Source: a virus. Taken from it: a stretch of 64,000 bases of DNA. The stretch is taken from positions 27,187 through 91,186 of IMG/VR virus record IMGVR_UViG_3300022751_000017; one strand, written 5' to 3'. Shown here in pieces: positions 1 through 64,000 of the stretch. The position numbers and the translations under genes were made by a program. Numbering within the stretch: position 1 is the first letter of the stretch; the number at the start of each line of letters is the position of its first letter. The notes beneath the pieces were generated by a model that saw only the letters and a list, made by a program, of their open reading frames with translations, was not told the origin of the DNA and ran no database searches.

Positions 1-31
1 TGGGAGAGGGGGCAAAAATAGCTGTCAGAAT

Positions 32-241
32 TTACAGTATGTGCTTTCTCAGTCGATCTATAAGACACATCCAATAATCATGGGATGCAGTTGCACCCTT
101 TGCAAACAGTAGTGGATGCGGATTCTGGAGAGCTGGCGTATGGATTTGGGATAGTGACTTAGTTTGTACCGCTATTCCCATGGCGGATAGTTTACTTTCA
201 GAAATAGTAATGTCAGATGCCGTCTTTAGTGTGCTTTGCAT
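32..241 (-). CDS. Hypothetical protein, 69 aa (doubtful)
   Basis: A short open frame with an ATG start that ends near the left window edge. The product is not recognised and has no signal peptide, membrane segment or motif. It faces away from the accessory genes to its right and is separated from them by a bidirectional terminator hairpin. The leader is A/T-rich (TTTAAAACATTTTTGTT before the ATG), as at other genes here. Without a homolog it could be a chance frame. Confidence 0.3.
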   Translation of the reverse strand: MQSTLKTASDITISESKLSAMGIAVQTKSLSQIHTPALQNPHPLLFAKGATASHDYWMCLIDRLRKHIL

Positions 242-282
242 AACAAAAATGTTTTAAATTTGTGATGCAATTTTATTTAAAG

Positions 283-318
283 CGAAAAACCTCCCCACCT
301 GCTAAGTGGGGTTTTTCG
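283..318. terminator. Bidirectional intrinsic terminator
   Basis: A stem of CGAAAAA and CCCCAC pairs with GTGGGG and TTTTTCG around a 7-nt loop, with a 3-nt CCT bulge. A- and T-runs on the two flanks make it usable on both strands. It separates the minus-strand frame on the left from the RNA region on the right. Confidence 0.65.
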
Positions 319-393
319 TTTGTGGCTTAAAGGTAATCATATTTAAAAATACTTTTCAGTTTTTCACCTGTATAAAAATGTGAGAAATATTTT

Positions 394-401
394 TAGCTTT
401 G
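394..401 (+). promoter_or_regulatory. Candidate Bacteroidetes promoter, -7 element
   Basis: TAGCTTTG followed by CA matches the Bacteroidetes TAnnTTTG -7 motif and lies upstream of the first pseudoknot RNA. No protein gene is seen between here and the OMP start at 913. No clear -33 element was identified. Confidence 0.4.
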
Positions 402-482
402 CAAATTACCTTTTAAAATGCTATACGTATGAATATATAAAAAACATTGGCGACTTTTATCTTTTATACGCTTTTCCCTAAA

Positions 483-622
483 TTACCACCTTTACAAAAG
501 CTTATCCACGCTCGATATAAATAGATATGCCTAAATTATGGCGTAACTGTGTCTTTATGCGTGGATGGGTTGTGGTAAACCTAAGGGATGCACAGAGAAC
601 TACAGTTACGCCTTGTTTTTTT
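483..622 (+). ncRNA. Structured pseudoknot RNA, copy 1
   Basis: Three helices can be drawn by eye. P1 is TTACCAC (483-489) with GTGGTAA (572-578). P2 is ATCCACGC (504-511) with GCGTGGAT (559-566), nested inside P1. P3 is GGCGTAACTGT (540-550) with ACAGTTACGCC (602-612), which crosses P1 and P2 and so forms a pseudoknot. P3 is followed by TTG and a run of seven T, like an intrinsic terminator. A second copy at 750-885 keeps every helix with different bases, which is strong evidence for a functional RNA. Invariant stretches are TGTGTCTTT, GTGGTAA and CCTAAGG. The family is not recognised. It could be a riboswitch or attenuator, a self-contained small RNA, or a ribozyme. No protein gene is supported in 242-912. 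Confidence 0.65.
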
Positions 623-749
623 CAAACGGCTGCAAGGTAAATGTATTTTGCTAATGCTTTATGTTTAAATTTGCCGGTACACAACAAACCAGATAAACAC
701 ATATGGATAGATAAAAAACTGCATTCCGAGAAGATTATTGCACCTTGAA

Positions 750-885
750 TTACCACAGTTTGAATTGCAAATTCCTTCCTTACACAAATGACTATGACGA
801 TGCGCCGCATGGCGTAGTTGTGTCTTTGTGTAAGAGGCCGTGGTAAGCCTAAGGTGCAAGGAATAACGACTACGCTATTTTATTT
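750..885 (+). ncRNA. Structured pseudoknot RNA, copy 2
   Basis: Same topology as the copy at 483. P1 is TTACCAC (750-756) with GTGGTAA (840-846). P2 is CTTACACAAA (779-788) with TTTGTGTAAG (825-834). P3 is GGCGTAGTTG (811-820) with CGACTACGCT (867-876), crossing P1 and P2, and is followed by a T-rich tract. P2 is entirely different in sequence from copy 1 yet fully paired. P3 and the small GGC/GCC stem flanking GTGGTAA also show compensatory changes. It ends only about 30 nt before the start codon of the outer-membrane protein gene, so it may act as that gene's leader. Confidence 0.65.
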
Positions 886-903
886 TATAACGGCCACCTT
901 AAA

Positions 904-910
904 TTACCAC
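904..910 (+). promoter_or_regulatory. Third TTACCAC element at the OMP ribosome-binding region
   Basis: The heptamer that opens both upstream RNAs recurs 2 nt before the ATG at 913, within a shared CACCTTnAATTACCACA context. It is perfectly complementary to the GTGGTAA loop kept in both RNA copies. The RNAs could therefore pair with the start region of this mRNA in cis or in trans. It could instead be only the 5' remnant of a third copy of the unit. Confidence 0.4.
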
Positions 911-912
911 AA

Positions 913-1566
913 ATGAAGAAGCCACTAATTGCTATCCTGGCGCTGCTCAGCACTGGGGTAAAAGCGCAGGATATTGCGCCAAAGAATCACACCAAAAATC
1001 AACACGTATTTGAGATATATGCAAATTACGGCATAGGGTTAAGTACATCCATGTCCGGGAATGCACTTTCTAATACTACAAATGAAAAATGGACAATTAA
1101 AGATGTTCCGTCCTATTCTGGCGGAGCCTCCATTTACATCATAAAGAGGCTGAATGTCGGTATATCTGCGCGCTCGTCTGTGTGGAATACGACATCTAAG
1201 CTAAGCGACAATATTACGGGTCCTACGGTATCTCCCAGGGTTACTACAGGCAAGACTTCGGTACTCTCTGTTTCTGCCTTTGCAAATTATAATCAGCCCA
1301 TTGGTAAAGGTGTTATCTATGTCGGAGGATCTGTTGGGTATGCCATTGCCAATGGTGACACGAAGCATCTTGCCAAAGGGAAAGGCCGCGATATGAATGG
1401 CCATATAGGCTATGCTCATCCTGTAGTAGGCCAAATATTATGGGTCACAGCTGAAGCCGGTATGTCCCAGGCAAAGATCACTCCCGATGGTCAGGTATTC
1501 TCGATAAAGCGAATATATTCTGTCACTAACTATCCGGTTTCTCTTGGATTAAAGGTCAGGATTTAA
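913..1566 (+). CDS. Outer-membrane beta-barrel-like protein with signal peptide, 217 aa
   Basis: Residues 1-19 form a signal peptide (MKKPLIAILALLSTGVKAQ) with an AQ cleavage site. The mature part is about 198 residues of alternating polar/hydrophobic strands with many Gly, Tyr and Ser (for example YVGGSVGYAIANG). It closes with SLGLKVRI, like the last strand of a small outer-membrane barrel. Size and pattern fit an eight-stranded barrel, but no family is recognised. It is unusual cargo for a phage and may alter the surface of infected or lysogenic cells (inference). It is the first gene of a plus-strand accessory block and lies directly downstream of the two pseudoknot RNAs, so RNA-based control is plausible. 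Confidence 0.7.
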   Translation: MKKPLIAILALLSTGVKAQDIAPKNHTKNQHVFEIYANYGIGLSTSMSGNALSNTTNEKWTIKDVPSYSGGASIYIIKRLNVGISARSSVWNTTSKLSDNITGPTVSPRVTTGKTSVLSVSAFANYNQPIGKGVIYVGGSVGYAIANGDTKHLAKGKGRDMNGHIGYAHPVVGQILWVTAEAGMSQAKITPDGQVFSIKRIYSVTNYPVSLGLKVRI

Positions 1567-1576
1567 AACGTATGGC

Positions 1577-2065
1577 ATGATAGTAAAGATTATTCCAGAG
1601 GATAAGTACAGCCTATTTTATAAAAAGGAGACTTTAGCTGCTCATGTGGGCATTGGGATGATAGTAGCTGGGGGTGTGGTGCTTCCGTTATTAGGGACTA
1701 CACCTGGTATGTTCAGAATGATGTATTTGGGCGCCGGGATATTTTCGGCAATATGGGTCCATGCAATAGCTGAAGATCAAAACAGAGAGCCCTTATGGCT
1801 TTCAATAGCGGCATTCCTGTTCCCTGTATTTATGCTTATTGTGATGGGTTATTCCAGGAAAATGAATCTAGTGTTTTCTATTGATAATTCATATAGCGAA
1901 GAAGACAAGTATTATTCATTGAAGGGCTACGCTGATAAATTTGTAGAAAAAGGAAAGGTTGAAGAGGCGGAGATTGTATACCGCTATATCATCAGCAACC
2001 TTTTACATGATGAGGAAGATGAAGTATTGTATAGTAAACTTTTAAATAAGCTTACGCATGTCTGA
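1577..2065 (+). CDS. Membrane protein of unknown function, 162 aa
   Basis: Three hydrophobic segments lie at about residues 21-40, 46-63 and 74-91. They are followed by a charged helical tail of about 65 residues (YADKFVEKGKVEEAEIVYRY) that resembles a single TPR-like helical pair. It starts 10 nt after the OMP gene and overlaps the next membrane gene by 8 nt, so the three are probably co-expressed. No catalytic motif is visible. Together with its neighbour it may be a superinfection-exclusion or host-envelope module, which is inference from position and topology only. Confidence 0.65.
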   Translation: MIVKIIPEDKYSLFYKKETLAAHVGIGMIVAGGVVLPLLGTTPGMFRMMYLGAGIFSAIWVHAIAEDQNREPLWLSIAAFLFPVFMLIVMGYSRKMNLVFSIDNSYSEEDKYYSLKGYADKFVEKGKVEEAEIVYRYIISNLLHDEEDEVLYSKLLNKLTHV

Positions 2066-2789
2066 ATATATAAGTCAACACGATAATAAAGCGTATAATC
2101 ATTATGCTATTTTCGGAGTAATAACAATGGTTGTAACTCAATGCTATCTGAGTTACGTCACCTATCTACATGGAGGCATTAATGGGGTACTTGATGTGTT
2201 TTTATCTATATTCAGTGTTCTTGTTTTATGTGTCGGGATTGCATATATCGCTTTCTGGTCTTTAATAGTTGATAGATTCCCTAAAAAAGGTGATTTAAAT
2301 CATCCCAAAATGATAGTAATATTTGGATTTTATGCTTTTGTGTCAGCTATAGGGTATTTAGTCATGCTGTACTTTTGGAATGATGTTATAGAGGACATAA
2401 GCAATCCCATTTTTATCTACACTATTTTTTCGTTGCTGATATTAGCAATTGAATGTTTTTTAGTACGCAGAAAATTGAATTCAAGAATTAAAGAAGTGCA
2501 CAAAGAGTACATAGATGTGTATTCTTATATTGAAGAAGAAATCGAAAATATAAAAGAAGACAAATTGAGTTACGGCTATGCCTTCCAGCGATTAGTGGAT
2601 AAAAGATTCAAGAAGCATTATGAAGATTATGCAATGGAGCATTTGAGAGTTAATTACTGCATGTTGACTACGGATGAAAAAGTAAAGGATTTCGAAAAAT
2701 TTTCGCAACAATTTGAGTTGTTACATCCTGTAGTCATAAAAAATATTATTTATTTTCCCACGTATGGGTATAGGAAAATAAAGGCATAA
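2058..2789 (+). CDS. Polytopic membrane protein, 243 aa
   Basis: Four predicted transmembrane segments occupy roughly residues 17-37, 46-70, 84-107 and 117-136. A cytoplasmic-type helical domain of about 100 residues follows, rich in Glu and Lys (IEEEIENIKEDKLSYGYAF). The start lies inside the end of the preceding gene (8-nt overlap), which suggests translational coupling. The product is not recognised. Membrane anchor plus soluble helical tail is shared with the preceding gene, so the two may form one complex (inference). Confidence 0.65.
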   Translation: MSEYISQHDNKAYNHYAIFGVITMVVTQCYLSYVTYLHGGINGVLDVFLSIFSVLVLCVGIAYIAFWSLIVDRFPKKGDLNHPKMIVIFGFYAFVSAIGYLVMLYFWNDVIEDISNPIFIYTIFSLLILAIECFLVRRKLNSRIKEVHKEYIDVYSYIEEEIENIKEDKLSYGYAFQRLVDKRFKKHYEDYAMEHLRVNYCMLTTDEKVKDFEKFSQQFELLHPVVIKNIIYFPTYGYRKIKA

Positions 2790-2797
2790 CATTCCAT

Positions 2798-2805
2798 TAT
2801 ATTTG
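2798..2805 (+). promoter_or_regulatory. Promoter -7 element giving a near-leaderless transcript
   Basis: TATATTTG sits 4 nt before the ATG at 2810. With the usual Bacteroidetes spacing the transcript would start at or next to the start codon, suggesting a leaderless or very short-leader mRNA for the next gene. Confidence 0.5.
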
Positions 2806-2809
2806 TAGA

Positions 2810-3310
2810 ATGAAATTCGATAAAATACAGCGGCTATCAAATATTGATTTCATTACTCATTACAGTGAAATGTGGTGGTCATTATCATTATATCCTGCAG
2901 AATATAATCATTCTAAGGTAGGTGAAATATCTATAAAGATAACCAGGGGCGAAGTGACGAGAAAATATCATCCAGTCGACTATTTGAATTACATTATTGA
3001 ATACTATACCCAAAAAATGGGTCAAACAACTAATTTGTATGATCAGCACGTAATGGCGATAACGCTTAGGGCTACCATATCAAATCAAATTGAAAGTTTT
3101 AAAGAATTATTGGTAGGCGCAGATGAGTCGACTGAAAAATATGATTTTTCAAGCCAGATGAATAAGGCTAACAATATAGCTGAGTTATCTAAAGGGAAAA
3201 TAGATATAGCCGGATACAGGCGAGAAAGATACAAGTTTTGGTATGGTGTTTTTACTGGCGCAGCAACTGCGTCCATAGGTTTGCTCACGCTCTATTTCAA
3301 CACAAAATAA
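2810..3310 (+). CDS. C-terminally anchored membrane protein, 166 aa
   Basis: The first 140 residues are soluble and mixed in character. A single hydrophobic segment at about 147-164 (FWYGVFTGAATASIGLLTLY) ends three residues before the C-terminus, the layout of a tail-anchored protein. It has its own promoter-like TATATTTG just upstream and closes the plus-strand accessory block. No homolog is recognised. It is a single-copy unknown whose location next to two other membrane genes hints at an envelope role. Confidence 0.65.
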   Translation: MKFDKIQRLSNIDFITHYSEMWWSLSLYPAEYNHSKVGEISIKITRGEVTRKYHPVDYLNYIIEYYTQKMGQTTNLYDQHVMAITLRATISNQIESFKELLVGADESTEKYDFSSQMNKANNIAELSKGKIDIAGYRRERYKFWYGVFTGAATASIGLLTLYFNTK

Positions 3311-3372
3311 ACCGCAGTAATTATGATTACGCCAAGAAATCCAATAGTAAATCCTTTAATAAACTGTTTCAT
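3292..3372 (-). CDS. Possible 26-aa membrane peptide
   Basis: A 26-codon minus-strand frame reads MKQFIKGFTIGFLGV followed by IIITAVYFVLK. That is a Lys-bearing start and one hydrophobic helix, the shape of a phage membrane micropeptide. It overlaps the last codons of the converging gene by 19 nt. No promoter or ribosome site is clear, so it may be chance. Confidence 0.22.
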   Translation of the reverse strand: MKQFIKGFTIGFLGVIIITAVYFVLK

Positions 3373-3472
3373 ATTAGCCCAAAAGAATTAATTCCAGAAT
3401 CCATGAGAAGATGGAGCGGTTATCGTGGAGTGAGTGCCGTAATTTTTACCGAAATAAGATTTGGTAACGACC

Positions 3473-3667
3473 TTATATCTGCCCCTTAATTTCTTCTGGG
3501 GTGAGTAATTTAGCTAAAAAAGTATCTTTCCCTAACGAAAATATTATAATTCTATCTTCTTCAGCTCTCCCAAAGTTGAAGTCAACCATGTGAGTTAGCC
3601 CTTTGGACTGTAGTCCCTTTGTTATAGATTTCATCTTACGCTGCCATCCTGTTTCTTTATCTTCCAT
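3473..3667 (-). CDS. Hypothetical protein, 64 aa
   Basis: A small basic-then-mixed protein (starts MEDKETGWQRKMKSITKGLQ) with an ATG start and no membrane segment. It occupies a gap between converging and diverging plus-strand genes where no other frame is convincing. The leader is A/T-rich. Function unknown. Confidence 0.5.
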   Translation of the reverse strand: MEDKETGWQRKMKSITKGLQSKGLTHMVDFNFGRAEEDRIIIFSLGKDTFLAKLLTPEEIKGQI

Positions 3668-3747
3668 TGGTTAATGTGGGGGTTTGTGAAAATTTAATTC
3701 CGCCAATGGGTTAAAATTAGGTAATTTTATCTTGAAAATAAAAATTT

Positions 3748-6700
3748 ATGCCGTTTAAATTTACGCAGTCTTTTAATAAGGGAATGAATATGGATTTCAG
3801 TGAATTGCGCCTACCACAAGATGCTGTGCAATTTATGAAAAACATGACTGCCAATGTAAACCAGAACACTGGGACTCCTGCCCAGTCTGGAGCAAATATG
3901 GATGTATTCTCTCCTCTGGAAGGGAATGCAGTGCTATCAGTAGCCTTACCTGGTGGGACTAACTATTGTGTGGGGTTCTATAGTAGTGAACAGACAAATG
4001 AGGGATATTTCTTTTTATGGAATAGCAACATGGACCATTCCATATGGGTAATAAGAGGAGATAGTGGACTCTGTGAATTGGTATATCATGGTAATTTGCT
4101 GCCGCTACAGCTGAATCCACTATATTTTATAGCAGAAGGCAGGTGCACTCTGGAGCTCAGGTCTTATGTAGACCCGGTAACAGGGCTTGAAACAAATTTT
4201 AAGTTCCTGATATTCACTAACAATACTATTCAACAATACTATATATCAGTAGAAGATTCTATAAACACAGATTCATTCACTGCACCGACAGGATATTTCG
4301 CCGGCGCCGGCACGTTTTATGATCCAATTACCTTGATACATCTGGGTGTTCCTACGCCTATAAGTGACATAGGAATAATCAAGGTGCCAATATCAGGTGC
4401 TGATGTTGGATTGCAGAATCAAACAATCAATCAGGCATTTCAATTCAGAAATAAAACCGTAGACGTTTTTGGACGAGAAAGCGAGCATGGCATTATAAGT
4501 CAAGTGGCGATAGATCGTGTATCTGGTGGATGCTATGGCAGCAGCAATGCGGAGTCAAGATGTTTTGATATTACGTTTGATGCCGGGAATCCATTGGTGG
4601 ATACCATATCCATAGAATATAGGACATGGGCTGGCAATGATACGGCTGCAGCACTACAAACCGGGTGGATAAAGTACGCCACCATAAATAAGTGGATAAA
4701 TTCTACTGGGCTGCAATGGTATGAGCGGTCTCCCAATACTGTATATTATAATCCAGTAACAAATCTGATTACTTATAGATTTTGTGCGGATCAGCAAAAT
4801 ATTCCCATACCAACAGAAGAAACGGCGCGGACAGAGCCTGGATTACCGAGATTATCCAGTGGGGTATTCTCGGTAAATAAGCGAATAGGTTTAGCTAATA
4901 ACGTAAGGAATTTTGAGCCTATTAGTCCGGTAGAGACTGACAAAATAAGTTACAGTGCTATTATCCCAGAAGCTCCTGATTGCGGGATATTACCTATGCG
5001 TAAAATAGTTGCTTATGCCTACATGTACAATTTTGCTAATGTACAGGCTGGGTATATGCAATACGAATTAATAGATGGGGTCAAGACTTATATATGGGGT
5101 AACCAGCGAGGTCAATGCGGTGATGACACTGGCAATGCGGTGAGATTAGATCAGGTTTTTGGCGATCAGGATAATCCTGGATTTATATTCTATCTGGCTG
5201 GAACCCAATACAACTGTGTTACTCAGTGGGGCGGCTTATTGCCATCTGGTGTTTTTACTCCATCTCCCATAATGGATGGCACCGGGGCATTCAATAGGAA
5301 TATTCTTGGAGAGCCGGTATGCCAAATAACGATAATGGCACCGCCTGGTAAGTATCTCCTGAGGGGCGCCTCTCACAAGGCTAAATTAACAGATCCGGAC
5401 TATCAAAACACCTCTACGTATATAGGAGGAATAATAGAGGTTAATGATCTTTATTCAACAGGGGATCCTTCAAATTATTCTTTCAATCCGATAAAGGAAA
5501 TAGAAATAGATTGTACATCAGGCGATGTTTATTTTAGAAATCCTACAGATCCAGCATTTCTGATTATTGACAATAGCTTTGGTGATACATGTATGGTAGA
5601 TGGATATTTGTGTGAACAGACTGGGGAGGGTGTTCCTGTAGAGATGAACCCGATTAACTTCTCATCATACCCAGATAATGCGATGCCATGCTATGGAAGT
5701 TGGTTTACCGACCATAATGGGTTCTTCTTTGGTGGGTGTCCTACGCAGGGTGTATATTTAGTAATAGCCTCTGATATATGTACGGGAACTTATGCTGTAG
5801 GAACCATTCTCAACAGCGGGATTGATGGAACATTTAAAGGCATATTGCATGGGGATGGTTCTGGAGACGGCAGCTACTGTACCGAATTAAGAAGTGGCAA
5901 TTGGAAAAATAAGGTTTATATATCACGTTCCGGCAATGTATTCCCAGCTAATGCGCGTCGTAAAATAACTCAGCAAATAAACTTGTGTGGTGCTGAAGGA
6001 GGGGTATCCAATGTGCCTGTAGTGATGACTAAGGGTGCTATATCATTTACGGACAGTGAAGGGATAGCAACAGTTATTGCGCATAACCGGACTAACTATG
6101 CAGCTGTGCCCTGGAATACATTGACATATCTCAACCCTATAGGTGTGCCAATATTCACAATAAATATACCGAATTACGGAGTGTCGCCATATGCAGATGA
6201 TAAATTGATAGTGACGCAACGGGGATATTGTCGGTGGACCAATTGCGGTGGCTGCGTACCTGCGGTCCCTGATCAGAATATAATATATCAGCCATGCGGT
6301 GGCTCAAGAGATACTACACTTTCTGATGTCACCATATCTCTTGAAAATATAAATGTTCAAGGGGTGCAGACTGGTGGTAAGTATGCGATGTGTTATTGGC
6401 TGGTTGATAATATTGGCCGGCGCACATTTTCTCAGGTGAGGCAAGGGGAGTCTGGATTTGTCAGCATGCCTAGTTTGAATGATATAGGATATTATAGGCT
6501 GCCCCAGATTGGATATACTATAGACCCGTCATTTACAGTGCCGTCCATTTTTAAGAAATTAATATTCGGGGTATCTGCTAATACTAATTTCACAGACTTC
6601 TTTTCGTGGTCTATTGATTACGTGCAGCAGGTTGATAACACAGGCAATACCAATACGGTCAATCCCACACAGACTAGGATATACTACGGCAGCCTTAATG

Positions 6701-8598
6701 AGTATAATAAGCAAAATAATCTGACGATAAATTGTAACTGGCAATTCATAGCAACTGGTCAAAATGCGCAGGGGCAGCCAGTAATAGGGGATGTTGTACA
6801 GTTCATTGCTAAAGCGGATGGGACATTCTTTCCCCCAGGTCTATTTGCTACCGTAACAAATGATCAGGCTGGGTACTTCTTTACAATAGACTATCAGGCT
6901 GCATTATCTGACCTTACTAATGGTGCGTTGTTCCGTGTCATCCGTCCACAGGCCAATCAGAATAACTATATCTATTACGAACAATGTAAGGTTCTGGATA
7001 TAGTGGATGGACGGATACCTGCAGGTCAACTTACGGGCATAATACCGTATTCCGATAGCTACATGTTATCCAGAGTCTTGCCAGTGCCTATTTTGCAGGG
7101 TCAGCCAGGCGTATTGGCCCCGGGCGCAACGCCACCAAATCCTATACAGTATACTAGTACCAATCAGAATGTTACACTTGATGAGGCTGGTTATTCTACT
7201 TTTAATCCAAACAGTAATGGTGTTTTGATTAAAAGTGTGAATGATGCACAGACTTCTTTCCCTTTCTATTTTGAGAGTCCATCACCATCTGATTTTTGGG
7301 GGAGTCATCTAGCAAACAGAGGGCGGATAGGGGTAGCTAACCCACAAGAGGCACAGCAGCGTATAGGCACAGAGGTAGCCTTATCAGCGGCACTCGGTGA
7401 CCGCGGAACATTCAATGGACTATCTTATTTTGACAGTGCCAATACCCAAGTATTTGACCGTAATACCTGGGGTAACATAACGGTGGTGCTGGTAGAGGTG
7501 GGAGTATGCCTTGTCATCTGCGATAGCGATCACTTCATGGTGCGCTATAATGCTACACAGCTTACTGTAGATGCTGATGGAAATGTAAATGCTAATAACC
7601 AGAATGGTATATTCACTACTCCACAGCGTCCTCCCGGCACGCCTTTCGGTTGTACTATGGAGAACATAAATTCTATACGTAAGTACCTGGGCAAAGTGTA
7701 TTGGATAGATGCTGATGGACGCCTTATACTGAACAACTTCAGCACCTCCCATGACGTAAGCACATATGATGCAGAGAAGGGTATAATAGGGGGATACAAT
7801 GGCTACCTTATGAACAAAGTATCTGCTGTAAACCTACGTAATGCCAATCCTGGCGCAAATGGCGTTTACTACTTTGTAGGAGGTATAGACCCGCGCACGA
7901 ACGAGTACTATCTTACCACGTTTAACATACCATCCCTTGCAGTGCCCAGGTATATCAACATACAGCCAGCAATAGACCTGTACGGCCCGGAGACTATATA
8001 TGTTGACCTTAATACCGGTATGCTAAAGGGTATGGCATCATTTACACCGGAGATGTACGGCATGGTACCGGGTTATATCAGCGGCAGGAACTTCTTTACC
8101 TTCAGAAGAGGGCTACCATACAAGCATCATCAAGGCAGCGCTACTACCACTCCGGCTAAGTACGCTAACTTCTACGGTATACAGTGCCCATGCTATGTCA
8201 TTCCAGTAGCCAATCCGGATAGTGAAAAAGTAAAACGCTATTTCTGGGTAGAGGTGTACACTAAGCAATCAATACCTGGTGCGCCAGGTCAAATGCCTAC
8301 GGCTCTATTCTATTGTGAGCAAATAACCACAGAGAAAGGACAGATGTCACGACTTAAGCCGCTGCGCTGGGACATACGGGATGGATTCCAGACTGCAGAG
8401 TTGCTGTGCGACATGAATACGCCTTTCGATCCAAATCTTCAGCCGCAAACTACAACCAATAAACTTACGGATGGTAATCCTCTCATAGGAAGATGGATGA
8501 AGTTGACACTTAAGACAAATGATTTGTGGGCCGGCACCTATTTTGAAGTGAGTGCGTCAATAGTTGGCATGAATTATATAAAAATAAGTGGAGAATAG
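3748..8598 (+). CDS. Very large virion structural protein (tail-stabilisation/hub type), 1616 aa
   Basis: A 1616-residue protein rich in Asn, Gly, Thr and Tyr with few charged residues, typical of beta-structured virion parts. The N-terminus (FNKGMNMDFSELRLPQDAVQ) resembles the opening of the crAss-like stabilisation proteins, in which FNKGM(N/D) is followed by a short Pro-containing segment. The C-terminus includes PLIGRWMKLTLKTNDLW and a final beta segment, also in keeping with that family. Cys pairs occur (TNCGGCVP, QCPC). It is a single uninterrupted frame with no signal peptide. The likely role is at the neck or tail of the particle. The family assignment comes from memory of sequence character, not from a search. 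Confidence 0.6.
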   Translation: MPFKFTQSFNKGMNMDFSELRLPQDAVQFMKNMTANVNQNTGTPAQSGANMDVFSPLEGNAVLSVALPGGTNYCVGFYSSEQTNEGYFFLWNSNMDHSIWVIRGDSGLCELVYHGNLLPLQLNPLYFIAEGRCTLELRSYVDPVTGLETNFKFLIFTNNTIQQYYISVEDSINTDSFTAPTGYFAGAGTFYDPITLIHLGVPTPISDIGIIKVPISGADVGLQNQTINQAFQFRNKTVDVFGRESEHGIISQVAIDRVSGGCYGSSNAESRCFDITFDAGNPLVDTISIEYRTWAGNDTAAALQTGWIKYATINKWINSTGLQWYERSPNTVYYNPVTNLITYRFCADQQNIPIPTEETARTEPGLPRLSSGVFSVNKRIGLANNVRNFEPISPVETDKISYSAIIPEAPDCGILPMRKIVAYAYMYNFANVQAGYMQYELIDGVKTYIWGNQRGQCGDDTGNAVRLDQVFGDQDNPGFIFYLAGTQYNCVTQWGGLLPSGVFTPSPIMDGTGAFNRNILGEPVCQITIMAPPGKYLLRGASHKAKLTDPDYQNTSTYIGGIIEVNDLYSTGDPSNYSFNPIKEIEIDCTSGDVYFRNPTDPAFLIIDNSFGDTCMVDGYLCEQTGEGVPVEMNPINFSSYPDNAMPCYGSWFTDHNGFFFGGCPTQGVYLVIASDICTGTYAVGTILNSGIDGTFKGILHGDGSGDGSYCTELRSGNWKNKVYISRSGNVFPANARRKITQQINLCGAEGGVSNVPVVMTKGAISFTDSEGIATVIAHNRTNYAAVPWNTLTYLNPIGVPIFTINIPNYGVSPYADDKLIVTQRGYCRWTNCGGCVPAVPDQNIIYQPCGGSRDTTLSDVTISLENINVQGVQTGGKYAMCYWLVDNIGRRTFSQVRQGESGFVSMPSLNDIGYYRLPQIGYTIDPSFTVPSIFKKLIFGVSANTNFTDFFSWSIDYVQQVDNTGNTNTVNPTQTRIYYGSLNEYNKQNNLTINCNWQFIATGQNAQGQPVIGDVVQFIAKADGTFFPPGLFATVTNDQAGYFFTIDYQAALSDLTNGALFRVIRPQANQNNYIYYEQCKVLDIVDGRIPAGQLTGIIPYSDSYMLSRVLPVPILQGQPGVLAPGATPPNPIQYTSTNQNVTLDEAGYSTFNPNSNGVLIKSVNDAQTSFPFYFESPSPSDFWGSHLANRGRIGVANPQEAQQRIGTEVALSAALGDRGTFNGLSYFDSANTQVFDRNTWGNITVVLVEVGVCLVICDSDHFMVRYNATQLTVDADGNVNANNQNGIFTTPQRPPGTPFGCTMENINSIRKYLGKVYWIDADGRLILNNFSTSHDVSTYDAEKGIIGGYNGYLMNKVSAVNLRNANPGANGVYYFVGGIDPRTNEYYLTTFNIPSLAVPRYINIQPAIDLYGPETIYVDLNTGMLKGMASFTPEMYGMVPGYISGRNFFTFRRGLPYKHHQGSATTTPAKYANFYGIQCPCYVIPVANPDSEKVKRYFWVEVYTKQSIPGAPGQMPTALFYCEQITTEKGQMSRLKPLRWDIRDGFQTAELLCDMNTPFDPNLQPQTTTNKLTDGNPLIGRWMKLTLKTNDLWAGTYFEVSASIVGMNYIKISGE

Positions 8599-8606
8599 TA
8601 TATTTG
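8599..8606 (+). promoter_or_regulatory. Promoter -7 element directly after a stop codon
   Basis: TATATTTG begins at the first base after the TAG of the giant virion gene. The 15-mer TAGTATATTTGCATT, including that stop, recurs exactly at 9213-9227. It should drive the gene at 8634. Confidence 0.6.
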
Positions 8607-8633
8607 CATTTCATCTTTTAAACACACAACAAA

Positions 8634-9215
8634 ATGAACGAAACAGAAATTTATTTAAAATGCATTGAATTAGCATCTCAGCCAGTTCATGGCACATCTT
8701 ACAACTACGATTCGCTATTAGAAATGGCAAATCGAATTCTTCCAGACACAAGTACCGAACTAGAAAAAATTGCATATGCCATGTTGGTATTTAGCAAGAA
8801 TGGGAACGATATGCATCAGTCTTACTCGAACAGTGACGGCAAAATTCCTCTCAATTCATTGAATTTCCCAATAATAAAAACGCTGCCACTTGATGATATT
8901 TTGCAGAAAGCAGATTTGATTTTTGATGCGGTTAAGGCAAAAAGTGTGGCCCGGAATGCATCTATGCGGGAATCTCCCCCCATAGATAAATATGTATTGT
9001 TATTGCCAAATGAAGTGTCATTAATAGAGGACCTATGCAATCAAATAAATACTAAAATTGAATTTATTTGGTCAGAGCACTACCATTTAGATAGGACTAA
9101 GGATCATTTGAGTTGCCATTTCGTAAAGAATGGGGAAGCAATAGTTGTGTATAGTGGAGTGGATAAGTCTCAATTAATATCTGTAATAACTGGCATAAAG
9201 GAGCTTTTGTTTTAG
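8634..9215 (+). CDS. Hypothetical protein with a portal-like motif, 193 aa
   Basis: No known family is recognised. Residues 19-32 read HGTSYNYDSLLEMA, and the probable portal protein carries GTDYNYDSLLDIA at about residues 501-513. DT and KI positions are also shared in the following 25 residues. The rest is a soluble alpha/beta protein with no membrane segment. It has its own promoter-like element and sits alone between the giant virion gene and a tRNA transcript. It may share a small domain with the portal or bind the same partner. Chance convergence cannot be excluded by eye. Confidence 0.65.
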   Translation: MNETEIYLKCIELASQPVHGTSYNYDSLLEMANRILPDTSTELEKIAYAMLVFSKNGNDMHQSYSNSDGKIPLNSLNFPIIKTLPLDDILQKADLIFDAVKAKSVARNASMRESPPIDKYVLLLPNEVSLIEDLCNQINTKIEFIWSEHYHLDRTKDHLSCHFVKNGEAIVVYSGVDKSQLISVITGIKELLF

Positions 9216-9223
9216 TATATTTG
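9216..9223 (+). promoter_or_regulatory. Promoter -7 element for the tRNA transcript
   Basis: TATATTTG follows the stop codon of the preceding gene immediately, within the same 15-mer seen at 8596-8610. It points into the non-coding stretch holding tRNA-Phe and ending at the terminator at 9611. Confidence 0.6.
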
Positions 9224-9402
9224 CATTAGTAGTGCGCCGCGATCTGGAGGTTCAAACCCTCATAATATGGATGGTATCTTGGAAGGGGATTCGGTAAGGT
9301 AGGATAGGATACTCAAAACTACAGACACTATAATTTAAAACTCAAACTAAAAAAAAGACGTTTGTGGGCGAGGTGCGTCTATAAAATAACCCGGCCCGTC
9401 AT

Positions 9403-9475
9403 GGGAATGTAGCTCAGATGGTAGAGCGCTTGATTGAAGGTCAAGGCGTCAGCGGTTCAAGTCCGTTCGTTCCCG
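9403..9475 (+). tRNA. tRNA-Phe (anticodon GAA)
   Basis: Full cloverleaf. Acceptor is GGGAATG with CGTTCCC (one T-G pair). The D arm is GCTC-AGATGGTA-GAGC. The anticodon stem is CTTGA/TCAAG with loop TTGAAGG, giving GAA. The T arm is AGCGG-TTCAAGT-CCGTT. The discriminator is G, where bacterial tRNA-Phe normally has A, and CCA is not encoded (GCAA follows), so host CCA addition is needed. Confidence 0.93.
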
Positions 9476-9610
9476 CAATTTTTAAGATCGTGCCGGTGTG
9501 TGAAAAGAACGCGCAGAGAGAAAATCACACCAAACAGTCTCTCCTTGTGAATCCCGAGAGTAGGATGCCTAAGTTTGAGGGCACAATAGAAAGGATTCTA
9601 TCAAACAGGA

Positions 9611-9642
9611 AAAAGCCCCGCTAAATTAATAGCGGGGCTTTT
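9611..9642. terminator. Bidirectional terminator between tRNA transcript and groEL
   Basis: A perfect 13-bp stem AAAAGCCCCGCTA / TAGCGGGGCTTTT closes a 6-nt AATTAA loop. The A and T flanks suit termination from both sides: the plus-strand tRNA transcript and the minus-strand chaperonin operon that ends at 9717. Confidence 0.85.
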
Positions 9643-9716
9643 CTTATCAGGCCCATTGGGTAGGTCCACACAACAAAACCGAAACACTGGATGGCTTGAC
9701 TGTGGACGAAGGTATT

Positions 9717-11336
9717 TTATTTTTCTGGAACTTCCACTATTGCGCATTCAGTTGTTAGGAACATCCCGGCAACGGAGCTTGCATTTTCCAGGGACACACG
9801 AAGAACCTTAGCTGGATCTATAACGCCAGTGGCCAATAAGTCTGCATATTCATTTGTTTTGGCATTGTATCCAAAGTTGGGCGCCATTGATGTGCAGATA
9901 TCATATTTTATAGACGATATTTCAGATTGAGTGATGCCGGCGTTTTTTAGTATCTGTATCAAAGGTGCGGCCAATGATTCTACTATAAGATTGTATCCAT
10001 GCACTTCATCTGTAGATTTTGATGAGGTATCTCCTATTGAGTTCTGAGCTTTCAGATAGGCTATGCCGCCACCAGGCACTATACCTTCTTCCAAGGCGGC
10101 CTTCGTAGCACACAGTGCGTCATCTACGCGATCCATCTTTTCTTTCACCTCTATCTCACTGAATCCACCTACATTAATGACCGCCATACCGCTAGTGAGC
10201 TTGGCCAGACGTACCTCCATCTTAGGCCTTTCATAAGCGGTGATCTCTGTTCCATTGATGATGCCGCGGAGTTCTTCGGCTCGTTCAGATATTGCCAATT
10301 GATTGCCTCTTCCGCCTATTATAGTGGTGCTATCACGACCAACAACCACTTTTTCTGCTGACCCCAGCCATGCGTGTGTGCAGTCCTTAGGCTTCATGTT
10401 AAGGTCTTTATCTATAACCGTTCCACCTACCTGGATGGCGATGTCCTGCAGCATTTCTTTCTGAGCCCCGCCGTATCCAGGCATACGTATAGCGCATGCT
10501 TTAATATTGCCTCGGACAGTGTTTATACTAAGGGTTGAGAGGGCTTCGCTGTCGGCATCGCTGCATATAATCAGCAATGAGCGCTTCTTGTCAGGTGTAG
10601 ATCCTTTAGTGCATATTTCCATCACGCTTAGTATGTCAGTGAATGTACTTAGCTTATCCGGGCAAAGCATGATCAGTGGGTTGTCCAATATTGCTTCTGC
10701 TTTTGGCTTATCTGTTATGAATGCCGGGCTCAGATATCCTTTATCAATAGAAAGTCCGGATACTACTGACACAAATGTATCGGTGCTGCGGGACTCCTGT
10801 TTTTGTATCAGTCCATCATTACCTACGCGCAGGACTGCATCAGCTATGTGTTTACCTATTTCTTCATCATTGTTCGCAGATATGGTAGCAATGCTGAGTA
10901 CTTCCTGGCTGTCATTGGCTATCTGCTTTGCCTGTAGCTTAATATTAGCTACAACATCGGCTACGGCATTGTCCATACCACGTTTTAGTTCTACTGGATT
11001 GGCGCCATTGGCAACAAGCTTCATGCCCTCAGTAATGAGGTATTGGGTGAGCACTGTTGATGTGGTTGTACCATCACCGGCTTCGCCTGCGGTTTTACGC
11101 GCTACCGCCTTGATCATCTGTGCTCCGCTATCCTCATAAGGATCTGATAATGTCCTGACGTTCTGCGCCACGGTAACACCATCCTTAGTTATGAATGGGT
11201 TCTGGCCACTATTTTGCTGTATGGTAACATTGCGTCCTTTAGGACCCAGTGTTACTTTTACTGCATCAGCTACCTTGTCTATGCCTGCCTTCATTTTGTT
11301 CCGGGCATCGGAATTAAATTGCAATTGTGTGCTCAT
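9717..11336 (-). CDS. groEL: Phage chaperonin GroEL (Hsp60), 539 aa
   Basis: A full-length group I chaperonin. Seen in order are TLGPKGRNV (29-37) and ITKDGVTV (49-56, Asp52) of the ATP site, GDGTTTSTV (87-95, Asp88), an apical-domain stretch GYLSPAFITDKPK, GYGGAQKEML, and near the C-terminus RVDDALCATKAALEEGIVPG followed by GG, the classical family signature with its catalytic Asp. The cytosolic ATP-driven folding ring is the known role. It lacks the usual GGM-repeat tail and ends ...TTECAIVEVPEK. It is the second gene of a minus-strand pair, 27 nt after the multi-domain GroES-like gene. It probably folds phage virion proteins together with that partner (inference). Confidence 0.95.
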   Translation of the reverse strand: MSTQLQFNSDARNKMKAGIDKVADAVKVTLGPKGRNVTIQQNSGQNPFITKDGVTVAQNVRTLSDPYEDSGAQMIKAVARKTAGEAGDGTTTSTVLTQYLITEGMKLVANGANPVELKRGMDNAVADVVANIKLQAKQIANDSQEVLSIATISANNDEEIGKHIADAVLRVGNDGLIQKQESRSTDTFVSVVSGLSIDKGYLSPAFITDKPKAEAILDNPLIMLCPDKLSTFTDILSVMEICTKGSTPDKKRSLLIICSDADSEALSTLSINTVRGNIKACAIRMPGYGGAQKEMLQDIAIQVGGTVIDKDLNMKPKDCTHAWLGSAEKVVVGRDSTTIIGGRGNQLAISERAEELRGIINGTEITAYERPKMEVRLAKLTSGMAVINVGGFSEIEVKEKMDRVDDALCATKAALEEGIVPGGGIAYLKAQNSIGDTSSKSTDEVHGYNLIVESLAAPLIQILKNAGITQSEISSIKYDICTSMAPNFGYNAKTNEYADLLATGVIDPAKVLRVSLENASSVAGMFLTTECAIVEVPEK

Positions 11337-11363
11337 ATTTTGGTTGTGGGATAAAAATGAAAA

Positions 11364-13049
11364 TTATTCTTCAGTAAAGGTAAGCAGGTCGTTTTGGTGC
11401 ATCACCAGATGCTCGACACCATCTATAGCGATCTCTGCGCCGGCCATGCGTTTAAAGTACACGACATTACCCTCTGATACTATCATAGGTATCTTATCGG
11501 TGCCTGGGCCAACTCTTATAACTCTGCCTTTTACAGGGCGCTCCTTGGCATCCTCTGGAAGTATCAGGTGTGATTCTTTCTTATCTTCTATTGGCAGGAT
11601 AAGAACTTTGTCTCCGAATGGCGTGTGTATTGTGTTGCCCATGTCGTCTTTGTGTGTTTTAAGTAAAATAAAATGTTCGTGTGCTATTATGAAGTTCTCT
11701 CCCAGCAGCGTTATTGGGTATAGTTCCTTAAATGTTGCTACTATCTTTCGGTTACCTTTAATCGGGGTGCAAATGACAGCATGATTCTTATTGACATAGG
11801 CAGCTTTCTCAAGCGCATCCGTCTTTAGTCCTTCTATGCTCGTTTCCAATGCTTGCAATTCTTCTTTCTGTGCAGGGTCTGCAGGGTTAAGCATGCGGTG
11901 CTTGTTGGATAAGCGCTGAAATGTAGCAGTGTACTTACCTGCACCTTCTTTCTTCTTTTCAGCTATTATATTCTGAAGTGCCGGCAGTGTTTTTATATCA
12001 TTGAACGTATAGTCCATGTTATGCAGTTCAGACCTTGGGATTTCTTTTTTCTCAAAAAGTTCAATCTCTGGCTTAAGAAATATGTTCCTGTCAAATGGTT
12101 TGATAGTGCTCAGCTGTGGTATTGGGTTTGTGGATAGATTATTCCTGGATTCCATCATCCCGAAGATTTCTCTTCCGTCATGTGAGAAACAGTTGATCAT
12201 AATGTACGCATACTTTGATTTTCCATCTTTGCCTTTTTTCTCTCGGAGCATGCGGTACTGCTGGTGCTCTACCGTGTGATGGAGTATCGCAAAGCAGCCA
12301 GGGCGAAGCTTAGGGTACATCTTGGCTGCTTCTGAACCTATGCTGACAACTTTAGCATACTGCAGGTTGTACATCATGTGTATATATGCCTCCGGGCGTA
12401 TCAGGCCACTTGCCATTTCAAACCGGCTGCGCTTCTGCTCATTGATGTCTACGCGTACTATTATTTTGTGTGGCGCAGCCTTTTCATTTACTGAGTATAT
12501 ATCACGCTCAAATAATACTTCCATGATGCGGCCATCGACATTAGCTGTGGGGTACATGCCTTGTTCTGCCTTCCTGTATTCTACTGTATCCCCTACCTTA
12601 AATAAAGAGCCTGGAGGGACCGCATGTATTATTCCTTTTTGAGGGACCCCCAGCGTTTCGTCAGGAATGATGATACCGCCATCGCTCACCATTTTGCCAG
12701 ATAGTGGTTCAATGAATAGCCGGTTGAATGGAGTATTATCAACCGACCATATTTCGTTCTCAAAAAGCAGGTCCAGTTCTTCTCCTGCTATCTCTATTCC
12801 GCTGTACCGCTCCTCCGGGTTATTGCGCTCGATCTTGCGATAAGATACGTGTGCACCCACCGGTATTTCTGAGCCTTCGCAGTTGGAAATAACGACACCG
12901 GTTTCGCAAACCACATTTGCATCTTTTGGTATTTCGATACCGTGCTGGTTTACCACTGCAGGATGTTCGTCCGGGCGCACGATAAGGCGCCTTGATATTG
13001 CTCCGCTATTGTTGATGTAGGGGATGCTGGTTAAATTATGTGTGTGCAT
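11364..13049 (-). CDS. Multi-domain GroES-like co-chaperonin, 561 aa
   Basis: Normal GroES is about 95-100 aa and forms a heptamer. This protein is nearly six times longer. Cpn10-like units are visible at about 18-103 (RRLIVRPDE...YRKIER), 107-187 (FNRLFIEPL...GGIIIPDE...VGDTVEYRK) and 193-300 (HKIIVRV...). A unit at about 318-463 appears split by a charged helical insert (352-418). A canonical last unit covers 476-561 (FGDKVLILPIE, LPEDAKERPVKGRVIRVGPG, NDLLTF). Units two and five are clear; the others are degenerate. Position just upstream of groEL supports a co-chaperonin role. A tandem chain could cap the ring with fewer molecules, or present different loops. The start is preceded by an operator-like palindrome 17 nt upstream. 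Confidence 0.85.
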   Translation of the reverse strand: MHTHNLTSIPYINNSGAISRRLIVRPDEHPAVVNQHGIEIPKDANVVCETGVVISNCEGSEIPVGAHVSYRKIERNNPEERYSGIEIAGEELDLLFENEIWSVDNTPFNRLFIEPLSGKMVSDGGIIIPDETLGVPQKGIIHAVPPGSLFKVGDTVEYRKAEQGMYPTANVDGRIMEVLFERDIYSVNEKAAPHKIIVRVDINEQKRSRFEMASGLIRPEAYIHMMYNLQYAKVVSIGSEAAKMYPKLRPGCFAILHHTVEHQQYRMLREKKGKDGKSKYAYIMINCFSHDGREIFGMMESRNNLSTNPIPQLSTIKPFDRNIFLKPEIELFEKKEIPRSELHNMDYTFNDIKTLPALQNIIAEKKKEGAGKYTATFQRLSNKHRMLNPADPAQKEELQALETSIEGLKTDALEKAAYVNKNHAVICTPIKGNRKIVATFKELYPITLLGENFIIAHEHFILLKTHKDDMGNTIHTPFGDKVLILPIEDKKESHLILPEDAKERPVKGRVIRVGPGTDKIPMIVSEGNVVYFKRMAGAEIAIDGVEHLVMHQNDLLTFTEE

Positions 13050-13066
13050 GAATATGTTTTTGAGTA

Positions 13067-13083
13067 ACCTGCAAAGTGCAGGT
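13067..13083 (-). promoter_or_regulatory. Operator/hairpin palindrome, site 1 (chaperonin operon)
   Basis: Read toward the gene: ACCTGCACTTTGCAGGT, 7-bp arms around CTT. It is preceded by TATCTTTA and ends 17 nt before the GroES-like start. The same unit lies 17 nt before the minus-strand gene at 24693, and a third copy is at 13587. It could be a repressor operator or a 5'-UTR hairpin. Confidence 0.7.
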
Positions 13084-13109
13084 AAAGATATTGTAATTAA
13101 TCAGAAGTG

Positions 13110-13117
13110 CAAAGGTA
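13110..13117 (-). promoter_or_regulatory. Candidate promoter -7 element for the chaperonin operon
   Basis: On the minus strand the bases read TACCTTTG followed by CA. A transcript from here would carry the palindrome at 13067-13083 in its leader. TATCTTTA, adjacent to the palindrome, is an alternative -7 element. Confidence 0.4.
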
Positions 13118-13465
13118 TGCGGTTTTTTTTGCAGGGTAAAGCGGTTTTAAATTGTTTCATCCCGCGCAAACTGTGCCAAGCTTGCGAATGAAAGGTTAGC
13201 TATCAACTCAGGAAATCAGTTTAGTTCGATGCCGCAAGGCTGACTTGATAAATTGAAAAGTATTATTCGGTAAAAATGCTGGCAATGTTTGGAAGGTAAC
13301 AACTAGCAACGGACAAGGCAGTGTGTGCTGCACCCAAAACACTGAATACCTATATGAGGAGTAGAAGTTGAGCGTAGCCTGATGTCATCGGCATTAATAC
13401 AAAATGACATAAACTTTTAACTGGTGCCTTACTATAAAGGGACTTGTTTGGAGGAAGACCTTTCT
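13118..13465. other. Intergenic stretch without a supported gene
   Basis: No convincing frame on either strand. It holds scattered short inverted repeats (for example GATG/CATC with flanking GCC/GGC near 13377-13392) but no terminator with a T-run and no second copy of a known element. It may contain part of the regulatory region between the divergent chaperonin and fibre operons. Confidence 0.4.
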
Positions 13466-13490
13466 TTGTTGATAATCTAATATAAACCAT

Positions 13491-13498
13491 TATATTTG
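13491..13498 (+). promoter_or_regulatory. Promoter (-33 TTG, -7 TATATTTG) for a small RNA
   Basis: TTG at 13469-13471 is separated by 19 nt from TATATTTG, the textbook Bacteroidetes spacing. A short non-coding transcript with a terminator follows directly. Confidence 0.65.
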
Positions 13499-13499
13499 C

Positions 13500-13580
13500 A
13501 CTGCAACTCTTACAAATTGCAGTGTCAGTTCTCGCTGACTTAATCCCCAACTGTGGCACTGGTTGGGGATAATTTTTTCT
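13500..13580 (+). ncRNA. Small RNA of about 80 nt with three hairpins
   Basis: Directly after the promoter come hairpin 1 (ACTGCAA/TTGCAGT, 13500-13523), hairpin 2 (GTCAG/CTGAC, 13524-13539) and hairpin 3 (ATCCCCAAC/GTTGGGGAT, 13543-13570). The last is followed by a run of six T, an intrinsic terminator. No coding frame fits. It precedes operator site 2 and the fibre operon, so it may be an independent regulator, or an attenuated leader of that operon. Confidence 0.6.
13543..13578 (+). terminator. Intrinsic terminator of the small RNA
   Basis: A 9-bp GC-rich stem ATCCCCAAC/GTTGGGGAT with a 10-nt loop and the tail AATTTTTT. Confidence 0.75.
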
Positions 13581-13586
13581 TTAGTA

Positions 13587-13603
13587 ACCTGCACTTTGCA
13601 GGT
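13587..13603 (+). promoter_or_regulatory. Operator/hairpin palindrome, site 2 (fibre operon)
   Basis: ACCTGCACTTTGCAGGT in the direction of the plus-strand gene, identical to sites 1 and 3 in their own gene directions. Here it lies 64 nt before the start codon and upstream of a -7 element, unlike the 17-nt spacing of the other two. Confidence 0.65.
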
Positions 13604-13643
13604 GCGACACTCGCCAATCACTATAATCACAATCATTAAAAAG

Positions 13644-13651
13644 TAGTTTTG
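13644..13651 (+). promoter_or_regulatory. Promoter -7 element of the fibre operon
   Basis: TAGTTTTG matches TAnnTTTG and lies 16 nt before the ATG at 13668. The palindromic site 2 is about 40 nt upstream. Confidence 0.5.
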
Positions 13652-13667
13652 TGCATAATACTACTTT

Positions 13668-14159
13668 ATGTCTGCATATAAGAAAGTCACAGCCCCCGTT
13701 CTATGGGATAATGATAGTACATTCCAGGGTGGAAGGTACTACACTGTAAGTTCTTCTGCTATAGTAGTAGGAACTGTAAATAAGCCAACTGGTCCTGTTA
13801 TCCCAGGTGTGAGAACAATACCGGCATTAGTGCCTACGCTGCAGATAAAAGACCCGGAGTATAATGACCTATACCTTGCCATGACCTTTGAAGAGTGGAT
13901 AGCATTAGTAGGTATGGCCAACGGGAGTGCCGGGATACCGGAGTCAGTGACATTCACAGGCGGTGATACAATACCTGCCGGCAATACAATATCATCTCCG
14001 CTGCTTAAAAATATTATTATTCTATCGGTAAACAAGAGCGGCATTAGCATTTACAATTACGTTTACACTAATGGATCTCCGAATGGCACGCTGAATCTAA
14101 CAGCAGATGGTGGATTGGCCGTGGATGAAAAAATACAAATAATCTATAAAAGGGCGTGA
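13668..14159 (+). CDS. Probable virion/fibre-associated protein, 163 aa
   Basis: First gene of the plus-strand fibre operon, with a 4-nt overlap to the next. It is rich in Ile, Gly, Pro and Thr with beta character (YYTVSSSAIVVGTVNKPTGP) and has no signal peptide, unlike the four genes after it. The ending IQIIYKRA suggests a compact beta domain. It may be a fibre base or adaptor. The assignment rests on context; no family is recognised. Confidence 0.55.
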   Translation: MSAYKKVTAPVLWDNDSTFQGGRYYTVSSSAIVVGTVNKPTGPVIPGVRTIPALVPTLQIKDPEYNDLYLAMTFEEWIALVGMANGSAGIPESVTFTGGDTIPAGNTISSPLLKNIIILSVNKSGISIYNYVYTNGSPNGTLNLTADGGLAVDEKIQIIYKRA

Positions 14160-15883
14160 TGAGAATTATACTGTTGATGTTGTCTTTATTGCTTGTTAAT
14201 TCTCTGTCTTTCGGGCAAATAACTCCTTTTGGTAATAAAAATGGTACCGTGGAGGTATTGGGTGGATTACAGGCTGACAGCGCCTTGGGTATACCGGTTG
14301 TTCCAAAAGGGTATACCGGTTTTCAGAAAGGCATCACCACTACGGCCAGGCTGATTGCGGATATTAATGATACAATGCTGTATTTTATGCGCAAGGGCGT
14401 GTCTGTAAGGACACTCACGCAGTTTGATAGTAATATACTGTATCCAACCCTATTTTTCGTTCGTAATAATTATATCCCCTCGTTCTTTATGGGTGTATCT
14501 AATGGAGTAGCTACACTGGATGCTACCGGGCGTGTGCCTATTGCGCAGATCCCAGCTTACCCTATCGGTACGACATATGTAGCAAGCAGCCTTCCTGAAA
14601 TGTTGGCGTTGCCGGCTACGGTAGGATCCCTATGTGTAAGAACAGATAGTAATTATAGTTTCTCATTGGCCGCTCTGCCGGCTACATCTTATGCGAATTG
14701 GGTTAGGTTGCTTTTCCCTGCTGTGATGTCTTTTAATGGGCGAATGAATGTGGTGACACCTCTGAAGGGTGACTATAATACGGACTCTGTGCTTGAGGGC
14801 CCCATAAACAAATACTTCACAGCAGCCAGGGCACAAGCCGAGATTGTAGCAGATACACCCACGTTCCTTGCTACCAAAAGTAATATTTCTATGCTTACCA
14901 GTGCTACCGGGCAAACTCTTTTGGGTAGATACTCTGCTTCTACGGGCGCTGCGCAGTTTATAACCATAGGTTCGGGTCTTACACTTAATACAAGTACGGG
15001 CGTGCTTTCAGCTACCAATACCGGGAGTGTGACCAGTGTTACAGGGACAACGAACAGGATTACTTCTACTGGTGGCGCAACTCCTGTGATAGATATATCT
15101 GCCCTGTATGTGGGCCAGACCAGCATAACTACACTGGGTACAATAGGTACAGGCACATGGCAAGGTACGGCGATTGCTAATGCATATATTGCCAATCCAC
15201 AGGTTACAGTGAATGGTTCGGCAATATCGCTCGGCGGTTCCGCAACCATATCCGCGGCGCCTAACGGAGCTGCCGGTGGTGATCTTACCGGCACTTATCC
15301 TAATCCAACGCTGACAACCAGCGGCATTACACCGGGCACTTATGGCGGTGCTTCAGCAATCCCTGTTATTACATATAATGGTAAGGGAATTGCCACCAGT
15401 ATTACTACTGTGTCGGTATCAGGAGGTGGCGGATCAGGCGTGACGAGTGTGACATCTACGGATGGCAGCTTATCTGTTACGGGCACAACTATAGTGAATG
15501 TAGCGGTCGCCCCGGTGCCTGTATATACTATAACAGAAACAAGGGCTTTTACGGTTACAGCAACCAATGGCCATGAGCAGCAGGTGACGCTTAATCACAA
15601 CAACCCGACCGATACAATTACATTGGCAGGATTTGGTCCAACAGCTGCCGGTGGTGCCGGGTTCATCAATCAGGTTGTGTTGAACATATACCAGGACGGT
15701 ACAGGTGGTACGGCGGTTTATATAGCCGGTACGAATATACTGATACCCATGAACGGCACCAGCAGGTTAATGCCTGTATCAACCACGGCTAATGCCCTGG
15801 CTGCCCAGTGGGTACTTACCTGGGATAAGCAGCTAAGCAAAGTAAGAGTTCTCTATACCTCAGATTTTATAACACCGCCATGA
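14156..15883 (+). CDS. Tail-fibre-like protein with N-terminal signal peptide, 575 aa
   Basis: Starts MMRIILLMLSLLLVNSLSFG then Q, a signal peptide with an FGQ cleavage site typical of Bacteroidetes exports. The second Met (14159) may be the true start. The remainder is fibre-like. It has TLDATGRVPIAQIP, a TSVTGTTNRIT motif, and near residues 360-385 GGDLTGTYPNPTLTTSGI, a motif common in gut-phage fibres. Ser/Thr/Gly repeats continue to the C-terminus. Adjacent genes overlap by 4 nt. A virion fibre is expected to stay cytoplasmic until lysis, so the export signal is odd. It may be displayed on the host surface, or the hydrophobic start may anchor assembly (inference). Confidence 0.7.
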   Translation: MMRIILLMLSLLLVNSLSFGQITPFGNKNGTVEVLGGLQADSALGIPVVPKGYTGFQKGITTTARLIADINDTMLYFMRKGVSVRTLTQFDSNILYPTLFFVRNNYIPSFFMGVSNGVATLDATGRVPIAQIPAYPIGTTYVASSLPEMLALPATVGSLCVRTDSNYSFSLAALPATSYANWVRLLFPAVMSFNGRMNVVTPLKGDYNTDSVLEGPINKYFTAARAQAEIVADTPTFLATKSNISMLTSATGQTLLGRYSASTGAAQFITIGSGLTLNTSTGVLSATNTGSVTSVTGTTNRITSTGGATPVIDISALYVGQTSITTLGTIGTGTWQGTAIANAYIANPQVTVNGSAISLGGSATISAAPNGAAGGDLTGTYPNPTLTTSGITPGTYGGASAIPVITYNGKGIATSITTVSVSGGGGSGVTSVTSTDGSLSVTGTTIVNVAVAPVPVYTITETRAFTVTATNGHEQQVTLNHNNPTDTITLAGFGPTAAGGAGFINQVVLNIYQDGTGGTAVYIAGTNILIPMNGTSRLMPVSTTANALAAQWVLTWDKQLSKVRVLYTSDFITPP

Positions 15884-16725
15884 TCCGCCTACTCATTATA
15901 TTGCTATTTATAGCAACCAATTCATTTGGGCAGGCTCAGCAAGTGCCAGCCCAGACGCAACGGTTCATGTCCACACTTAATGCTGTAGGGTATGCGCCAA
16001 CGCTGCCAAATTTCAGGGATGCTTACTACTTGGGCATGCATCTATACGGCAATGTGACTCACGAGGGCCAGGTATATGTGGAGACAGATACGTTGCTGTT
16101 CTACTATTTCCCATATATAGGAAATACATCTGCGGCTTTGAGGGTTGATTTCATAACGTTGGCTTCAGGGTCATTCGTTGGTGGAGTTACCATCGGAACT
16201 GATGCATGGAATGGGAATGGGTCTTCAGGGTATTTCAATACGACAATTACGCCACCATCTAATATTGGCAGCTATCATCTTGGTGTATATTCCTTCACAA
16301 ATGAAGCGGCTAACACAAAAGTTGATATAGGTAACTCTACGGGCAATTCAATTGCGCATAGATTCCTGATAAAAACCACGCTGGTGGCTAATCCATGCTT
16401 TATGCTTGCACTATCCATGTCGGCCTCGGTGCCTACCAGTGCGCTGCAGAATGCCCCGGCATCAACAATAGGCCTTTTCATAGCAGCTAGATTAGCCTCA
16501 AACACTTCATTAGTTCAAGGATTTAAGGATGGTGTTGCTCTCCAGGCGGCATCTAATAATGCACCTACAACCGGCACTATTGGGGTGTCTTGGGTAGGGC
16601 ATGACCAATCTGCGACTTTTGGCTACAGCACAAAATCATATGGTGTTGCATTTGCCGGTAAAGCACTTACGACACCCCAGATATTAAGTCTTTCTCAAGC
16701 AGGAACATATAAAGTAACAAAATGA
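15880..16725 (+). CDS. Exported fibre/lectin-like protein, 281 aa
   Basis: Signal peptide MIRLLIILLFIATNSFGQ, cleaved after FG. The mature part has beta-sandwich character, with NTTITPPSNIGSYHLGVYSF and a C-terminus GVAFAGKALTTPQILSLSQA resembling LamG-type or fibre-tip modules. It overlaps both neighbours by 4 nt, so expression is coupled. Together with the flanking genes it forms a run of signal-peptide-bearing fibre-like products. A receptor-binding or surface-adhesion role is likely but unproven. Confidence 0.6.
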   Translation: MIRLLIILLFIATNSFGQAQQVPAQTQRFMSTLNAVGYAPTLPNFRDAYYLGMHLYGNVTHEGQVYVETDTLLFYYFPYIGNTSAALRVDFITLASGSFVGGVTIGTDAWNGNGSSGYFNTTITPPSNIGSYHLGVYSFTNEAANTKVDIGNSTGNSIAHRFLIKTTLVANPCFMLALSMSASVPTSALQNAPASTIGLFIAARLASNTSLVQGFKDGVALQAASNNAPTTGTIGVSWVGHDQSATFGYSTKSYGVAFAGKALTTPQILSLSQAGTYKVTK

Positions 16726-17339
16726 AAAAATACATCTATCTGCTGTTAATGATATTGGGAAGTGCCCAGCACACTTTCGCACAGGCGCCACCACCACAAT
16801 ATTGGATAATAATCCCCCCGGACTTTGCTTTATCCATGCGTGATAGCATTGGCTGTAGCGGTGGTTGCGTATTTGCATGCGCAGTGGATACGTTTGGGCG
16901 GTATATAGTGGATACATCTACCTCCCATTATTTTGAGGCAGCATTCGATACGATGTATGCGCATACAGGTGGGAGGCATATGGAACTGATCAATTACTAC
17001 CAGATATGGCAAGGTGATCCTTACCAGGGCCAGATGCTGGTGGACATGCATATAAAAGTAAGGGATGGGTATATCCCACAAAAGGATACTGCAACAATAT
17101 CAGGGAGCACAACCTATGTTCTACCGGCGGGGCGAGTGTTGCTACTATACAGGATAGTGCCGTCAGGGAGCACAACGATCACGGTAGGGTTGACACCCGG
17201 AGGGGATGAAATATTCCCAGCTACTACCACCAGTCAGCCATTGACATTGCAATCCGGCATAACGTTCGATACAAATACAACTATTTATATAACCGTTACA
17301 GGAGGTACATCTTGTAGACACATTCGCCTTAAAGTATGA
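16722..17339 (+). CDS. Exported protein of the fibre cluster, 205 aa
   Basis: Signal peptide MKKYIYLLLMILGSAQHTFA then Q. The first half contains Cys pairs (IGCSGGCVFACA) and Trp/Tyr-rich strands. The second half is a beta domain (TTYVLPAGRVLLLYRIVPSG) ending in SCRHIRLKV. The four Cys of the N-terminal half could form disulfides in the periplasm, which fits export. It is translationally coupled to both neighbours. Family not recognised. Confidence 0.6.
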   Translation: MKKYIYLLLMILGSAQHTFAQAPPPQYWIIIPPDFALSMRDSIGCSGGCVFACAVDTFGRYIVDTSTSHYFEAAFDTMYAHTGGRHMELINYYQIWQGDPYQGQMLVDMHIKVRDGYIPQKDTATISGSTTYVLPAGRVLLLYRIVPSGSTTITVGLTPGGDEIFPATTTSQPLTLQSGITFDTNTTIYITVTGGTSCRHIRLKV

Positions 17340-18256
17340 GAAACATATTCATAACCGTTATTACCGTAGTTTGTGTCTGTATTGCGGCATTCATTTATAT
17401 TACGGCCAGGACAGAAGCTCCGGCGCATGCGCAGACATCTGTGTATATGACAGATGTTCTGAAGCTGGGGTCAAAAATGGCTACATCACTCAGTGACGAT
17501 ACTACCGGTGCCAACTGGACTACTCAATCACTAATTGAGGGCTATGCAATCAAGCGATATGTCGCAGGAAGGGTTGCTGCGACTGTAGCCTTGATACCAA
17601 CCAACAATAATACGCTGTCCAATGGTGCCGGTTATATTACCGCAAGCTCAGCCTCGGCACTGACCAATAAGAGCGGGAATATATCTATGTGGACGAATGA
17701 CATAGGCTATATTACCGGCATAACAAATGCCCAGGTGGTATCTGCTTTGGCGTATACTCCTACACCTACAACCCGGAATCTCACTATAAATGGCTCTACT
17801 CAGTCATTGGCCTCTGATAGAACATGGACATTGACTACTGCAACTGTGGCGGAGAGTGGTAATCTATATTATACTGATACACGTAGTAGAGCAGCTGTAT
17901 CTTTGACTACTACCGGTACCGGAGTTGCGACTTATAATCCTGCTACAGGTGTACTAAATATTCCGGCACCAAATTCCTACAAAATACCTGTACCTTATTC
18001 TGGAATTACTAATGGGTCTGGAGATTATACAGTTACATTTCCGGTTTCTTATTCAGTAGCTCCAAATATACAGGCTAATATAGTAGGTGGTACTGACTTG
18101 CAGCGATCCACAATAACCACAATAACAACTACTGGATTTACAGTACATGTTGTTGTGCAGAATACTACAACCGTTGCGCTTGTAGGTCTTGTGCTTATAC
18201 CCGGAACTGCTGCCGTGGTTGGAGCTAAGGTAGATGTGCTTATAACTGAGAAATAA
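17336..18256 (+). CDS. Fibre protein with N-terminal membrane/signal segment, 306 aa
   Basis: Residues 5-24 (FITVITVVCVCIAAFIYITA) form a signal anchor or signal peptide followed by APAHAQ. The body carries fibre motifs: NNTLSNGAGYIT, NLTINGSTQSLASDRTW and VATYNPATGVLNIPAP, typical of phage tail-fibre repeats. The tail domain (PVPYSGITNGSGDYTVTFP) resembles a fibre tip. It is the last of four consecutive export-signal genes. The mix of a clear fibre body and an N-terminal hydrophobic segment is the most direct sign that these fibres meet the membrane. Confidence 0.7.
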   Translation: MRNIFITVITVVCVCIAAFIYITARTEAPAHAQTSVYMTDVLKLGSKMATSLSDDTTGANWTTQSLIEGYAIKRYVAGRVAATVALIPTNNNTLSNGAGYITASSASALTNKSGNISMWTNDIGYITGITNAQVVSALAYTPTPTTRNLTINGSTQSLASDRTWTLTTATVAESGNLYYTDTRSRAAVSLTTTGTGVATYNPATGVLNIPAPNSYKIPVPYSGITNGSGDYTVTFPVSYSVAPNIQANIVGGTDLQRSTITTITTTGFTVHVVVQNTTTVALVGLVLIPGTAAVVGAKVDVLITEK

Positions 18257-18308
18257 TTATAACTAAACAATAAAATCGACCAAGCACATGTGCAAAGCAA
18301 CTCGTTTA

Positions 18309-18614
18309 ATGAAGATTAAAGATTTCAACCTGTTTTCAGATGATGTGACAGGAATTAATGGTGATGGCATACCAGTAGGCAAGCTGCCATTTTTGCTTGC
18401 CGCATACCCTACTATGTTTGCTATAGCACCAGATACTGATGGTCAACCTACATTATTTGCGGAGGTGCCGGTAGGTGAAGGCTTGACGTTGAACACTACC
18501 TCTATGGATCGCGTGGCTACTGAGGTACATTCTGTAGAATTTAATGGTGATAATGTACCACTGCTTATCAGACTATTTGGTGCATGGACTAAGCCAAAAC
18601 CTAAAGTATCGTGA
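18309..18614 (+). CDS. Hypothetical protein, 101 aa
   Basis: The start at MKIKDFNLFSDD was chosen over an ATG 21 nt upstream because the extra residues (MCKATRL) look like leader. The protein is soluble and mixed, with no export signal (LPFLLAAYPTMFAIAPDTDG). It ends 4 nt into the next gene. It sits between the fibre and lysis genes. Function unknown. Confidence 0.55.
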   Translation: MKIKDFNLFSDDVTGINGDGIPVGKLPFLLAAYPTMFAIAPDTDGQPTLFAEVPVGEGLTLNTTSMDRVATEVHSVEFNGDNVPLLIRLFGAWTKPKPKVS

Positions 18615-18937
18615 GGAGATGGGAGCCATTTGTCTGGTGGGGTGTTCTTGCATGTGGGTTCCTCATGGAATATTATAAGGGAACTGACAAAGTCCCTGTT
18701 TTTGATGCCATGGGGAGTGCAATGTTGATTTTTGTCGGACTATTTGGGAAAAACAACAATCTTGTAATTGCATGGTATATATTATTCTTAGGGATAGGCA
18801 AGGCATTTGACGCAATACAATACCCTTATTTACAAATAGATCATAATGTAGCAGAGATAGTTAACATTATATTTAGCACGATTGGAGCGATAATACTATG
18901 GATTAGGAGAAATTATCACCATGATACAACAACATAG
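18611..18937 (+). CDS. Small membrane protein, lysis-cassette candidate, 108 aa
   Basis: Three hydrophobic segments (about 6-20, 33-47 and 50-64) plus a fourth near 80-98 and a basic, His-rich tail (RRNYHHDTTT). Size and topology are compatible with a class I or II holin. It lies two genes before a lipoprotein of spanin type and four before the endolysin. Several adjacent small membrane proteins compete for the holin role. Confidence 0.55.
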   Translation: MRRWEPFVWWGVLACGFLMEYYKGTDKVPVFDAMGSAMLIFVGLFGKNNNLVIAWYILFLGIGKAFDAIQYPYLQIDHNVAEIVNIIFSTIGAIILWIRRNYHHDTTT

Positions 18938-18941
18938 AAGA

Positions 18942-19310
18942 ATGGATACTCCTAAAGCCCATGTTACAGATATATTAATGAGGATACTTGCATGGGCCTG
19001 GATGGTTTTACCTCCGGTGATTATAGGTAATCTCACACTATGGTCTGCAATGGAGGTTTCAGAGAAACGCTTATCCTGGAGAGGCAGGTTTTTCATAGTT
19101 CTAGGATCTCTAGGTCTTGCATCAGTGATGCATAGGGTTTGTGAAACGTACCAGCTGCAAAGGCATGAGTGGATATGTATATTCCTTATAAGCTTCGTGA
19201 GCCAGCATATCCTAAAATTTGCCTACGCTGAATTGGGTGGCATAATGAAGGATGCGGTAAGAGCGCAGCTGCAGCGATTTGTTAAGGGTCTTGATAAAGA
19301 AAAAGAATAA
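18942..19310 (+). CDS. Small membrane protein, lysis-cassette candidate, 122 aa
   Basis: The start at MDTPKAHVTD is preferred; an ATG 21 nt upstream overlaps the previous gene. There are hydrophobic segments around ILAWAWMVLPPVIIGNLTLW and FFIVLGSLGLASVM and a third at ICIFLISFVSQHIL, then a charged amphipathic tail (VRAQLQRFVKGLDKEKE). This resembles phage holins with a cytoplasmic charged end. It forms a series with the membrane genes on both sides. Confidence 0.55.
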   Translation: MDTPKAHVTDILMRILAWAWMVLPPVIIGNLTLWSAMEVSEKRLSWRGRFFIVLGSLGLASVMHRVCETYQLQRHEWICIFLISFVSQHILKFAYAELGGIMKDAVRAQLQRFVKGLDKEKE

Positions 19311-19321
19311 AAACAATAATC

Positions 19322-19657
19322 ATGCATAGTGACTTAACTTTACTGGGTCTTGGAATGGCAGGGGTGTTATTGCACTGTCTTATCAAGATAAGCAAATTAA
19401 AAAAGACGAATAGTTTCAAGTTCGCTACCTATTTTAGTATGGAGTGGCCGACCATATGTATATCAGCTATAGTTGTCGCTATAGCCATAGTGTGCAAGCA
19501 TGAGGTTACTCAGCTGGATCAGGCGAAAAACTGGCTCGGTATCGGGTTTGTATCTATTGGCTATATGGGTCAGTCCATATTGATAACCGTGATGGGTCGT
19601 GCAGAAGCTATATTGACAAGAAAAAAAGAAGAAATTGAAATTAAAACAGGTCTATGA
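19322..19657 (+). CDS. Small membrane protein, 111 aa
   Basis: Three hydrophobic segments (about 7-22, 42-58 and 72-88) and a Lys/Glu-rich C-terminal tail (LTRKKEEIEIKTGL). It overlaps the next lipoprotein gene by 4 nt. It is one of three successive small membrane proteins in the lysis neighbourhood; any of them could be the holin or antiholin. Confidence 0.55.
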   Translation: MHSDLTLLGLGMAGVLLHCLIKISKLKKTNSFKFATYFSMEWPTICISAIVVAIAIVCKHEVTQLDQAKNWLGIGFVSIGYMGQSILITVMGRAEAILTRKKEEIEIKTGL

Positions 19658-20229
19658 GATACATTACAGATAGAGCTTACTCCAGGTTATTATTGTTCGC
19701 ATGCTTGTTTGTAGCGGTGGTAGTTGTTTTTGCCTCATGTAAAGGAACGAAGGACTACGCTACTGCATTTGATCAACTGAAGAATAAGGCTGAAGCGAGC
19801 AAGGTTGATGATGATCATGCCATACCGGCTGCGAAGTGCGCTGCGTGGTACCCTGTTCATACTAAGATAGTGACATTGCCGGCTCGTATAATAAAAGGTA
19901 AAAGTGACACAACGGTATTGCCGGGAGAGGTACGATATGTAGATTGCGACAGCGTTAAATCTGCTAATGGCAGTAGCAAGGTAGTTGTGAAATGTCCTCC
20001 GGCTCAAATTGTGCATGATATAGACACTGTAGTGAAGGAGACTATAAAATTGGTAGAGAACACAGCGCGAGTGCATGAGCTTGAAGTGAAGTTGTCCAAT
20101 ACAGAAAAAAAATCGGAGAGTATGTACCAGTCTCTGAAAACTTATAAAAAGGTTAGTGCATGTGAGGGAATAATTCTTGCGCTCATTGGTATTTACGGGG
20201 TATACAAATTATACAATAAAGTAGTCTAA
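19654..20229 (+). CDS. Probable unimolecular spanin (u-spanin), 191 aa
   Basis: The N-terminus has a hydrophobic stretch ending in a lipobox, VVVFASC, so Cys29 should be lipidated and sent to the outer membrane. Residues about 115-155 are helical and polar (HELEVKLSNTEKKSESMYQS), suitable to span the periplasm. A C-terminal hydrophobic helix (IILALIGIYGVYKLY) can anchor in the inner membrane. Lipoprotein start plus C-terminal transmembrane helix is the known architecture of T1-type u-spanins, which fuse the two membranes at lysis. It lies two genes upstream of the endolysin, with holin-like genes before it. Assignment by architecture, not by sequence family. Confidence 0.6.
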   Translation: MRYITDRAYSRLLLFACLFVAVVVVFASCKGTKDYATAFDQLKNKAEASKVDDDHAIPAAKCAAWYPVHTKIVTLPARIIKGKSDTTVLPGEVRYVDCDSVKSANGSSKVVVKCPPAQIVHDIDTVVKETIKLVENTARVHELEVKLSNTEKKSESMYQSLKTYKKVSACEGIILALIGIYGVYKLYNKVV

Positions 20230-20243
20230 AATATAAATCTAAC

Positions 20244-20891
20244 ATGAGAAAGTCATTCACGGTTCTTGCATGGCAGGATAGCGCTGGTACATTTTTCCCT
20301 GCGGGTGCTCAGCGGACTATTAGCTGCGATCATATTAATGAGGGTAATTACGGATTGGCACTAAATGGGCAGATAACCAAATTGCCTACAAGTACGGTAC
20401 CAATAGGGTTTACAGGCACTGACTTTCAGCACCAGGTGGCAAGCATACACCCAGGCACTTTACTAAGCGATCCTACAGCGTATACAAATTCCAGCTTTAA
20501 GGTTGTTACGAGGGTGAAAGACTTGTCCAATAACAATGTTACGTATGTCGATGCAGCTGACTACCTGGCTAAATTTGGTGATTGCAATAAATGCTGCACA
20601 CCGATCAACTGCACACCGATATTGAATGTGCGTACTACAGCATTGGGTACAACTACCGCGACTGTTGCATGGGATGCGTCAAGCCAGGCTACAGTGTATG
20701 AATATGTGAATGTCATAAGGTCTGGCTCATGTGTTACGCCAGCCGGCACCGGCACTATAACCACGGCCACGAGTGTGTCATTTACCGGACTTACAGGCGG
20801 GTCGGTTTATTGTTTTGCGGTAAGGCAGCGATGCAGCGCCACAAATTTTAGTGCATGGACATTGTTCCAATATACCACTGTAGCGCCTTAA
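20244..20891 (+). CDS. Virion-type protein with C-terminal fibronectin-III-like domain, 215 aa
   Basis: Residues 1-110 form an unknown beta domain ending in a Cys cluster (GDCNKCCTPINCTP). Residues about 125-215 fit an Fn3-like fold (TTATVAWDASSQATVYEYVN ... FTGLTGGSVYCFAVRQR). Fn3 modules are common on phage surface and tail proteins, where they bind carbohydrate or cell surfaces. No signal peptide is seen. It sits between the spanin and the endolysin. Confidence 0.6.
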   Translation: MRKSFTVLAWQDSAGTFFPAGAQRTISCDHINEGNYGLALNGQITKLPTSTVPIGFTGTDFQHQVASIHPGTLLSDPTAYTNSSFKVVTRVKDLSNNNVTYVDAADYLAKFGDCNKCCTPINCTPILNVRTTALGTTTATVAWDASSQATVYEYVNVIRSGSCVTPAGTGTITTATSVSFTGLTGGSVYCFAVRQRCSATNFSAWTLFQYTTVAP

Positions 20892-20900
20892 AATATTAAT

Positions 20901-21407
20901 ATGGCGACTTCAATAGGTTATTTAAAGGGTATGCTTCTGGATACGGATATTAAGGCCGTACTAAGAACCATCAGGCGCGGCGAAGGTACCATAGCGCCTG
21001 ATGGTTACAGTTATTTATTCGGCAGCTCGCCAAAAAATAACAGGCGCTTTACTGATTTTTCTACGCACCCCAATCAACGCTTTACCTTCACCATAAACGG
21101 TGTTACAAATATCACAAGCGCTGCCGGAGCCTACCAGATATTAAAGAAGACATTTGATACCCTTTGCTTCAAATATGGGTTTAAAGACTTCACGCCGCAG
21201 ACGCAGGATTTGATGGCATTGGCTCTTTTCGATACCCGTGGATGCCTCAAGGCTGTAGCAGATGGAAATTTCTTCGACCCTGAAATAATGGACCGGTTGA
21301 ACAATGAATGGGCCAGTCTTCCGATGGCCGGATACGGACAGCCTGAAAAGAGCATGGACCAGGTAAAGAGGTGGTACATTATGGAAGGTGGAATTATAGC
21401 TAAATAA
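20901..21407 (+). CDS. Endolysin, lambda-R-like lytic transglycosylase/lysozyme, 168 aa
   Basis: Matches the lambda endolysin R pattern closely: RRGEGT with the presumed catalytic Glu near residue 28, RFTDFSTHPN, SAAGAYQILKKTFDTL, GFKDFTPQTQDLMAL and NEWASLPMAGYGQP. It cleaves the glycan strands of peptidoglycan. The length is close to R (158 aa). There is no signal peptide, so release should depend on a holin among the upstream small membrane proteins. Its neighbours are the Fn3-like gene before it and the portal gene 9 nt after it, so lysis and head genes are contiguous. Confidence 0.88.
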   Translation: MATSIGYLKGMLLDTDIKAVLRTIRRGEGTIAPDGYSYLFGSSPKNNRRFTDFSTHPNQRFTFTINGVTNITSAAGAYQILKKTFDTLCFKYGFKDFTPQTQDLMALALFDTRGCLKAVADGNFFDPEIMDRLNNEWASLPMAGYGQPEKSMDQVKRWYIMEGGIIAK

Positions 21408-21416
21408 AAATAGAGC

Positions 21417-24062
21417 ATGTTCTTATTAAGGGAATGGATTGAGACCAACGAGGGTGAAAAAAATATTGAGTGGGCTAACCGTATCATCTCATTTGTGCGG
21501 ATGTATATGTCGCCATTGGTCAATCTTGATTCTGCTGAGATGGGTATGAACTACCTGCTCGGGCGCCAGGATATGTCTCCTATACGCAACCTGTTCCAGA
21601 ATCCTATAGCCCTTAATCTGAACAACACCACATACGGTAATACAGGATACGGTAGAGTGTTTGGCCCCAATGGGCAGCCGGTAAAGCCCGAAGAGCGCAA
21701 TCTGCATCCTGAGATGTTAGGTGTTGAATTCCGCTCATTACCTGTAATGGAAAAGCTGAGGAACATGCTGGTGGCGGAGATGAAAAAAATGGGGGTAGTG
21801 CTCACCGTGAAAAGCGATGACCCTACCGCTACCATCAACAGGAAAAAGGACGAGGCGTTCATTAAGGACAGGCACAATATAGAAGGGCTTTTAAATTATA
21901 TTTATACCTCCATAGGCGAAGCCCCGTTCAAGATAGAAGAGCACGAGGCAAGGTTCGGGGAGAAGCCAGACAATGGCAACACTCAGGATTTTCAGCGTAT
22001 GAGTCTAAATCCTGGGAATCCATCTGATGTGGATTTCTTTATGCGTAATTTCCATAAGCTGGATGCGGAAATGGCGGCGGAGAATCCTATTAATTACTTC
22101 ATGAGATTTAATGAGGTAGAGGATATATTCTTTGAAAACTGGACTACAGACCTGGTGGCAAAAAAAGCTATTGCCGGGCAGCAGTACGTAAGTAAGCTAA
22201 ATGGAGCAATAAAGTTTGATTATCTCACTCCGGAGACAACGTACATATACGGTGGTGGGAGGAGAAAGGATTTTGATGATGCAAATGCCAAGGCATACCA
22301 GCAGAATATTACCATAAAAGATCTACTTGACAGGATAGGTGATGAATTCGATTTTAATAAAGAGCTTAATCTGCTTTTTCAGGCAGTTTATACCTGCAGC
22401 CAAGGATCAATTGATATTACCGGTATAGGTACAGACGCCCGTAATGGATGGTTTTGTTCAGCGCGCACAGGCACTAAGTACTCCTACCGGGATTTTATGG
22501 ACTTTAAGGTGTCTTTCGGATACATGGAGTGGATCAGCGCAAATGAGACAGATTATGGTGCTGAAGCAAACCTAACAGGTGACAGAAAGTTCGATGAGGA
22601 CAAGAGCACATTTTCTTATGGTGGGTCTGGAGGGGAAGAGTCTCCTGAAAAAAGGTACGCAAAAAAAGCGCGCTACGAGGTGCCTACATACAAGGCCTAC
22701 TATCTTGTTCTTAGTTCTTATGAGCAGCGGATATTTGATTTTGGCAAAGTAACTTACCAGCAGATAGAAGGGTACAATGACTTTAACTCAAACTGGACCA
22801 TACTCACTTACAAAGAGATAGGAGATAGTATTGCTATCAACTGCGCCCCTTTTGTAGACATCATCAATGAGTGCTGGTATAAATGGAAGTACGAGGTTCG
22901 CAAGGCAAAGCCCAGGGGGACTGATTACAACTATGACAGCCTTCTGGATATTGCTGAGGATACCTTTTCTGATACCAACATGACCCAGGCAGATAAGATA
23001 CAGAAGATGGTGTCTTGGCTAGATGCATCTGCCAATGGTATGTGGAAATTTCCGCAGATAGATGGGAAGATAGTAGCTATGTCCAACAATGCGCTGAATA
23101 TAGATAAGCCAAACGGACTGACTGCAGAGATCATGCGCTGGTGGGAAATGCTCATCAAGTCATGGGAGCAGATGCTATCGGTAGTAGGCCTTGATGCGCC
23201 CCTAAGGCAGGGTGATCCCGGCAATGCAAGGGATAGTATGAATAATCAGTTCAAGGCTCTGGAATATAGCCAGAACAATACTTATTATATCCCGGACAGC
23301 CTTACGTATATGGCGCAGAAGCTGGCTACGCGTACTATGCTGCAGGTTCAAGACATTATTCAGTTCAAAGATCATGATACCCTGGCATTTAAATTCCTTG
23401 CGGATGCTGTTGGAGAGGATTGTCTTGCCAGGATATCGCAGCTAGGCAAGAAGGCCATGCACCGGTATGGTATATTCGTGGAGAGCCTTAACCAGGCGCC
23501 ACAGAAGGCTAAGCTGGATGCGAGAATAGATGCCGCAATACAGAATGGTAAGATCAGCAATGCGGAAGCGCTAATGCTGGATGAAATAAAAAGCCTCAAG
23601 AGCAAGGCGCTAATGCTGGCCTATTTTGAGCAGCGCAATGCATCTCTTGTGCAGAAGAACGCTATGGAAATGCAGCAAGCCCAGGCGCAGCAAGCCCAGG
23701 CGCAGCTTCAGGGTGAAAAGGAAAACATTTTGCTCAAGGGCAACCTTGAGATTGAGAAGGCAAAGGTTGAAGGTAGCTTCGCGCTGCAAGGGCACATGAT
23801 CACACAGCAAGGCGGCATGGCTAAGCAGGAGATGAAGCATAGTGCAGATAGCAGGCAGATATACGAACAGGCTCAAGCCAATGTGATGGAGCAGCAACAG
23901 AGCCTTAATGATACCGGCAAGACTACACCGCCGGCGCAATCCGCAATAGTGCCTACGCCATACAGCAACCCTATTAACCAGATACCGCATCAGTCCGGCA
24001 TCCAGCAGTCGATGGCTGATTCCCAGCCGATGAGTACTGAACAGGCTGCGATGATTCCATAA
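21417..24062 (+). CDS. Probable portal protein, 881 aa
   Basis: A large, mixed alpha/beta protein that begins the head gene block (portal, scaffold, capsid order). The N-terminal 120 residues include LLGRQDMSPIRNLFQNP. The middle includes a Trp/Tyr-rich region. The final 150 residues are a Gln/Ala-rich coiled coil (MQQAQAQQAQAQLQGEKENI), as often seen at the portal barrel or tail in Bacteroidetes podoviruses. In the virion a portal dodecamer forms the DNA entry channel. A 15-bp direct repeat (23676-23705) extends the QAQ stretch. Residues about 501-513 (GTDYNYDSLLDIA) recur in the protein at 8634. Identification is by context and size, without a recognised domain. Confidence 0.6.
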   Translation: MFLLREWIETNEGEKNIEWANRIISFVRMYMSPLVNLDSAEMGMNYLLGRQDMSPIRNLFQNPIALNLNNTTYGNTGYGRVFGPNGQPVKPEERNLHPEMLGVEFRSLPVMEKLRNMLVAEMKKMGVVLTVKSDDPTATINRKKDEAFIKDRHNIEGLLNYIYTSIGEAPFKIEEHEARFGEKPDNGNTQDFQRMSLNPGNPSDVDFFMRNFHKLDAEMAAENPINYFMRFNEVEDIFFENWTTDLVAKKAIAGQQYVSKLNGAIKFDYLTPETTYIYGGGRRKDFDDANAKAYQQNITIKDLLDRIGDEFDFNKELNLLFQAVYTCSQGSIDITGIGTDARNGWFCSARTGTKYSYRDFMDFKVSFGYMEWISANETDYGAEANLTGDRKFDEDKSTFSYGGSGGEESPEKRYAKKARYEVPTYKAYYLVLSSYEQRIFDFGKVTYQQIEGYNDFNSNWTILTYKEIGDSIAINCAPFVDIINECWYKWKYEVRKAKPRGTDYNYDSLLDIAEDTFSDTNMTQADKIQKMVSWLDASANGMWKFPQIDGKIVAMSNNALNIDKPNGLTAEIMRWWEMLIKSWEQMLSVVGLDAPLRQGDPGNARDSMNNQFKALEYSQNNTYYIPDSLTYMAQKLATRTMLQVQDIIQFKDHDTLAFKFLADAVGEDCLARISQLGKKAMHRYGIFVESLNQAPQKAKLDARIDAAIQNGKISNAEALMLDEIKSLKSKALMLAYFEQRNASLVQKNAMEMQQAQAQQAQAQLQGEKENILLKGNLEIEKAKVEGSFALQGHMITQQGGMAKQEMKHSADSRQIYEQAQANVMEQQQSLNDTGKTTPPAQSAIVPTPYSNPINQIPHQSGIQQSMADSQPMSTEQAAMIP
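23676..23705 (+). repeat. Tandem 15-bp duplication in the portal coiled coil
   Basis: CAAGCCCAGGCGCAG occurs twice back to back, duplicating QAQAQ. This is an in-frame expansion of a low-complexity helical segment. Confidence 0.9.
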
Positions 24063-24098
24063 ATAAAAGTGCCCTCAATATTGAGGGCACTTTTATTT
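24061..24098. terminator. Perfect bidirectional terminator between portal and HNH genes
   Basis: A perfect 38-bp palindrome with 19-bp arms around a GTGCCCTCAAT core, A/T-rich at both ends. It begins inside the portal stop codon and overlaps the stop of the converging HNH gene, ending transcription from both sides. Confidence 0.88.
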
Positions 24099-24386
24099 AT
24101 GGAATTTCCTGACCGTTTTCTTTTCAGGGACATGTGCCCTGCTTATATCACGGAGAGCCCTGCTTGATTTATTTTTCCTATAGTCTATATAGTTTCTATT
24201 GTTGCTGCAACCTTTATTCAGATTGCATGAATGGCATAGCGTCTGCAGGTTTGTATAGTAATTGGTGCCTCCTTTTGACAAGGGTATTATGTGGTCTATA
24301 GTAAGATTGAATCTGGCGTTGCAAAGCAGACACATGTTATTATCTCTCTTGAAAATTGCCTCTCTTACTGCTTTGCGTATGGGCAT
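24093..24386 (-). CDS. HNH endonuclease, 97 aa
   Basis: A compact HNH nuclease. It has REAIFKRDNNMCLLCNARFN with a CxxC pair, the core TIDHIIPLSKGGTNYYTNLQ giving the catalytic His pair, and LCHSCNLNKG with the second CxxC. The zinc-finger-stabilised HNH fold cuts DNA. The gene follows a putative ribbon-helix-helix gene on the minus strand, inside an otherwise plus-strand head block, so the pair looks like an inserted homing-type or accessory unit. It ends in a basic tail (VPEKKTVRKFHK). Confidence 0.88.
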   Translation of the reverse strand: MPIRKAVREAIFKRDNNMCLLCNARFNLTIDHIIPLSKGGTNYYTNLQTLCHSCNLNKGCSNNRNYIDYRKNKSSRALRDISRAHVPEKKTVRKFHK

Positions 24387-24390
24387 AGCG

Positions 24391-24693
24391 TTAGTCTATT
24401 TTTTTACCTTTGATAGCTAAGGATATGAGTGCAGAGAAGGATATGCCGGTATCGTATGATTTACAAAGTATCTTATCGGATACGAATTTAGGGATATCAA
24501 TTTCGTGAGACTTTTCTATCTTATCTATGGCTATACCATGGCATGGGGCACACTTGGATACAGACCCGTACTCTTTCATTATCTTATGGTGAATGTACAT
24601 GCCAATAGATATCTTCATTTCGGCAGCTTCTGCATAGAAAATGGCCCATTCTGCCTCTGTATACCGGAGCCTGAGTTTAAAACTATTATTCAT
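24391..24693 (-). CDS. Putative ribbon-helix-helix DNA-binding protein, 100 aa
   Basis: The N-terminal segment FKLRLRYTEAEWAIFYAEAA followed by EMKISIGMYIHHKIMKEY resembles MobC/relaxosome or other ribbon-helix-helix proteins: a beta strand then two helices. A CAPC motif follows. It starts 17 nt after the palindrome ACCTGCACTTTGCAGGT, which also precedes the chaperonin operon and recurs near the fibre operon. It is therefore a candidate autoregulator of those three units (inference). It is the first of two minus-strand genes, 4 nt before the HNH gene. Confidence 0.55.
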   Translation of the reverse strand: MNNSFKLRLRYTEAEWAIFYAEAAEMKISIGMYIHHKIMKEYGSVSKCAPCHGIAIDKIEKSHEIDIPKFVSDKILCKSYDTGISFSALISLAIKGKKID

Positions 24694-24710
24694 TAAGGAA
24701 GTTGTGAGTT

Positions 24711-24727
24711 ACCTGCAAAGTGCAGGT
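24711..24727 (-). promoter_or_regulatory. Operator/hairpin palindrome, site 3 (RHH/HNH operon)
   Basis: ACCTGCACTTTGCAGGT toward the minus-strand gene, preceded by TAGCTTTA and followed by [TA]ACTCA as at site 1. The distance to the start codon is 17 nt, the same as at site 1. Confidence 0.7.
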
Positions 24728-24767
24728 AAAGCTATGCAAATTCATTCTTATTACCAATAGTGGTTTA

Positions 24768-24775
24768 TACTTTTG
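24768..24775 (+). promoter_or_regulatory. Promoter -7 element for scaffold/capsid genes
   Basis: TACTTTTG fits TAnnTTTG and lies 16 nt before the scaffold start at 24792, on the side opposite site 3. Confidence 0.45.
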
Positions 24776-24791
24776 ATATGAATTATATTTT

Positions 24792-25841
24792 ATGGCAGTC
24801 ACAGACACGAACACACAACCAGGTCAGGCGGCGGAACAGGTAAATGCACCAGCAGTAGATAACACTACAGTTGTTGCAGATACTGCTATTCCAGCCCAGG
24901 AACCTGCGGATGCTGAAAAGCCGAAGATTGATATTGACGCAATAGATGAGGATACTCAGCTGCGCCTTATCAATAAAGCGCTTGGCTCAAATTATAAAAC
25001 TCTGGATGAGGCTAAGCCGAAGGCTGTAAGGTCCCCGGAAGATATAGCTGCAGAGAAAGAAGCTAAGAAACAAAAAGCGCTGGAGTGGGCTCTAGGTACC
25101 GGCAAGACAAAGAAGGATGAATATGAGAGAGCAATCATAGAGCGCTCTAAGAATACCCGGGATATTGCCATGGCGTTATTTGCAGAGCAGGAGCGCGCAG
25201 AAAATCCAAAGATCAGTGAAGAAGAGATCGCGGCGCAATTTTCTGATGAATACCATGAAGACCTGGATATTGACTCTCCTCTCCGTAAGCGTGCTCTGGC
25301 AAGAATGGATAAAGTTGCAAAAAGTTACCTCGCAGAAATCACCGGTCCTATTGATAACATAGAAGCTGAATACGACAACTACATTTCAGATACAGAGAAG
25401 TACACCGGCTACCAGAAGCAGATAAAGAATGTCGCAAGTGCATTGCCCAAGGAGTTAGTGGTTTCAATACCATACACAGGGGCGGATGGCACCGAGACAA
25501 CATTGGAATATAAAGTCCCGGTTGAAGATAATGTGATGACTGCAGTGCGCAAAGAGTTCCTGGACGCCAATACATACCTGGCTATTTCCGGGTCTGGCAG
25601 AGAGATAAAGGATGCTGACATTGCCAACGAAATGACCGCGGCTATCGAAAACCGGATATTGCGCAAGGCGATACCTAAGATGCTGGCCGATCATGGCGAA
25701 AAGGTTGCCAAAGACTTCGAAGCGCATCTTAAGGCTATACCAAATACAGGGAATAACCTCGGATTTGGGAATACCGCACGCCCCGGGGAGGCAAAAAAGC
25801 CACCTGAATATACAGCACTCCGCGCGCATCAGAAATACTAA
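24792..25841 (+). CDS. Probable capsid scaffolding protein, 349 aa
   Basis: Acidic and Ala/Glu-rich, with a Pro/Ala/Thr N-terminus (VADTAIPAQEPADAEKPKID). Long predicted helices fill the middle, and a basic, Pro-rich end carries ARPGEAKKPPEY. This is the usual character of phage scaffolds, which line the procapsid and leave before maturation. It lies 48 nt upstream of the presumed major capsid gene. No protease motif is seen, so it is unlikely to be a scaffold-protease fusion. Assigned from position and composition. Confidence 0.6.
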   Translation: MAVTDTNTQPGQAAEQVNAPAVDNTTVVADTAIPAQEPADAEKPKIDIDAIDEDTQLRLINKALGSNYKTLDEAKPKAVRSPEDIAAEKEAKKQKALEWALGTGKTKKDEYERAIIERSKNTRDIAMALFAEQERAENPKISEEEIAAQFSDEYHEDLDIDSPLRKRALARMDKVAKSYLAEITGPIDNIEAEYDNYISDTEKYTGYQKQIKNVASALPKELVVSIPYTGADGTETTLEYKVPVEDNVMTAVRKEFLDANTYLAISGSGREIKDADIANEMTAAIENRILRKAIPKMLADHGEKVAKDFEAHLKAIPNTGNNLGFGNTARPGEAKKPPEYTALRAHQKY

Positions 25842-25889
25842 AAAATAACACCCATAAAATAATACAATAACTAAAACAATTTAAAAACG

Positions 25890-27464
25890 ATGATAACCTA
25901 CGCTTTAACTCCCCAGCATGCTCCACGTCAGATATTTTCCGTTGGTGAGGCACAGACTCAGTTCCAGCCGTTCTCAGATGTCTACAGGCAACTGTGGGAT
26001 TTCGTGGAAGATGGCGGATTAGATGCCTTCGGGATAAACAAGGAAGACCTGGCGCGTTGGCGTAAAAACTTCCGTGAGGGAGTGGTGAACATTGGTGGTA
26101 AGCCATCAGAGATAGACTTCTTCCGTATGATGATGGGTGGCACTCCTAAGGAGACAAACGCCTCTTCAATCAGCGTAGAGTATAACAGTGCGTTGGACTA
26201 CAACATATACGCAGAGAATGATGCTACCGGCACCAACGGCGCTGTCACCAATGCATACTTTGGAGACCTGATAAACGGCACTTACAATGGTAACTACGTG
26301 GTGTTCGACATTGCGGTTGATACTTATGCAGATAACGGTACCAAGTCCAATATAAATGTTGGCGACCAGATATTCAACTACATAGATGGTAAGTATCTGG
26401 TGGTGATCAAGAAGGATGTAACCACTCCTTTTGCGCACCATATCTACTGCGCACCTTTCGATGGTAACTATACGCCTCAGATATATGCGAAGCAGCCAAT
26501 GCAGCCCAACCATATACAGCTGGTGTCTGGTTATAGCGATGCTACTACATCTGCGCCGCACAGTGAGTGGGAAACCCTCGGTTACATCAAGGAGTATAAC
26601 CCATTCTCTCTTCGTACAGACTGGGAAACACCGCGTAACCTGGAGAAGCCATACAAGGATATTCTGCAGTTCCCGATCATATTCGATATGCATACCGGTG
26701 CAGAGATGGACTCATGGGACTTCAAAGCGATGGCTGATGGCCGCGAGCGTATGATCATGGGTGAGAACATGATGTTCTTCACAGGTGAGCAGCTGACCAA
26801 TGTAAGCCTGATATCAAATACATATACAAACCAGTATAACGGTTTTGAAGGGCTTCTGACCACCATCTGGTATGGCGGCGGCAATATACAGCAGTATGAC
26901 AATAGCTATGGTTACGACCTGGATGTTGACTTCATGCAGATGGTATTCTCAAACGATGCACTGAAGAAATCTCAGGAGTTCCTGTTCCTGGCCGCAAAGC
27001 GCTGGATATACATGATGGAGCGCCGTAGCCAGGATATGTTTAAGAATAACTCAGGGGCATGCACTTTTGATACGTTTGAGCGTATGGGTGATGAGCGTGC
27101 CGATCTGAAGCGCCTGGGCATCAACTCATACGAGTGGAGAGGTTCAACAATGCATATCAAGGAAGTCGGTGCATGGTCTGACAGCCGCTGGGTAGGTAAT
27201 GCTTATTTCCCCGCTATGGCTATAGTTCTGCCAGGCGATGGTCTTACAGACAGCAAGGGCAATAAAGTATCTCCGGTTGAGTACTGGATACCAGCAGGCC
27301 GTAGAGTGTCTGGAACATGGCAGGAAGAGTGGAGAGACCACATGAAGCTTTCAGATAAGGCTGATAAGTTCTCAGGTACCATTACTCATGACATTATGAT
27401 GAGCGTGAACGGAGTGGAAAATATGTGGGCAGTGATGCCGAAATACATTGTGAGCAATTCTTAA
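25890..27464 (+). CDS. Probable major capsid protein, 524 aa
   Basis: It follows the scaffold-like gene and is itself followed by a strong hairpin spanning its stop codon, as expected for the most highly expressed head gene. The sequence is mixed alpha/beta and rich in aromatic residues (WDFKAMADGRERMIMGENMM, GINSYEWRGSTMHIKEVGAW). Length suits a HK97-fold capsid subunit. Codons are noticeably smoother, with few A/T-rich choices, which fits high expression. The fold is inferred from context only. Confidence 0.65.
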   Translation: MITYALTPQHAPRQIFSVGEAQTQFQPFSDVYRQLWDFVEDGGLDAFGINKEDLARWRKNFREGVVNIGGKPSEIDFFRMMMGGTPKETNASSISVEYNSALDYNIYAENDATGTNGAVTNAYFGDLINGTYNGNYVVFDIAVDTYADNGTKSNINVGDQIFNYIDGKYLVVIKKDVTTPFAHHIYCAPFDGNYTPQIYAKQPMQPNHIQLVSGYSDATTSAPHSEWETLGYIKEYNPFSLRTDWETPRNLEKPYKDILQFPIIFDMHTGAEMDSWDFKAMADGRERMIMGENMMFFTGEQLTNVSLISNTYTNQYNGFEGLLTTIWYGGGNIQQYDNSYGYDLDVDFMQMVFSNDALKKSQEFLFLAAKRWIYMMERRSQDMFKNNSGACTFDTFERMGDERADLKRLGINSYEWRGSTMHIKEVGAWSDSRWVGNAYFPAMAIVLPGDGLTDSKGNKVSPVEYWIPAGRRVSGTWQEEWRDHMKLSDKADKFSGTITHDIMMSVNGVENMWAVMPKYIVSNS

Positions 27465-27479
27465 GCTCACAATGTATTT
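27441..27479 (+). terminator. Hairpin spanning the capsid stop codon
   Basis: Fifteen-bp arms AAATACATTGTGAGC / GCTCACAATGTATTT flank a 9-nt loop that contains the TAA stop. It could end or attenuate transcription after the capsid gene, or protect the 3' end of its mRNA. Confidence 0.7.
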
Positions 27480-27520
27480 ATATAAATCAGTAAAAAATCA
27501 CACAACAAAAATAAAAAATC

Positions 27521-28531
27521 ATGAGTACTACAACATTGCCAAGGGAAGTCGCAGAAGTAGCTAATATTCATCAGAACATGGTGTTTGAAATGATCAGCCG
27601 GTCAACATCCGGATTTATCCGCAAGGATGACGTAGGCAAAGTCAATCCGCGCAAAATGAATTCAGCGAAGCGCTTCGACCTCCCGGTTACATCAAGGCAC
27701 CATATAGGTAAGGGTAAGGGGTATATTAAAACACAGTATGTTCCTGGCGCCGATACTATATATGTGGATGATTATGTAGATGCAGATGGTAAAATACAGT
27801 CCGGACTTAAAAAGCAGGGGATAAATCTGGAACTGGAGCGTGAGCGTGCAATACAGATGAATATCCATTTTAAGTTCGGCATACTTGATCTCAGGCAATA
27901 TGGAGAAGATCCAATGCTGGTAGAGTTCGTGAATAAACATGAGATGAATGCGGAATCTGCAGCCGGCAAAAACCCTGACCGTACCGTAAGCCGCATGTTC
28001 CAGTTCCAGCCAATGCGTAAAGAGGAGAAGGCTGCTAAGCGCACTGTAGGCTTTGAAGAGCAGTATGAGGCGATGTCAATTATAAAAGCACTTCGTACAA
28101 AGACGGCGGCTGGATTTGAATATGACGTAGCACAGGTTGATGCGATCATTAATGTGCTGGGCCTTAAGACAGCCGATCTCGGTGACAGCGACACTGCGCA
28201 GAAGTTTGAGATAATACTCAAGGCCGCATCTCAGGATGGCATTGAGTTCCTTAAGATAGTGAATGATGCACTGAACAGTACGCGCTTGACAATAGCAAAG
28301 GCATTGGGTATGGGTATCGTTAAGATAAGCAGCAAAGGAGCTGATATAAAGGCTGGTGAAGGTGCGCAGACTAGGGAGGTTTTAAAATTCAAAAACGGAA
28401 TGGATGAATCTGCGCGCATGCAGGCGCTCGCTATTCATTTGCTTGGCGGAAGCCCACAGGCGCAAAACGATCTTAATACCATCATCAGCGAGGTAGAGAT
28501 CGGAGAGATAAGTGCGCTCTCAAAGAAGTAA
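27521..28531 (+). CDS. Virion-associated protein of unknown fold, 336 aa
   Basis: A charged, helical protein directly after the capsid gene. It has EVAEVANIHQNMVFEMISR at the start, a central YVPGADTIYVDDYVDADGKI, and a Lys/Glu-rich end. There is no membrane segment, Cys cluster or known motif. The position between capsid and fibre genes suggests a head-completion, decoration or minor capsid role. Confidence 0.55.
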   Translation: MSTTTLPREVAEVANIHQNMVFEMISRSTSGFIRKDDVGKVNPRKMNSAKRFDLPVTSRHHIGKGKGYIKTQYVPGADTIYVDDYVDADGKIQSGLKKQGINLELERERAIQMNIHFKFGILDLRQYGEDPMLVEFVNKHEMNAESAAGKNPDRTVSRMFQFQPMRKEEKAAKRTVGFEEQYEAMSIIKALRTKTAAGFEYDVAQVDAIINVLGLKTADLGDSDTAQKFEIILKAASQDGIEFLKIVNDALNSTRLTIAKALGMGIVKISSKGADIKAGEGAQTREVLKFKNGMDESARMQALAIHLLGGSPQAQNDLNTIISEVEIGEISALSKK

Positions 28532-28566
28532 TACAATAAAATAAAAAAACATAATAATATTATACC

Positions 28567-29508
28567 ATGTCCATCCAATTAGTTCAATCAAATCAGCTAG
28601 CTGAAGTTAACGGAGAGACCTTCGTTAACAGCTTTTATCCTAACGGGCTACAGAAAGCAATCCCATGTCGCAGCCAGGTAGTCGGGGCGTACTGGAAAAT
28701 ACCGGTAACACTTGGTAACCGAGTGGTGAGCTATAATGAACTGGTGGCTACCGATGCTACGAAGCCAGTGCCTGATGCCTTCAAGATACTGCGTCTTAAA
28801 GATGCTCTGGATGCAAATACCGAGTATGGTATCGTAATTGCGGATGCAGATGCCGTAACTACTAACTCATTTGTGGACAACTGTAACGGCTGCTGCGGCG
28901 CTACACCTGTGATGGCTACGGTGACAATCCCTCAGCCAATACAGGAAAGTGATCCACAGACTGCCATTGCTGGTGTGAACTCATTCATTTTTGCCTTCCC
29001 GCAAAATCCAAACAGCCTCCTGTTCTCTATACCATTCCCATGGTTCAATGGTGCCGGCCCTGTATCTCCTTATGCGCCAACTGGCATCACTACTGCTGCG
29101 CAGTTTGTTACCTGGGCGAATACTAACTGGGAAGAATATGGTACCTGGTCAAGCCCTGCAGCTAATGTAGTGAAGCTTGTGTCCACTCCGAGTGCGGCTA
29201 TATATGTCCTCAGGTCTGGTATGCAGGTAGCATTGACTCCGGCCAATTTCTGTTTTACACTGACGTCATTCTCTACACCCGCAGCAATTAACGGAGTGGG
29301 ATTTGGTGCTGGTCTGCCTCAGAAGTTCCCATCATTTGCGCTGACCAATGCGAATCAGGCAACTCTTATACAGCGCTTGAAGCCACTTATGCCCGGTGCT
29401 ACATTTACCATTACGACAAATCACCTGCAGATAGCAACAGTTCAGGCGCAGCCCAAACTGTATAACAATGCGAGCGTGATAGCAACGGCAGCCACCGGTG
29501 TTTGCTAA
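28567..29508 (+). CDS. Probable head decoration/virion surface protein, 313 aa
   Basis: Beta-rich, with many Asn, Pro, Ala and Thr. It contains a CxxCC cluster (NCNGCC) near residue 102, one of several Cys clusters in the virion genes. The second half (FAFPQNPNSLLFSIPFPW) looks like an exposed beta domain. A terminator hairpin follows at 29542. It is not recognised. An abundant head protein is suggested by its position two genes after the capsid gene and by its own terminator. Confidence 0.5.
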   Translation: MSIQLVQSNQLAEVNGETFVNSFYPNGLQKAIPCRSQVVGAYWKIPVTLGNRVVSYNELVATDATKPVPDAFKILRLKDALDANTEYGIVIADADAVTTNSFVDNCNGCCGATPVMATVTIPQPIQESDPQTAIAGVNSFIFAFPQNPNSLLFSIPFPWFNGAGPVSPYAPTGITTAAQFVTWANTNWEEYGTWSSPAANVVKLVSTPSAAIYVLRSGMQVALTPANFCFTLTSFSTPAAINGVGFGAGLPQKFPSFALTNANQATLIQRLKPLMPGATFTITTNHLQIATVQAQPKLYNNASVIATAATGVC

Positions 29509-29541
29509 TAATATACAAGCTAATAAAAATAATTAACCCAA

Positions 29542-29572
29542 TAAAGGGATACCTTAAACGGGTATCCCTTTA
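29542..29572 (+). terminator. Intrinsic terminator
   Basis: A 12-bp stem TAAAGGGATACC/GGTATCCCTTTA around a 7-nt loop, between two virion genes. Confidence 0.75.
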
Positions 29573-29584
29573 ATAATTTATACA

Positions 29585-31972
29585 ATGCCAGCACTACCAA
29601 TTACAACATCACCTGATATTACATCGCTTAATTTCGGGATACTATACGATATCTCTGCCGGTACGCCGTCAATTACACTGACTAACTTATCCGTGGGTAA
29701 TCCATCCGGATCTACCCGGCTGAATAATTGTACCTGGTGGTATAAAATATACTCTCCTAATGGTGTAGCTATTCATGAGGGTTCTGAATCTACACCGGAT
29801 GTTGATAATAATACATGGTCAACATTGACAATCCCTGCAGGTTCATGGCCAACGCCTTTCGGTATACCTCCATATGGGCAGGTTGAGTTCAGCTGCGCAG
29901 TGCCATATGTGGCTACATTGTTTGTAAAGGACGGTGTAGGCAACATATACAGTACGGCACCCAAGTCAACACTTCTGTGCCGGCCAAATGGCAATACCGA
30001 TAAGACAAAGGGGAACTTTGGCGCAGCAGAAGTGGGAATGCAGACACAGTGTGCCCAGGCAAAAATATATTCTTCAGATACCACCAATTACACTTATCAG
30101 GGCATAATTGGTAGTTCACAGGCGAGTACCTGGACGCTTGCATATCCAATGGATGCGGATGGTAATCTGCCTGACCCTGTAGTAGTCCTTAATAAGCCTA
30201 CGGTAATATTCCCTGTAGGATATAGCTCTGAAGGTTACCAGCTATATCTCAATACATTTTGTACATACAATACAGGCGACAATGGCGCCGTAAAAATACA
30301 GTACAAATTTAAGGAAGTGTTCTCTGTATTCTGTAATGTAGACCTGTGTGCTATACAGTGTGAAATAGACAAGCTATATGCACAGCTGTCACCTAAATGC
30401 GGTACTGTGACCAATCCTGAATTGCAGGACAGGCTGTTCCGTATAGGTGTGCTAATGGATAAGTGCCTTACTGGCATAGCACAGCCTTTATGCGGCATAG
30501 ACGTACCGGCAACCATACAGGAGATAAAGCGCATAGGTTGCTTTGACTGTGATTGCATGTGCGGTACAGGAGGGGGGATCAATCCGGTAGGGAATACTAC
30601 GGGCATAATCACTTTCGACACAGAAACGGTAGGTGATATCACCGCAGTTATAACCAATGTAGGTGACAACTATCTCTTGCATCTGGAAGTGCCGAATAGT
30701 GGAGGTGTTCCTAATCTGCAGCAGGTAAGCCAGGTAGGTAATGTGACCAACAGGCCTTTATATAGCGGAGTGCAGGCATCATATTATTCAAGTATTGCCT
30801 CAAGAAATGTAAATGTCGCCAATGGTGCGGACATCCTTATTGCACTTGATAGCTCTACAGGTACCAATTACCTGCGTATAAAGGGTGCTACATCTGGTAT
30901 TGTTCAGCTTACAGCTGCAGATGTTACTACCCCATATACTATGAAGCTGCCAGCGGCGCAAGGTACCGGGTATTTGAAGAACCCGGGAGATGGGTTGCTT
31001 GTGTGGGATGCAAGTGGCGGCGGCGGATCTCAGAACCTGCAGCAGGTTACTACTGTAGGCAATGAAACTACCAACCCTATAAACCTTAAGGGTGCAGGAA
31101 CAAAGCTTATGCAGCTAACATCAGGCGGGTTTGCTGTATACCAATCTACCGGTGACCTGTGGGCTGGGCTTGATACATCTCTGGGGATAGCAAGATTTAT
31201 CTTGAGGGGAGGCGCCGCAGGTACAGGAACTGTTAATATGCAAGCGCCGAGCGCAATATCCGCTTCGTATGACTGGATATTCCCGGCTGCGCAGGGAGGC
31301 GCTAATACGTTGCCGCTGAATGATGGTACGGGCCAGCTGTCATGGTGGCTCGCAAATTTACAGAATGTAACAAATAATGGGTCAATAACAACAAATACGA
31401 TCACAGTAGGTGCCTCTGCAGGTTCTAATGCAAAGCTATCTGCGACTGATGTGACAGTGTATAATGCTTCTGTCGTTGTTGCTAGATTGTTAGGGGTAGG
31501 AGGTATTGGTATTTTGACATTAAGAGAATTCACTGGGTTCATTGTCAACTTGAGGGCAGACCCCGGCGGGATGACTTCTAATTTGGATTTTTTCTTCCCG
31601 AGATTTAAATCTGGCACATTGGCATTGAGTGGTGCCGGAACTGCTGTGACCTTTGCGTTGAATGTCGGTGCCGGCACTGGTGCCACTGTAGTAGATAATT
31701 TATCAAATGATAACGGTGGATCTTTCACAATTACAACAGGTACAAGTCCTGCAGTAGGGAGGGTCATTTTAGTATCATACTCTATGACATATCCTACAAC
31801 ACCGTATAGGCATGTTGTGATATGCCCTGGTAATGCTGCTACGGCAGCGTTAAGTGGCGCGCAGAATGTATATGCGAATGAAGGCTCTTTGAATAGTTTT
31901 GAAATTATATCCGGTGCCACCCCATTGGCTGCAAGTACAGTATATCGCTGGAATTATGTAGTTAGTAACTAA
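29585..31972 (+). CDS. Fibre/appendage protein with three 107-aa repeats, 795 aa
   Basis: Residues 1-245 form an unrecognised beta domain. Next comes a Cys-rich linker (CNVDLCAIQCEIDKLYAQ ... GCFDCDCMCGTGGG) at about 255-335. Three repeats follow, each starting NLQ[QN]V and spaced exactly 321 nt (starts 30713, 31034, 31355), with shared ends such as KLPAAQ and WIFPAAQGG. A C-terminal beta domain closes the protein. Such repeat shafts are usual in head or tail fibres that contact the host. The gene lies among head and neck genes, so it may be a head fibre or collar appendage. Confidence 0.7.
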   Translation: MPALPITTSPDITSLNFGILYDISAGTPSITLTNLSVGNPSGSTRLNNCTWWYKIYSPNGVAIHEGSESTPDVDNNTWSTLTIPAGSWPTPFGIPPYGQVEFSCAVPYVATLFVKDGVGNIYSTAPKSTLLCRPNGNTDKTKGNFGAAEVGMQTQCAQAKIYSSDTTNYTYQGIIGSSQASTWTLAYPMDADGNLPDPVVVLNKPTVIFPVGYSSEGYQLYLNTFCTYNTGDNGAVKIQYKFKEVFSVFCNVDLCAIQCEIDKLYAQLSPKCGTVTNPELQDRLFRIGVLMDKCLTGIAQPLCGIDVPATIQEIKRIGCFDCDCMCGTGGGINPVGNTTGIITFDTETVGDITAVITNVGDNYLLHLEVPNSGGVPNLQQVSQVGNVTNRPLYSGVQASYYSSIASRNVNVANGADILIALDSSTGTNYLRIKGATSGIVQLTAADVTTPYTMKLPAAQGTGYLKNPGDGLLVWDASGGGGSQNLQQVTTVGNETTNPINLKGAGTKLMQLTSGGFAVYQSTGDLWAGLDTSLGIARFILRGGAAGTGTVNMQAPSAISASYDWIFPAAQGGANTLPLNDGTGQLSWWLANLQNVTNNGSITTNTITVGASAGSNAKLSATDVTVYNASVVVARLLGVGGIGILTLREFTGFIVNLRADPGGMTSNLDFFFPRFKSGTLALSGAGTAVTFALNVGAGTGATVVDNLSNDNGGSFTITTGTSPAVGRVILVSYSMTYPTTPYRHVVICPGNAATAALSGAQNVYANEGSLNSFEIISGATPLAASTVYRWNYVVSN
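30713..31675 (+). repeat. Three 107-codon repeats in the fibre gene
   Basis: Repeat starts 30713, 31034 and 31355 are 321 nt apart each time. All open with NLQ[QN]V followed by (V/N)GN or NGS and [TN][TR]. The later parts align through FPAAQ / LPAAQ and the GLLVW / GQLSW pair in units one and two. DNA similarity is weak, so the duplications are old. Confidence 0.75.
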
Positions 31973-31980
31973 TCAAAAAC

Positions 31981-32763
31981 ATGACACCAATCAACATATT
32001 CACTATCTGGCAGGCATTAATGTCTGAGGTAAATGTACAGCAGGGCGGCCAGATACGCCCTGTGCAGGATTTCCAGAACTGGTATAATGCCGTATCACTG
32101 GAACTGTTCCGTGAGAAGGTAGCAAAGGCAGAAATCAATCAGATGACTGATGATGACCTGTCTCCGTTCCTGCTCTCAATGAATATATCGGTAGGCCAGG
32201 TATCTGGGCAGAGATACGGGCTTGTCCCATATCCCGCCAATTATGAGGGATTCTCTAACATGCGCGTGCTCAGGCCTAAGGGTGCTACAGCATGCGCGTG
32301 TGATGGCTCATTGCCTATTATGGACAAAGGGAAATGCGTACAGGTAGTAGATCCAGATTATGCAGAGATGGCAGCGCGATTCGCCGGTACTAACCTTGCC
32401 GAGTTCACAATGAATAAGGTGGATAATCAGGCGTGGGGTAATTGCCTTCAGCATGACACTAAGGGGCCGACTTTTGACAGCCCAAAGCTTACGCAATACT
32501 CTTCTGGGTTCCAGGTGGCGCCGGCAGGAATTTCCATCGTGGTACTGGATTATTACAGGCTACCCCGCAGTGCTGTATTTGCATATACGGTATCCAATGA
32601 TGATATTGTTATTTATGACAGCAATAATAGCGTGCAGCTAGAATGGAGCTCTACGCTGGAGAATGAATTCCTTACGCGCCTGAAGAAAAAGTATGCATTG
32701 CATGTTCACGACAGCGAAACATACCAGATGGCTGTTAATGATAAAAAAGAACTGGTACCTTAA
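31981..32763 (+). CDS. Probable neck/head-tail connector, 260 aa
   Basis: It begins with a helical segment (MTPINIFTIWQALMSEVNVQ) and has a CACDGSLPIMDKGKC cluster near residues 105-120. The soluble alpha/beta protein has no membrane segment. It opens a run of small virion proteins (31981-35433) that all carry short Cys clusters, consistent with a head-to-tail connector set. The family is not recognised. Confidence 0.5.
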   Translation: MTPINIFTIWQALMSEVNVQQGGQIRPVQDFQNWYNAVSLELFREKVAKAEINQMTDDDLSPFLLSMNISVGQVSGQRYGLVPYPANYEGFSNMRVLRPKGATACACDGSLPIMDKGKCVQVVDPDYAEMAARFAGTNLAEFTMNKVDNQAWGNCLQHDTKGPTFDSPKLTQYSSGFQVAPAGISIVVLDYYRLPRSAVFAYTVSNDDIVIYDSNNSVQLEWSSTLENEFLTRLKKKYALHVHDSETYQMAVNDKKELVP

Positions 32764-32789
32764 ATTAATTGTATTAATTTTATACCCAC

Positions 32790-33464
32790 ATGGCAACATC
32801 ATTAAAGCAAGCGGCGGCAAGGGCAATGGACCTGTACTATCAGGACTATGCTCCGCGTGACTCATTTTTTGATGTTCCTGATTTTAAGTTTCATTTCGCC
32901 TCGGTATACAGTGATCTGTTCGATGCCGATTTCCAGATGTTCAGAAAGATGACAAGGCAGGAAACGGGATTTAGTAATGTAGAGATAACTGCGCAGTGGC
33001 TTGTAAAGGAGAAAGTGAAAGTAGAGATTTCAGAACATGAGCCGGTGTATTATGCAACTCCTTCAAGCTGTGTATTTGGGTTCGGGTATGATGCCTTCTC
33101 TTATTCTCTGGATTCTGTCAGGCCAGCGAGCCCATGTGGCTGCCGGCTGCAGAAGATATCGAGAGATGAGGTGCCATACTTGGATATTGCCCCTACTACC
33201 TCTCTTTGCTATTATTGGCTAGAGGCTAATAATAAAATATCGTTTCTTAATGATGTCAAGGAGGTCTTCATATCGTACATCCCATCTGTAGATGCGAATA
33301 ATGATGATTGTGTGATCAGTGACCTGATAGTTAGCAAGGCTATACGGGCGACTCTTGATATCATGTTTAAATCAAAAAATGGCAATGTTATAGACGTTGT
33401 CAATGACGGTAATTCAAATCCTACAGCACAGAACCAGCAAAACCCAGCACTAAATAAACCATAG
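32790..33464 (+). CDS. Probable neck/connector protein, 224 aa
   Basis: Helical N-terminus with YYQDYAPRDSFFDVPDFKFH, a CGCRL motif near residue 115, and a C-terminal low-complexity Asn/Gln/Pro segment (NGNSNPTAQNQQNPALNKP). It starts 26 nt after the previous connector candidate and runs to 2 nt from the next gene, so the set is tightly packed. Not recognised by family. Confidence 0.5.
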   Translation: MATSLKQAAARAMDLYYQDYAPRDSFFDVPDFKFHFASVYSDLFDADFQMFRKMTRQETGFSNVEITAQWLVKEKVKVEISEHEPVYYATPSSCVFGFGYDAFSYSLDSVRPASPCGCRLQKISRDEVPYLDIAPTTSLCYYWLEANNKISFLNDVKEVFISYIPSVDANNDDCVISDLIVSKAIRATLDIMFKSKNGNVIDVVNDGNSNPTAQNQQNPALNKP

Positions 33465-33466
33465 CC

Positions 33467-33733
33467 ATGAGCAACGAAAACATAAAACTGAACTACTTTC
33501 AAGCCAGGTCAAATATATTTGCCGGTACCATGATGCGCAGGGAATCCTGGGCGGAGTGTCGTAAGGTACGTAAATGGGAACAGTCAGATGCAGAGTATGT
33601 GGGGTACTTCCCGGATATGATCGTTGAAGACTGTCCAAAAAAATGTGATTGCCAGATTGGTCCATTCATTCCCACAAGTGAGGATGAGAATGGTATCGAC
33701 TGGATTATTGTTGAAGCAGACCAAAAAATATAA
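33467..33733 (+). CDS. Small protein with weak DUF2829 (Tad2-like) resemblance, 88 aa
   Basis: Begins NYFQARSNIFAGTMMRRESW and ends PFIPTSEDENGIDWIIVEA. The DUF2829 family typically has an Arg/Lys-rich segment before a Trp and a final PT/PSxxD...DW(E/I)(I/V)V. A Cys cluster (EDCPKKCDCQ) sits between them and is not typical of that family. Some DUF2829 proteins (Tad2) sequester the Thoeris defence signal. Here the gene is inside the neck cluster, which argues for a structural role. The resemblance is by eye and weak. Confidence 0.4.
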   Translation: MSNENIKLNYFQARSNIFAGTMMRRESWAECRKVRKWEQSDAEYVGYFPDMIVEDCPKKCDCQIGPFIPTSEDENGIDWIIVEADQKI

Positions 33734-33738
33734 TCATC

Positions 33739-34053
33739 ATGGGCAGAGAACTACCGCAAGAGAAAGTACAACGCATTATTAACCAGAATTCAAGCGGCCT
33801 GGAAGAAGAGAATAAGACTTTGCGTGATCAGATACGCTCTATAGAGGAGTCTAATGACACAATAAAAGGACTGTCGGATATCTGTGAAGGGCTCAATGCT
33901 AAGATTAGCCTGCTTGAGTCGGACATTGCAGAAAAAGATGCGCTCATAGAGAAGCTGAACCAAGCCAATTTTGAACTCATTGAAACTGCCAAGAAATCAC
34001 CAGCAGAAGACAGTGCAGAATCAAAGAAGACCGCCACGAAAAATAAAAAATAA
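33739..34053 (+). CDS. Coiled-coil protein, 104 aa
   Basis: Residues about 17-85 are heptad-patterned and charged (LEEENKTLRDQIRSIEESND, ISLLESDIAEKDALIEKLNQ), then a Lys-rich disordered tail (ESKKTATKNKK). It has no Cys cluster, in contrast to its neighbours. It could be a rod or assembly chaperone in the connector region. Not recognised. Confidence 0.6.
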   Translation: MGRELPQEKVQRIINQNSSGLEEENKTLRDQIRSIEESNDTIKGLSDICEGLNAKISLLESDIAEKDALIEKLNQANFELIETAKKSPAEDSAESKKTATKNKK

Positions 34054-34059
34054 ATTCAG

Positions 34060-35148
34060 ATGCCTACCCAGTACGGAAAACAGGTAAAGACCATAAGCGA
34101 TTTTGTACGCACCTTCAGCCTTAAGCAAGGTAACACGAAGGCTGCGTACTTTGTGCGTAACCTGGAGTTTGCCGCATGGGCTTGGAAAGAAATGTTCAGG
34201 AAGAGCATCTGGGAGATAAAAACAGTAGTGCTTACCTTGGATAAAGATCATAATATCCGTATCCCGGATGATTGTGAGCGAATGGTAAATGTCAGTGTGG
34301 TAGACCGATTTGGCAAGCTGCAGCCGCTGTCGTACAACCCCAATATGAGCACTGTGGAAGTGATGTGTGAAACTAATTCTTGCGCATGTACTCATTGTCA
34401 TGGGAAGGATACCTTATGTGCGGCGGTGGAGAACATCTCAGTTGTATTTGAGGATATAATCATAGATGGGGAGACTTACCAGAAGGTCACTTATATAAAG
34501 GCAGATGGCTGCGGGAATATTATTAAAGAAGAGCACGTACCTGTAACAGAGGCGATATCCGAGAAAGTTGTTACAACAATTGTGACTACTTCTTTGTGTA
34601 AGGTAGAGGTAAGTGATAAGGGGTGTATATTGCCAACTGCCCCAAATATTAATATGTTGCAGACCTATTGCGGCTATAATGGGTCCATGCTGAATAATGG
34701 ATACCGTGGTAATGGGTTGGGTTATAACGCTTACCGCAGTTTAATACCGGTGCCATATAATTATTATGGACACTGGAACTGGAATGCTGCATGCCAGGAT
34801 ATTATCCATATATTCCGTAGCGCTGCAAATAACTGTACTTATATCAACCAGCAGGATACATGCACTGTAAACTGCGCCCAGGAACAGAATGACATTCATA
34901 AAGTTATTTTATCGTACCAGACCATAGGAGCAGAACCTGGCGTTGAAATATTAATACCGGAATATGCAGAGATGGCCATCAGTATAGGTATATTATACCA
35001 GCAGGCATTATTCAACCCTAAGGACATGGATAGGAATAATGCAATGCTCTACAAATTCAGGGCCGCAAAGAAAGACGTTGACCGGCATCTCAACCCTATC
35101 CGCATGGATGACATCATTAAAATTCAAACACAGCCACATTTGTGGTAA
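34060..35148 (+). CDS. Probable neck/tail connector with Cys cluster, 362 aa
   Basis: The N-terminus is helical (QVKTISDFVRTFSLKQGNTK). A dense Cys motif follows at residues about 107-124 (CETNSCACTHCHGKDTLC). A Tyr/Asn-rich middle includes NGYRGNGLGYNAYRSLIP, and a second Cys pair occurs later (DTCTVNC). The alternation of Cys and His could bind metal or form disulfides. It is the longest of the connector-type genes. Confidence 0.5.
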   Translation: MPTQYGKQVKTISDFVRTFSLKQGNTKAAYFVRNLEFAAWAWKEMFRKSIWEIKTVVLTLDKDHNIRIPDDCERMVNVSVVDRFGKLQPLSYNPNMSTVEVMCETNSCACTHCHGKDTLCAAVENISVVFEDIIIDGETYQKVTYIKADGCGNIIKEEHVPVTEAISEKVVTTIVTTSLCKVEVSDKGCILPTAPNINMLQTYCGYNGSMLNNGYRGNGLGYNAYRSLIPVPYNYYGHWNWNAACQDIIHIFRSAANNCTYINQQDTCTVNCAQEQNDIHKVILSYQTIGAEPGVEILIPEYAEMAISIGILYQQALFNPKDMDRNNAMLYKFRAAKKDVDRHLNPIRMDDIIKIQTQPHLW

Positions 35149-35160
35149 AAACAGGAGCGC

Positions 35161-35433
35161 ATGTATTTCATAGAAGTAAAGACCACAGGCCATATAGACA
35201 GGCCAGAGATAGTTCATCGCGAGCATATAGAGAAACTGAATAACTACCTGCAGACTGGTGTTTCTATTGAGTTCGGGCGGTATGAGAAACTGGCAGAAGA
35301 CCGGCGCGGCAATACAAGCATCATAAGAAATGTATGTAGCCATAGCACTACTAACTATCAATACAATTTTGTACTTACCCTGATAACTACTTTGTGTTGC
35401 GAAGGCGAGCATCCAGATAAATTTTTGCCATAA
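35161..35433 (+). CDS. Hypothetical virion-cluster protein, 90 aa
   Basis: A small soluble protein (MYFIEVKTTGHIDRPEIVHR at the start), with a Cys pair near the end (TTLCCEGEH). It is situated between the connector gene and the ejection-protein genes. No family recognised. The spacing to both neighbours is 12 nt. Confidence 0.55.
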   Translation: MYFIEVKTTGHIDRPEIVHREHIEKLNNYLQTGVSIEFGRYEKLAEDRRGNTSIIRNVCSHSTTNYQYNFVLTLITTLCCEGEHPDKFLP

Positions 35434-35444
35434 AATATAATATC

Positions 35445-36191
35445 ATGCTACCATTAGGACTTATAGGCGGAGGATTGCTTGGCGCAGGGGAAATTGCATA
35501 CGGGCTCATCAACCAGTCAAAGGCAAGAAAGGCCGCGGCAGCAAACATCCGGCCGAAATACGAAATACCTGACGAAGAGCGCCAGGCTGAAAATCTTGCT
35601 CAGGCGGAGAGTATGGCGGGGCAGGGCATGTCGGCAGCATCGCGTCAGCAGCTGTATCAGAACACCGCCAACATGCAGGGGCAGTCAATAGATGCTATAC
35701 TCCGCGCCGGTGGCGACCCGAATGCTATAAGCAACCTGGCTAATAACACGCAGAACCAGCTCAACCAGAGTTCTATCTATGACAACCAAGCTAGGTTGCA
35801 AAATCTGGGTAACCTGCAGGCCTTACGTTCGCAGATATCATCAAGGAGGTCTGCAAGTAAAGATAAGGCATGGCAGCTCAATCACTACCAGCCATGGGCG
35901 GACCGTGCACAAGCTATTGCCCAGCAATCGCAGGGTGCGCAGAATATGATCAACTCGGGCGTGAACCAGTTGGGTATGGGCTTGGTAAGCGGCCTCGGCA
36001 GCCTGTCAAAGCCTGCTGGAATACCATCGCAACCGCAGGGCATGCCGCCATCACCATGGCAGATGCCTATGCAGCCACAGGCGGACTATTCTCAGGGCAA
36101 TAATTTTTACCCAACACAGCCATTTGGTATGATGGCTGACAACAATACAGAACAGGGCGGCCCTTCATGGAATGGCTGGTCATTTCAATAA
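35445..36191 (+). CDS. Putative DNA-ejection (internal core) protein, 248 aa
   Basis: A Gly-rich hydrophobic start (LGLIGGGLLGAGEIAYGLIN) is followed by a Gln/Ala/Asn-rich helical body and a Pro/Gln/Met-rich end. This matches the small member of podovirus internal-core or DNA-transfer sets, which insert into the cell envelope on ejection (T7 gp14 is the classical example). It is followed by three larger helical proteins that would be the rest of the core. Confidence 0.55.
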   Translation: MLPLGLIGGGLLGAGEIAYGLINQSKARKAAAANIRPKYEIPDEERQAENLAQAESMAGQGMSAASRQQLYQNTANMQGQSIDAILRAGGDPNAISNLANNTQNQLNQSSIYDNQARLQNLGNLQALRSQISSRRSASKDKAWQLNHYQPWADRAQAIAQQSQGAQNMINSGVNQLGMGLVSGLGSLSKPAGIPSQPQGMPPSPWQMPMQPQADYSQGNNFYPTQPFGMMADNNTEQGGPSWNGWSFQ

Positions 36192-36197
36192 ATAAAC

Positions 36198-38081
36198 ATG
36201 GCTGACGCACCTTTTATCACAGGCTCTGACCTGACATCAAACCCCGGCAATGCAGCATTAGGATATAGTTCCGGAATAGCATATAATGCGAACCCGGAGA
36301 TACAGAATCCTTTTGCCGGCATCCAGAGCTCGCTTAGTAGCCTTCAGAACGAAGAGGTGTATCGTAGGCAACTTGCTGCGCAGCAGGCCCAGAAAGAAAA
36401 AGACGAACTTGCTGCTCATCTTGCAGAGACCGGTCAGAGCGTGTTCAACATGAAAGGTGAGAATGGACAGAATATGTCCTTCAGTCCACTACAGGAAGAC
36501 TATGATATAATGAGGGGTGGCGCAGATGAAATACGCAAGAGTACAATGGGCAACCCTACCGGTTGGAAATTTGACCTGGACCGTATTGCCAAGGAGCAGC
36601 GCCAGCAGCAGCTGGTGAGGCATGCAGGCGTAAGGGCGGTTGAGGTTGCAAAACTCCAACAGGCCGCCGCAGCCACTAACGACCCGCAGGAGCGCGCGGA
36701 TATCCTGAATCACATATCAAAAATAAAATCGCAAAAAGTAGATGACTTCATCTCTCCTGATCCCTATATGCCTAAGGCTAAGTATGATGTAAATAAATTC
36801 ATACAGGAAGATGTCATAAACGGGAAGAACAAGGAGGCCTGGCAGACATTTGACGTGAACTCTGTAGATGATAAAGGGGCGCAGAAGACGGAGTCATTGT
36901 CTGGCATCAGCAATAATGTGCTGAACTGGAAAACAAAGGCGCAGCCTGGATCTGAATTATATGCCAACGCAGTCAACATGGCTAATGGCTTCTATAATAG
37001 TAATGTAGCCAGAGACCCACGCGCATTGTTGGCGCAAAACAAGCGCAATGCAGAGATAAATGCCTTCCGCGGATTCAAGCCAGGGGATAGTGGGTACGTA
37101 CAGAATATAGCAGAGGTGCTTCCCAATGGCCAGATACAATACACAGGTCTGTCACCGGTGGAGACTGCATACACACTTACGGCAGAGGCTTATGGCGGTC
37201 CGCAAGTCAATCGCGAACTCAAAAAGACTGCAGCGGAAACTACGAAAGAAAAACTTGATATAGCTGGCAAAAGGGCAGACATCGCAAAGACCTATGCCGA
37301 TATTGAGAACGCAAGAAAGCGACTTGAAGTGGATAAGGATAAAATGACCAAAGCTGATTATGATAATCAGAATGACATTTTAGAGGCGAAGACTGCAGCT
37401 CTGAACGTGCAGAAAAACTTGACATCTGCCGGTAATTTCATGGGTATACCTGAAATCATAAATTCGGTACCCGAAGGCAACCGCTCTGGCTTAAGCACTA
37501 CATTAGCTAATAATGGCATAGACCCATCTACATATGAGATGGCCATATTAAACAGGAACGACCAAACAATAAAGCACATATCGGGTGTTCAATCTCAAAA
37601 GCAGGATGGCACTTATTCTTCTGGGGTGTCTGCTCCACAGTATACCTACCTGTTAAAGCCAAAGTCCGGTAACCTGGCTGATTACCGGTATCTTATAGGA
37701 TTCAAAGAGCTGCAGGAGATGAAGAACCAAGATGATGGTACGGTCATCATAAACAAAAAGACTAACAAGCCTCAAATGCAAGAGGTAATGCAGTGGAAGA
37801 CCGTATCTCCGCAAGAGGCCATAGGAAACTCTGTTAAGGCCGCAAAGAATTTCTACAATATAACTGATAAGACCGGAGAGAACATCAATCGTGCAGTAGA
37901 TTATTTCGACAAGCTATCTGGTGCAGCAGAGCCGGCTGCACCAAAGGAAAATAATTCTGATGCGCAGCCAGCGGTAGAAGGCGCAAAGAAGATGGAAGGC
38001 GGCAAACGTATGTTATTTACAAATGGTGTCTGGAAAACAGTGAAAGGGAAGGATAAAAAAGGTAATTTCGTCTTTGAATAA
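36198..38081 (+). CDS. Putative internal virion/ejection protein, 627 aa
   Basis: Mostly helical and charged. A long coiled-coil stretch lies at about 350-410 (DIAGKRADIAKTYADIENAR). The N-terminus is Asn/Gly/Ser-rich, and the C-terminus basic (WKTVKGKDKKGNFVFE). It has no membrane segment. It starts 6 nt after the previous gene and ends 8 nt before the 1753-aa gene, so the block is polycistronic. Role inferred from this context. Confidence 0.55.
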   Translation: MADAPFITGSDLTSNPGNAALGYSSGIAYNANPEIQNPFAGIQSSLSSLQNEEVYRRQLAAQQAQKEKDELAAHLAETGQSVFNMKGENGQNMSFSPLQEDYDIMRGGADEIRKSTMGNPTGWKFDLDRIAKEQRQQQLVRHAGVRAVEVAKLQQAAAATNDPQERADILNHISKIKSQKVDDFISPDPYMPKAKYDVNKFIQEDVINGKNKEAWQTFDVNSVDDKGAQKTESLSGISNNVLNWKTKAQPGSELYANAVNMANGFYNSNVARDPRALLAQNKRNAEINAFRGFKPGDSGYVQNIAEVLPNGQIQYTGLSPVETAYTLTAEAYGGPQVNRELKKTAAETTKEKLDIAGKRADIAKTYADIENARKRLEVDKDKMTKADYDNQNDILEAKTAALNVQKNLTSAGNFMGIPEIINSVPEGNRSGLSTTLANNGIDPSTYEMAILNRNDQTIKHISGVQSQKQDGTYSSGVSAPQYTYLLKPKSGNLADYRYLIGFKELQEMKNQDDGTVIINKKTNKPQMQEVMQWKTVSPQEAIGNSVKAAKNFYNITDKTGENINRAVDYFDKLSGAAEPAAPKENNSDAQPAVEGAKKMEGGKRMLFTNGVWKTVKGKDKKGNFVFE

Positions 38082-38089
38082 TATAAGTC

Positions 38090-41000
38090 ATGGGCGATAA
38101 GAATAAAAAGACCAGCACGGATGCGTGGAGCGACAATGATCTTCCGGTAGTCAGCAACCCTAATGCGTCAGCCAGTCAATCATCATGGGATGACAATGAC
38201 CTCCCATTGATAGAAGATGCTCAAAAAAAAAGCCCTGTCGGTTCCGCATATGGCTTGGCAAACTCTTCGCAAGGTGGTCAGCCAGGCTACTCGCAGGCAG
38301 CGCCGATTGAGAAGGTAGACTGGAATACACCTTCTGCCACTATTGATATGCCTGAAGTGCGAGGCATCACTGTAAATAATTCAGGGAAGCCAATGGCTCA
38401 GGCACTTCCAGCCCAGCAGCCAGCCTCAGTGCCTAAGAAAGTGCGTCCGGCAGCCCACGATGCCACGTCACATATTGCTCAGGACTTTGTAGATAACATG
38501 GATAATCTTGCTCCGCAGTATAAATCTGCGGATGATTTGCATTACAGTGATGTCAACAACCCAATAAATAAGATAACCAATCCGCACGGAGATCCTGAGT
38601 ACACTGCTGGATATATTACATCGCGTCTGGCCCAGGCAAGGCAGGAGTATGAACAAGCCCGTAAGGACATGCAAGCTAGGGCTCTTCATGGAGAACTTCC
38701 TACTCAGGAACAACAAGAGGCGTTTGGTAATTTTACCAGGCAGATGGGAGAGTTGAATAAACTGAAGACATCTGCCGGTGAAATAGTCGCGCTGCAGCTG
38801 TTCAATAAGGACTATTCTACCAAGCATCACGATGAGTCAACCGCCAATACAGCTATCCAGGCTCTCCGAAACCAGAGGGAGGCTGCTATATCAGATATAG
38901 ATAAGAAAATACAGGGCACTTACAAGTACGAGCACCCAGACGGTACATATGCCCAGAAAGAGCGCAATCAGCTGGAGCGACAGAAGGCAGAAATAGCAAA
39001 GCACTATAACCAGCAACAGGCAGAGGTATGGAACCAGACTAAGTATAATCCCATAAATCTTGGTGCGGAATATGCCGCACTCATGGGTGATGCAAAAGCA
39101 AAAGAGGATGTCGAAAAACTCAGGCAGGGCAAGTCTATTGACCCAGCGGCCCAATATAAATATAACCAGCGAGGTGATGAGATTATCAAGTCCGGTACTG
39201 CCGCCGCAACCAATGAAAAAGCAAAGGAGGAGGGGACAAAACATCTGGACGTTTCAGGTGAAAGATTATTCAACAATAACAAGGACTACTTAATTAACCA
39301 GGCGCGGCAAAAAATAGGAAATAAGCGTTATAAGGATGAAAGTGCTCTTCTGCATGCTATAGTTCCATCTGTATTCTTGCCTAATATTTCAAAGGCTGAG
39401 ATCAAGAAGTATGCAGAGGAGGAAGGGCTGGACGAACGGACTACCCAGGAATTGCTTAAGGAACCTGGAGAGATACCTAAATCAGCCAGTTTTCTCCAGC
39501 AGATGGGTAAGTCCATGCTGAACACCGCTGCGCCAATTTACGAGCAGGGAATACGCAATGCAGTACGAATTGTCGGTGGTGATGAAGAGGCTGTAAATGA
39601 GCGCTTCCAGCCAGGATGGGAAGATAATGCCGGTATAGGATCTGTTATTGCTGGGAATATGCCAACTGAGCAGAATAGTTTCAGAAATATCCGCGGTGCG
39701 GTTGGCCAGATACTTGGTGGCGCAGCAGGACTATCCACATTTGCTGGCGAAGTTGGCATTGCAGAGAAGGGCCTGGCAGCACTAGGTATGACCGCCGGTA
39801 AAGCAGAGAAACTTGCTAATTTCGGCGTGATGGCCTTCAGTGGATACAATAATGCTTACCATGAATCTAAGGAAATAATAGGTGATAAACCGGAAGATGA
39901 GTCTAAGCGTCAGTTGTATTCTATGGTGCGCGGTCTTGCTGAAGGGTCTATATTTTCTATCCACCCACCATCCAATCTCGTAAAGAATGCGCTGGGTGAT
40001 ATGGAGAAGTCCGGCGAGCAGTTTTTAAATGAGCTCAAGAGCAAGCCTGTTGCTGAAGTGTTACGTAATAAGCCTGCAATAGCAGACTATGTGGTAAATA
40101 TGGCAAAGGATCTGGGCGTGCAGGTAACACTAGCCGAGGGCAACCAGATAGCTACCAACATCATCAATACCATATCCGACAACAAGAAGCACGACTTAGA
40201 TGAGGGTGTGGTAGAAACCGGCATAAGCACTGCGCTATCAATGGCCATACCTTCTGTAATGAGCGGGTTCCAGCATACGCACATGCAGACGCCACTCAAC
40301 AAGGCTGCCATATTTGAAGTGGGCTCACACCCGGAACAGTATGTTGACCATATCATGCAGATGCGTAATGAGGGCAAGCTTACAGATGCTGAAGCCAACA
40401 AATTGTACCAGGACATTCAAACGATAAATAAAACAGTACAGGTAACCCCAACACACAATACAGATGGAGAGCCACTTACGCCAGATCAGATAAAAGATTA
40501 TGCATTCAACCTGTTACAAGAGGGAGTGCTTACCAAGCGTGTGGATGAGATAAATAAAAAGGCGGAGTCTGCTGGAGTCATTCCTGATAAGGCGCAAACA
40601 TCGCCATTAGAGAAAGGAATATCTGAGCTCACTAAGCAGAGAGAGGAGATTATGAAAACTGCTGGTCAGGGCAGGCCTGTGGAAACACCGGTAGAACAGG
40701 AAGCGGAAGAAAATATTCCTGAAGAAACAAAAGAAAATAATATACCTTTATCATCTGATAATTCCTCATCTAAAAAAGAAGAAAATGAAAGCATCACCAG
40801 CATCAAAGACAATGAAGGGCGGCAAGATGGCCCCGAAATCGAGCGGAGCGAAGAAGACGGGTCCGAACCCGAGCTTCGGAGCGCAGCCGACAGTGAAGGG
40901 CGGAGCCAACAAGAAGAAGATCGGGTACTAAGTTCCGAAAAAGGGAACGAGAAAGAGGCTGCTCAAACTGAGCAGCCTTCTGTCGTTAGGCAAAGAAGTA

Positions 41001-43351
41001 AGCGTAAGTATGCATCTGATAAAGAGGTAGTGTCAGATCTTGGACAGGAGCCATCGAAAGAGCCTATTGAAATACCTGCAGAGGAACCGAGCCAAACCGA
41101 TGCCGCAGTTCCTGAGAAAGCAGAAGAGAAGCCCATCGAAGAACCAGCCGTACAAGAGATCGTTGCAACGAAGGCAAGTGAAGATCCGCTTCCGGCACCC
41201 AAAGAAAGTATTCCTGTATCAGAATTAAACCAAGAAACAGATGCCAGTCCGCAAGCCCAAGCCCAACAGCGAGAAGGGCTTCAACCAAGCGGTGAGCAAG
41301 AACCTGCACGAGTTGAACCAGCCGGAAGTGAAGAAGCGTCCGCAAGCGCAGAAAGTAGCAATAGCGCTGAGCGAGGCGAGGCGAAAGAAATAACCCTACC
41401 TGAAGGCTTCACCACCCGTAAAACCAACGAGACCCGCAAGGACGGCAAGAAAATATTTACTAAAACTGAAGGAGATACCACGCATACGGTTACAGTAAAA
41501 AAAGATGGAACTGCAGTAGTGGAGTCCGTAGATAAATCATCTGGTATTGGTGTAGGTGAGCATTCAAAAACATATGCTGCAGATATCCAGGACTTTGACT
41601 CTCTTGAATCCGCTATAAAGCACGTTAATGAGTATGGTAAAGAAGTGCAAGCGGAAGCGCCGGTAGAAGATACGCATACCACCCGGATTAAAGAAATAGA
41701 CGAAGACCTGCTACGGCAGCGCGCTTCGCAAAAACTGGAGGCCGACAAGCGCAACAAAGCGGATAAGGCCAACAACATAGAAGCCTTCAACAAGGCTAAT
41801 GAGAACTGGTATAAGAAGCAGGAAAGAATAGATAAGCTTGAGGCTGAAAAGTCTAAGATGATTGCTGATCGCAGGTTAAAAGAGCGAGAGGTGCAAATCA
41901 AGGAGTCTTATAGTGCTGCCGCGGATAAGATAAGCTCTATGTATGAGCGTAATAAAAAAAGGCATAAAGGTATTGCTACTGCAAGTTTTACCGGGCTATC
42001 TCATAAAATAGCAGATCACGTCATGGACTTTCTGGTTGCTCGTGTAGTGGATGGGGTGAAAGAGCTAGGGAATATACATGTAGCTATTGACAGGGCCATA
42101 CGAATGGCTAAGGAAAAATATGGCGATGAAGCAAAAAAAATATCCCAGGAGGATGCGCTTAAAATAAAGGAGCATATAGGATATGAGATGCCTCCACAGG
42201 ACAGTGAGCCCGTACTATCCCTGCAGGATGAGGAGGTTGCCAAGCTTGATATAGCGGATATTGAAGCCGGAGTACCATATATAGAAGTAGTGAATGACAT
42301 ATTGAATGATGAAGGGCTAACTGACAAGAAGAAATCAAAAATCCTTAATTACATAGACTGGCATGTACAGGATAGAGATTATCACAATTCGCAGACACTA
42401 AGGGGTAAGAAGTACGATGGTAAATATCTTACAGGCTATGAATTAAAAAATTCCGATCAGATAAGCCCATATTTATCCGGCCACACATTGAAAGATGTGC
42501 ATGATCAGGATGTTCAGTTTGCTGTGAATTCAAAGGAAACGCAGCTGCTCAAAGGCTTGGTAGAAGATACTGCAAATATGGTAGGCCTTGCCAAAAGTCA
42601 TTCCGGGAGCGATGATGTTCTGGTGTATGGCACCGAGATGCTGGGCCACATTAAGAGCATGCCTGATGGTCCAGATGGACTTACGGTAAAGAAGCTGCTT
42701 GCCGTATCCGGGCTGAACAATGAACTGCACGGAGAGCGCATGCGCCTTGAGGAAGAAGCGATTAAAGCCAAGCCGGAGAGAAAAAATGAAATCAGTAACC
42801 GGCTGAATCAGATAAATAAGATGATTGCCCAGGCAGAGATCATGTACCGGGATATCACGAGCAATGCATCCAATGTACTTAATGCGGCCAGGGCAAATCG
42901 TATATTCAGAAACACATACTTTGCAGAGGAATTTGCAAACAAGATATTATCAGAGCAGCAGCTTTCAGCAAAAGAGGACATAGAGGGTGCGATGAGCAAT
43001 ACTACCATACCGGATAAGATAGTAGAGCAAGGTGCCACTGTAGATGCCAGGAAAGCAGAAAAAGACATTGAAGATATTATAGAGCAGAAGAGCAAGTCAG
43101 AGGCAGGACAGAACGTAGAGAGTGATATTACCAGCCAGAAAGAAACAACCAAGCCTAAGAGCAAGGGAAAGTCCCAAGGGGTAGTCGATAAATTACGTGA
43201 GCGCATCCGTAAAAAGAAGAAAGAGGGAGATGCGCGCGAAGAGGTGATAGATAAGAAGACTGCAGAAAAAAAGGCTAATGATTATCTTGCAGGCGCCACA
43301 CTTGAGGATTTATTTAAGAAAGCTAAAGAACAAACCAAGAAGCCATGCTAA
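38090..43351 (+). CDS. Giant internal virion/ejection protein, 1753 aa
   Basis: It begins with a duplicated motif, WSDNDLP and WDDNDLP. Residues about 1-880 are helical with Ala/Gln-rich segments. Residues about 880-1130 are a low-complexity acidic linker rich in Glu, Ser and Pro. The rest is helical and Lys/Glu-rich (RLRERIRKKKK near the end). No enzyme signature is visible. Hairpins typical of terminators lie inside the linker (40932-40979), suggesting the gene arose by joining two genes or by insertion. It overlaps the next gene by 7 nt. Expected role: core or ejection protein. Confidence 0.6.
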   Translation: MGDKNKKTSTDAWSDNDLPVVSNPNASASQSSWDDNDLPLIEDAQKKSPVGSAYGLANSSQGGQPGYSQAAPIEKVDWNTPSATIDMPEVRGITVNNSGKPMAQALPAQQPASVPKKVRPAAHDATSHIAQDFVDNMDNLAPQYKSADDLHYSDVNNPINKITNPHGDPEYTAGYITSRLAQARQEYEQARKDMQARALHGELPTQEQQEAFGNFTRQMGELNKLKTSAGEIVALQLFNKDYSTKHHDESTANTAIQALRNQREAAISDIDKKIQGTYKYEHPDGTYAQKERNQLERQKAEIAKHYNQQQAEVWNQTKYNPINLGAEYAALMGDAKAKEDVEKLRQGKSIDPAAQYKYNQRGDEIIKSGTAAATNEKAKEEGTKHLDVSGERLFNNNKDYLINQARQKIGNKRYKDESALLHAIVPSVFLPNISKAEIKKYAEEEGLDERTTQELLKEPGEIPKSASFLQQMGKSMLNTAAPIYEQGIRNAVRIVGGDEEAVNERFQPGWEDNAGIGSVIAGNMPTEQNSFRNIRGAVGQILGGAAGLSTFAGEVGIAEKGLAALGMTAGKAEKLANFGVMAFSGYNNAYHESKEIIGDKPEDESKRQLYSMVRGLAEGSIFSIHPPSNLVKNALGDMEKSGEQFLNELKSKPVAEVLRNKPAIADYVVNMAKDLGVQVTLAEGNQIATNIINTISDNKKHDLDEGVVETGISTALSMAIPSVMSGFQHTHMQTPLNKAAIFEVGSHPEQYVDHIMQMRNEGKLTDAEANKLYQDIQTINKTVQVTPTHNTDGEPLTPDQIKDYAFNLLQEGVLTKRVDEINKKAESAGVIPDKAQTSPLEKGISELTKQREEIMKTAGQGRPVETPVEQEAEENIPEETKENNIPLSSDNSSSKKEENESITSIKDNEGRQDGPEIERSEEDGSEPELRSAADSEGRSQQEEDRVLSSEKGNEKEAAQTEQPSVVRQRSKRKYASDKEVVSDLGQEPSKEPIEIPAEEPSQTDAAVPEKAEEKPIEEPAVQEIVATKASEDPLPAPKESIPVSELNQETDASPQAQAQQREGLQPSGEQEPARVEPAGSEEASASAESSNSAERGEAKEITLPEGFTTRKTNETRKDGKKIFTKTEGDTTHTVTVKKDGTAVVESVDKSSGIGVGEHSKTYAADIQDFDSLESAIKHVNEYGKEVQAEAPVEDTHTTRIKEIDEDLLRQRASQKLEADKRNKADKANNIEAFNKANENWYKKQERIDKLEAEKSKMIADRRLKEREVQIKESYSAAADKISSMYERNKKRHKGIATASFTGLSHKIADHVMDFLVARVVDGVKELGNIHVAIDRAIRMAKEKYGDEAKKISQEDALKIKEHIGYEMPPQDSEPVLSLQDEEVAKLDIADIEAGVPYIEVVNDILNDEGLTDKKKSKILNYIDWHVQDRDYHNSQTLRGKKYDGKYLTGYELKNSDQISPYLSGHTLKDVHDQDVQFAVNSKETQLLKGLVEDTANMVGLAKSHSGSDDVLVYGTEMLGHIKSMPDGPDGLTVKKLLAVSGLNNELHGERMRLEEEAIKAKPERKNEISNRLNQINKMIAQAEIMYRDITSNASNVLNAARANRIFRNTYFAEEFANKILSEQQLSAKEDIEGAMSNTTIPDKIVEQGATVDARKAEKDIEDIIEQKSKSEAGQNVESDITSQKETTKPKSKGKSQGVVDKLRERIRKKKKEGDAREEVIDKKTAEKKANDYLAGATLEDLFKKAKEQTKKPC
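40932..40979 (+). repeat. Two strong hairpins inside a coding linker
   Basis: GTTCC/GGAAC at about 40932-40948 and AGGCTGCTC-AAACT-GAGCAGCCT at 40956-40978. The second has the form of an intrinsic terminator stem. Both are in the middle of the 1753-aa frame, in the acidic linker. Confidence 0.7.
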
Positions 43352-46300
43352 GGATAGATTGTCTATTGTTAAATACGGAAGTCGCAGATACTGTGCGCAA
43401 AATAGTCGGATATCTGGGGCACAAGGGTATATCCGAAGGCAAGGATGTTTCATTCCGCTCCATGTACAAGGAACTTCGCAAAAACGGGGTAGAGGTTGAC
43501 TTGGAAACTGCTGCCAAAATATATTCCGATGAGCTGCCATTGCATGATCAGCGGTTCACCTCAGAGGCCGATCTTAAATACGATACAGGACATTGGTTTG
43601 ATGATGTAGTGCGCGCCCTGGTTCTTCGTAAGCCAAAGACCGGTGAGAAGGAGATAGGCGAACTATCCCCGGCCCAGGCTGTTGTAAAAGGTATAGCTGA
43701 TGCATTCTCTAACAACGTGCGTGATGATGAAACCACAAAGAGTATCCTGAAGACATTGGAAGATACTTATCGCAAGGGTGCTCAGCGCATGCTGGGGGAA
43801 AAGTCAAACAAGGAAAGCGCAGAAGATACGAGAACAACTGCAGAAATAGTTCAGGAGGCAGTTGATAAAGAGGCGCTGGGCTATCGTAATATAAAGGATG
43901 GGACCATTAACGGTATCGCCAAAATGCATGAAGAAGTCAGAAAGGAGATTGCAGAGCTCACGAGACAAATGGAGGCTTCCGGTGATCACGACAAAGCAGA
44001 GCAGTGGAAAAACTACGCTAAATCACTTGAGGATGCATCATACACACTGATGTTTAGTACTGCAGAGGGGAAGAAGATACTCAATGAGTCCTTAATGGAT
44101 GGCGGCTTCGTGCGTACTACGAAAGAAGGAAAGAGACTACTTGATTGGCAGAAGCTTGCCGGCAATATCAATAGTTATGAGCAGCTACGCCAAAACGTAG
44201 TAGAAGGGCTCACAAAGCAGGGCATCCCGGAAGATACAGCGCACAGGGTTGCAGACAGCATGAGCAAAGAGTTCCGTGACATGCGCGGCAAGATATTGGA
44301 GACCGCAGTAAAGAAATATGAGCGTACAGCTGACTCATGGACAGATGCGGAGCGAAAGGTAAAGGATACGTTGCCGGAGACTGTAGAAAAAAATGTTAAG
44401 GCTTGGCAGAACCTCATAAAGTTTGAGGGCCGTGAAAACAATCCTCTAAAGTTCAATAAAAAAGATGCACAGCGTGTTGTAGGCGATGCGCTTAAGAATA
44501 GCGAACAATATGGCATGGATTTCGGTAAAGATGGCCGCGCCATAGATTGGGTGAATATGTCCCAGGAGCCGCCAACCCAGCAGGCTGTACAGGTCATGGT
44601 AGAAGCGAGACTGCAGGAGCAGGGATTATCTGCAGAGACAGCAGCCCTTACCGCAGAATCTGTATCAGCTGATTATCATAAAGTACTTATGGAAGATATA
44701 GCCTCCAATGCCCAGCGTCTGCTGGACAACCGGCAAGCAGCATTAGATAGGGAGTCCGGGCGCAGCAAGTCAGATTATACACGTCTTGCAGAGCTTCATG
44801 ACCTTGGGGTGTTCAATGGTGCCCACGATAAGCTATTGGCAAAACTACTAGGCATAGAAGAACATGACAGGCAGGCCATGAACGATGTACGTCAGTTTGC
44901 GGAGCAGATGTCTAAGCTACGCCATTTAATGGATGGCAATGACTTCCTTGTGCCTTCCATGCAGCGTGAAGTAGCCCACCAGATACACCAGATAGTAGCA
45001 AGAACAGTAGAGAACAAGACACGCATGCTAAAGGTGATGTCTTCATTGAATAAGGTATACCAACTGGAAAACAGCTCTCTTGTATCAGGGTACCGCAATA
45101 TACTGGAGAACCACCTATCAGGATTTCAGGAGTATATGACCACCAAGGCGAACATGCGCATCAAGTTAGGTGATCTTGCGAAGAGTAAAAAAGACTTGAG
45201 GCAACTTATGGGTGACACATGGAAAGCTATAGCACAAGGCGGGAATGAGTTTGGCCTGGCACCTTACCAGGTTACCGGCAATCAGTTGCGCATCAGCGAT
45301 GAGTACAACCTCAACAAAATGAAGGATATAGACTGGAAGAGCGCCAAGGGTATAGCCAAGGGTGCCGCCAGTGCGATACTTACGGTGCCCAGGGCATTTT
45401 TAAGCGGAACCGATGGCATGTTCAAGACTGGATTATTCCGGCTTCATTTTCTATCAGGCATGCATGATGCGCTAGTACGTACCGGGGAGTATACCCATGA
45501 GCAGGCGCTGGCAGTTCTTAATGATGCATTCTACGGACCTGGGCAGTTGGAGAAGGCCAGGATAAGAGCAAAGGAACTATACGACAAATCCGGAATTAAC
45601 TACGTAAGCAAGAAAGATATCAATATCACCGCAAATGAACTATTGCACGAGAACCTGCTCCAGGAATCTGTGGTAACTCCGGAGATGATTATGGAGGTAC
45701 AGGAGGCAGCATTCAAAATGGCTGGTCTAGGGATGGGTCATGAGAGCAACAACCCGGTTGCCAAGTTGATGCAATCCAGCAAGCGCCATTTCAATATGGC
45801 GGAGCAGCAAGCATTTAATGATGGGCAGTATGGTAAAGCCGCATCTAACCGCATGTTGAATACGATCATCAATAGTGTAGCGCTCCGTTTTGCAGCATCC
45901 CAGGCAAACTGGGCATGGATAAAAGTAGAGCAGTCAGGGGTAGGGATTATATCCGGGTTCACTCACTATATGATGGGTAAGTCTATCAAAGTGGAAGATA
46001 TGTTTGATACAAAAAGAGTCCAAGAACAAGCGGAGCACTACCTCAAAGCACGGCAGTCAGCTGCGCGAGGCGTACTTGGACTTATGGTAAATGCAGCCCT
46101 AACAAATCTTGCCATCCCTGCACTGGCAAAAGCCATATATGGAGATGATGAGGATGCTGTTGATGAACTTTTTGAGAACATGGGAGACAACTACCTGGCT
46201 AAGGCATTATTTCTTAAGACTGTTCCTATATGGGGCCTTGCAGACTATTATAAACACACCACAAAAAGTGGAGCGCCCTCATTGTCTGTAACCGGAGATA

Positions 46301-46641
46301 TCATAAGCAATGTAACCGGATTTGGAGGAACTCATAATAATGCAACTCAATTCGCAGAGGCTATAAAATACCTGCATAGCCCAAAAGAGAACATGAACGA
46401 GCGAGGGTATGCAAAGCTTGGCTCTCTGCTATCAAATAACTTGCCTCATGTTCCATTCTACAAGACAGGGAAGGACGTATTGCAGACCGCTAAGTACTTC
46501 AGCACCGGACATCAGCCTATGTATAATTACCCTCAAAACTTCATGCAGGGGCTGTATGGTGGTGGTGTAACAGAAGATGTTGCGCCATTAATCCCAAGAA
46601 AATGGCAACCTGAGTGGATGGAAGAGTGGAGTGGGGATTAA
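43345..46641 (+). CDS. Giant internal virion/ejection protein, 1098 aa
   Basis: A long helical protein with a charged first 600 residues. The C-terminal third has amphipathic and mildly hydrophobic helices (GLMVNAALTNLAIPALAKAI near 915-935). It ends RKWQPEWMEEWSGD. The start overlaps the end of the 1753-aa gene by 7 nt. A strong terminator at 46671 closes the block. Its size and place fit the largest ejection proteins of podoviruses, such as T7 gp16-type proteins, but no lysozyme or transglycosylase motif was found. Confidence 0.6.
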   Translation: MLRIDCLLLNTEVADTVRKIVGYLGHKGISEGKDVSFRSMYKELRKNGVEVDLETAAKIYSDELPLHDQRFTSEADLKYDTGHWFDDVVRALVLRKPKTGEKEIGELSPAQAVVKGIADAFSNNVRDDETTKSILKTLEDTYRKGAQRMLGEKSNKESAEDTRTTAEIVQEAVDKEALGYRNIKDGTINGIAKMHEEVRKEIAELTRQMEASGDHDKAEQWKNYAKSLEDASYTLMFSTAEGKKILNESLMDGGFVRTTKEGKRLLDWQKLAGNINSYEQLRQNVVEGLTKQGIPEDTAHRVADSMSKEFRDMRGKILETAVKKYERTADSWTDAERKVKDTLPETVEKNVKAWQNLIKFEGRENNPLKFNKKDAQRVVGDALKNSEQYGMDFGKDGRAIDWVNMSQEPPTQQAVQVMVEARLQEQGLSAETAALTAESVSADYHKVLMEDIASNAQRLLDNRQAALDRESGRSKSDYTRLAELHDLGVFNGAHDKLLAKLLGIEEHDRQAMNDVRQFAEQMSKLRHLMDGNDFLVPSMQREVAHQIHQIVARTVENKTRMLKVMSSLNKVYQLENSSLVSGYRNILENHLSGFQEYMTTKANMRIKLGDLAKSKKDLRQLMGDTWKAIAQGGNEFGLAPYQVTGNQLRISDEYNLNKMKDIDWKSAKGIAKGAASAILTVPRAFLSGTDGMFKTGLFRLHFLSGMHDALVRTGEYTHEQALAVLNDAFYGPGQLEKARIRAKELYDKSGINYVSKKDINITANELLHENLLQESVVTPEMIMEVQEAAFKMAGLGMGHESNNPVAKLMQSSKRHFNMAEQQAFNDGQYGKAASNRMLNTIINSVALRFAASQANWAWIKVEQSGVGIISGFTHYMMGKSIKVEDMFDTKRVQEQAEHYLKARQSAARGVLGLMVNAALTNLAIPALAKAIYGDDEDAVDELFENMGDNYLAKALFLKTVPIWGLADYYKHTTKSGAPSLSVTGDIISNVTGFGGTHNNATQFAEAIKYLHSPKENMNERGYAKLGSLLSNNLPHVPFYKTGKDVLQTAKYFSTGHQPMYNYPQNFMQGLYGGGVTEDVAPLIPRKWQPEWMEEWSGD

Positions 46642-46670
46642 CAAGGAGTTATCCAGTGCCCCTGAAAATA

Positions 46671-46701
46671 AGTAAAGCCACTCGGATTGAGTGGCTTTAC
46701 T
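46671..46701 (+). terminator. Terminator of the late block
   Basis: A perfect 13-bp stem AGTAAAGCCACTC/GAGTGGCTTTACT with a 5-nt loop, 29 nt after the last ejection gene. Confidence 0.8.
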
Positions 46702-46807
46702 GCGTAAGATAGTTTTACCCATCCGATATGTAAAAAGTGCCTTTGGCTGTCACAAACATACTTCGAATTTATTTACCGTGCAAGTGAAATACTATTTTAT
46801 TTATCAC

Positions 46808-46815
46808 TATATTTG
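46808..46815 (+). promoter_or_regulatory. Promoter -7 element for the leader RNA
   Basis: TATATTTG just before the structured region at 46821. No clear TTG -33 element. It should transcribe the RNA and the gene at 47067. Confidence 0.55.
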
Positions 46816-46820
46816 TAACT

Positions 46821-47048
46821 GTCATTTCCCATAGGGGAAAGGACTTGGCGGCCCACATTGCCGTAATTGTGGGATATCTCGGCAACCATGCGCAATATCA
46901 GTAAGCGTTGAAGGAGTATAGAAGTCGTATTGTTTTAGTGCGATTTCGGAAATTAGTTGACCACTCAAATGAGTGGAACAAATCTTAAAATGCATACCCA
47001 CGATGGTATGCATTTTAAGATTAGATTTGTGCCGCCGCAATGGTGCGG
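46821..47048 (+). ncRNA. Structured leader or RNA with pseudoknot and 18-bp hairpin
   Basis: Seen in order: TTTCCC-ATAG-GGGAAA (46825-46840); an H-type pseudoknot in which CCCACA/TGTGGG (46852-46873) has a loop TTGCCG that pairs with CGGCAA (46880-46885); CCACTC/GAGTGG (46961-46976); a perfect 18-bp hairpin (46981-47022, loop CACGAT); and CCGC/GCGG (47035-47048). No protein gene is supported. It may be an independent RNA, a riboswitch or a leader of the 92-aa gene 18 nt downstream. The long hairpin lacks a T-run, so it is not a standard terminator. No family recognised. Confidence 0.55.
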
Positions 47049-47066
47049 TAAAAAAACTTACACAAG

Positions 47067-47345
47067 ATGAATGCAACCGACAAAAAGATTTTCGAGTACG
47101 CCTCTAAGATAAATGAAGCTATTGCTGAATTGTTCAGCGAGGACAGCGATATGCATATTAAAGATTTAGGTGAGGATGATAACCTGACGCTATTTATTCA
47201 CGCAATGGCTACAGTTGCCCCATGTAGTATAGCCAACAAAATTACAGGTCAGGAAATGAATCAATTGGAATTCAACAATGATGCTAATACGTTGATATTT
47301 CAGTACGCAAAACAAGCGGATAAAGAAGATACAGACAATCCGTAG
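47067..47345 (+). CDS. Hypothetical protein, 92 aa
   Basis: A small acidic helical protein (NATDKKIFEYASKINEAIAE) with a Cys mid-chain (TVAPCSIANKITG) and an acidic end. It starts 18 nt after the structured leader, whose last hairpin may regulate it. A terminator follows at 47373. Not recognised. Confidence 0.6.
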   Translation: MNATDKKIFEYASKINEAIAELFSEDSDMHIKDLGEDDNLTLFIHAMATVAPCSIANKITGQEMNQLEFNNDANTLIFQYAKQADKEDTDNP

Positions 47346-47372
47346 TTTCCGTAAGTTTCTACGGACAACAGG

Positions 47373-47401
47373 CCGACACTATCATGGTGTCGGTTTTTTT
47401 A
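47373..47401 (+). terminator. Intrinsic terminator
   Basis: CCGACAC/GTGTCGG with a 7-nt loop and seven T. The next promoter element starts only 2 nt later. Confidence 0.8.
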
Positions 47402-47402
47402 T

Positions 47403-47411
47403 TATCTTTAC
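47403..47411 (+). promoter_or_regulatory. Promoter -7 element (TATCTTTAC)
   Basis: TATCTTTAC, seen again at 48411 and, as TAnCTTTACC, at operator sites 1 and 3. A start about 6-8 nt downstream puts the first hairpin of the kissing-loop leader at the 5' end of the RNA. Confidence 0.55.
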
Positions 47412-47419
47412 AATTCAAA

Positions 47420-47495
47420 TAGCGCTGGAACCGCTAATCAACTTACTGCCTTACATGATATTGCTATGTTCCAGATAGCAATGGATTGTAGGGCA
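47420..47495 (+). ncRNA. 5' leader with two hairpins of perfectly complementary loops
   Basis: Hairpin 1 is TAGCG/CGCTA with the 7-nt loop CTGGAAC (47425-47431). Hairpin 2 has an outer stem TGCCTTACA/TGTAGGGCA and inner stem ATTGCTAT/ATAGCAAT with the 7-nt loop GTTCCAG (47468-47474). The two loops are exactly complementary over all 7 nt, so a kissing loop or pseudoknot is likely. It lies between a promoter and the PP-loop gene start at 47510. Possible roles are a riboswitch, an RNA thermometer, a dimerisation element, or a binding site for a protein. Confidence 0.55.
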
Positions 47496-47509
47496 TTGTT
47501 AATTTTATT

Positions 47510-48403
47510 ATGAAAATGTCACCATTAGTTATCAGTTTTTCAGGTGGTCGCACAAGCGGCATGATGACGAAATTGTTACTCGATAAATACAGAGGGAAAC
47601 GGGAGATAGTCGTAATATTCTCAAATACCGGCAAGGAGTACGAGGAAACACTGCAATTTGTACATAACTGCGACACGTATTTCGGTTTTAATACCGTATG
47701 GATTGAGAGTGTACAGAACCACGGCCAGCGTAAAAGCGCAGGATATAGGGTTGTTTCATTTGAAACCGCTGACCGAACTGGCGCACCATTCGAGGACATG
47801 ATTAAAAAACATGGCATACCCAATAAGCCTTTCCCGCATTGTAGCCGGGAGCTTAAAAATAAGCCCACTCTCAATTACATAAAAGAAGTGCTTAAATGGG
47901 ATTGGTACGAAATAGCGTTAGGTATGCGTATTGACGAACCCGCAAGGCTCACTGTTAAAGAAAATGTAGGTTACCCAATGGCTTACGAATGGCCGACAAC
48001 TAAGCTAATGGTAAATAAATGGTGGCTTAAACAACCATTTGATTTAGATATGTCTCGCTTTACAGGCGGTACACCATTCCCTGAATACATGGGTAACTGC
48101 GATAGATGCTGGAAGAAATCAAAGAGAAAATTACTAACACTTGTAAAGGAAGGGGCGCATCGGAATGATTGGTGGAATGACATGGAAATAAAATACGGGC
48201 ATTTCGTGCCTGAAGGGCAGAAAGAAAAAAGGATAGTTCCGATAACATTCTTTCGAGAGAATGAAAGCATGCAAGACCTTATAGAAGATTGTAAGTTCCC
48301 TTTTGAAAAAGCATCAGATACATTCACACTTCAACAGCTTATGTTTTCGGATCCGGAATTAGATTTTACTGATGGATGCGAAGAAAGTTGCGAAGCATTC
48401 TGA
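47510..48403 (+). CDS. PP-loop ATP-pyrophosphatase (PAPS-reductase/DndC-like), 297 aa
   Basis: The PP-loop SFSGGRTSG at residues 9-17 activates a substrate with ATP, as in PAPS reductases and relatives. FSNTGKEYEET is the second typical segment. NCDRCWKKSKRK around residue 197 and CEESCEAF at the end give Cys pairs for an Fe-S or zinc site. Phage members of this family are usually of unknown substrate; sulfur modification of DNA or RNA and other nucleotidyl chemistry are possibilities. The family is clear but the reaction is not. The leader carries a kissing-loop structure. Confidence 0.8.
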   Translation: MKMSPLVISFSGGRTSGMMTKLLLDKYRGKREIVVIFSNTGKEYEETLQFVHNCDTYFGFNTVWIESVQNHGQRKSAGYRVVSFETADRTGAPFEDMIKKHGIPNKPFPHCSRELKNKPTLNYIKEVLKWDWYEIALGMRIDEPARLTVKENVGYPMAYEWPTTKLMVNKWWLKQPFDLDMSRFTGGTPFPEYMGNCDRCWKKSKRKLLTLVKEGAHRNDWWNDMEIKYGHFVPEGQKEKRIVPITFFRENESMQDLIEDCKFPFEKASDTFTLQQLMFSDPELDFTDGCEESCEAF

Positions 48404-48410
48404 TATTTCA

Positions 48411-48419
48411 TATCTTTAC
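48411..48419 (+). promoter_or_regulatory. Promoter -7 element (TATCTTTAC)
   Basis: TATCTTTAC directly after the PP-loop gene stop, leading into the short Pro-rich membrane gene and the terminase genes. It is followed by CACATGC, and the TTACCAC heptamer appears by overlap. Confidence 0.5.
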
Positions 48420-48492
48420 CACATGCAAAGTATCGAAATAGGCATGGATGCCGACTGCCGTTAAAAAATTAAAAATATTCACACACACAACA

Positions 48493-48645
48493 ATGAGCGA
48501 CTACCACAACCAAACAGAATACGGTAATATACCACCATCCCCAATACCTCCTCCACCTCCCACGGGTAAATATATAGCAGTGGTGACATGTGCTGTACTT
48601 TTGGCCTTTGGTGCAATTTATCAACTGCTAAAACATGGACATTAG
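48493..48645 (+). CDS. Pro-rich single-span membrane protein, 50 aa
   Basis: The start at MSDYHNQTEYG was chosen over an upstream ATG because the 45 nt before it are A/T-rich leader. Eight Pro in the first 24 residues (IPPSPIPPPPPTG) precede one transmembrane helix (IAVVTCAVLLAFGAIY) and a short basic tail. It could be a holin-like or envelope micro-protein. The gene lies 3 nt before the terminase small-subunit candidate. Confidence 0.6.
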   Translation: MSDYHNQTEYGNIPPSPIPPPPPTGKYIAVVTCAVLLAFGAIYQLLKHGH

Positions 48646-48648
48646 TGT

Positions 48649-49344
48649 ATGACAACATCAATACTTAATGATGCGCTCCTGCTTCGTGCTGAGCCTGTAG
48701 ATAAGCTAAGAGAATATTTTAGCTCTATAAACGTCACTATATTCGATGATATCTTAAGCCGTGCACCTGTAGAGGGCAAGAACACAATCAGAACCCAGGA
48801 GCCTAAGCAGATAGTATTGTTTATCCTCACAGCCTACAGCGAGGACAGCCCATTGGTAATACTGCGTCAGGATGCAAAGGAAGAGAAAGAGGGTATCTGC
48901 GAGTACCTGGGCATTCCGGATTATATGCGCAGTGACCTGATCAACCTGAAAGACCCTATGGTTAGGAGTGCGGTTACCCAATACCTGGAGCAATTTGCGG
49001 GTTTTGAGTTCAAAAATCTGATGTTCATGAAGATCCAGCTCAGTGACTTTGAGAGTGACATCACCAACCGGCGCTACCGGTCAGAGAGCGTAGTAGAGGC
49101 CGGGAAAGACGGAGAAGGCAATTCTATAAAGACAATTGAGTATTACTACGACATCAAGGAGCATGGCAAGGCTGTCTCAGAGACCCTGCGCCTATCCAAG
49201 AGCATCAATGCATTGGAAAAGGAGATAAAGGCCAGCCAGGGCACCTACAAGGCCATAGATGAAATAAGGGAGTGGAAGACACATTCTAATCATAAGGGTG
49301 GCAAGACAGTGAAGCGCGGCGGGGCAGAAAACTATATACGCTAA
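48649..49344 (+). CDS. Putative terminase small subunit, 231 aa
   Basis: A helical, charged protein starting MTTSILNDALLLRAEPVDKL, ending in a basic stretch (SNHKGGKTVKRGGAENYIR) suited to DNA contact. Its last base is the first base of the large-terminase start codon, so translation is coupled. The place directly before terL is where terminase small subunits normally lie. No HTH family was recognised. Confidence 0.6.
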   Translation: MTTSILNDALLLRAEPVDKLREYFSSINVTIFDDILSRAPVEGKNTIRTQEPKQIVLFILTAYSEDSPLVILRQDAKEEKEGICEYLGIPDYMRSDLINLKDPMVRSAVTQYLEQFAGFEFKNLMFMKIQLSDFESDITNRRYRSESVVEAGKDGEGNSIKTIEYYYDIKEHGKAVSETLRLSKSINALEKEIKASQGTYKAIDEIREWKTHSNHKGGKTVKRGGAENYIR

Positions 49345-51635
49345 TGGTCAAAACATATAACGAGGGAGACAGGATAGAGATACAGATAGGAGAGCACATA
49401 TTCACTACGCCGCCTATCCCTCCTAAGAAAGAAATACTATTTCACGACAAGAAGAAAGAGGATCAATACTGGGTGCGCCAGCGCGACCTGCCGCAGATAT
49501 TCTACGACTGGCATGACGACCCACATTCACTTGGGCATGGAGTAGAGGAAGATTGTAAAAAGACCAGGTACCACCCAGACACCAACATACTTATTGAACT
49601 AAGCAAGGAAGATACCATACTATTATTCGGGAATAAAGAAGAGGATGGCATAGAGGGATTCCTACCCAGGGAGATGCGGCGCCGTAAAGAAGGTGTCTGG
49701 TTTTTCAACAATGGCGAGCCTACCTATCTTACCGGTAATCATTATTATGCCCTACAGTGGGGCGCTATGCTTGGTTGCGATAACTCCGTGGAGCCAGGTA
49801 GCAGCTATGGTCAGTATTACCAGTTTCAGAGAGATGGCATCTTCTACTATTTTGAGATATGCAAGACTACTCCTAATGGCAGAGGTGGTTTATTAATGAA
49901 ACCGAAGAAGACAGGTGCTACACAGGCCGCTTCGCTCGTACTGGCCAATGAAGCATCTACCGTGAGGGAGAAGAACATCCGCATGATGTCCATAACGGAA
50001 AGCCTGGCTAAGGAATCCAACTTCTCATTTATAAAATATGCGCTGGGCAAGATGCCGGCGATACTGCTACCATCGAGATCCAAGCAAAATGAAGGGGAAG
50101 TTGTGTTCGGGCCGCCAAACTCATCCCGTAATCCACTCAAGAAGCGCAAGAAGTCAGATACCGAGTACCTGCATACCTGGCTGTGCACAGTCCCTACTAC
50201 CAAGACTGCATTCGACTCATTCACCAATTATATAGCGCTTATAGATGAGTTCCCTAAGATAAAGGAGAACACATACCCAGAGGAGCTGTTCCTGACTACC
50301 ATAGTAACTGTAATGGAGGGATTCCGGCGCAAGGGGACTATATGGGCCATGTCCTACACGCCAGAGCAAACAGACCGAAGCTTTTATGAGGCGAGGCAAT
50401 TATATAAGGACAGCAAGCTTAAGACGATAAAAAAAGAAGGCGGAGAAACACAATCAAAACTCATATGCCATACGCTCACTGTTCAGGAGGGTATGTTTGG
50501 TTGCTGCGACAAATATGGTAAGCCAATCTTACCTAAAATATGGGCTGCTATCAACCAGGAGATGGATGATGTTAAGCACGATCCAATAAAACTTCAGGCA
50601 GTAAAACGCCAGTACCCGACAAATGAGAATGACCCTTGGCAGGAGGGCAGCAGGGAAGATTCACTATTCGATAACATGAGGATAGGCTTACAGATGCAGG
50701 AACTTGAAGAGATGCAGTCCATGGGTGTATTTCCTTACGAGGATTTTAACCTGGAGTATGATAGCGATCCGGTAAAAGATCCTAAGTCAAAAAAATATAT
50801 TTTCAAAGGAGACATTAAGTATATCCCCGTAACCGATGATCAGAAGCGTGCAGGTGCAGCACATGGGAAATACAAGTGGTACGATAAGCATTGGACCCCT
50901 GAGTGGTTTCTGCAAAGGCATTTGAACAAGCTGATTATCCATAAAAAGAATGGATTGCTTGCTCCGAGGCTGGATTCTCCGTTCTTTATATCTATTGATC
51001 CTACTGCATGGAAAACTAAGAAGACGACAGGTGTGGGCAGCTATAATGCAATACAGGCATTTATTTTGCCAAATCCAGAGTTAGATTCAGCGCTCGGAGA
51101 CAGAGTTACCAATAAGCGATTGATGATAGAATACTTGTACCGGGAAGATAAGCCGAGTGAGACCTTGCATGCCATGATAAAACTCATTCTCTATCTTGGA
51201 TGTATGGTACAAATAGAGTCTAATATGGCAACTTGGGCGGAGTCTCTTGAAGAAATGGGGCTTGGCAATTTTCTGTTAGTAATTGATGATGAAACGGGGG
51301 TATTAAGGCCATGGCGCGAAGGGGCCAAACAGCATTGGTTTACTTCCCAAAAGGATACTATAGGATGGTATGTAACCACTGGGAAGGAGCATTTGGGCGC
51401 GCCGGTAAAGCCGGAAGATATTGACAACATTAAATATAACAAAAGTGTTGCTGTATTATCGCAGCTGGCCAGGTTTAAAATAGAAGATACAAAGGAGTTT
51501 GATGCTGCAGTGGCTTACCTGGAAGGAATCATGGGAATAAATGCATGGATAGGATGGAAAAGCGCAGAGGAGCAAAGAAGGAGTAAAAGAGGAGATGGAT
51601 CTATGAGACAGATGATGGGTATATTTGGCAGATAG
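49344..51635 (+). CDS. terL: Terminase large subunit (packaging ATPase/nuclease), 763 aa
   Basis: Walker A is at about 186-195 (KPKKTGATQA) and Walker B at 297-302 (IALIDE), the ATPase motor that drives DNA into the capsid. The nuclease part is seen at about 548-555 (FISIDPTA, a metal-binding Asp) with later acidic positions (LLVIDDETG, DAAVAYLEG). It is larger than average, with a 180-residue N-terminal extension before Walker A. It is followed by a very strong terminator (51637). This is the surest packaging gene in the window. Confidence 0.92.
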   Translation: MVKTYNEGDRIEIQIGEHIFTTPPIPPKKEILFHDKKKEDQYWVRQRDLPQIFYDWHDDPHSLGHGVEEDCKKTRYHPDTNILIELSKEDTILLFGNKEEDGIEGFLPREMRRRKEGVWFFNNGEPTYLTGNHYYALQWGAMLGCDNSVEPGSSYGQYYQFQRDGIFYYFEICKTTPNGRGGLLMKPKKTGATQAASLVLANEASTVREKNIRMMSITESLAKESNFSFIKYALGKMPAILLPSRSKQNEGEVVFGPPNSSRNPLKKRKKSDTEYLHTWLCTVPTTKTAFDSFTNYIALIDEFPKIKENTYPEELFLTTIVTVMEGFRRKGTIWAMSYTPEQTDRSFYEARQLYKDSKLKTIKKEGGETQSKLICHTLTVQEGMFGCCDKYGKPILPKIWAAINQEMDDVKHDPIKLQAVKRQYPTNENDPWQEGSREDSLFDNMRIGLQMQELEEMQSMGVFPYEDFNLEYDSDPVKDPKSKKYIFKGDIKYIPVTDDQKRAGAAHGKYKWYDKHWTPEWFLQRHLNKLIIHKKNGLLAPRLDSPFFISIDPTAWKTKKTTGVGSYNAIQAFILPNPELDSALGDRVTNKRLMIEYLYREDKPSETLHAMIKLILYLGCMVQIESNMATWAESLEEMGLGNFLLVIDDETGVLRPWREGAKQHWFTSQKDTIGWYVTTGKEHLGAPVKPEDIDNIKYNKSVAVLSQLARFKIEDTKEFDAAVAYLEGIMGINAWIGWKSAEEQRRSKRGDGSMRQMMGIFGR

Positions 51636-51636
51636 T

Positions 51637-51671
51637 CAAACGGGGTGCAGTTGATAGCTGCACCCCGTTTG
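51637..51671. terminator. Terminator between terL and the minus-strand operon
   Basis: A perfect 14-bp stem CAAACGGGGTGCAG/CTGCACCCCGTTTG with a 7-nt loop. It ends the plus-strand terminase transcript and the minus-strand operon, which finishes at 51677. Confidence 0.85.
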
Positions 51672-51676
51672 TGTTG

Positions 51677-51829
51677 TTATTTACCTCTTGACATTATAAG
51701 TCCTACGTTCATTCCAAGGAACCCTATATTCGTAAATATCAAAACAGGGCTATGAATCCACGCAGCAATTATTGCCACTAAAATATGAAAAACAACCCCG
51801 AATTTATTCCAATCCCATTTCATAATCAT
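51677..51829 (-). CDS. Small two-span membrane protein, 50 aa
   Basis: A complete 50-codon frame, MIMKWDWNKFGVVFHILVAI then IAAWIHSPVLIF and TNIGFLGMNVGLIMSRGK, that fills the gap between dUTPase and the terminator. Two hydrophobic segments (about 11-24 and 28-46) are separated by a short turn. It is the last gene of the minus-strand operon. It could be a micro-holin or a membrane toxin. Confidence 0.55.
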   Translation of the reverse strand: MIMKWDWNKFGVVFHILVAIIAAWIHSPVLIFTNIGFLGMNVGLIMSRGK

Positions 51830-51860
51830 TCCGCCGGTTACGATCCGAAACGTTTAGTTA

Positions 51861-52295
51861 TTATTTACCTGTACTTCCAAAACCACCGCTACCACGTTCA
51901 CTATCCGGCAGTTGCTCAACTTCTACAAAAACAGCCTGTTCGCGCTTTGCGAATACCATTTGAGCGATGCGGTCACCGTTGCTGATGTGGTAAGGTTCTG
52001 TTCCGTGATTTATCAGCAGCACTTTTATTTCTCCACGGTAATCACTGTCTATGGTGCCGGGTGAGTTCAGTACCGTTACTCCTTTGACAGCAAGTCCGCT
52101 CCTTGGGCGTATCTGAGCCTCATAGCCTTCGGGTATGGCAATGTATAGGCCGGTGGGTATTAGTGTCGGTATATGAGGCTGTAATGGGATCGGGATCGGC
52201 CATTCAATATCAGCCGTAAGATCCACCGCTGCGGCTCCTGATGTCTGGTATGCGGGGAGCGGGTGTGCGGACTTGTTTATTATTTTTATTTCCAT
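51861..52295 (-). CDS. dut: dUTP diphosphatase (dUTPase), 144 aa
   Basis: All five trimeric dUTPase motifs are visible: SGAAAVDL (I), RPRSGLA (II), [16 protein letters not shown] (III, with the substrate Asp/Tyr), GDRIAQMV (IV) and [10 protein letters not shown] (V). It hydrolyses dUTP to dUMP, giving thymidylate precursor and keeping uracil out of phage DNA. The length is normal for the family. It is near the distal end of the minus-strand operon, next to unknown small genes. Confidence 0.95.
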
Positions 52296-52325
52296 GTTAT
52301 TTTGCTGATTAAGAAGTATTTTTTG

Positions 52326-52697
52326 TTACTGGTTTTTAATACGTTTAAAATCTCTACAATCCCCCATCCTGTCAAGATATTTACTAAATGCATATTTCGC
52401 ACTACAGCTATCATTGAACAATGCTATATCGCCTCCCATTTCTTCATAAAAGCAGTATCCAAGATCATTAACACTTCTCATGATGCGAGTTCCTAGTTCC
52501 CCCCTGTATATAACCGCATATTTTCGCCTACATTCACTATATTCTATTTGCGTTTCTACAGGCATTTTAAAATCACATGAATATATGCACTCATTGTTTT
52601 CTACGGTATCAACCGATTTTGCGGGTTCAATATTTTGATTTGTTCTGCATCCGCTCACCGTCACGGCAAGCAGTAGTAATGTTAGTGTGTATTTCAT
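52326..52697 (-). CDS. Small lipoprotein, 123 aa
   Basis: A lipoprotein signal peptide, YTLTLLLLAVTVSGC, with Cys17 as the lipid site, then a mature acidic protein with several Cys (ECIYSC, CRRK, CFYEE, SCSAKY). The Cys suggest disulfides in the periplasm. It may be a phage-encoded surface or periplasmic factor. The gene ends 4 nt into its neighbour's frame and is part of the operon. Confidence 0.65.
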   Translation of the reverse strand: MKYTLTLLLLAVTVSGCRTNQNIEPAKSVDTVENNECIYSCDFKMPVETQIEYSECRRKYAVIYRGELGTRIMRSVNDLGYCFYEEMGGDIALFNDSCSAKYAFSKYLDRMGDCRDFKRIKNQ

Positions 52698-53092
52698 AGC
52701 TCGATGTTTAACGGGTGACCGAGAGATTGCATGAGATTCTGTAATTGGTGTAGGTATTTGATATGTTTAAAGTATTGGTATATAGTGTTTATGTCGCTGT
52801 CAAACCCAACTGAAACTCCCTGCACAATATGCCAGCATACTTCGATATCATTGAATGGGATATACCAATCTACGGGTCGCTTCACAAAGCCACACTTATC
52901 CAGTATCTCAGGCGATAACGGGATTTCCTGAATACTTTCAACATTAGTCATTAAAAAGCCGCCTTTAGTGAAAATCTGGACGTTTATTTTGCTTTCATCG
53001 TCAGCCCTTCGACCAACACCATGCACTTTTACTATCTCGTTATGGAATGGGAATAGCACCCAGTTCCCGATCATTAATTCGTTTGCGTTCAT
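52694..53092 (-). CDS. Conserved-type small phage protein (paralog A), 132 aa
   Basis: The N-terminus ELMIGNWVLF and C-terminus KYLHQLQNLMQSLGHPLN are features I associate with unknown proteins of Bacteroidetes phages. The end matches that of the protein at 56045 (KYVHQLQNLLHSLGHPAN), so the two are diverged paralogs. It has no membrane segment or catalytic motif. Its 4-nt overlaps with both neighbours suggest coupled translation. Confidence 0.7.
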   Translation of the reverse strand: MNANELMIGNWVLFPFHNEIVKVHGVGRRADDESKINVQIFTKGGFLMTNVESIQEIPLSPEILDKCGFVKRPVDWYIPFNDIEVCWHIVQGVSVGFDSDINTIYQYFKHIKYLHQLQNLMQSLGHPLNIEL

Positions 53093-53469
53093 TTGTTTTG
53101 TTTGGATTTAAAAAGTTCATTAAAATCAGTCTTGCTTATATCGGCCTTCAATTTTAACGATTTCAGTTTATTCCTAATGAGCCATGATGCTCCTAGGTAG
53201 CCAATTGGAGACAAGATAAAGCCTATATTTTTAATCTTAAAGATACTTGCATGCATTTTGCTTCTTGTATAAAGGCACTGTAGCGATTCGTATTTGCCCA
53301 TCCTTTCCCAATTAACACTTTCAAATGCTGTCTTAAATTCTTCGTATGTGGAATGGTATTGCCTTTCGGTATTTTCTCTAGTCATTTCTATGTACGTCAT
53401 ATAGCTTACGCTCCAAAATATTAGGGCAATAGATATAACTACCAACGGCATTATTAATAATAGTATCAT
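53089..53469 (-). CDS. Two-span membrane protein, 126 aa
   Basis: An N-terminal hydrophobic helix (ILLLIMPLVVISIALIFW) and a second near 85-100 (IGFILSPIGYLGASWLI) flank a soluble helical middle. The C-terminus is Lys-rich (SKTDFNELFKSKQNK). Function unknown. 4-nt overlaps on both sides keep it in the operon. Confidence 0.6.
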   Translation of the reverse strand: MILLLIMPLVVISIALIFWSVSYMTYIEMTRENTERQYHSTYEEFKTAFESVNWERMGKYESLQCLYTRSKMHASIFKIKNIGFILSPIGYLGASWLIRNKLKSLKLKADISKTDFNELFKSKQNK

Positions 53470-53936
53470 TTGCTATCTTTTAATTGGCTTATGCGCCTGT
53501 TTAAATAAAATGCTGCTTTCTCAAGGTCTTGCAGCTCTGTTTCTTTGCTCTTCTTACCGGCACGCAGGAAGTACTTCAATACATTCCCATCGCTGAAATT
53601 AAGCCCGTAATGCTCGATTATCTTGATCGCCTCATACGGGTTATCAGCACCGCCGTAATGTGTAGGGTGGTTAACTGGGTCGGTGGTTTCGGGGAGGAAG
53701 TCGGAGAGGGTTAGTATGGTGTATGTCGATGGGCCATCGACATTACCAAAAACGCCATAAAACGGCCTGTAGTATGTTTTATTTTTATGAGTTTCCCATT
53801 TTTCGGCTAATTTATATGTTTTACCTGAAGCCCATGTTTTACCCGACCTATCCAGCATCTCGCAAAATGCCGTTGCCTCTTCCTGCGTCTTGCAGTGTAC
53901 AACTTCGTTTGGCTGTATGCTTTCGATTGTTCTCAT
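53466..53936 (-). CDS. DUF3310-containing protein, 156 aa
   Basis: The C-terminal part, VNHPTHYGGADNPYEAIKII followed by HYGLNFSDGNVLKYFLRAGK, fits DUF3310, which also occurs in T7 gp1.7-type proteins linked to nucleotide metabolism. The N-terminal 80 residues (RTIESIQPNEVVHCKTQEEA) are a separate, unrecognised domain. Its neighbours are small unknowns; dUTPase lies a few genes away, so a nucleotide-related role is reasonable. Confidence 0.75.
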   Translation of the reverse strand: MRTIESIQPNEVVHCKTQEEATAFCEMLDRSGKTWASGKTYKLAEKWETHKNKTYYRPFYGVFGNVDGPSTYTILTLSDFLPETTDPVNHPTHYGGADNPYEAIKIIEHYGLNFSDGNVLKYFLRAGKKSKETELQDLEKAAFYLNRRISQLKDSK

Positions 53937-53943
53937 TTGTTTA

Positions 53944-54150
53944 TTATTTCTGGTTAATAATTTTGTTTACTTCATTTACTGCCCTCTGCTGTTCGTCTCC
54001 TATAGCAGCCGCTGATGCCATGTACTCACATATATCGGCACAATCTGATATTCTCATTTCGCTATTCCAGTCCTTGCGACCATCATTGTACAGCATCCAG
54101 CGCTTAGCAAATATCAGCCGGTAAATGGCTTTTAGTTTTCTCATTTGCAA
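53944..54150 (-). CDS. Hypothetical protein, 68 aa
   Basis: A small, mostly helical protein (MRKLKAIYRLIFAKRWMLYN at the start, then DCADICEYMASAAAI). It is flanked by short gaps in the operon. No motif or membrane segment. Unknown. Confidence 0.55.
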   Translation of the reverse strand: MQMRKLKAIYRLIFAKRWMLYNDGRKDWNSEMRISDCADICEYMASAAAIGDEQQRAVNEVNKIINQK

Positions 54151-54201
54151 GTTTAGTTTTATTGGTGAAAGTAATCTTATCTGTACCTTAGTTTACTTAT
54201 G

Positions 54202-54444
54202 CTAATCCATCTGGTGTACATCATCCCGCCAATATTTTTCAATAATCGGATTTGTTATTTCGGTGTGTAGACAACATATAAAATATACATCGCAAACTAA
54301 GTAGAACAACATCGCGCAGACATGCTTGGCACTTAAGCCATTGACGCATAGATCATACGCAAGGATAGGCACAAAACAGCTTGTAGTTAATATGCCGAAA
54401 CAGATGATTATCATTCTATAGATATTATATTTTATCTTTCTCAT
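54202..54444 (-). CDS. Two-span membrane protein, 80 aa
   Basis: Hydrophobic segments at about 8-28 (YRMIIICFGILTTSCFVPIL) and 40-58 (KHVCAMLFYLVCDVYFICC), with several Cys. The start codon overlaps the stop of the preceding 58-aa gene (ATGA). Unknown function. Confidence 0.6.
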   Translation of the reverse strand: MRKIKYNIYRMIIICFGILTTSCFVPILAYDLCVNGLSAKHVCAMLFYLVCDVYFICCLHTEITNPIIEKYWRDDVHQMD

Positions 54445-54617
54445 TGCTCACGGTTTAGGAACATGGTGAATAATTCGGATGCGGTACGAAATAGGGAACT
54501 ACGTCCTATAACATCTCTTCTATAGTAGCCAGCATTACCTTCAATTGGGCTGTACTCAAAGACAACACACTCTGGCCATTTAAAATCAAGTGGTACTCTT
54601 TTAAGTTCTCTTCCCAT
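54441..54617 (-). CDS. Small conserved-type phage protein (MGRELKRVPLDFKWP), 58 aa
   Basis: A full 58-codon frame between two longer genes. The N-terminus GRELKRVPLDFKWP is like a short protein found in many phages (xRxLKRVPxDFxWP), of unknown role. It overlaps the next gene by 4 nt. The family resemblance is from memory. Confidence 0.65.
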   Translation of the reverse strand: MGRELKRVPLDFKWPECVVFEYSPIEGNAGYYRRDVIGRSSLFRTASELFTMFLNREQ

Positions 54618-54622
54618 GATAA

Positions 54623-54931
54623 TTATTTATTTAAGAATTTATTCCTGAATACTTCCTTTTCTGTTGCGATAGCCAGATCGCTCTGTTCTTTACTGTATAC
54701 TTGGGTAAGTATATCAATACCTGTTTTGAAATACTCTGCAGTCTCTTCAGTGCTCCATGCCTCATAGCGCCCTTTTAATTCTTCTCTGTACTCACTGTCT
54801 GTGTTGTTAGCTATTAGTAGCTTAACGGCATGTGTATGGGCATTGATCTCACGTTCCAGTAGTTGGTAGTATCTGGAGATATAGTACTGTACTAGGTCAG
54901 TAATGTTGTGATGCTTAGTTTTTCGTGCCAT
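54623..54931 (-). CDS. Hypothetical helical protein, 102 aa
   Basis: A charged helical protein (NITDLVQYYISRYYQLLERE) with no motif. It ends 5 nt before the 58-aa gene. Unknown. Confidence 0.55.
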   Translation of the reverse strand: MARKTKHHNITDLVQYYISRYYQLLEREINAHTHAVKLLIANNTDSEYREELKGRYEAWSTEETAEYFKTGIDILTQVYSKEQSDLAIATEKEVFRNKFLNK

Positions 54932-54937
54932 AAAGTC

Positions 54938-55105
54938 TTAAATTGTCCCTATTGTATGCGTACTGACAATGCTTTTGAGATAGTTCAGGTGTTTCTTCAG
55001 CCACATACACCCTGGCAGAGCAGCACATCTCATTTCATAGTGAGGAATAAGAGAGGAGTACATGGCATCTTCCTGTAGTGTGGTTGTTCGCTTAGCAGCC
55101 GGCAT
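54938..55105 (-). CDS. Hypothetical protein, 55 aa
   Basis: The start at MPAAKRTTTLQED was chosen because it overlaps the previous gene by only 14 nt; a start 48 nt upstream would overlap 62 nt. The product has two Cys (RCAALPGCMWLKKHL) and no membrane segment. Unknown. Confidence 0.5.
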   Translation of the reverse strand: MPAAKRTTTLQEDAMYSSLIPHYEMRCAALPGCMWLKKHLNYLKSIVSTHTIGTI

Positions 55106-55379
55106 GCCCACCTGGTGGGTCGGTGTTTTCAAGAAATTCGCGGATTGGGTCATGGTGTGTAGTGTGGGTGGTTTGTGAATGATGTTTACTTCCTTCTTCG
55201 TCCTGATCCAGCAGGTTCTGTAGTTCTGTTATCGTATCCCACATACCTGCAGCACATGAGGATCTTATGTCTGATATTGAAGGGAAGTCTCCGCTGTTAT
55301 CATCATTTACCGGAGCGAGGTACTGTGCATGGATTTCTTTGAGTTCTGAAATACGATTGATTATTAGTTGTCGTAGCAT
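55092..55379 (-). CDS. Hypothetical helical protein, 95 aa
   Basis: Amphipathic helix at the start (LRQLIINRISELKEIHAQY), a second helix in TITELQNLLDQDEEGSK, and a His/Thr-rich tail (HHSQTTHTTHHDP) that might bind metal. It overlaps its downstream neighbour. Unknown. Confidence 0.55.
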   Translation of the reverse strand: MLRQLIINRISELKEIHAQYLAPVNDDNSGDFPSISDIRSSCAAGMWDTITELQNLLDQDEEGSKHHSQTTHTTHHDPIREFLENTDPPGGHAGC

Positions 55380-55385
55380 GTGTTT

Positions 55386-55577
55386 CTATTTTTTGGAGAA
55401 TAATTTGTTATATCGTTTTTGTGCTTGTTGCATATTTACAGCCTCTATGTTGACTCCATTTATTTGGAAGGTATACATATCCCCTTTTCTTTTTGGCATT
55501 GATCTACGCCTGGCAGGAGGCTGAGTATTAAGTGATGCAGACATTGCCAGTAGTGCAGTTAGTAATTGCTTGCTCAT
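55386..55577 (-). CDS. Small basic protein, 63 aa
   Basis: The N-terminal LLTALLAMSASLNTQPPA is followed by a basic stretch (RRRSMPKRKGD) and helical AQKRYNKLFSKK. The start overlaps the previous gene by 4 nt. It could be nucleic-acid-binding. Unknown. Confidence 0.5.
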   Translation of the reverse strand: MSKQLLTALLAMSASLNTQPPARRRSMPKRKGDMYTFQINGVNIEAVNMQQAQKRYNKLFSKK

Positions 55578-55855
55578 TGGCTGTGGTATTGTTTCAAGCT
55601 GTTATCTTCAGGCTTGAACTGTGAGTAATATTGATCGAATGTGGATATAGGTCGATCTTCTATTAAGTTCCAAGCGTTTAACCCATTGTTCCAGGTTCTA
55701 TTCGCGAACTTCTCCTCATCTGGCAGCAGGTCGATGAGAATTTCTATGGCTTCATCTAATGCGTCATCATGCGTGTCTGAACGATCCATTCTGATGTCGT
55801 CCCATTTTTTAGTCCTTATACGCTCAATGGCGATTTGTATTGGTGTCTGTGGCAT
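55574..55855 (-). CDS. Hypothetical acidic protein, 93 aa
   Basis: An acidic soluble protein (HDDALDEAIEILIDLLPDEE in the middle). It overlaps the next gene by 4 nt and lies 1 nt after the previous one. No motif seen. The tight spacing supports a single polycistronic message. Confidence 0.55.
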   Translation of the reverse strand: MPQTPIQIAIERIRTKKWDDIRMDRSDTHDDALDEAIEILIDLLPDEEKFANRTWNNGLNAWNLIEDRPISTFDQYYSQFKPEDNSLKQYHSQ

Positions 55856-55856
55856 A

Positions 55857-56048
55857 TTATTGCTTTTTATTTGTTAACTTTTGTAATGCGGATTCCCATG
55901 TCTTATATCTTTCAGATAAATCACTTATTGGTACTCCATAGCTCATGTGGCTGGTAAATATTACCCAACCGCATAATTGACCTTCTGTTACGTGCCAAAT
56001 ACACACCGCATCAGGGTACACCTGCCTTACTTGCTCTTCTGGGGTCAT
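55857..56048 (-). CDS. Hypothetical protein, 63 aa
   Basis: The start MTPEEQVRQVYPDAV was chosen because it gives a 4-nt ATGA overlap with the preceding gene; a longer frame would overlap by 76 nt. A Trp/Cys-rich core (CIWHVTEGQLCGWVIF) suggests a compact fold. Unknown. Confidence 0.55.
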   Translation of the reverse strand: MTPEEQVRQVYPDAVCIWHVTEGQLCGWVIFTSHMSYGVPISDLSERYKTWESALQKLTNKKQ

Positions 56049-56407
56049 AGTATAAGATTTGCCGGGTGCCCAAGTGAATGAAGTAAGTTTTGTAGTTGGT
56101 GAACATACTTGATGTTCCATGCGAAATACTGTATCCCGCTTTCCATATCATGTATGCCAAAGGTATAATCGCCTAATTTATTTCCAAATATATAATATTC
56201 AGAACGCTCGGTATCTAGTCGCCATCTGGTATAGCTATTTGATTTTATAAACCCAAACTTTATAAGTATTTCAGCGGTAAGTGGTACTCCAAACAGAGTA
56301 AGTGTATTATTAGCTACATTTTCAAATGAAGTAGCCTTTACGGTATAGTATTCACCGTTTATGTCTTTGGTGATATTGCCCACCATAAGCACTTTGGATG
56401 ATAGCAT
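56045..56407 (-). CDS. Conserved-type small phage protein (paralog B), 120 aa
   Basis: C-terminus KYVHQLQNLLHSLGHPAN matches paralog A at 52694, and the N-terminus (LMVGNITKDINGEYYTV) has the same layout (short start, GN, Tyr/Val strands). The two copies share an unknown but probably conserved fold. Confidence 0.7.
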   Translation of the reverse strand: MLSSKVLMVGNITKDINGEYYTVKATSFENVANNTLTLFGVPLTAEILIKFGFIKSNSYTRWRLDTERSEYYIFGNKLGDYTFGIHDMESGIQYFAWNIKYVHQLQNLLHSLGHPANLIL

Positions 56408-56421
56408 GTAGTGTGATTGTT

Positions 56422-56655
56422 TTAGCTGTAAAATTTCTCTTTTTGAATAGACAATGTTGTGATTGCAATCTGGATAGCTGCCTGTAACCCATCAGGCCTA
56501 TTAACTTCGCATAATACTATTTTATCTTCCGCATAATTAGTGAATGGGTTAATTATCTTCCACATCATAGCATCTGTATGAGAGTAGTATTCAGGGAATA
56601 TAAATCTACCTGTTAATTCAACCAGATATTGTGTTTGTTCTTCTATGTGTGTCAT
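56422..56655 (-). CDS. Hypothetical protein, 77 aa
   Basis: A short soluble protein with aromatic residues (GRFIFPEYYSHTDAMMWKII) and one Cys. It has ordinary spacing within the operon. Unknown. Confidence 0.55.
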   Translation of the reverse strand: MTHIEEQTQYLVELTGRFIFPEYYSHTDAMMWKIINPFTNYAEDKIVLCEVNRPDGLQAAIQIAITTLSIQKEKFYS

Positions 56656-56668
56656 AATTGGTAGTCAT

Positions 56669-56944
56669 TTATTGTGCGCTCAGGCGCTGGTTACTTTCTG
56701 TGAGTTGCTTAATAATGAGATCCTTCTCTTTTATTATTTTCAAGAGTTTTATCTCTTTTGGAGAGGTGCGCTTTATTGCTTTAAGATCCAAATCTTTGTA
56801 TTGCTCCAGGTCAATCAGTTGCTTATCGGCTATTAGGGTAGGTACTATATCTCCGGATACAAAGAACTCATATATTCGCTCTCTACGGACGTTCTTAAGC
56901 TTTGCATACTGGGTTACGGTGACATATTTCTCGTTCAGGTCCAT
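56669..56944 (-). CDS. HTH (excisionase/MerR-like) protein with coiled coil, 91 aa
   Basis: Residues about 8-50 (VTVTQYAKLKNVRRERIYEF followed by VSGDIVPTLIAD) resemble the winged helix of excisionase and MerR-type DNA-binding proteins. The C-terminal half is a charged coiled coil (EIKLLKIIKEKDLIIKQLTE). A promoter-like TACATTTAC lies upstream on the minus strand. It may regulate its own operon. Confidence 0.6.
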   Translation of the reverse strand: MDLNEKYVTVTQYAKLKNVRRERIYEFFVSGDIVPTLIADKQLIDLEQYKDLDLKAIKRTSPKEIKLLKIIKEKDLIIKQLTESNQRLSAQ

Positions 56945-57011
56945 ATCTTCAAAAAACTATTTGTTTATGTGTAAATGTACAAAATGTTTATCAAATAAAG
57001 AAGCGTTTGTG

Positions 57012-57473
57012 CTAATTTATTTCTCGTGATGCGAGCCAAGTATTAATGTATTTCGGTATTGCTGACTGGTCATTAGTAGCAAGGGCCAGATTATCTTTCA
57101 TTTTATTTATCAACAGCATGGCTTCTGTTGTGCTGATATTTTCACGCTGCATCTCTGCAAATATCATTATGCGATCTGCTGTCCATCCCATAAAATTTGG
57201 TTGCGGTGGGCATTTAAGCGCTATCGCTATACTCTCCATGAGGATAACAAGTTGCTCAGCTTCCTGGGCGGTGGGAGCGCCAAATATGAAGTGTTCTGCA
57301 GGCTTTCTATTATCTAGGATCAGCACTGCCATAATAGCAAATGTGTGGGCATTTTCTGGTTCGCATTTCTCCGGCTCATTCATGCTGAATCTTACCGGGT
57401 ATATTCTGAATCCTGCGATGGAGGAACCTACTGGTATTTTGTCTCCAGCCCATAAGCGTTTTATCTGGTTCAA
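57012..57473 (-). CDS. Hypothetical protein, 153 aa
   Basis: A soluble alpha/beta protein, with FGAPTAQEAEQLVILMESIA in the middle. It has no Cys cluster or known motif and ends LASREIN. It lies 7 nt after a 48-aa gene in the operon. Unknown. Confidence 0.55.
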   Translation of the reverse strand: MNQIKRLWAGDKIPVGSSIAGFRIYPVRFSMNEPEKCEPENAHTFAIMAVLILDNRKPAEHFIFGAPTAQEAEQLVILMESIAIALKCPPQPNFMGWTADRIMIFAEMQRENISTTEAMLLINKMKDNLALATNDQSAIPKYINTWLASREIN

Positions 57474-57480
57474 TGTTGTG

Positions 57481-57627
57481 TTATTTTAAAAATGAGGGAA
57501 GAGATACAGGTGCATTCCCGGCAGTAGTTACCTTGCGTGCCTGTTTCTTTTTTGTCACATTATGCGCTACTCTCAGGTAAGCGTAGAAGGTGTACATGAG
57601 ATCTGATTTCTTTTGCTGGCGATTCAT
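57481..57627 (-). CDS. Small basic protein, 48 aa
   Basis: A 48-codon frame, MNRQQKKSDLMYTFYAYLRV then AHNVTKKKQARK, strongly basic (ten Lys/Arg in the first 33 residues), with a Pro/Ser-rich end. It overlaps the next gene by 4 nt (ATGA). It may bind nucleic acid or host protein. Unknown. Confidence 0.5.
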   Translation of the reverse strand: MNRQQKKSDLMYTFYAYLRVAHNVTKKKQARKVTTAGNAPVSLPSFLK

Positions 57628-57869
57628 GATGTAGTAAATTTGTCTATGCGAATATTGTTTATAATGTATGTCTTTATTGCGTTTGGAATATCAAGTGCGA
57701 TAACTGCCCGAGCGACAGCTCCCTCGCTCAGTATGATATTGTTTCGCATTATGTAAACTTCATTCCATGTCTCTAGTCTGTTGTATGCCATTTCTGCAAA
57801 CTGAGCCCAGGAGTTAGCGTGTCCTACTTGTACGGGGAATCCTTGATTCTCGAATACTGTAATTTCCAT
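57624..57869 (-). CDS. Hypothetical protein, 81 aa
   Basis: The start at MEITVFENQGFPVQVG was chosen because an A/T-rich leader precedes it; the 22 residues of a longer frame (MMPLRSRLLL) look like leader. It is a soluble alpha/beta protein (NSWAQFAEMAYNRLETWNEV). It overlaps the 48-aa gene by 4 nt. Unknown. Confidence 0.5.
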   Translation of the reverse strand: MEITVFENQGFPVQVGHANSWAQFAEMAYNRLETWNEVYIMRNNIILSEGAVARAVIALDIPNAIKTYIINNIRIDKFTTS

Positions 57870-57948
57870 AAAATAATATTTTAACTGCGCCTCGTTCAAG
57901 GTGGTAAGCAAGAGCCGAGAGCGCAGGGGCATCACTGCCCAAATGAGG

Positions 57949-58071
57949 TTAATAAAAATAGTATAGTAAAAGGCCTGTTCCTATCCCATCAATCACTAAG
58001 GATATAAGAAGAGCTAGTAAAAACTTATCCTCCTTCAGCGTAGAGAATGCAAGCGTGTATATTGTCAGCAT
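57949..58071 (-). CDS. Small single-span membrane protein, 40 aa
   Basis: A 40-codon frame, MLTIYTLAFSTLKEDKFLLA then LLISLVIDGIGTGLLLYYFY. A short amphipathic start is followed by one hydrophobic helix, as in phage micropeptides. It overlaps the preceding gene by 7 nt. Unknown. Confidence 0.45.
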   Translation of the reverse strand: MLTIYTLAFSTLKEDKFLLALLISLVIDGIGTGLLLYYFY

Positions 58072-58307
58072 GGGATACCTGATTTAGCCATGGCCCATAA
58101 TATTGCGTCCTCATCATCTGTCAGCGCCGGCATATTAATTTGGTTGTTGATGCAGCATTCTACCATAGTGTAGTCTGTTTCTCTATCCCATATAGAGGTT
58201 ACTGTGAACTCAGCAGTATACTGTGCCCCCTCTTTAGAGAATGTTATATTTACCGCTGTGGTAGTAGTCGTGCTGGTGATTTTTGAGTTTGCTGTTACGT
58301 TATTCAT
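58065..58307 (-). CDS. Hypothetical protein, 80 aa
   Basis: The ATG at MNNVTANSKITSTTTTT was chosen rather than the upstream TTG of the longer frame. Thr-rich start, then beta strands (YTAEFTVTSIWDRETDYTMV) and a Cys pair (ECCINN). Unknown. Confidence 0.5.
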   Translation of the reverse strand: MNNVTANSKITSTTTTTAVNITFSKEGAQYTAEFTVTSIWDRETDYTMVECCINNQINMPALTDDEDAILWAMAKSGIPC

Positions 58308-58388
58308 CTGAAGGTATTTTATGGTTATTATTTTGGCCAAATTGCCCTTATTTTAAACCCGAATATTTTTAGCTATTTCGCATGAAAG

Positions 58389-58892
58389 TTATTGCCTGTA
58401 ATTCTTCAGCGCCTTGTATATATCTTTAGCAATGGTATTATCTGAAGATGTATAACCTTTCAGGTATCCGTTGTTGCTAAATTTAAGGTTCTCGATATAG
58501 CTATGCATCCAGCCATTACCACATATACTATCATAAAACATGGGGCCGCACAGGCTTATTTTGCCTTCTTTTAGGTGTATATATGCTTGGCAATCTTCGG
58601 GGATCATCTGCCTTACCTTCTCGAACGTTTTATTAATTCGCTGGGCATATTGAACACTGTATAACACCTTATCCACTTTACGCACGGTAACAGATGGGTT
58701 ACCGGGATTATTGCCTATTGCAATACTATTGTATGCTCCAGTGAATGCAAGTAAATCAGAAGATATTATTTGCCTCATTTTATCGGTTATTATAGCCCCT
58801 GCTTTATTCACCCAGTAAAATACATCGTTTGTATTTTTTACAAAGGCTGTAGTATTCTTAAATGTCATTTGATATGTTACCATAACTTCCAT
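58389..58892 (-). CDS. Hypothetical protein, 167 aa
   Basis: A soluble alpha/beta protein, one of the longer members of the operon (MVTYQMTFKNTTAFVKNTND ... DSICGNGWMHSYIENLKFSN). No motif, signal peptide or membrane segment. Upstream a small hairpin (CCCC-loop-GGGG at 58907-58921) stands between it and the next gene. Confidence 0.55.
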   Translation of the reverse strand: MEVMVTYQMTFKNTTAFVKNTNDVFYWVNKAGAIITDKMRQIISSDLLAFTGAYNSIAIGNNPGNPSVTVRKVDKVLYSVQYAQRINKTFEKVRQMIPEDCQAYIHLKEGKISLCGPMFYDSICGNGWMHSYIENLKFSNNGYLKGYTSSDNTIAKDIYKALKNYRQ

Positions 58893-58961
58893 TTTTTAAG
58901 TGAACCTCCCCGGTAAAGGGGAACGCACGGTTTATTACGCCTTAATCACTATTTAAAATCT

Positions 58962-59156
58962 TTAACTTTCGGGGTCAAACTGCAATTTCTCTATGTATTC
59001 TTTAAGTCCTTCATTAGTCATTACGCTATCTGGCTGATAAGTGCTTTTATCCTGCCAATTTTCATCGTGATTTATTAGTGTTATTTTTACATTCTCATCA
59101 TTTGTAGCTATGCAGGCAATCTCACCTTGTTTAATTTCTATTACTATGTGTGTCAT
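58962..59156 (-). CDS. Hypothetical acidic protein, 64 aa
   Basis: A short acidic protein (KYQPDSVMTNEGLKEYIEKL is typical of its second half, read with the preceding Ser-Thr). No motif. It sits between two longer genes of the operon. Unknown. Confidence 0.5.
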   Translation of the reverse strand: MTHIVIEIKQGEIACIATNDENVKITLINHDENWQDKSTYQPDSVMTNEGLKEYIEKLQFDPES

Positions 59157-59168
59157 AATATTTTGATT

Positions 59169-59627
59169 TTAAGATAAAAATAATAGTTGTGGTATATAAT
59201 CAGTTATTGTTGTGGTATCGTTATCCTCAACCATTTTAAATCTGATATTGCAATCATCATTGAGACAGGTATGTATTTGATAATGCCCCGCATGGTCTGA
59301 ACTATCAGTAAATTCTGTTCTTCCACCACATAATGGGCAGGTAGCAGGCTGATCGCCTAAAATATAGGTGTCTGCGCCACATTCTAAAAGGTATTCGCAA
59401 GGGTCAAAGGCCGGGTTTTCAAGGCTGTAAATATCTATCATCAAGCTATTGAGTTGCGCGGCCTCTTCAGGTGAGAATAAGCCCACAAAATTACCTTTTT
59501 GGTCTGTCCACCCTATATCTTGCGCTGGGTCTTCAGGGTGATATGATTCTCTATTTACAAAAAGGGCATGCAGGAATATTTGCGCCTCTGTTACATTGGT
59601 TATTTTTGCTGGTATTGTGGTTTTCAT
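59169..59627 (-). CDS. Zinc-ribbon protein, 152 aa
   Basis: The C-terminal third holds CPLCGGRTEF and HTCLNDDCN, two Cys pairs of a zinc ribbon, with LECGADTY just before. The N-terminal 90 residues are unrecognised (PEEAAQLNSLMIDIYSLENP). Zinc ribbons of this kind usually contact nucleic acid or bring proteins together. It starts 1 nt after the previous gene. The specific role is not visible. Confidence 0.65.
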   Translation of the reverse strand: MKTTIPAKITNVTEAQIFLHALFVNRESYHPEDPAQDIGWTDQKGNFVGLFSPEEAAQLNSLMIDIYSLENPAFDPCEYLLECGADTYILGDQPATCPLCGGRTEFTDSSDHAGHYQIHTCLNDDCNIRFKMVEDNDTTTITDYIPQLLFLS

Positions 59628-59628
59628 G

Positions 59629-60003
59629 TTAAGATATTTGTATAGCTACATTGCAGCCGTAAAATGATATTGATGTCTTGTTTTTATGGGTTGTAACTTT
59701 AAAATGAAGTGGGGTAAGTCCTAGAAAGTGACAGGCATTATTTTTAACCGCCTCTTCAATTTCTGTTAGTGATACAGCACCGTTTTTACTAATTATTTGG
59801 GAGTAGAAAGTTCCCAGCGCATCAATAGCTTTGGCAAATTCCGACATCTTTAAACATTCTTCAGCATATGCCCTTATTGCCTGGGCGGTATCTGATATAT
59901 TTGTTAGTGGCTTGCCGTGCTTATTGTATAACCCGGCACCATCATTTTGATATGACTCAGCAAATGCTGTATTTATTGTGAATTTTATTTGTATATGTTT
60001 CAT
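59629..60003 (-). CDS. Hypothetical protein, 124 aa
   Basis: A soluble alpha/beta protein (IKFTINTAFAESYQNDGAGL; later KAIDALGTFYSQIISKNGAV). No motif or Cys cluster. Unknown. Confidence 0.55.
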   Translation of the reverse strand: MKHIQIKFTINTAFAESYQNDGAGLYNKHGKPLTNISDTAQAIRAYAEECLKMSEFAKAIDALGTFYSQIISKNGAVSLTEIEEAVKNNACHFLGLTPLHFKVTTHKNKTSISFYGCNVAIQIS

Positions 60004-60060
60004 AGAGCATGTATTAATAGTGAAAACTTAAAAATGATAGGGTTACAGGCTTACAACGTC

Positions 60061-60369
60061 TTAATTCCCAAATGTTATACGCCAATGTTTTATTGCTGCG
60101 GCCCACCATATAGAGTATTTGGTAACCGGACCATATATTTCATAAACTAATTTTGTGATTTTCGTTAATTCTACATCCGTTGGCATATGCTTACAGGTAT
60201 AATTTCCTAATATGCCGTCCCAATCTTTTATAAATTCCGTCCCAAAAAAATCAGATGATCTTTTTTCCCATGTATGACCCTTCAGCAGCTTTAATTCTTC
60301 TGACGGGTCAATTCTTTTAACTTGTATAGTAATAAATAAATCCTGGTAAATGCTATTAGTAGTATTCAT
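60061..60369 (-). CDS. Hypothetical protein, 102 aa
   Basis: A soluble protein, Trp- and Lys-rich (LLKGHTWEKRSSDFFGTEFI ... KYSIWWAAAIKHWRITFGN). It has no membrane segment. The 111 nt before it hold no further gene. Unknown. Confidence 0.55.
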   Translation of the reverse strand: MNTTNSIYQDLFITIQVKRIDPSEELKLLKGHTWEKRSSDFFGTEFIKDWDGILGNYTCKHMPTDVELTKITKLVYEIYGPVTKYSIWWAAAIKHWRITFGN

Positions 60370-60479
60370 AAAATAGATATTATTTGTTGTAAGTTATTAC
60401 CCATCTGCTATTTATAGAGGCTTTGGACTCTCACCCGTTCTGGCGTGGCTGCATTAGTAAGGGGGATAAACCCCAAACG

Positions 60480-60890
60480 TTATTTATTTAGTTTTTTATG
60501 AAGCTGGAAGAACTTGTTTGATATGTAGTTAAACCAGTTACCTATAATCTTATTTTGTTGTCCTGATGTTGGATTGCTTGACAGGCTGCCCCACTCTTTG
60601 GCTATTTCTATTATTCTATAATTCTCAAAGTCTATATTTATAATACTAGGCAATCCAGCAAGCCAATCTGCAAAACGATCTATTTCATTAGGTAGGCGCT
60701 TTATATTGTCGGGATAATTAGCTATGGCTTCAAATTCAGACATTACAAAGTTTACTTTGCTTTTATCATCGGTCAATACTACATCTTCATAACCGGCGGC
60801 ATCTATGGTGTCAAGTATGTATTTATTGATCTTATCGGCCAATTCTTTGCGGCTTAATACTACTGTGGTAACTGTGTTTAAAGTGCTCAT
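60480..60890 (-). CDS. First gene of the minus-strand operon, hypothetical 136 aa
   Basis: The start at MSTLNTVTTVVLSRKELAD was chosen because a good -7 element (60929-60936) would give a start about 30-40 nt upstream, after the longer frame's start. It is a helical, soluble protein (VMSEFEAIANYPDNIKRLPN) with a Lys-rich end. Unknown. Confidence 0.55.
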   Translation of the reverse strand: MSTLNTVTTVVLSRKELADKINKYILDTIDAAGYEDVVLTDDKSKVNFVMSEFEAIANYPDNIKRLPNEIDRFADWLAGLPSIINIDFENYRIIEIAKEWGSLSSNPTSGQQNKIIGNWFNYISNKFFQLHKKLNK

Positions 60891-60928
60891 GCTGTAAGTA
60901 TTTAAATTGTTAGTGATTAATAACACCA

Positions 60929-60936
60929 CAAAGATA
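60929..60936 (-). promoter_or_regulatory. Promoter -7 element of the minus-strand operon
   Basis: On the minus strand TATCTTTG, 38 nt before the first start codon (60890). It is the best candidate for the main promoter of the 51.7-60.9 kb gene set. Confidence 0.55.
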
Positions 60937-61020
60937 AGCAACTATTAAACATATTGTACATTATTTATTTCATATTTGTTTACATAATGTATTAATACTT
61001 GAAGTCCATGTTAAAACCCC

Positions 61021-61330
61021 AATATTTATTCTCCCCTTTCCCGGTGCCATCGCCACCGCTGCCCTATAGCACCCCGAACCCTGACCCCCCAAAGAAACAA
61101 CCCCCACAAAGCGAAGCACCACACCTACCCAGGCACCACCACAGAGCACAAGAGGCAAGAGACAGAGGAGCGGAACACATCCACAGAGAGACCAGGAGGC
61201 AGCCAAGGAACGCGGCAAGGAACGGAAGGAGGCAAGGCACTTGGAGGAACTACTTCACACCCGAGGGAGGCCGGAAGGAAGGGGAGGGGGTCCACCGAAG
61301 GGGGAGGGGGGAGGGCGGAATTGTACTGGT
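61021..61330. other. T-depleted, GC-rich island without a credible gene
   Basis: Between 61081 and 61240 only 3 of 160 plus-strand bases are T, in strong contrast to the A/T-rich window. The left half is A/C-rich (CCCCCC, CCCCCAC), the right half G/A-rich (GGGGAGGGGG). A plus-strand frame crosses it but is a Pro-, Arg- and Gly-rich low-complexity product, so a protein is doubtful. It lies between the minus-strand operon and the methyltransferase gene. It may be a replication, packaging or regulatory site, or foreign DNA. Confidence 0.55.
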
Positions 61331-61398
61331 GGGTATAGCGATTTCGTATGCACTATAAAAAAATATAATTTTCAGAAGCCAAAATTTTTTCAGAAAAA

Positions 61399-61884
61399 AT
61401 GAACACACTTTTCGAACGCACAACAGATGGTAAGGATGAATGGCTTACCCCGCCAGAGATAGTTAGATCCTTAGGTATCTTCGATTTAGACCCATGCAGC
61501 CCGATAAATAGGCCTTGGGACACGGCAAAACAGCATCTTACCATTGAAGATGACGGACTTAGCGCAGCGTGGGCGCAGGAGCACCGAATTTGGTGCAACC
61601 CTCCGTATGGCAACCAATGTAGCCTATGGATAAAGAAACTGGCGGGACACGGGAACGGTATCGCCCTAACATTCGCCAGGACAGAAACTAAGATGTTCTT
61701 TGAATCCATTTGGAATAAGGCTCATGCGGTGCTTTTTATAAAGGGAAGAATCAGGTTTTACCATGTAAGTGGAGAGCAGGGAGGCACTGCCGGAGCACCA
61801 AGTATCCTCATCGCTTATGGTCAAGAAAATGCCGAAGCACTAAAAAATTGTGCTATAAAAGCCAAATTTATAACACTCAAGTGA
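61399..61884 (+). CDS. DNA N6-adenine methyltransferase (phage Dam-type), 161 aa
   Basis: EWLTPPEIVRSLGIFDLDPC covers the start of the fold, DLDPC is the SAM-contact region, and IWCNPPYGNQ is the NPPY catalytic motif of adenine-specific methylases. FIKGRIRFYHVSG follows, as in the short phage Dam family. It would transfer a methyl group to adenine in DNA, for example to protect against host restriction. It begins the last plus-strand block, just right of the T-depleted island. Confidence 0.88.
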   Translation: MNTLFERTTDGKDEWLTPPEIVRSLGIFDLDPCSPINRPWDTAKQHLTIEDDGLSAAWAQEHRIWCNPPYGNQCSLWIKKLAGHGNGIALTFARTETKMFFESIWNKAHAVLFIKGRIRFYHVSGEQGGTAGAPSILIAYGQENAEALKNCAIKAKFITLK

Positions 61885-61915
61885 AATAATATTCTTATTA
61901 TTCGCACAATAATGC

Positions 61916-61923
61916 TATATTTG
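61916..61923 (+). promoter_or_regulatory. Promoter -7 element for the HTH gene
   Basis: TATATTTG. It lies after a frame's earlier ATG and so argues for the start at 61945. Confidence 0.6.
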
Positions 61924-61944
61924 CTCGAATTAATAGCACATCAA

Positions 61945-62142
61945 ATGCAAAAAGTACTTGAAGGCATAATGAAGCGAGAAAATGTGTCAGCTGAAAAGCT
62001 ATCCGATTGGTGTAAATTTTCTCCTACAACCTTTCGCCGGCAGTTACGCAGAGAAATAAAAATGGACGTCTCCGTTTTTAGCGAAGCCCTGGGAAAGTTA
62101 GGGTACAAAATACTGATCGTTAAAAATGAAGATATAGTTTAA
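61945..62142 (+). CDS. Small HTH-type regulator candidate, 65 aa
   Basis: The start at MQKVLEGIMKRENV was chosen because a -7 element lies in the upstream part of the frame. Residues about 11-43 (ENVSAEKLSDWCKFSPTTFR followed by RQLRREI) look like a helix-turn-helix. The rest (SEALGKLGYKILIVKNED) is helical. Two further hairpins and a promoter follow. It may be a Cro-like repressor for the neighbouring unit. Confidence 0.55.
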   Translation: MQKVLEGIMKRENVSAEKLSDWCKFSPTTFRRQLRREIKMDVSVFSEALGKLGYKILIVKNEDIV

Positions 62143-62147
62143 CTTTG
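62140..62147 (+). promoter_or_regulatory. Promoter -7 element overlapping a stop codon
   Basis: TAACTTTG, of which TAA is the stop of the HTH gene. A transcript starting 6 nt later would open with the hairpin at 62155. Confidence 0.5.
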
Positions 62148-62152
62148 TGAAC

Positions 62153-62246
62153 AATAACCACTCACTTCCTTGGCCGGCGAGAGTGGTTAGCAATAACCTC
62201 CAAATGGGGTGCGTAGTAGGCCAAGTGCTGCGCATCCCATTTTTTA
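62153..62246 (+). ncRNA. Small RNA or attenuated leader, about 94 nt
   Basis: From the promoter at 62140, hairpin 1 is TAACCACTC/GAGTGGTTA (62155-62189). Hairpin 2 (62202-62242) has 13 pairs including GU pairs and ends in a long T-rich tract, an intrinsic terminator. The HNH start codon (62251) follows within 5 nt. Either a free small RNA is made, or the leader switches between termination and read-through into HNH, the following gene and rusA. Confidence 0.55.
62202..62246 (+). terminator. Intrinsic terminator before the HNH gene
   Basis: A 13-bp GC-rich stem (ATGGGGTGCG pairing with TGCGCATCCCAT, with GU pairs), an 11-nt loop and a T-rich tail, 5 nt before the ATG. Confidence 0.7.
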
Positions 62247-62250
62247 TTTT

Positions 62251-62721
62251 ATGCCAAGAATATCAAGGATAGTTAAAAAATTTTTGGATAGCGGCGCCAA
62301 GTTCCATTCTGGCAGTGGATTATATGTATGGAGCAACGGAGATATAAATGCTGATAAAATATACCAGTCAGGTAAATATCCACAAGTGATAGACTGGGAT
62401 GGCAGAAAATGGATGGTTCATCGATTGATTGCGGAGTGCTTCATTCCAAATCCAGATAACAAGCCTGTAGTTAATCATATAGATGGTGATAAGTACAACT
62501 ATAAAATCGAAAATCTGGAATGGGCAACACATAAAGAAAACGTATGCCATGCCCGGCGCACCGGATTAAATAAGGGGCCGGCAAACTTCAAGCCAGACCA
62601 AATATTAAGAATCAGGGAACTAAATGCAAATCTATACGACTTAGCTGCAGAGTATAAAGTTCCATATCATGTAGTCCATAATGCCCATTTTCTAAAAACT
62701 TATAAAAACAAATTCAAATGA
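62251..62721 (+). CDS. HNH endonuclease (HNH_3 type), 156 aa
   Basis: The start at MPRISRIVKKFLDSG follows the terminator; a GTG frame upstream would cross it. HRLIAECFIPNPDNKPVVNH with IDGDKYNYKIENLEWATHKE contains the HNH_3 pattern: the catalytic His, the central Asn and the final His (H-x-N-x-x-N-H style). The N-terminal part (GSGLYVWSNGDINADKIYQS) resembles the NUMOD-type DNA-binding part of homing nucleases. It may be a homing endonuclease or DNA-processing enzyme. It overlaps the next gene by 4 nt. Confidence 0.82.
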   Translation: MPRISRIVKKFLDSGAKFHSGSGLYVWSNGDINADKIYQSGKYPQVIDWDGRKWMVHRLIAECFIPNPDNKPVVNHIDGDKYNYKIENLEWATHKENVCHARRTGLNKGPANFKPDQILRIRELNANLYDLAAEYKVPYHVVHNAHFLKTYKNKFK

Positions 62722-63185
62722 AGCCAGCACAGTTAATTGTAACAAAAAAGTATCCAATAGAGCTACCATCAGTAAGCTATTATGGAGCCCCTTCTGTATA
62801 TAAAGTATGGTTTGGTAAATCTTATTTTATATGGAAGGGTAAGTCGCTGAAGCAGTCTGCAGAGCAGCTGTCTGAAAGCATAGAAAGATACCTTCGATTG
62901 GGTAAAGACGATCCGGACAGCGTATTGTATGTGCTGGGAGCATTTATTCGTAAGACCAGGTGTCTGAGAGGTAAGATAGAAATGGTAGACTCAGATATGA
63001 GGAAAGAAGGGTCATCCGTGGCCATTGATATATATAGGATGCTTAGACTGGAGCAGGACTTGCTTAATGAGGCCATGGAGAACAAGAAATGCCTAAACTA
63101 TAACCAACAGGCATATATTCCCAAATGGATGGAGAATGAGGCGCCTGGTGAAGTTCAAAAATTCTTAAGAAACTGGAAGAAATGA
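62718..63185 (+). CDS. Hypothetical protein between HNH and RusA, 155 aa
   Basis: The motif YKVWFGKSYFIWKGKSLKQS near residues 28-48 is distantly like a GIY-YIG or related nuclease start (YK-x-x-G-K-x-Y-x-x-K). I would not assign it. The rest is helical and charged. It overlaps both neighbours by 4 nt, so it is coupled to HNH and rusA and may work in the same DNA-processing pathway. Confidence 0.55.
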   Translation: MKPAQLIVTKKYPIELPSVSYYGAPSVYKVWFGKSYFIWKGKSLKQSAEQLSESIERYLRLGKDDPDSVLYVLGAFIRKTRCLRGKIEMVDSDMRKEGSSVAIDIYRMLRLEQDLLNEAMENKKCLNYNQQAYIPKWMENEAPGEVQKFLRNWKK

Positions 63186-63718
63186 AACCTATAAAAATAA
63201 CATCGATACCCATTTTCCCTTCTACAAATGTAAGAAGCACGCAAAATGAAAAATGGCTTTTTAGAGTATCTGAAGAATACCTAAAGCAGCTGGATGACAA
63301 TAGAGTTGATACACATGGCAAGCCAGGCCATTTAGCGGCAAGGAAGCGGCAGCTTGAGAAGTACAACGCATATAAGGAAGAGCTCAGGAACTGGGCTAAG
63401 AAAAATGAATTTATAATGCCTATTGGATATTTTGCTGTACACTTTCATGTACCCTTCCCGAAATCGTGGAGAAAGCCCAAGCGAGCCAAAATGCTGCATT
63501 CGCCACACATGAATACTCCTGATGCCGATAACTACATTAAAGCGCTATTCGATGGCATTATGCCCAGGAGGAATAGAGTAGCCGGCCAACAAGGGTCTGA
63601 TGACCGAAAGATACACTGCTACTCAATGTTCAAGGTGTGGGTTGAGGAAGGGGATGAAAAGATAGTCATTGCAGAGTATGATCCATCAGAATATAGCATG
63701 GTCTTCAGCCTCCATTAG
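63182..63718 (+). CDS. rusA: RusA-like Holliday-junction resolvase, 178 aa
   Basis: The central VHFHVPFPKSWRKPKR followed by MLHSPHMNTPDADNYIKALF has the RusA hallmark: the PDxDN metal-binding Asp residues and K-x-L-x-D. A later DDRKIH and VWVEEG complete the pattern. RusA cuts four-way junctions arising in phage recombination and replication. The length is longer than the shortest RusA (120 aa) because of an N-terminal Lys/Glu region. It is the last gene of the window and is closed by a terminator. Confidence 0.85.
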   Translation: MKPIKITSIPIFPSTNVRSTQNEKWLFRVSEEYLKQLDDNRVDTHGKPGHLAARKRQLEKYNAYKEELRNWAKKNEFIMPIGYFAVHFHVPFPKSWRKPKRAKMLHSPHMNTPDADNYIKALFDGIMPRRNRVAGQQGSDDRKIHCYSMFKVWVEEGDEKIVIAEYDPSEYSMVFSLH

Positions 63719-63739
63719 ATACCAACAATAATGCCTTTA

Positions 63740-63771
63740 AAAAATAGCTGCCAAATATGGCGGCTATTTTT
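63740..63771 (+). terminator. Terminator after rusA
   Basis: AAAAATAGCTGCC/GGCGGCTATTTTT with one T-G pair and a 6-nt loop, 22 nt after the rusA stop. Confidence 0.8.
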
Positions 63772-63834
63772 ATGCCAAATAAAATACCTTAAAATAAAAT
63801 AAATAAAACAGAAAATTTGGAAATGTCGAATATA

Positions 63835-64000
63835 CTACTCCGCACTTCGCACAATGTGTTTTGCCCAATTGAGTATGTGTGCGAGATGTATTCTGTAAGT
63901 AGTATCCCTACGGGAATATATTCGAAGAATTACTACTTACAGAATACATCTCGCACACATACTCAATTGGGCAAAACACATTGTGCGAAGTGCGGAGTAG
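63835..64000. repeat. Perfect inverted repeat of at least 70 bp at the window edge
   Basis: Left arm 63835-63904 and right arm 63931-64000 are exact reverse complements, with a 26-nt spacer. The window ends inside or exactly at the end of the right arm, so the true arm may be longer. No gene is present. It may be a contig-end artefact, a hairpin end, or a recombination or replication site. Confidence 0.9.

Follow-up and report, generated by a model that had tools for sequence, protein, structure and literature searches.

The window analyzed here, by which we mean the whole 64,000-nucleotide stretch of DNA, covers positions 27187-91186 of a virus record that is 91,186 bases long, and its terminase shows 27-31% identity to those of Cellulophaga phi38:1-type and Flavobacterium elemo phages, a distant relationship. 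Two tandem RNAs of approximately 150 nt each (about 469-622 and 738-889) share a common pseudoknotted fold and lie in a gap of approximately 590 bases that extends from a terminator-like hairpin (about 287-320) to a gene encoding a 217-aa protein (913-1566), for which neither Pfam nor PHROG contains a match (Table 1). Within each unit, the sequence GGCGTA has two alternative partners, either a local TRCGCC (helix P5) or the 3' stem that precedes the T-tract (helix P3). P1 crosses P4 and P3 crosses P1 and P2, and these crossings are met in both window units and in the 88 aligned family members described below. Each unit is preceded by an AT-rich box that occurs nowhere else in the window at fewer than three mismatches. 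That these boxes are promoters is an inference, since promoter activity has not been shown. Separately, we observed that two blocks, TATGNRTARATAAA and GTATTRTANCAT, are conserved just 5' of the RNA in many members (L148, L160, L163, and the window at 425-445 and 699-719). They differ from the usual Bacteroidota -33/-7 promoter and could conceivably represent a promoter for an alternative sigma factor.

Table 1. Positions of the two RNA units, their helices and their neighboring elements in the window.
Feature	Position	Strand	Basis
Promoter-like AT-rich box, unit 1 (ACGTATGAATATATAAAAAAC)	425..445	+	Recurs before unit 2
Unit 1, full-length structured RNA	469..622	+	R2 match 457-623, 91.6 bits; unit 1 is a training sequence
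P1' 5' strand, unit 1 (CCCT); partner AGGG, 584-587	476..479	+	Sequence; helix 1 covaries at 8/8 pairs, 88 members
P1 5' strand, unit 1 (TTACCAC); partner 572-578	483..489	+	Sequence; helix 2 in 88 members
P2, unit 1: ATCCACGC/GCGTGGAT	504-511/559-566	+	Sequence, covariation count
P5 5' strand, unit 1 (TATGCC); competitor for GGCGTA 540-545	526..531	+	99.2% of cells paired, 88 members
P3 5' strand, unit 1 (GGCGTAACTGT); partner 602-612	540..550	+	Helix 5 pairing count
P4 hairpin, unit 1: GGT-[T GTGGTAA]-ACC; presents P1 3' strand	568..581	+	Helix 6 pairing count
P3 3' strand and T-tract, unit 1; intrinsic-terminator-like	602..622	+	T-tract in 83/88 members
Promoter-like box, unit 2 (ACATATGGATAGATAAAAAAC)	699..719	+	Counterpart of 425-445 box
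Unit 2, full-length structured RNA	738..889	+	R2 match 726-887, 89.7 bits
P1' 5' strand, unit 2 (TTGCACCTT); partner AAGGTGCAA, 851-859	738..746	+	Sequence, covariation count
P1 5' strand, unit 2 (TTACCAC); partner 840-846	750..756	+	Sequence, covariation count
P2, unit 2: CTTACACAAA/TTTGTGTAAG	779-788/825-834	+	Sequence, covariation count
P5 5' strand, unit 2 (TGCGCC); competitor for GGCGTA 811-816	801..806	+	P5 pairing count, 88 members
P3 5' strand, unit 2 (GGCGTAGTTG); partner 867-876	811..820	+	Covariation count
P4 hairpin, unit 2: GGC-[C GTGGTAA]-GCC	836..849	+	Covariation count
P3 3' strand and T-rich tract, unit 2	867..889	+	Sequence; family T-tract count
P1c, third copy of RNA 5' strand (CCTTAAATTACCAC)	897..910	+	2 nt 5' of ATG 913; own 7-mer in 42/88
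Gene behind the RNAs, 217-aa protein	913..1566	+	Signal-peptide-like N-terminus, outer-membrane-like

An initial annotation had described two tandem copies with a shared crossing topology, and this held, as every element that it listed was found where it had been placed. The differing P2 and P3 stems, the small stem that reads GGT/ACC in one copy and GGC/GCC in the other, and the T-rich ends were likewise confirmed in both copies. The positions at which it began the copies, 483 and 750, are too far 3', because the outer stem P1' encloses P1 and places the start of each RNA 5' of them. GTGGTAA, which it took for an invariant loop, is indeed the same in both copies, but it is complementary to the upstream TTACCAC and thus not a free loop. 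Its claim of compensatory changes in every helix was too strong for two copies, between which the GGCGTA of P3 and all seven P1 pairs are unchanged; the covariation at these positions comes from other members of the family. TGTGTCTTT and CCTAAGG, also proposed as invariants, failed across the family once members retrieved with patterns that include them were set aside. The 5' strand pairing of P1' and P1, the second partner of GGCGTA, the third copy of the 5' strand at 897-910, and the position of the RNAs before a gene on the same strand had all been missed.

To search for relatives, we built a covariance model, R1, from units 1 and 2 alone. Among contigs fetched by the loose pattern GGCGTANNTGTGTCTTT, R1 found a locus (L088) with a score of 53.8 bits (E 5e-8), which lies in a tailed phage that encodes a terminase, a portal, and head proteins. 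The RNA at this locus keeps all of the helix partners with different P1', P1, and P2 sequences (P1 TCGCCAG/CTGGCGA, P2 CCCAAAG/CTTTGGG, P1' CATGC/GTATG). When 84,980 bacterial and archaeal genomes were searched with a pattern containing only P3, 39 contigs were retrieved, nearly all labelled Bacteroidota. With R1, almost all of these reach 21-84 bits, and 38 loci from bacteria and phages reach 28-84 bits. Because a model built from two copies finds the L088 RNA and then these 38 loci, a chance origin of the resemblance between the two copies is excluded.

A second covariance model, R2, was made from 38 sequences using nested helices only, with P3 and P4 left out. Without the aid of any pattern, R2 identified one to six members per genome in 18 genomes. 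Members were present in 23 of 150 genomes of one family and, under a strict filter that makes the figure a lower bound, in at least 5 of 396 genomes drawn phylum-wide. In a Pseudomonadota control, no member was found in any of 298 other genomes; the single match there was the MAG used as centre, whose RNA-bearing sequence also occurs unchanged in a Bacteroidetes bin. We note as a separate observation that an identical RNA-bearing stretch occurs in metagenome bins labelled 'Bacteroidetes' and 'beta proteobacterium' (L139 and L150), which is likely due to mis-binning in public data. The 88 aligned members come from Bacteroidota chromosomes and three phage records, the third of which (L281) scores 45.8 bits. 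Holders include Chitinophagaceae, Flavipsychrobacter, Taibaiella, Mucilaginibacter, and uncultured bins, again with one to six RNAs per genome.

Other routes to relatives were unproductive within their scope. Strict patterns (GTGTC..GTGGTAANCCTAAGG) returned nothing from viral or genome contigs because GTGGTAA covaries with its partner, and all nine matches to TTACCAC..GTGGTAARCCTA were chance occurrences in coding DNA. A candidate at L165 was rejected on the same grounds, as a chance match in coding DNA. No member was found by R1 in 35 phage records with a related terminase, indicating that the occurrence of the RNA does not track phage descent. Searches with blastn against phages and plasmids gave only chance matches, and neighboring gene products used as bait yielded no relatives. 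No Rfam 15 family scores above its gathering cut-off on the RNA in the window or in six members, scans of three stretches at a permissive threshold also gave nothing at the RNA, and a limited check of the literature found no description of it. The fold and the family are new to Rfam, while the structured leader or small RNA is already known as a functional kind.

The proposed helices are strongly supported by the alignment of 88 members. Standard pairs fill 93.9% of base-pair cells, compared with 72.1% after shuffling and 32-43% when the partners are slid, and 35 of the 37 pairs show changes on both sides. Seven of the eight pairs of helix 2 (P1) are formed by nearly all members, with double changes at every pair, and P5 is paired in 99.2% of cells. 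P3 (helix 5) is 96.8% paired, with double changes at 8 of 10 pairs, and P4 (helix 6) is 96.9% paired; since both of these helices were absent from the search model, they provide independent confirmation of the crossing topology. Given that the first genome set had been fetched by P3 sequence, the count was repeated on 46 members that were not chosen by a pattern. In these, P1 is 99.4%, P1' 95.0%, and P4 96.3% paired, and the P3 extension is 87.5% paired compared with 72.2% after shuffling. The best-kept positions among members not chosen by pattern are the A's at the P1'/P1 junction, the GG/CC of P4, the P3 pair G165-C253, and the T-tract. Outside the helices, only the junction A's, a few U or G positions, and the T-tract exceed 80% conservation. 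Covariation thus establishes an RNA family with all of its helices, including both crossing ones, and with mutually exclusive P5 and P3 pairings.

The RNAs occupy a fixed position relative to genes. A T-tract, defined as seven or more T among the 12 nt that follow P3, is present in 83 of 88 members against a background of 6%, and an ORF of at least 60 aa begins on the same strand 10-60 nt 3' of P3 in 77 of 88, compared with 13% at random. The gap from P3 to the ATG has a median of 32 nt (quartiles 28-36). This fixed position before same-strand ORFs indicates that the RNA is a gene-preceding element and not an unlinked small RNA. The downstream genes usually encode secreted- or lipoprotein-like proteins, mostly of 100-400 aa, and a crude hydropathy test detected a hydrophobic N-terminus in 61 of 83 of them as opposed to 45 of 159 other ORFs from the same loci. 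Collagen-like (7) and EGF-like (6) lipoproteins and response regulators (2) recur, and DUF1036, DUF4468, RDD, and superinfection-immunity proteins are also represented. The few tiny membrane proteins (60-90 aa) found downstream include one with a superinfection-immunity domain. Neither a toxin nor a single defence system is evident downstream, where padloc matches were limited to isolated cases such as a single methylase and a single restriction-like protein, and no ToxN/CptN/TenpN-like toxin domain was found among the Pfam or PADLOC families of 81 downstream proteins.

The view of the initial annotation that the two copies belong to a real RNA family, and not a known one, is therefore supported by homologs, by covariation in every helix, and by the absence of an Rfam match. 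Of the checks that it had suggested, a covariance model built from the two copies and a comparison with Rfam were run; the former found homologs in Bacteroidota and phage and the latter matched no family. Its expectation of hits upstream of phage genes was met in part, as members do precede genes, but mostly in bacterial chromosomes. Among the three classes that it offered, the data agree best with small RNAs or leader RNAs that include an expression switch; a ligand-binding riboswitch remains a possibility, although nothing points to a ligand, and we found no support for a ribozyme.

The RNA and the start of the gene behind it share a sequence that is particular to the locus. In 42 of 88 loci, the P1 7-mer of the local RNA is found again before the ATG, whereas 2000 permutations give 5.3 such loci on average and 13 at most; 7-mers of other loci or types occur at the gene start in only 0.2%. 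In 40 of the 42 loci, this copy ends no more than 6 nt from the ATG. Identity between the 5' strand (P1a) and the gene-start copy (P1c) is locus-specific only where the strands pair (positions -9 to -4 and 0 to 6), that is, in P1 and the inner part of P1', and in the unpaired junction and flanks the two match no better than those of swapped loci. Selection for pairing with one common third strand would be expected to leave this pattern; an origin of P1c by DNA duplication would not, and was rejected because the identity stops at pairing positions. The third strand is the one presented by the P4 loop (P1b with P1'b), whose duplex with its own leader has a mean energy of -19.2 kcal/mol, compared with -8.9 kcal/mol for swapped leaders; the own-leader duplex beats the swapped median in 40 of 40 cases. 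At L147, the minimum-energy fold of the readthrough mRNA is predicted to pair P1b with the gene start. Most predicted folds, however, leave the RNA's own 5' strand paired, so the switch would need a trigger that has not been identified.

Tandem RNAs provide a further view of this address. Where two RNAs precede one gene, in the window and at L248, the 7-nt P1 sequence is the same at 7/7 positions despite only 54-55% overall identity (approximately 54% for units 1 and 2). In the L088 phage, inspection by eye reveals TCGCCAG twice in RNAs and again before each ATG. Two RNAs at L131 that precede separate genes have differing P1 7-mers at 68% identity. About half of the members lack an exact P1c and a few have imperfect ones. 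RNAs of the GTCGAA type have no P1c-ATG anywhere in 12 genomes, and the idea that they act on distant P1c-ATG sites was rejected for want of such sites in those genomes. Masking of the start codon therefore cannot be the whole mechanism. A locus-specific address shared by RNA and gene start, where it stands 1-5 nt 5' of the ATG, is demonstrated in about half of the loci; action in trans rests on two or three tandem cases, in which shared descent could also account for the common P1.

Our main reading is that the element is a self-terminating leader or small RNA that regulates the gene next to it through an exchange of pairing strands at the start codon, acting in cis and probably also in trans. 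In the absence of expression data we assign it a probability of roughly 0.5. What the sequences do show is that two strands each have two mutually exclusive partners; termination, readthrough, promoter activity, repression as the sign of control, and trans action are inferred without RNA data. Under this reading, each unit would probably be transcribed from its own promoter and end at the P3 stem and T-tract, so that the RNA could be both a free small RNA and, through readthrough, the 5' leader of the gene approximately 30 nt further on. Most transcripts would end at P3 and the T-tract, yielding the free form. Pairing of GGCGTA with the TRCGCC hairpin (P5) would lead to readthrough, and its pairing with the 3' stem (P3) to termination. 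The features of an intrinsic-terminator attenuator are present, namely a stem and T-tract before a gene and a mutually exclusive antiterminator (P5), but the stem before the T-tract has a loop of approximately 50 nt, which is unusual for an intrinsic terminator. The P4-loop strand (P1b, GTGGTAA in the phage, together with P1'b) would pair either with the 5' end of the same RNA or with P1c, and the latter pairing would mask the translation start, with the 7-nt P1 sequence serving as a locus-specific address. Units 1 and 2, which carry the same address, may act together to repress the surface-protein gene at 913, which unit 1, the upstream unit, could reach only in trans. Members without a P1c copy, most clearly the GTCGAA type, may rely on termination alone or on something else.

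A bolder reading, against which we would lean slightly, is that these RNAs form a modular 'addressed' leader-RNA system in which each gene cassette has its own pseudoknot small RNA. The address would be written three times, at the RNA's 5' end, in the loop as its complement, and at the gene start, creating a private orthogonal pair, and bacteria and phages would swap RNA-gene pairs and stack them in tandem to set the dose.

Several known systems resemble parts of this arrangement. VrrA of Vibrio cholerae, a 140-nt RNA, base-pairs with the 5' portion of the ompA mRNA and thereby represses this gene (PMC2628432), and MicA and RybB are also envelope-regulating antisense sRNAs. The new family is like VrrA-type sRNAs in being a small terminated RNA able to pair with the 5' region of surface-protein mRNAs, but it sits immediately 5' of its own gene and in the same direction, has a conserved pseudoknot, and contains an internal target mimic with one address per locus. 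The fluoride riboswitch combines a pseudoknot with a terminator (PMC11077080); terminator attenuators and riboswitch platforms share with our RNAs the pseudoknot and the local hairpin that competes with a T-tract stem before a gene, whereas our RNAs have no recognized ligand core and have an extra strand shared with the gene start. The tisB 5' UTR contains a pseudoknot (PMC7708055), and tisB/istR and type I toxin-antitoxins are alike in their structured pseudoknot leader and sRNA pairing near a membrane-protein gene; the new family differs in its single-strand, same-direction layout, its lack of toxin features, and its structure. The RNAs of type III toxin-antitoxins (ToxI) consist of tandem pseudoknots followed by a terminator and an ORF. 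That order is matched here, but with 150-nt units that are usually single, an ORF that is not a ToxN-like RNase, and a promoter-like box on unit 1. Rfp18 and other Flavobacterium sRNAs likewise belong to Bacteroidota and affect secreted proteins, but they are unlinked and act in trans (PMC9723704); no sequence-level comparison with them was made.

The result is an uncatalogued, well-supported structured RNA family for Bacteroidota, a phylum poor in known RNA regulators, that is tied to surface lipoproteins, secreted proteins, and phage genes, and it indicates that phages carry host-type leader RNAs before their own membrane-protein genes. If the address mechanism is correct, it would constitute natural orthogonal leader/small-RNA pairs in which the target sequence is mimicked inside the RNA, and such pairs would be useful as a regulatory part in a group with few of them. 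An address in both RNA and gene start is an unusual variant, and could plausibly lead to something categorically new if orthogonal cis/trans pairing were proven.

The alternative that survives best is a cis-only riboswitch or attenuator that senses a small molecule, ion, or protein and selects P5 (readthrough) or P3 (termination), with the P1c likeness tuning translation of the same mRNA and no trans action. This remains possible. It is favored by the fixed position and orientation before genes, by the mutually exclusive and individually supported P5 and P3, and by the recurrence of downstream gene groups. Against it, no strongly conserved unpaired core such as ligand pockets have is apparent, with mainly junction A's conserved outside the helices, and the address varies among loci of one genome yet is kept between tandem copies that share a gene, which a purely structural helix does not need. 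A mobile or self-targeting element, in which an RNA and gene cassette is inserted at a guide-matching site and P1a/P1c is the duplicated target, is unlikely. The patchy distribution noted above, the presence in three phages, the diverse cargo, and an orientation opposite to the adjoining structural genes in the L088 phage speak for it. However, P1a/P1c identity stops at pairing positions and the two consistently differ in the junction, unlike a target duplication. Copies of the P1 core that follow the ORF (3 of 77, against 0.9 expected) or lie upstream (1 of 88) do not clearly exceed chance.

A self-cleaving or splicing ribozyme that processes the leader, joining or freeing the start region, is very unlikely: the crossing helices are compact and the loop strand can pair on both sides of the RNA, but no Rfam ribozyme matches even at a permissive threshold (HDV-like, twister, pistol, hammerhead, hatchet), there is no invariant unpaired catalytic core, and the RNA ends 3' in a T-tract. 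An HDV-like mapping of CCTAAGG to J4/2 was rejected because the helix order does not fit. Equally improbable is a toxin-antitoxin pair in which the following gene encodes the toxin and the RNA serves as antitoxin, either as a type I antisense RNA or as a type III pseudoknot. Despite the terminated RNA directly before an ORF, the tandem pseudoknots as in type III, and the few tiny membrane proteins, the downstream proteins are mostly 100-400 aa lipoprotein-like or secreted with no toxin domain among the listed families, no known type III toxin is present, and the 150-nt repeats are usually single. Leader-peptide attenuation was rejected as well, since short ORFs are visible by eye in some members but their frame is not conserved.

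A few further observations concern individual members and the window itself. A second, more divergent RNA lies 5' of the scored one in the L088 phage (955-1119, + strand) and was not reported by R2. Its helices are P1 TCGCCAG/CTGGCGA, P1' CATATAGC/GCTATGTG, and P3 GCGGCAAC/GTTGCCGC with a T-tract, and it is followed by AAATCGCCAGAC and then an ATG that opens an ORF of only 7 codons (MNKKPPG). A divergent subgroup (L270, L271, L272, L273, L274, L277, L278, L253, L236, and L237) has the same three-strand exchange but no exact P1c copy, with several members having a P3 of the type GCGTGGG/CCCACGC; some of these RNAs precede genes whose products are not secreted, among them a type III methylase-like one. 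Genomes G044 and G589 each contain about six RNA copies at different positions, and those of G044 carry several different P1 addresses, which fits one address per locus. Elsewhere in the window, a GroEL-like gene (539 aa) is found beside a gene for a 561-aa protein with a C-terminal GroES (Cpn10) domain and a long N-terminal part without assignment (9717-13049, - strand), and an auxiliary phosphoadenosine phosphosulfate reductase-like gene (47510-48403, + strand) lies close to the terminase.

Follow-up and report, generated by a model that had tools for sequence, protein, structure and literature searches.

The leader described here lies in a viral sequence record of 91,186 bases (IMG/VR record IMGVR_UViG_3300022751_000017), and the window analysed is a stretch of 64,000 nucleotides covering positions 27,187 to 91,186 of that record. 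It precedes a gene for a PAPS-reductase-like PP-loop protein, whose product matches phrog_424 (E 1e-39) and PF01507 (PAPS_reduct, E 1.5e-6) and is 39.7% identical to a protein of Klebsiella phage SAKp11. The terminase genes follow about 1.1 kb beyond the leader: TerL, at 49344, is recognised by phrog_6681, and a 231-aa ORF at 48649, just ahead of TerL, would by its position occupy the place of TerS. At about 27-31%, the terminase is a distant relative of those of Flavobacterium elemo phages and Cellulophaga phi38:1, and the virus is named here a phage of the Bacteroidota type.

Features of the leader and its surroundings (positions are those of the window)
Feature	Position	Strand	Description
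Intrinsic terminator of upstream gene	47370..47396	+	12 pairs, then a T run
Putative promoter -7 box	47403..47410	+	TATCTTTA; Bacteroidota consensus TAnnTTTG; between terminator and hairpins
Hairpin 1	47420..47436	+	TAGCG-CTGGAAC-CGCTA; 5-bp stem, 7-nt loop CTGGAAC (47425-47431)
Linker	47437..47446	+	10 nt, between hairpins 1 and 2
Hairpin 2	47447..47495	+	9 bp, 3x3 internal loop, 9 bp, 7-nt loop GTTCCAG (47468-47474); TGCCTTACA-TGA-TATTGCTAT-GTTCCAG-ATAGCAATG-GAT-TGTAGGGCA
AU-rich ribosome landing site	47496..47509	+	TTGTTAATTTTATT; A at -3
PAPS-reductase-like PP-loop protein gene	47510..48403	+	297 aa; follows the leader

The first-pass annotation had set the hairpins right after a promoter, and a -7 box is indeed present there. 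Its final base is A in place of the consensus G, which makes the promoter likely rather than certain, and no -33 element is visible ahead of the leader. In flavobacteria, the -7 box TAnnTTTG spans -12 to -5 (PMC9723704; spacing also PMC6847099), and this spacing predicts a transcription start at about 47415, so that hairpin 1 would sit at the 5' end of the RNA. An A at -3, as found in the landing site, is favourable in Bacteroidetes, where translation is tuned by structure close to the start codon (PMC6847099). The window contains four copies of TATCTTTAC, where 0.9 would be expected, and three of them lie just upstream of genes; the copies near genes include 13082-13090 (-) and 48411-48419 (+), and the word may be a promoter word of this phage.

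The two successive hairpins were first described as having entire 7-nt loops that are exact complements, and both the sequence and the minimum free energy fold agree with this description. The MFE and centroid folds of 47413-47512 consist of precisely hairpins 1 and 2 at -28.3 kcal/mol, with a z of -3.56, and none of 200 shuffles reaches that energy. Hairpin 1 by itself is weak at -3.4 kcal/mol, and hairpin 2 is strong at -23.3 kcal/mol, with an internal loop (UGA/GAU) in which tandem G.A pairs are possible. In the ensemble, the nucleotides of both loops are mostly unpaired (probability 0.75-1.0), and a duplex between the two loops is worth -8.9 kcal/mol. An alternative nested helix built from the two loop sequences and replacing the hairpins is worse, at -20.1. 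Counted from the predicted transcription start, a single 5' leader is predicted to carry both hairpins and their complementary loops. A three-way junction closed by ACAAU/AUUGU in a 141-nt fold was rejected, since its 5' arm lies upstream of that start.

The + strand also folds better than its opposite (-28.3 vs -25.1), and two pairs of hairpin 2 are G.U on the + strand and A.C on the other. This strand bias suits an RNA transcribed from the + strand more than a site in DNA. Among 17 intergenic gaps tested in the phage, the one at 47346-47509 (+, terminator included) has the lowest folding z, -7.8.

Other gaps of the phage are structured as well. The gap at 46642-47066 (425 nt), before a small ORF at 47067-47345, is strongly structured on the + strand (z -6.3). 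Within it lie a -7 box at 46808-46815, TATATTTG, and a hairpin of 18 bp near 46977-47025. It also gives a weak full-length match to the Prevotella-2 RNA, at 27.2 bits against a gathering threshold of 72.1, which leaves two readings, a small RNA or another structured leader. Strongly folding gaps are likewise found at 29509-29584 (z about -5.0, +) and 51636-51860 (z about -5.0, -).

How often such a loop match arises by chance depends on how strictly it is defined. Scanned for adjacent hairpins whose 7-nt loops are fully complementary, the window gives this pair only, together with its mirror image on the opposite strand, and none appears in 60 shuffled versions. The 91-kb record holds 21 adjacent hairpin pairs with 7-nt loops, from which 0.0013 full matches are expected; with the two hairpins taken as given, their loops would be complementary at all seven positions by chance 1 time in 16384. 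The strength of the case rests on the full 7/7 match, because relaxing the criterion to 6 bp, with loops of 6-9, raises the expectation to 0.3 per 91 kb. Further copies of CTGGAAC and GTTCCAG in the record are scattered single 7-mers.

Real DNA was used as a calibration, and 2.66 Mb of other loci scanned for full 7/7 pairs yielded three more. In two of them one hairpin is repeated as an inverted copy, and the third lies in a coding-looking, GC-rich stretch, which puts comparable cases in real sequence at roughly one per 0.9-2.7 Mb. Because this rate is low but non-zero, a scan of many windows will meet a chance pair now and then.

A structured 5' leader that tunes the stability or translation of the PP-loop message is the most likely function of this sequence, with the kiss as a likely but unproven switch that would act within it. 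More specifically, and at somewhat below even confidence, we favour the view that the phage PP-loop mRNA begins with a short structured 5' leader whose complementary loops would kiss and thereby tune expression. If transcription starts at about 47415, hairpin 1 would cap the 5' end; 14 nt separate hairpin 2 from the start codon. The two loops could then pair as a 7-bp kiss early in transcription, when hairpin 2 has formed its upper stem alone; a later kiss would require the base of hairpin 2 to be opened or bent, or would form between two transcripts. The kiss would tether the 5' end to hairpin 2, and this tether may protect the message and govern the access of ribosomes to the landing site.

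Counted for the kissing leader are the 7/7 loop complement, the fold below its shuffles, the rank as most structured gap tested, the preceding terminator and -7 box, the gene immediately after, and the A at -3. The predicted open loops, the energy of the loop duplex and the + strand bias likewise favour it. The control of the PP-loop gene suggested in the first-pass annotation agrees in position and folding with a cis leader (terminator, -7 box, distance to the ATG). The analysis shows the sequence, the fold, the position and the identity of the gene; use of the promoter, kissing and an effect on expression are inferred. Counted against the kissing leader is the outcome of the searches described below: no leader-bearing relative was found, hence no covariation, and PP-loop relatives are without such a leader. 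The lack of relatives in which to compare the loops does not in itself speak against the kiss. The low stability of hairpin 1 alone and a strained geometry in cis also weigh against the leader.

This geometry was considered in a crude A-form model with both hairpins stacked through the kiss. With the hairpins intact, a kiss in cis leaves their ends about 90 Å apart, compared with about 60-69 Å of the 10-nt linker. In the same crude model, the kiss closes with a bend of 60-90 degrees or with 3-5 pairs opened at the base of hairpin 2, and it closes easily when the upper stem of hairpin 2 alone has formed. A kiss in cis would thus have to displace the lower stem of hairpin 2 or arise at an early stage of transcription. 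That the kiss is functional is plausible but unproven. Hairpin 1 also resembles the anticodon arm of tRNA-Ser GGA in its 5-bp stem and its loop CU-GGA-AC, and the loop of hairpin 2 displays a UCC codon; both are probably coincidence. A more speculative form of the new leader type considered below has hairpin 1 mimicking this arm and hairpin 2 offering the codon, by which the leader might detect tRNA-Ser(GGA). A tRNA-Ser of the phage as trans partner was rejected, as the record holds tRNA-Phe only.

A rival explanation, possible and only slightly less likely than the favoured one, is that hairpin 2 alone matters, as a stabiliser of the mRNA or a weak attenuator by the start codon, and that hairpin 1 and the loop match are coincidental, noticed because the first reading was on the lookout for oddities. 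Nearly all of the folding energy resides in hairpin 2, five of the eight bases that follow it are T, and real DNA does give neighbouring hairpins with complementary loops, at both the full and the looser rates given above. The odds of the 7/7 match speak against such a coincidence, as does its location in the most strongly structured leader tested.

It is unlikely that the loops kiss mainly between two RNAs, either as a dimer held by two 7-bp kisses, with hairpin 1 pairing reciprocally to hairpin 2, or with a trans partner. The ends that lie far apart in cis would be neighbours in side-by-side antiparallel stacks, where the 10-nt linker would join them, so a two-way dimer would be free of the strain of the cis kiss. 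Kissing dimers of two different loops are known from retroviral SL1-SL2, whose complementary loops join molecules, and from phi29 pRNA (PMC7357161). A dimer requires a high concentration of transcript, however, and no trans RNA with these loops was found in the record. The dimerisation proposed earlier is thus sterically easier than a kiss in cis, to the extent that the crude model is a guide. Also unlikely is the idea of a new type of phage leader that would switch the downstream gene through competition between a full 7-bp kiss, in cis or in a two-way dimer, and the lower stem of hairpin 2.

The nested palindromes at the leader, about 1.1 kb ahead of the terminase genes (TerL and the putative TerS ORF), could instead be a site in DNA, where a protein would bind the nested inverted repeats, for instance close to a signal for packaging or replication. 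This is improbable, as the G.U-type pairs favour an RNA from the + strand, a break in composition is absent there, and a coding gene intervenes before the terminase genes. A riboswitch whose kissing-loop aptamer would bind a sulfur compound or a nucleotide is the least credible of all: the guanidine-II aptamer offers a two-hairpin precedent (PMC7357161) and the downstream gene is PAPS-reductase-like, but the leader has neither an Rfam match nor an obvious unpaired core, an ACAAU/AUUGU closing helix would require 47410-47414, upstream of the predicted start, and the leader is missing from relatives of the enzyme gene.

Searches for relatives of the leader gave no match with its two-hairpin arrangement among the matches listed. 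In Rfam 15, the leader has no match at the gathering threshold, and an E-value search gave matches at chance level only. The exact leader pattern was not found in IMG/VR, nor was a copy of the leader in IMG/VR, GTDB genomes, or phage and plasmid collections. The core and loop of hairpin 2 gave two matches, neither with a hairpin 1 partner and one in apparent coding sequence, and a pattern that kept the upper stem of hairpin 2 but let its loop vary, aimed at covariation of the loops, gave three, all unrelated. The core of hairpin 1 gave at least 119 matches; among the matches listed, five have the partner 7-mer nearby, and these five appear coding and were not counted as relatives. Both loops with the gap between them also gave at least 119 matches, and none among the matches listed has stems of three or more pairs on both hairpins.

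The gap upstream of the PP-loop gene is shorter than 30 nt in 113 of 159 homologues, and in the remaining homologues the upstream regions are unrelated and the two-hairpin arrangement occurs in none. Comparison of the leader with 16 genomes bearing PP-loop relatives, and with plasmids, gave chance matches. Relatives of the terminase (about 31% identity at most) have no comparable leader pair in their loci. In several viral contigs (L225, L237, L238 and L239), an inverted repeat, TTGTAGCTACA...TGTAGCTACAA, surrounds the -7 box of PP-loop genes and looks like an operator common to those phages.

If the kiss works, the leader would represent a highly compact loop-loop device of natural origin, some 75 nt long, in a Bacteroidota-type phage, and a clean test case for pairing in cis versus dimer formation. 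In Bacteroidota, RNA regulation is little known and messages are without Shine-Dalgarno sites. If the kiss fails, the locus is a reminder of how frequently striking loop complements occur by chance.

The likeness to plasmid copy control and riboswitches proposed in the first-pass annotation is one of form, with no Rfam match behind it. In the ColE1 RNA I/RNA II system, hairpins with fully complementary 7-nt loops belong to sense and antisense RNAs transcribed from opposite strands. The leader loops are also 7 nt long and fully complementary, but both lie in one RNA, and no opposed promoter pair, antisense partner or ColE1-type origin was seen at the leader. Purine riboswitches likewise have two interacting 7-nt loops; the leader differs in its unequal stems and in having neither a three-way junction nor an Rfam match. 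The guanidine-II (mini-ykkC) riboswitch consists of two successive linked hairpins whose loops, of ACGR sequence, form 2 bp with each other and bind guanidine (PMC7357161). The leader shares its two linker-joined hairpins with mutually pairing loops, but those loops (CTGGAAC/GTTCCAG) have 7 possible bp and no ACGR.

By form, the closest systems are the guanidine-II riboswitch, phi29 pRNA and retroviral SL1-SL2, and by loop size ColE1. The phi29 pRNA, from a phage, has two hairpins with unlike but complementary loops that join molecules through a 4-bp kiss, and it has a closing helix (PMC7357161). The pRNA is a free RNA, whereas the leader runs directly into a gene; there is no sign of a free RNA at the leader, such as a terminator between hairpin 2 and the PP-loop gene, and the ACAAU/AUUGU helix seen in the 141-nt fold has its 5' side upstream of the predicted start. 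No bacterial-phage precedent for an intramolecular complementary-loop leader was found in the literature. The leader is best filed, outside the Rfam families, as a new, single and unproven example of a kissing-loop leader.
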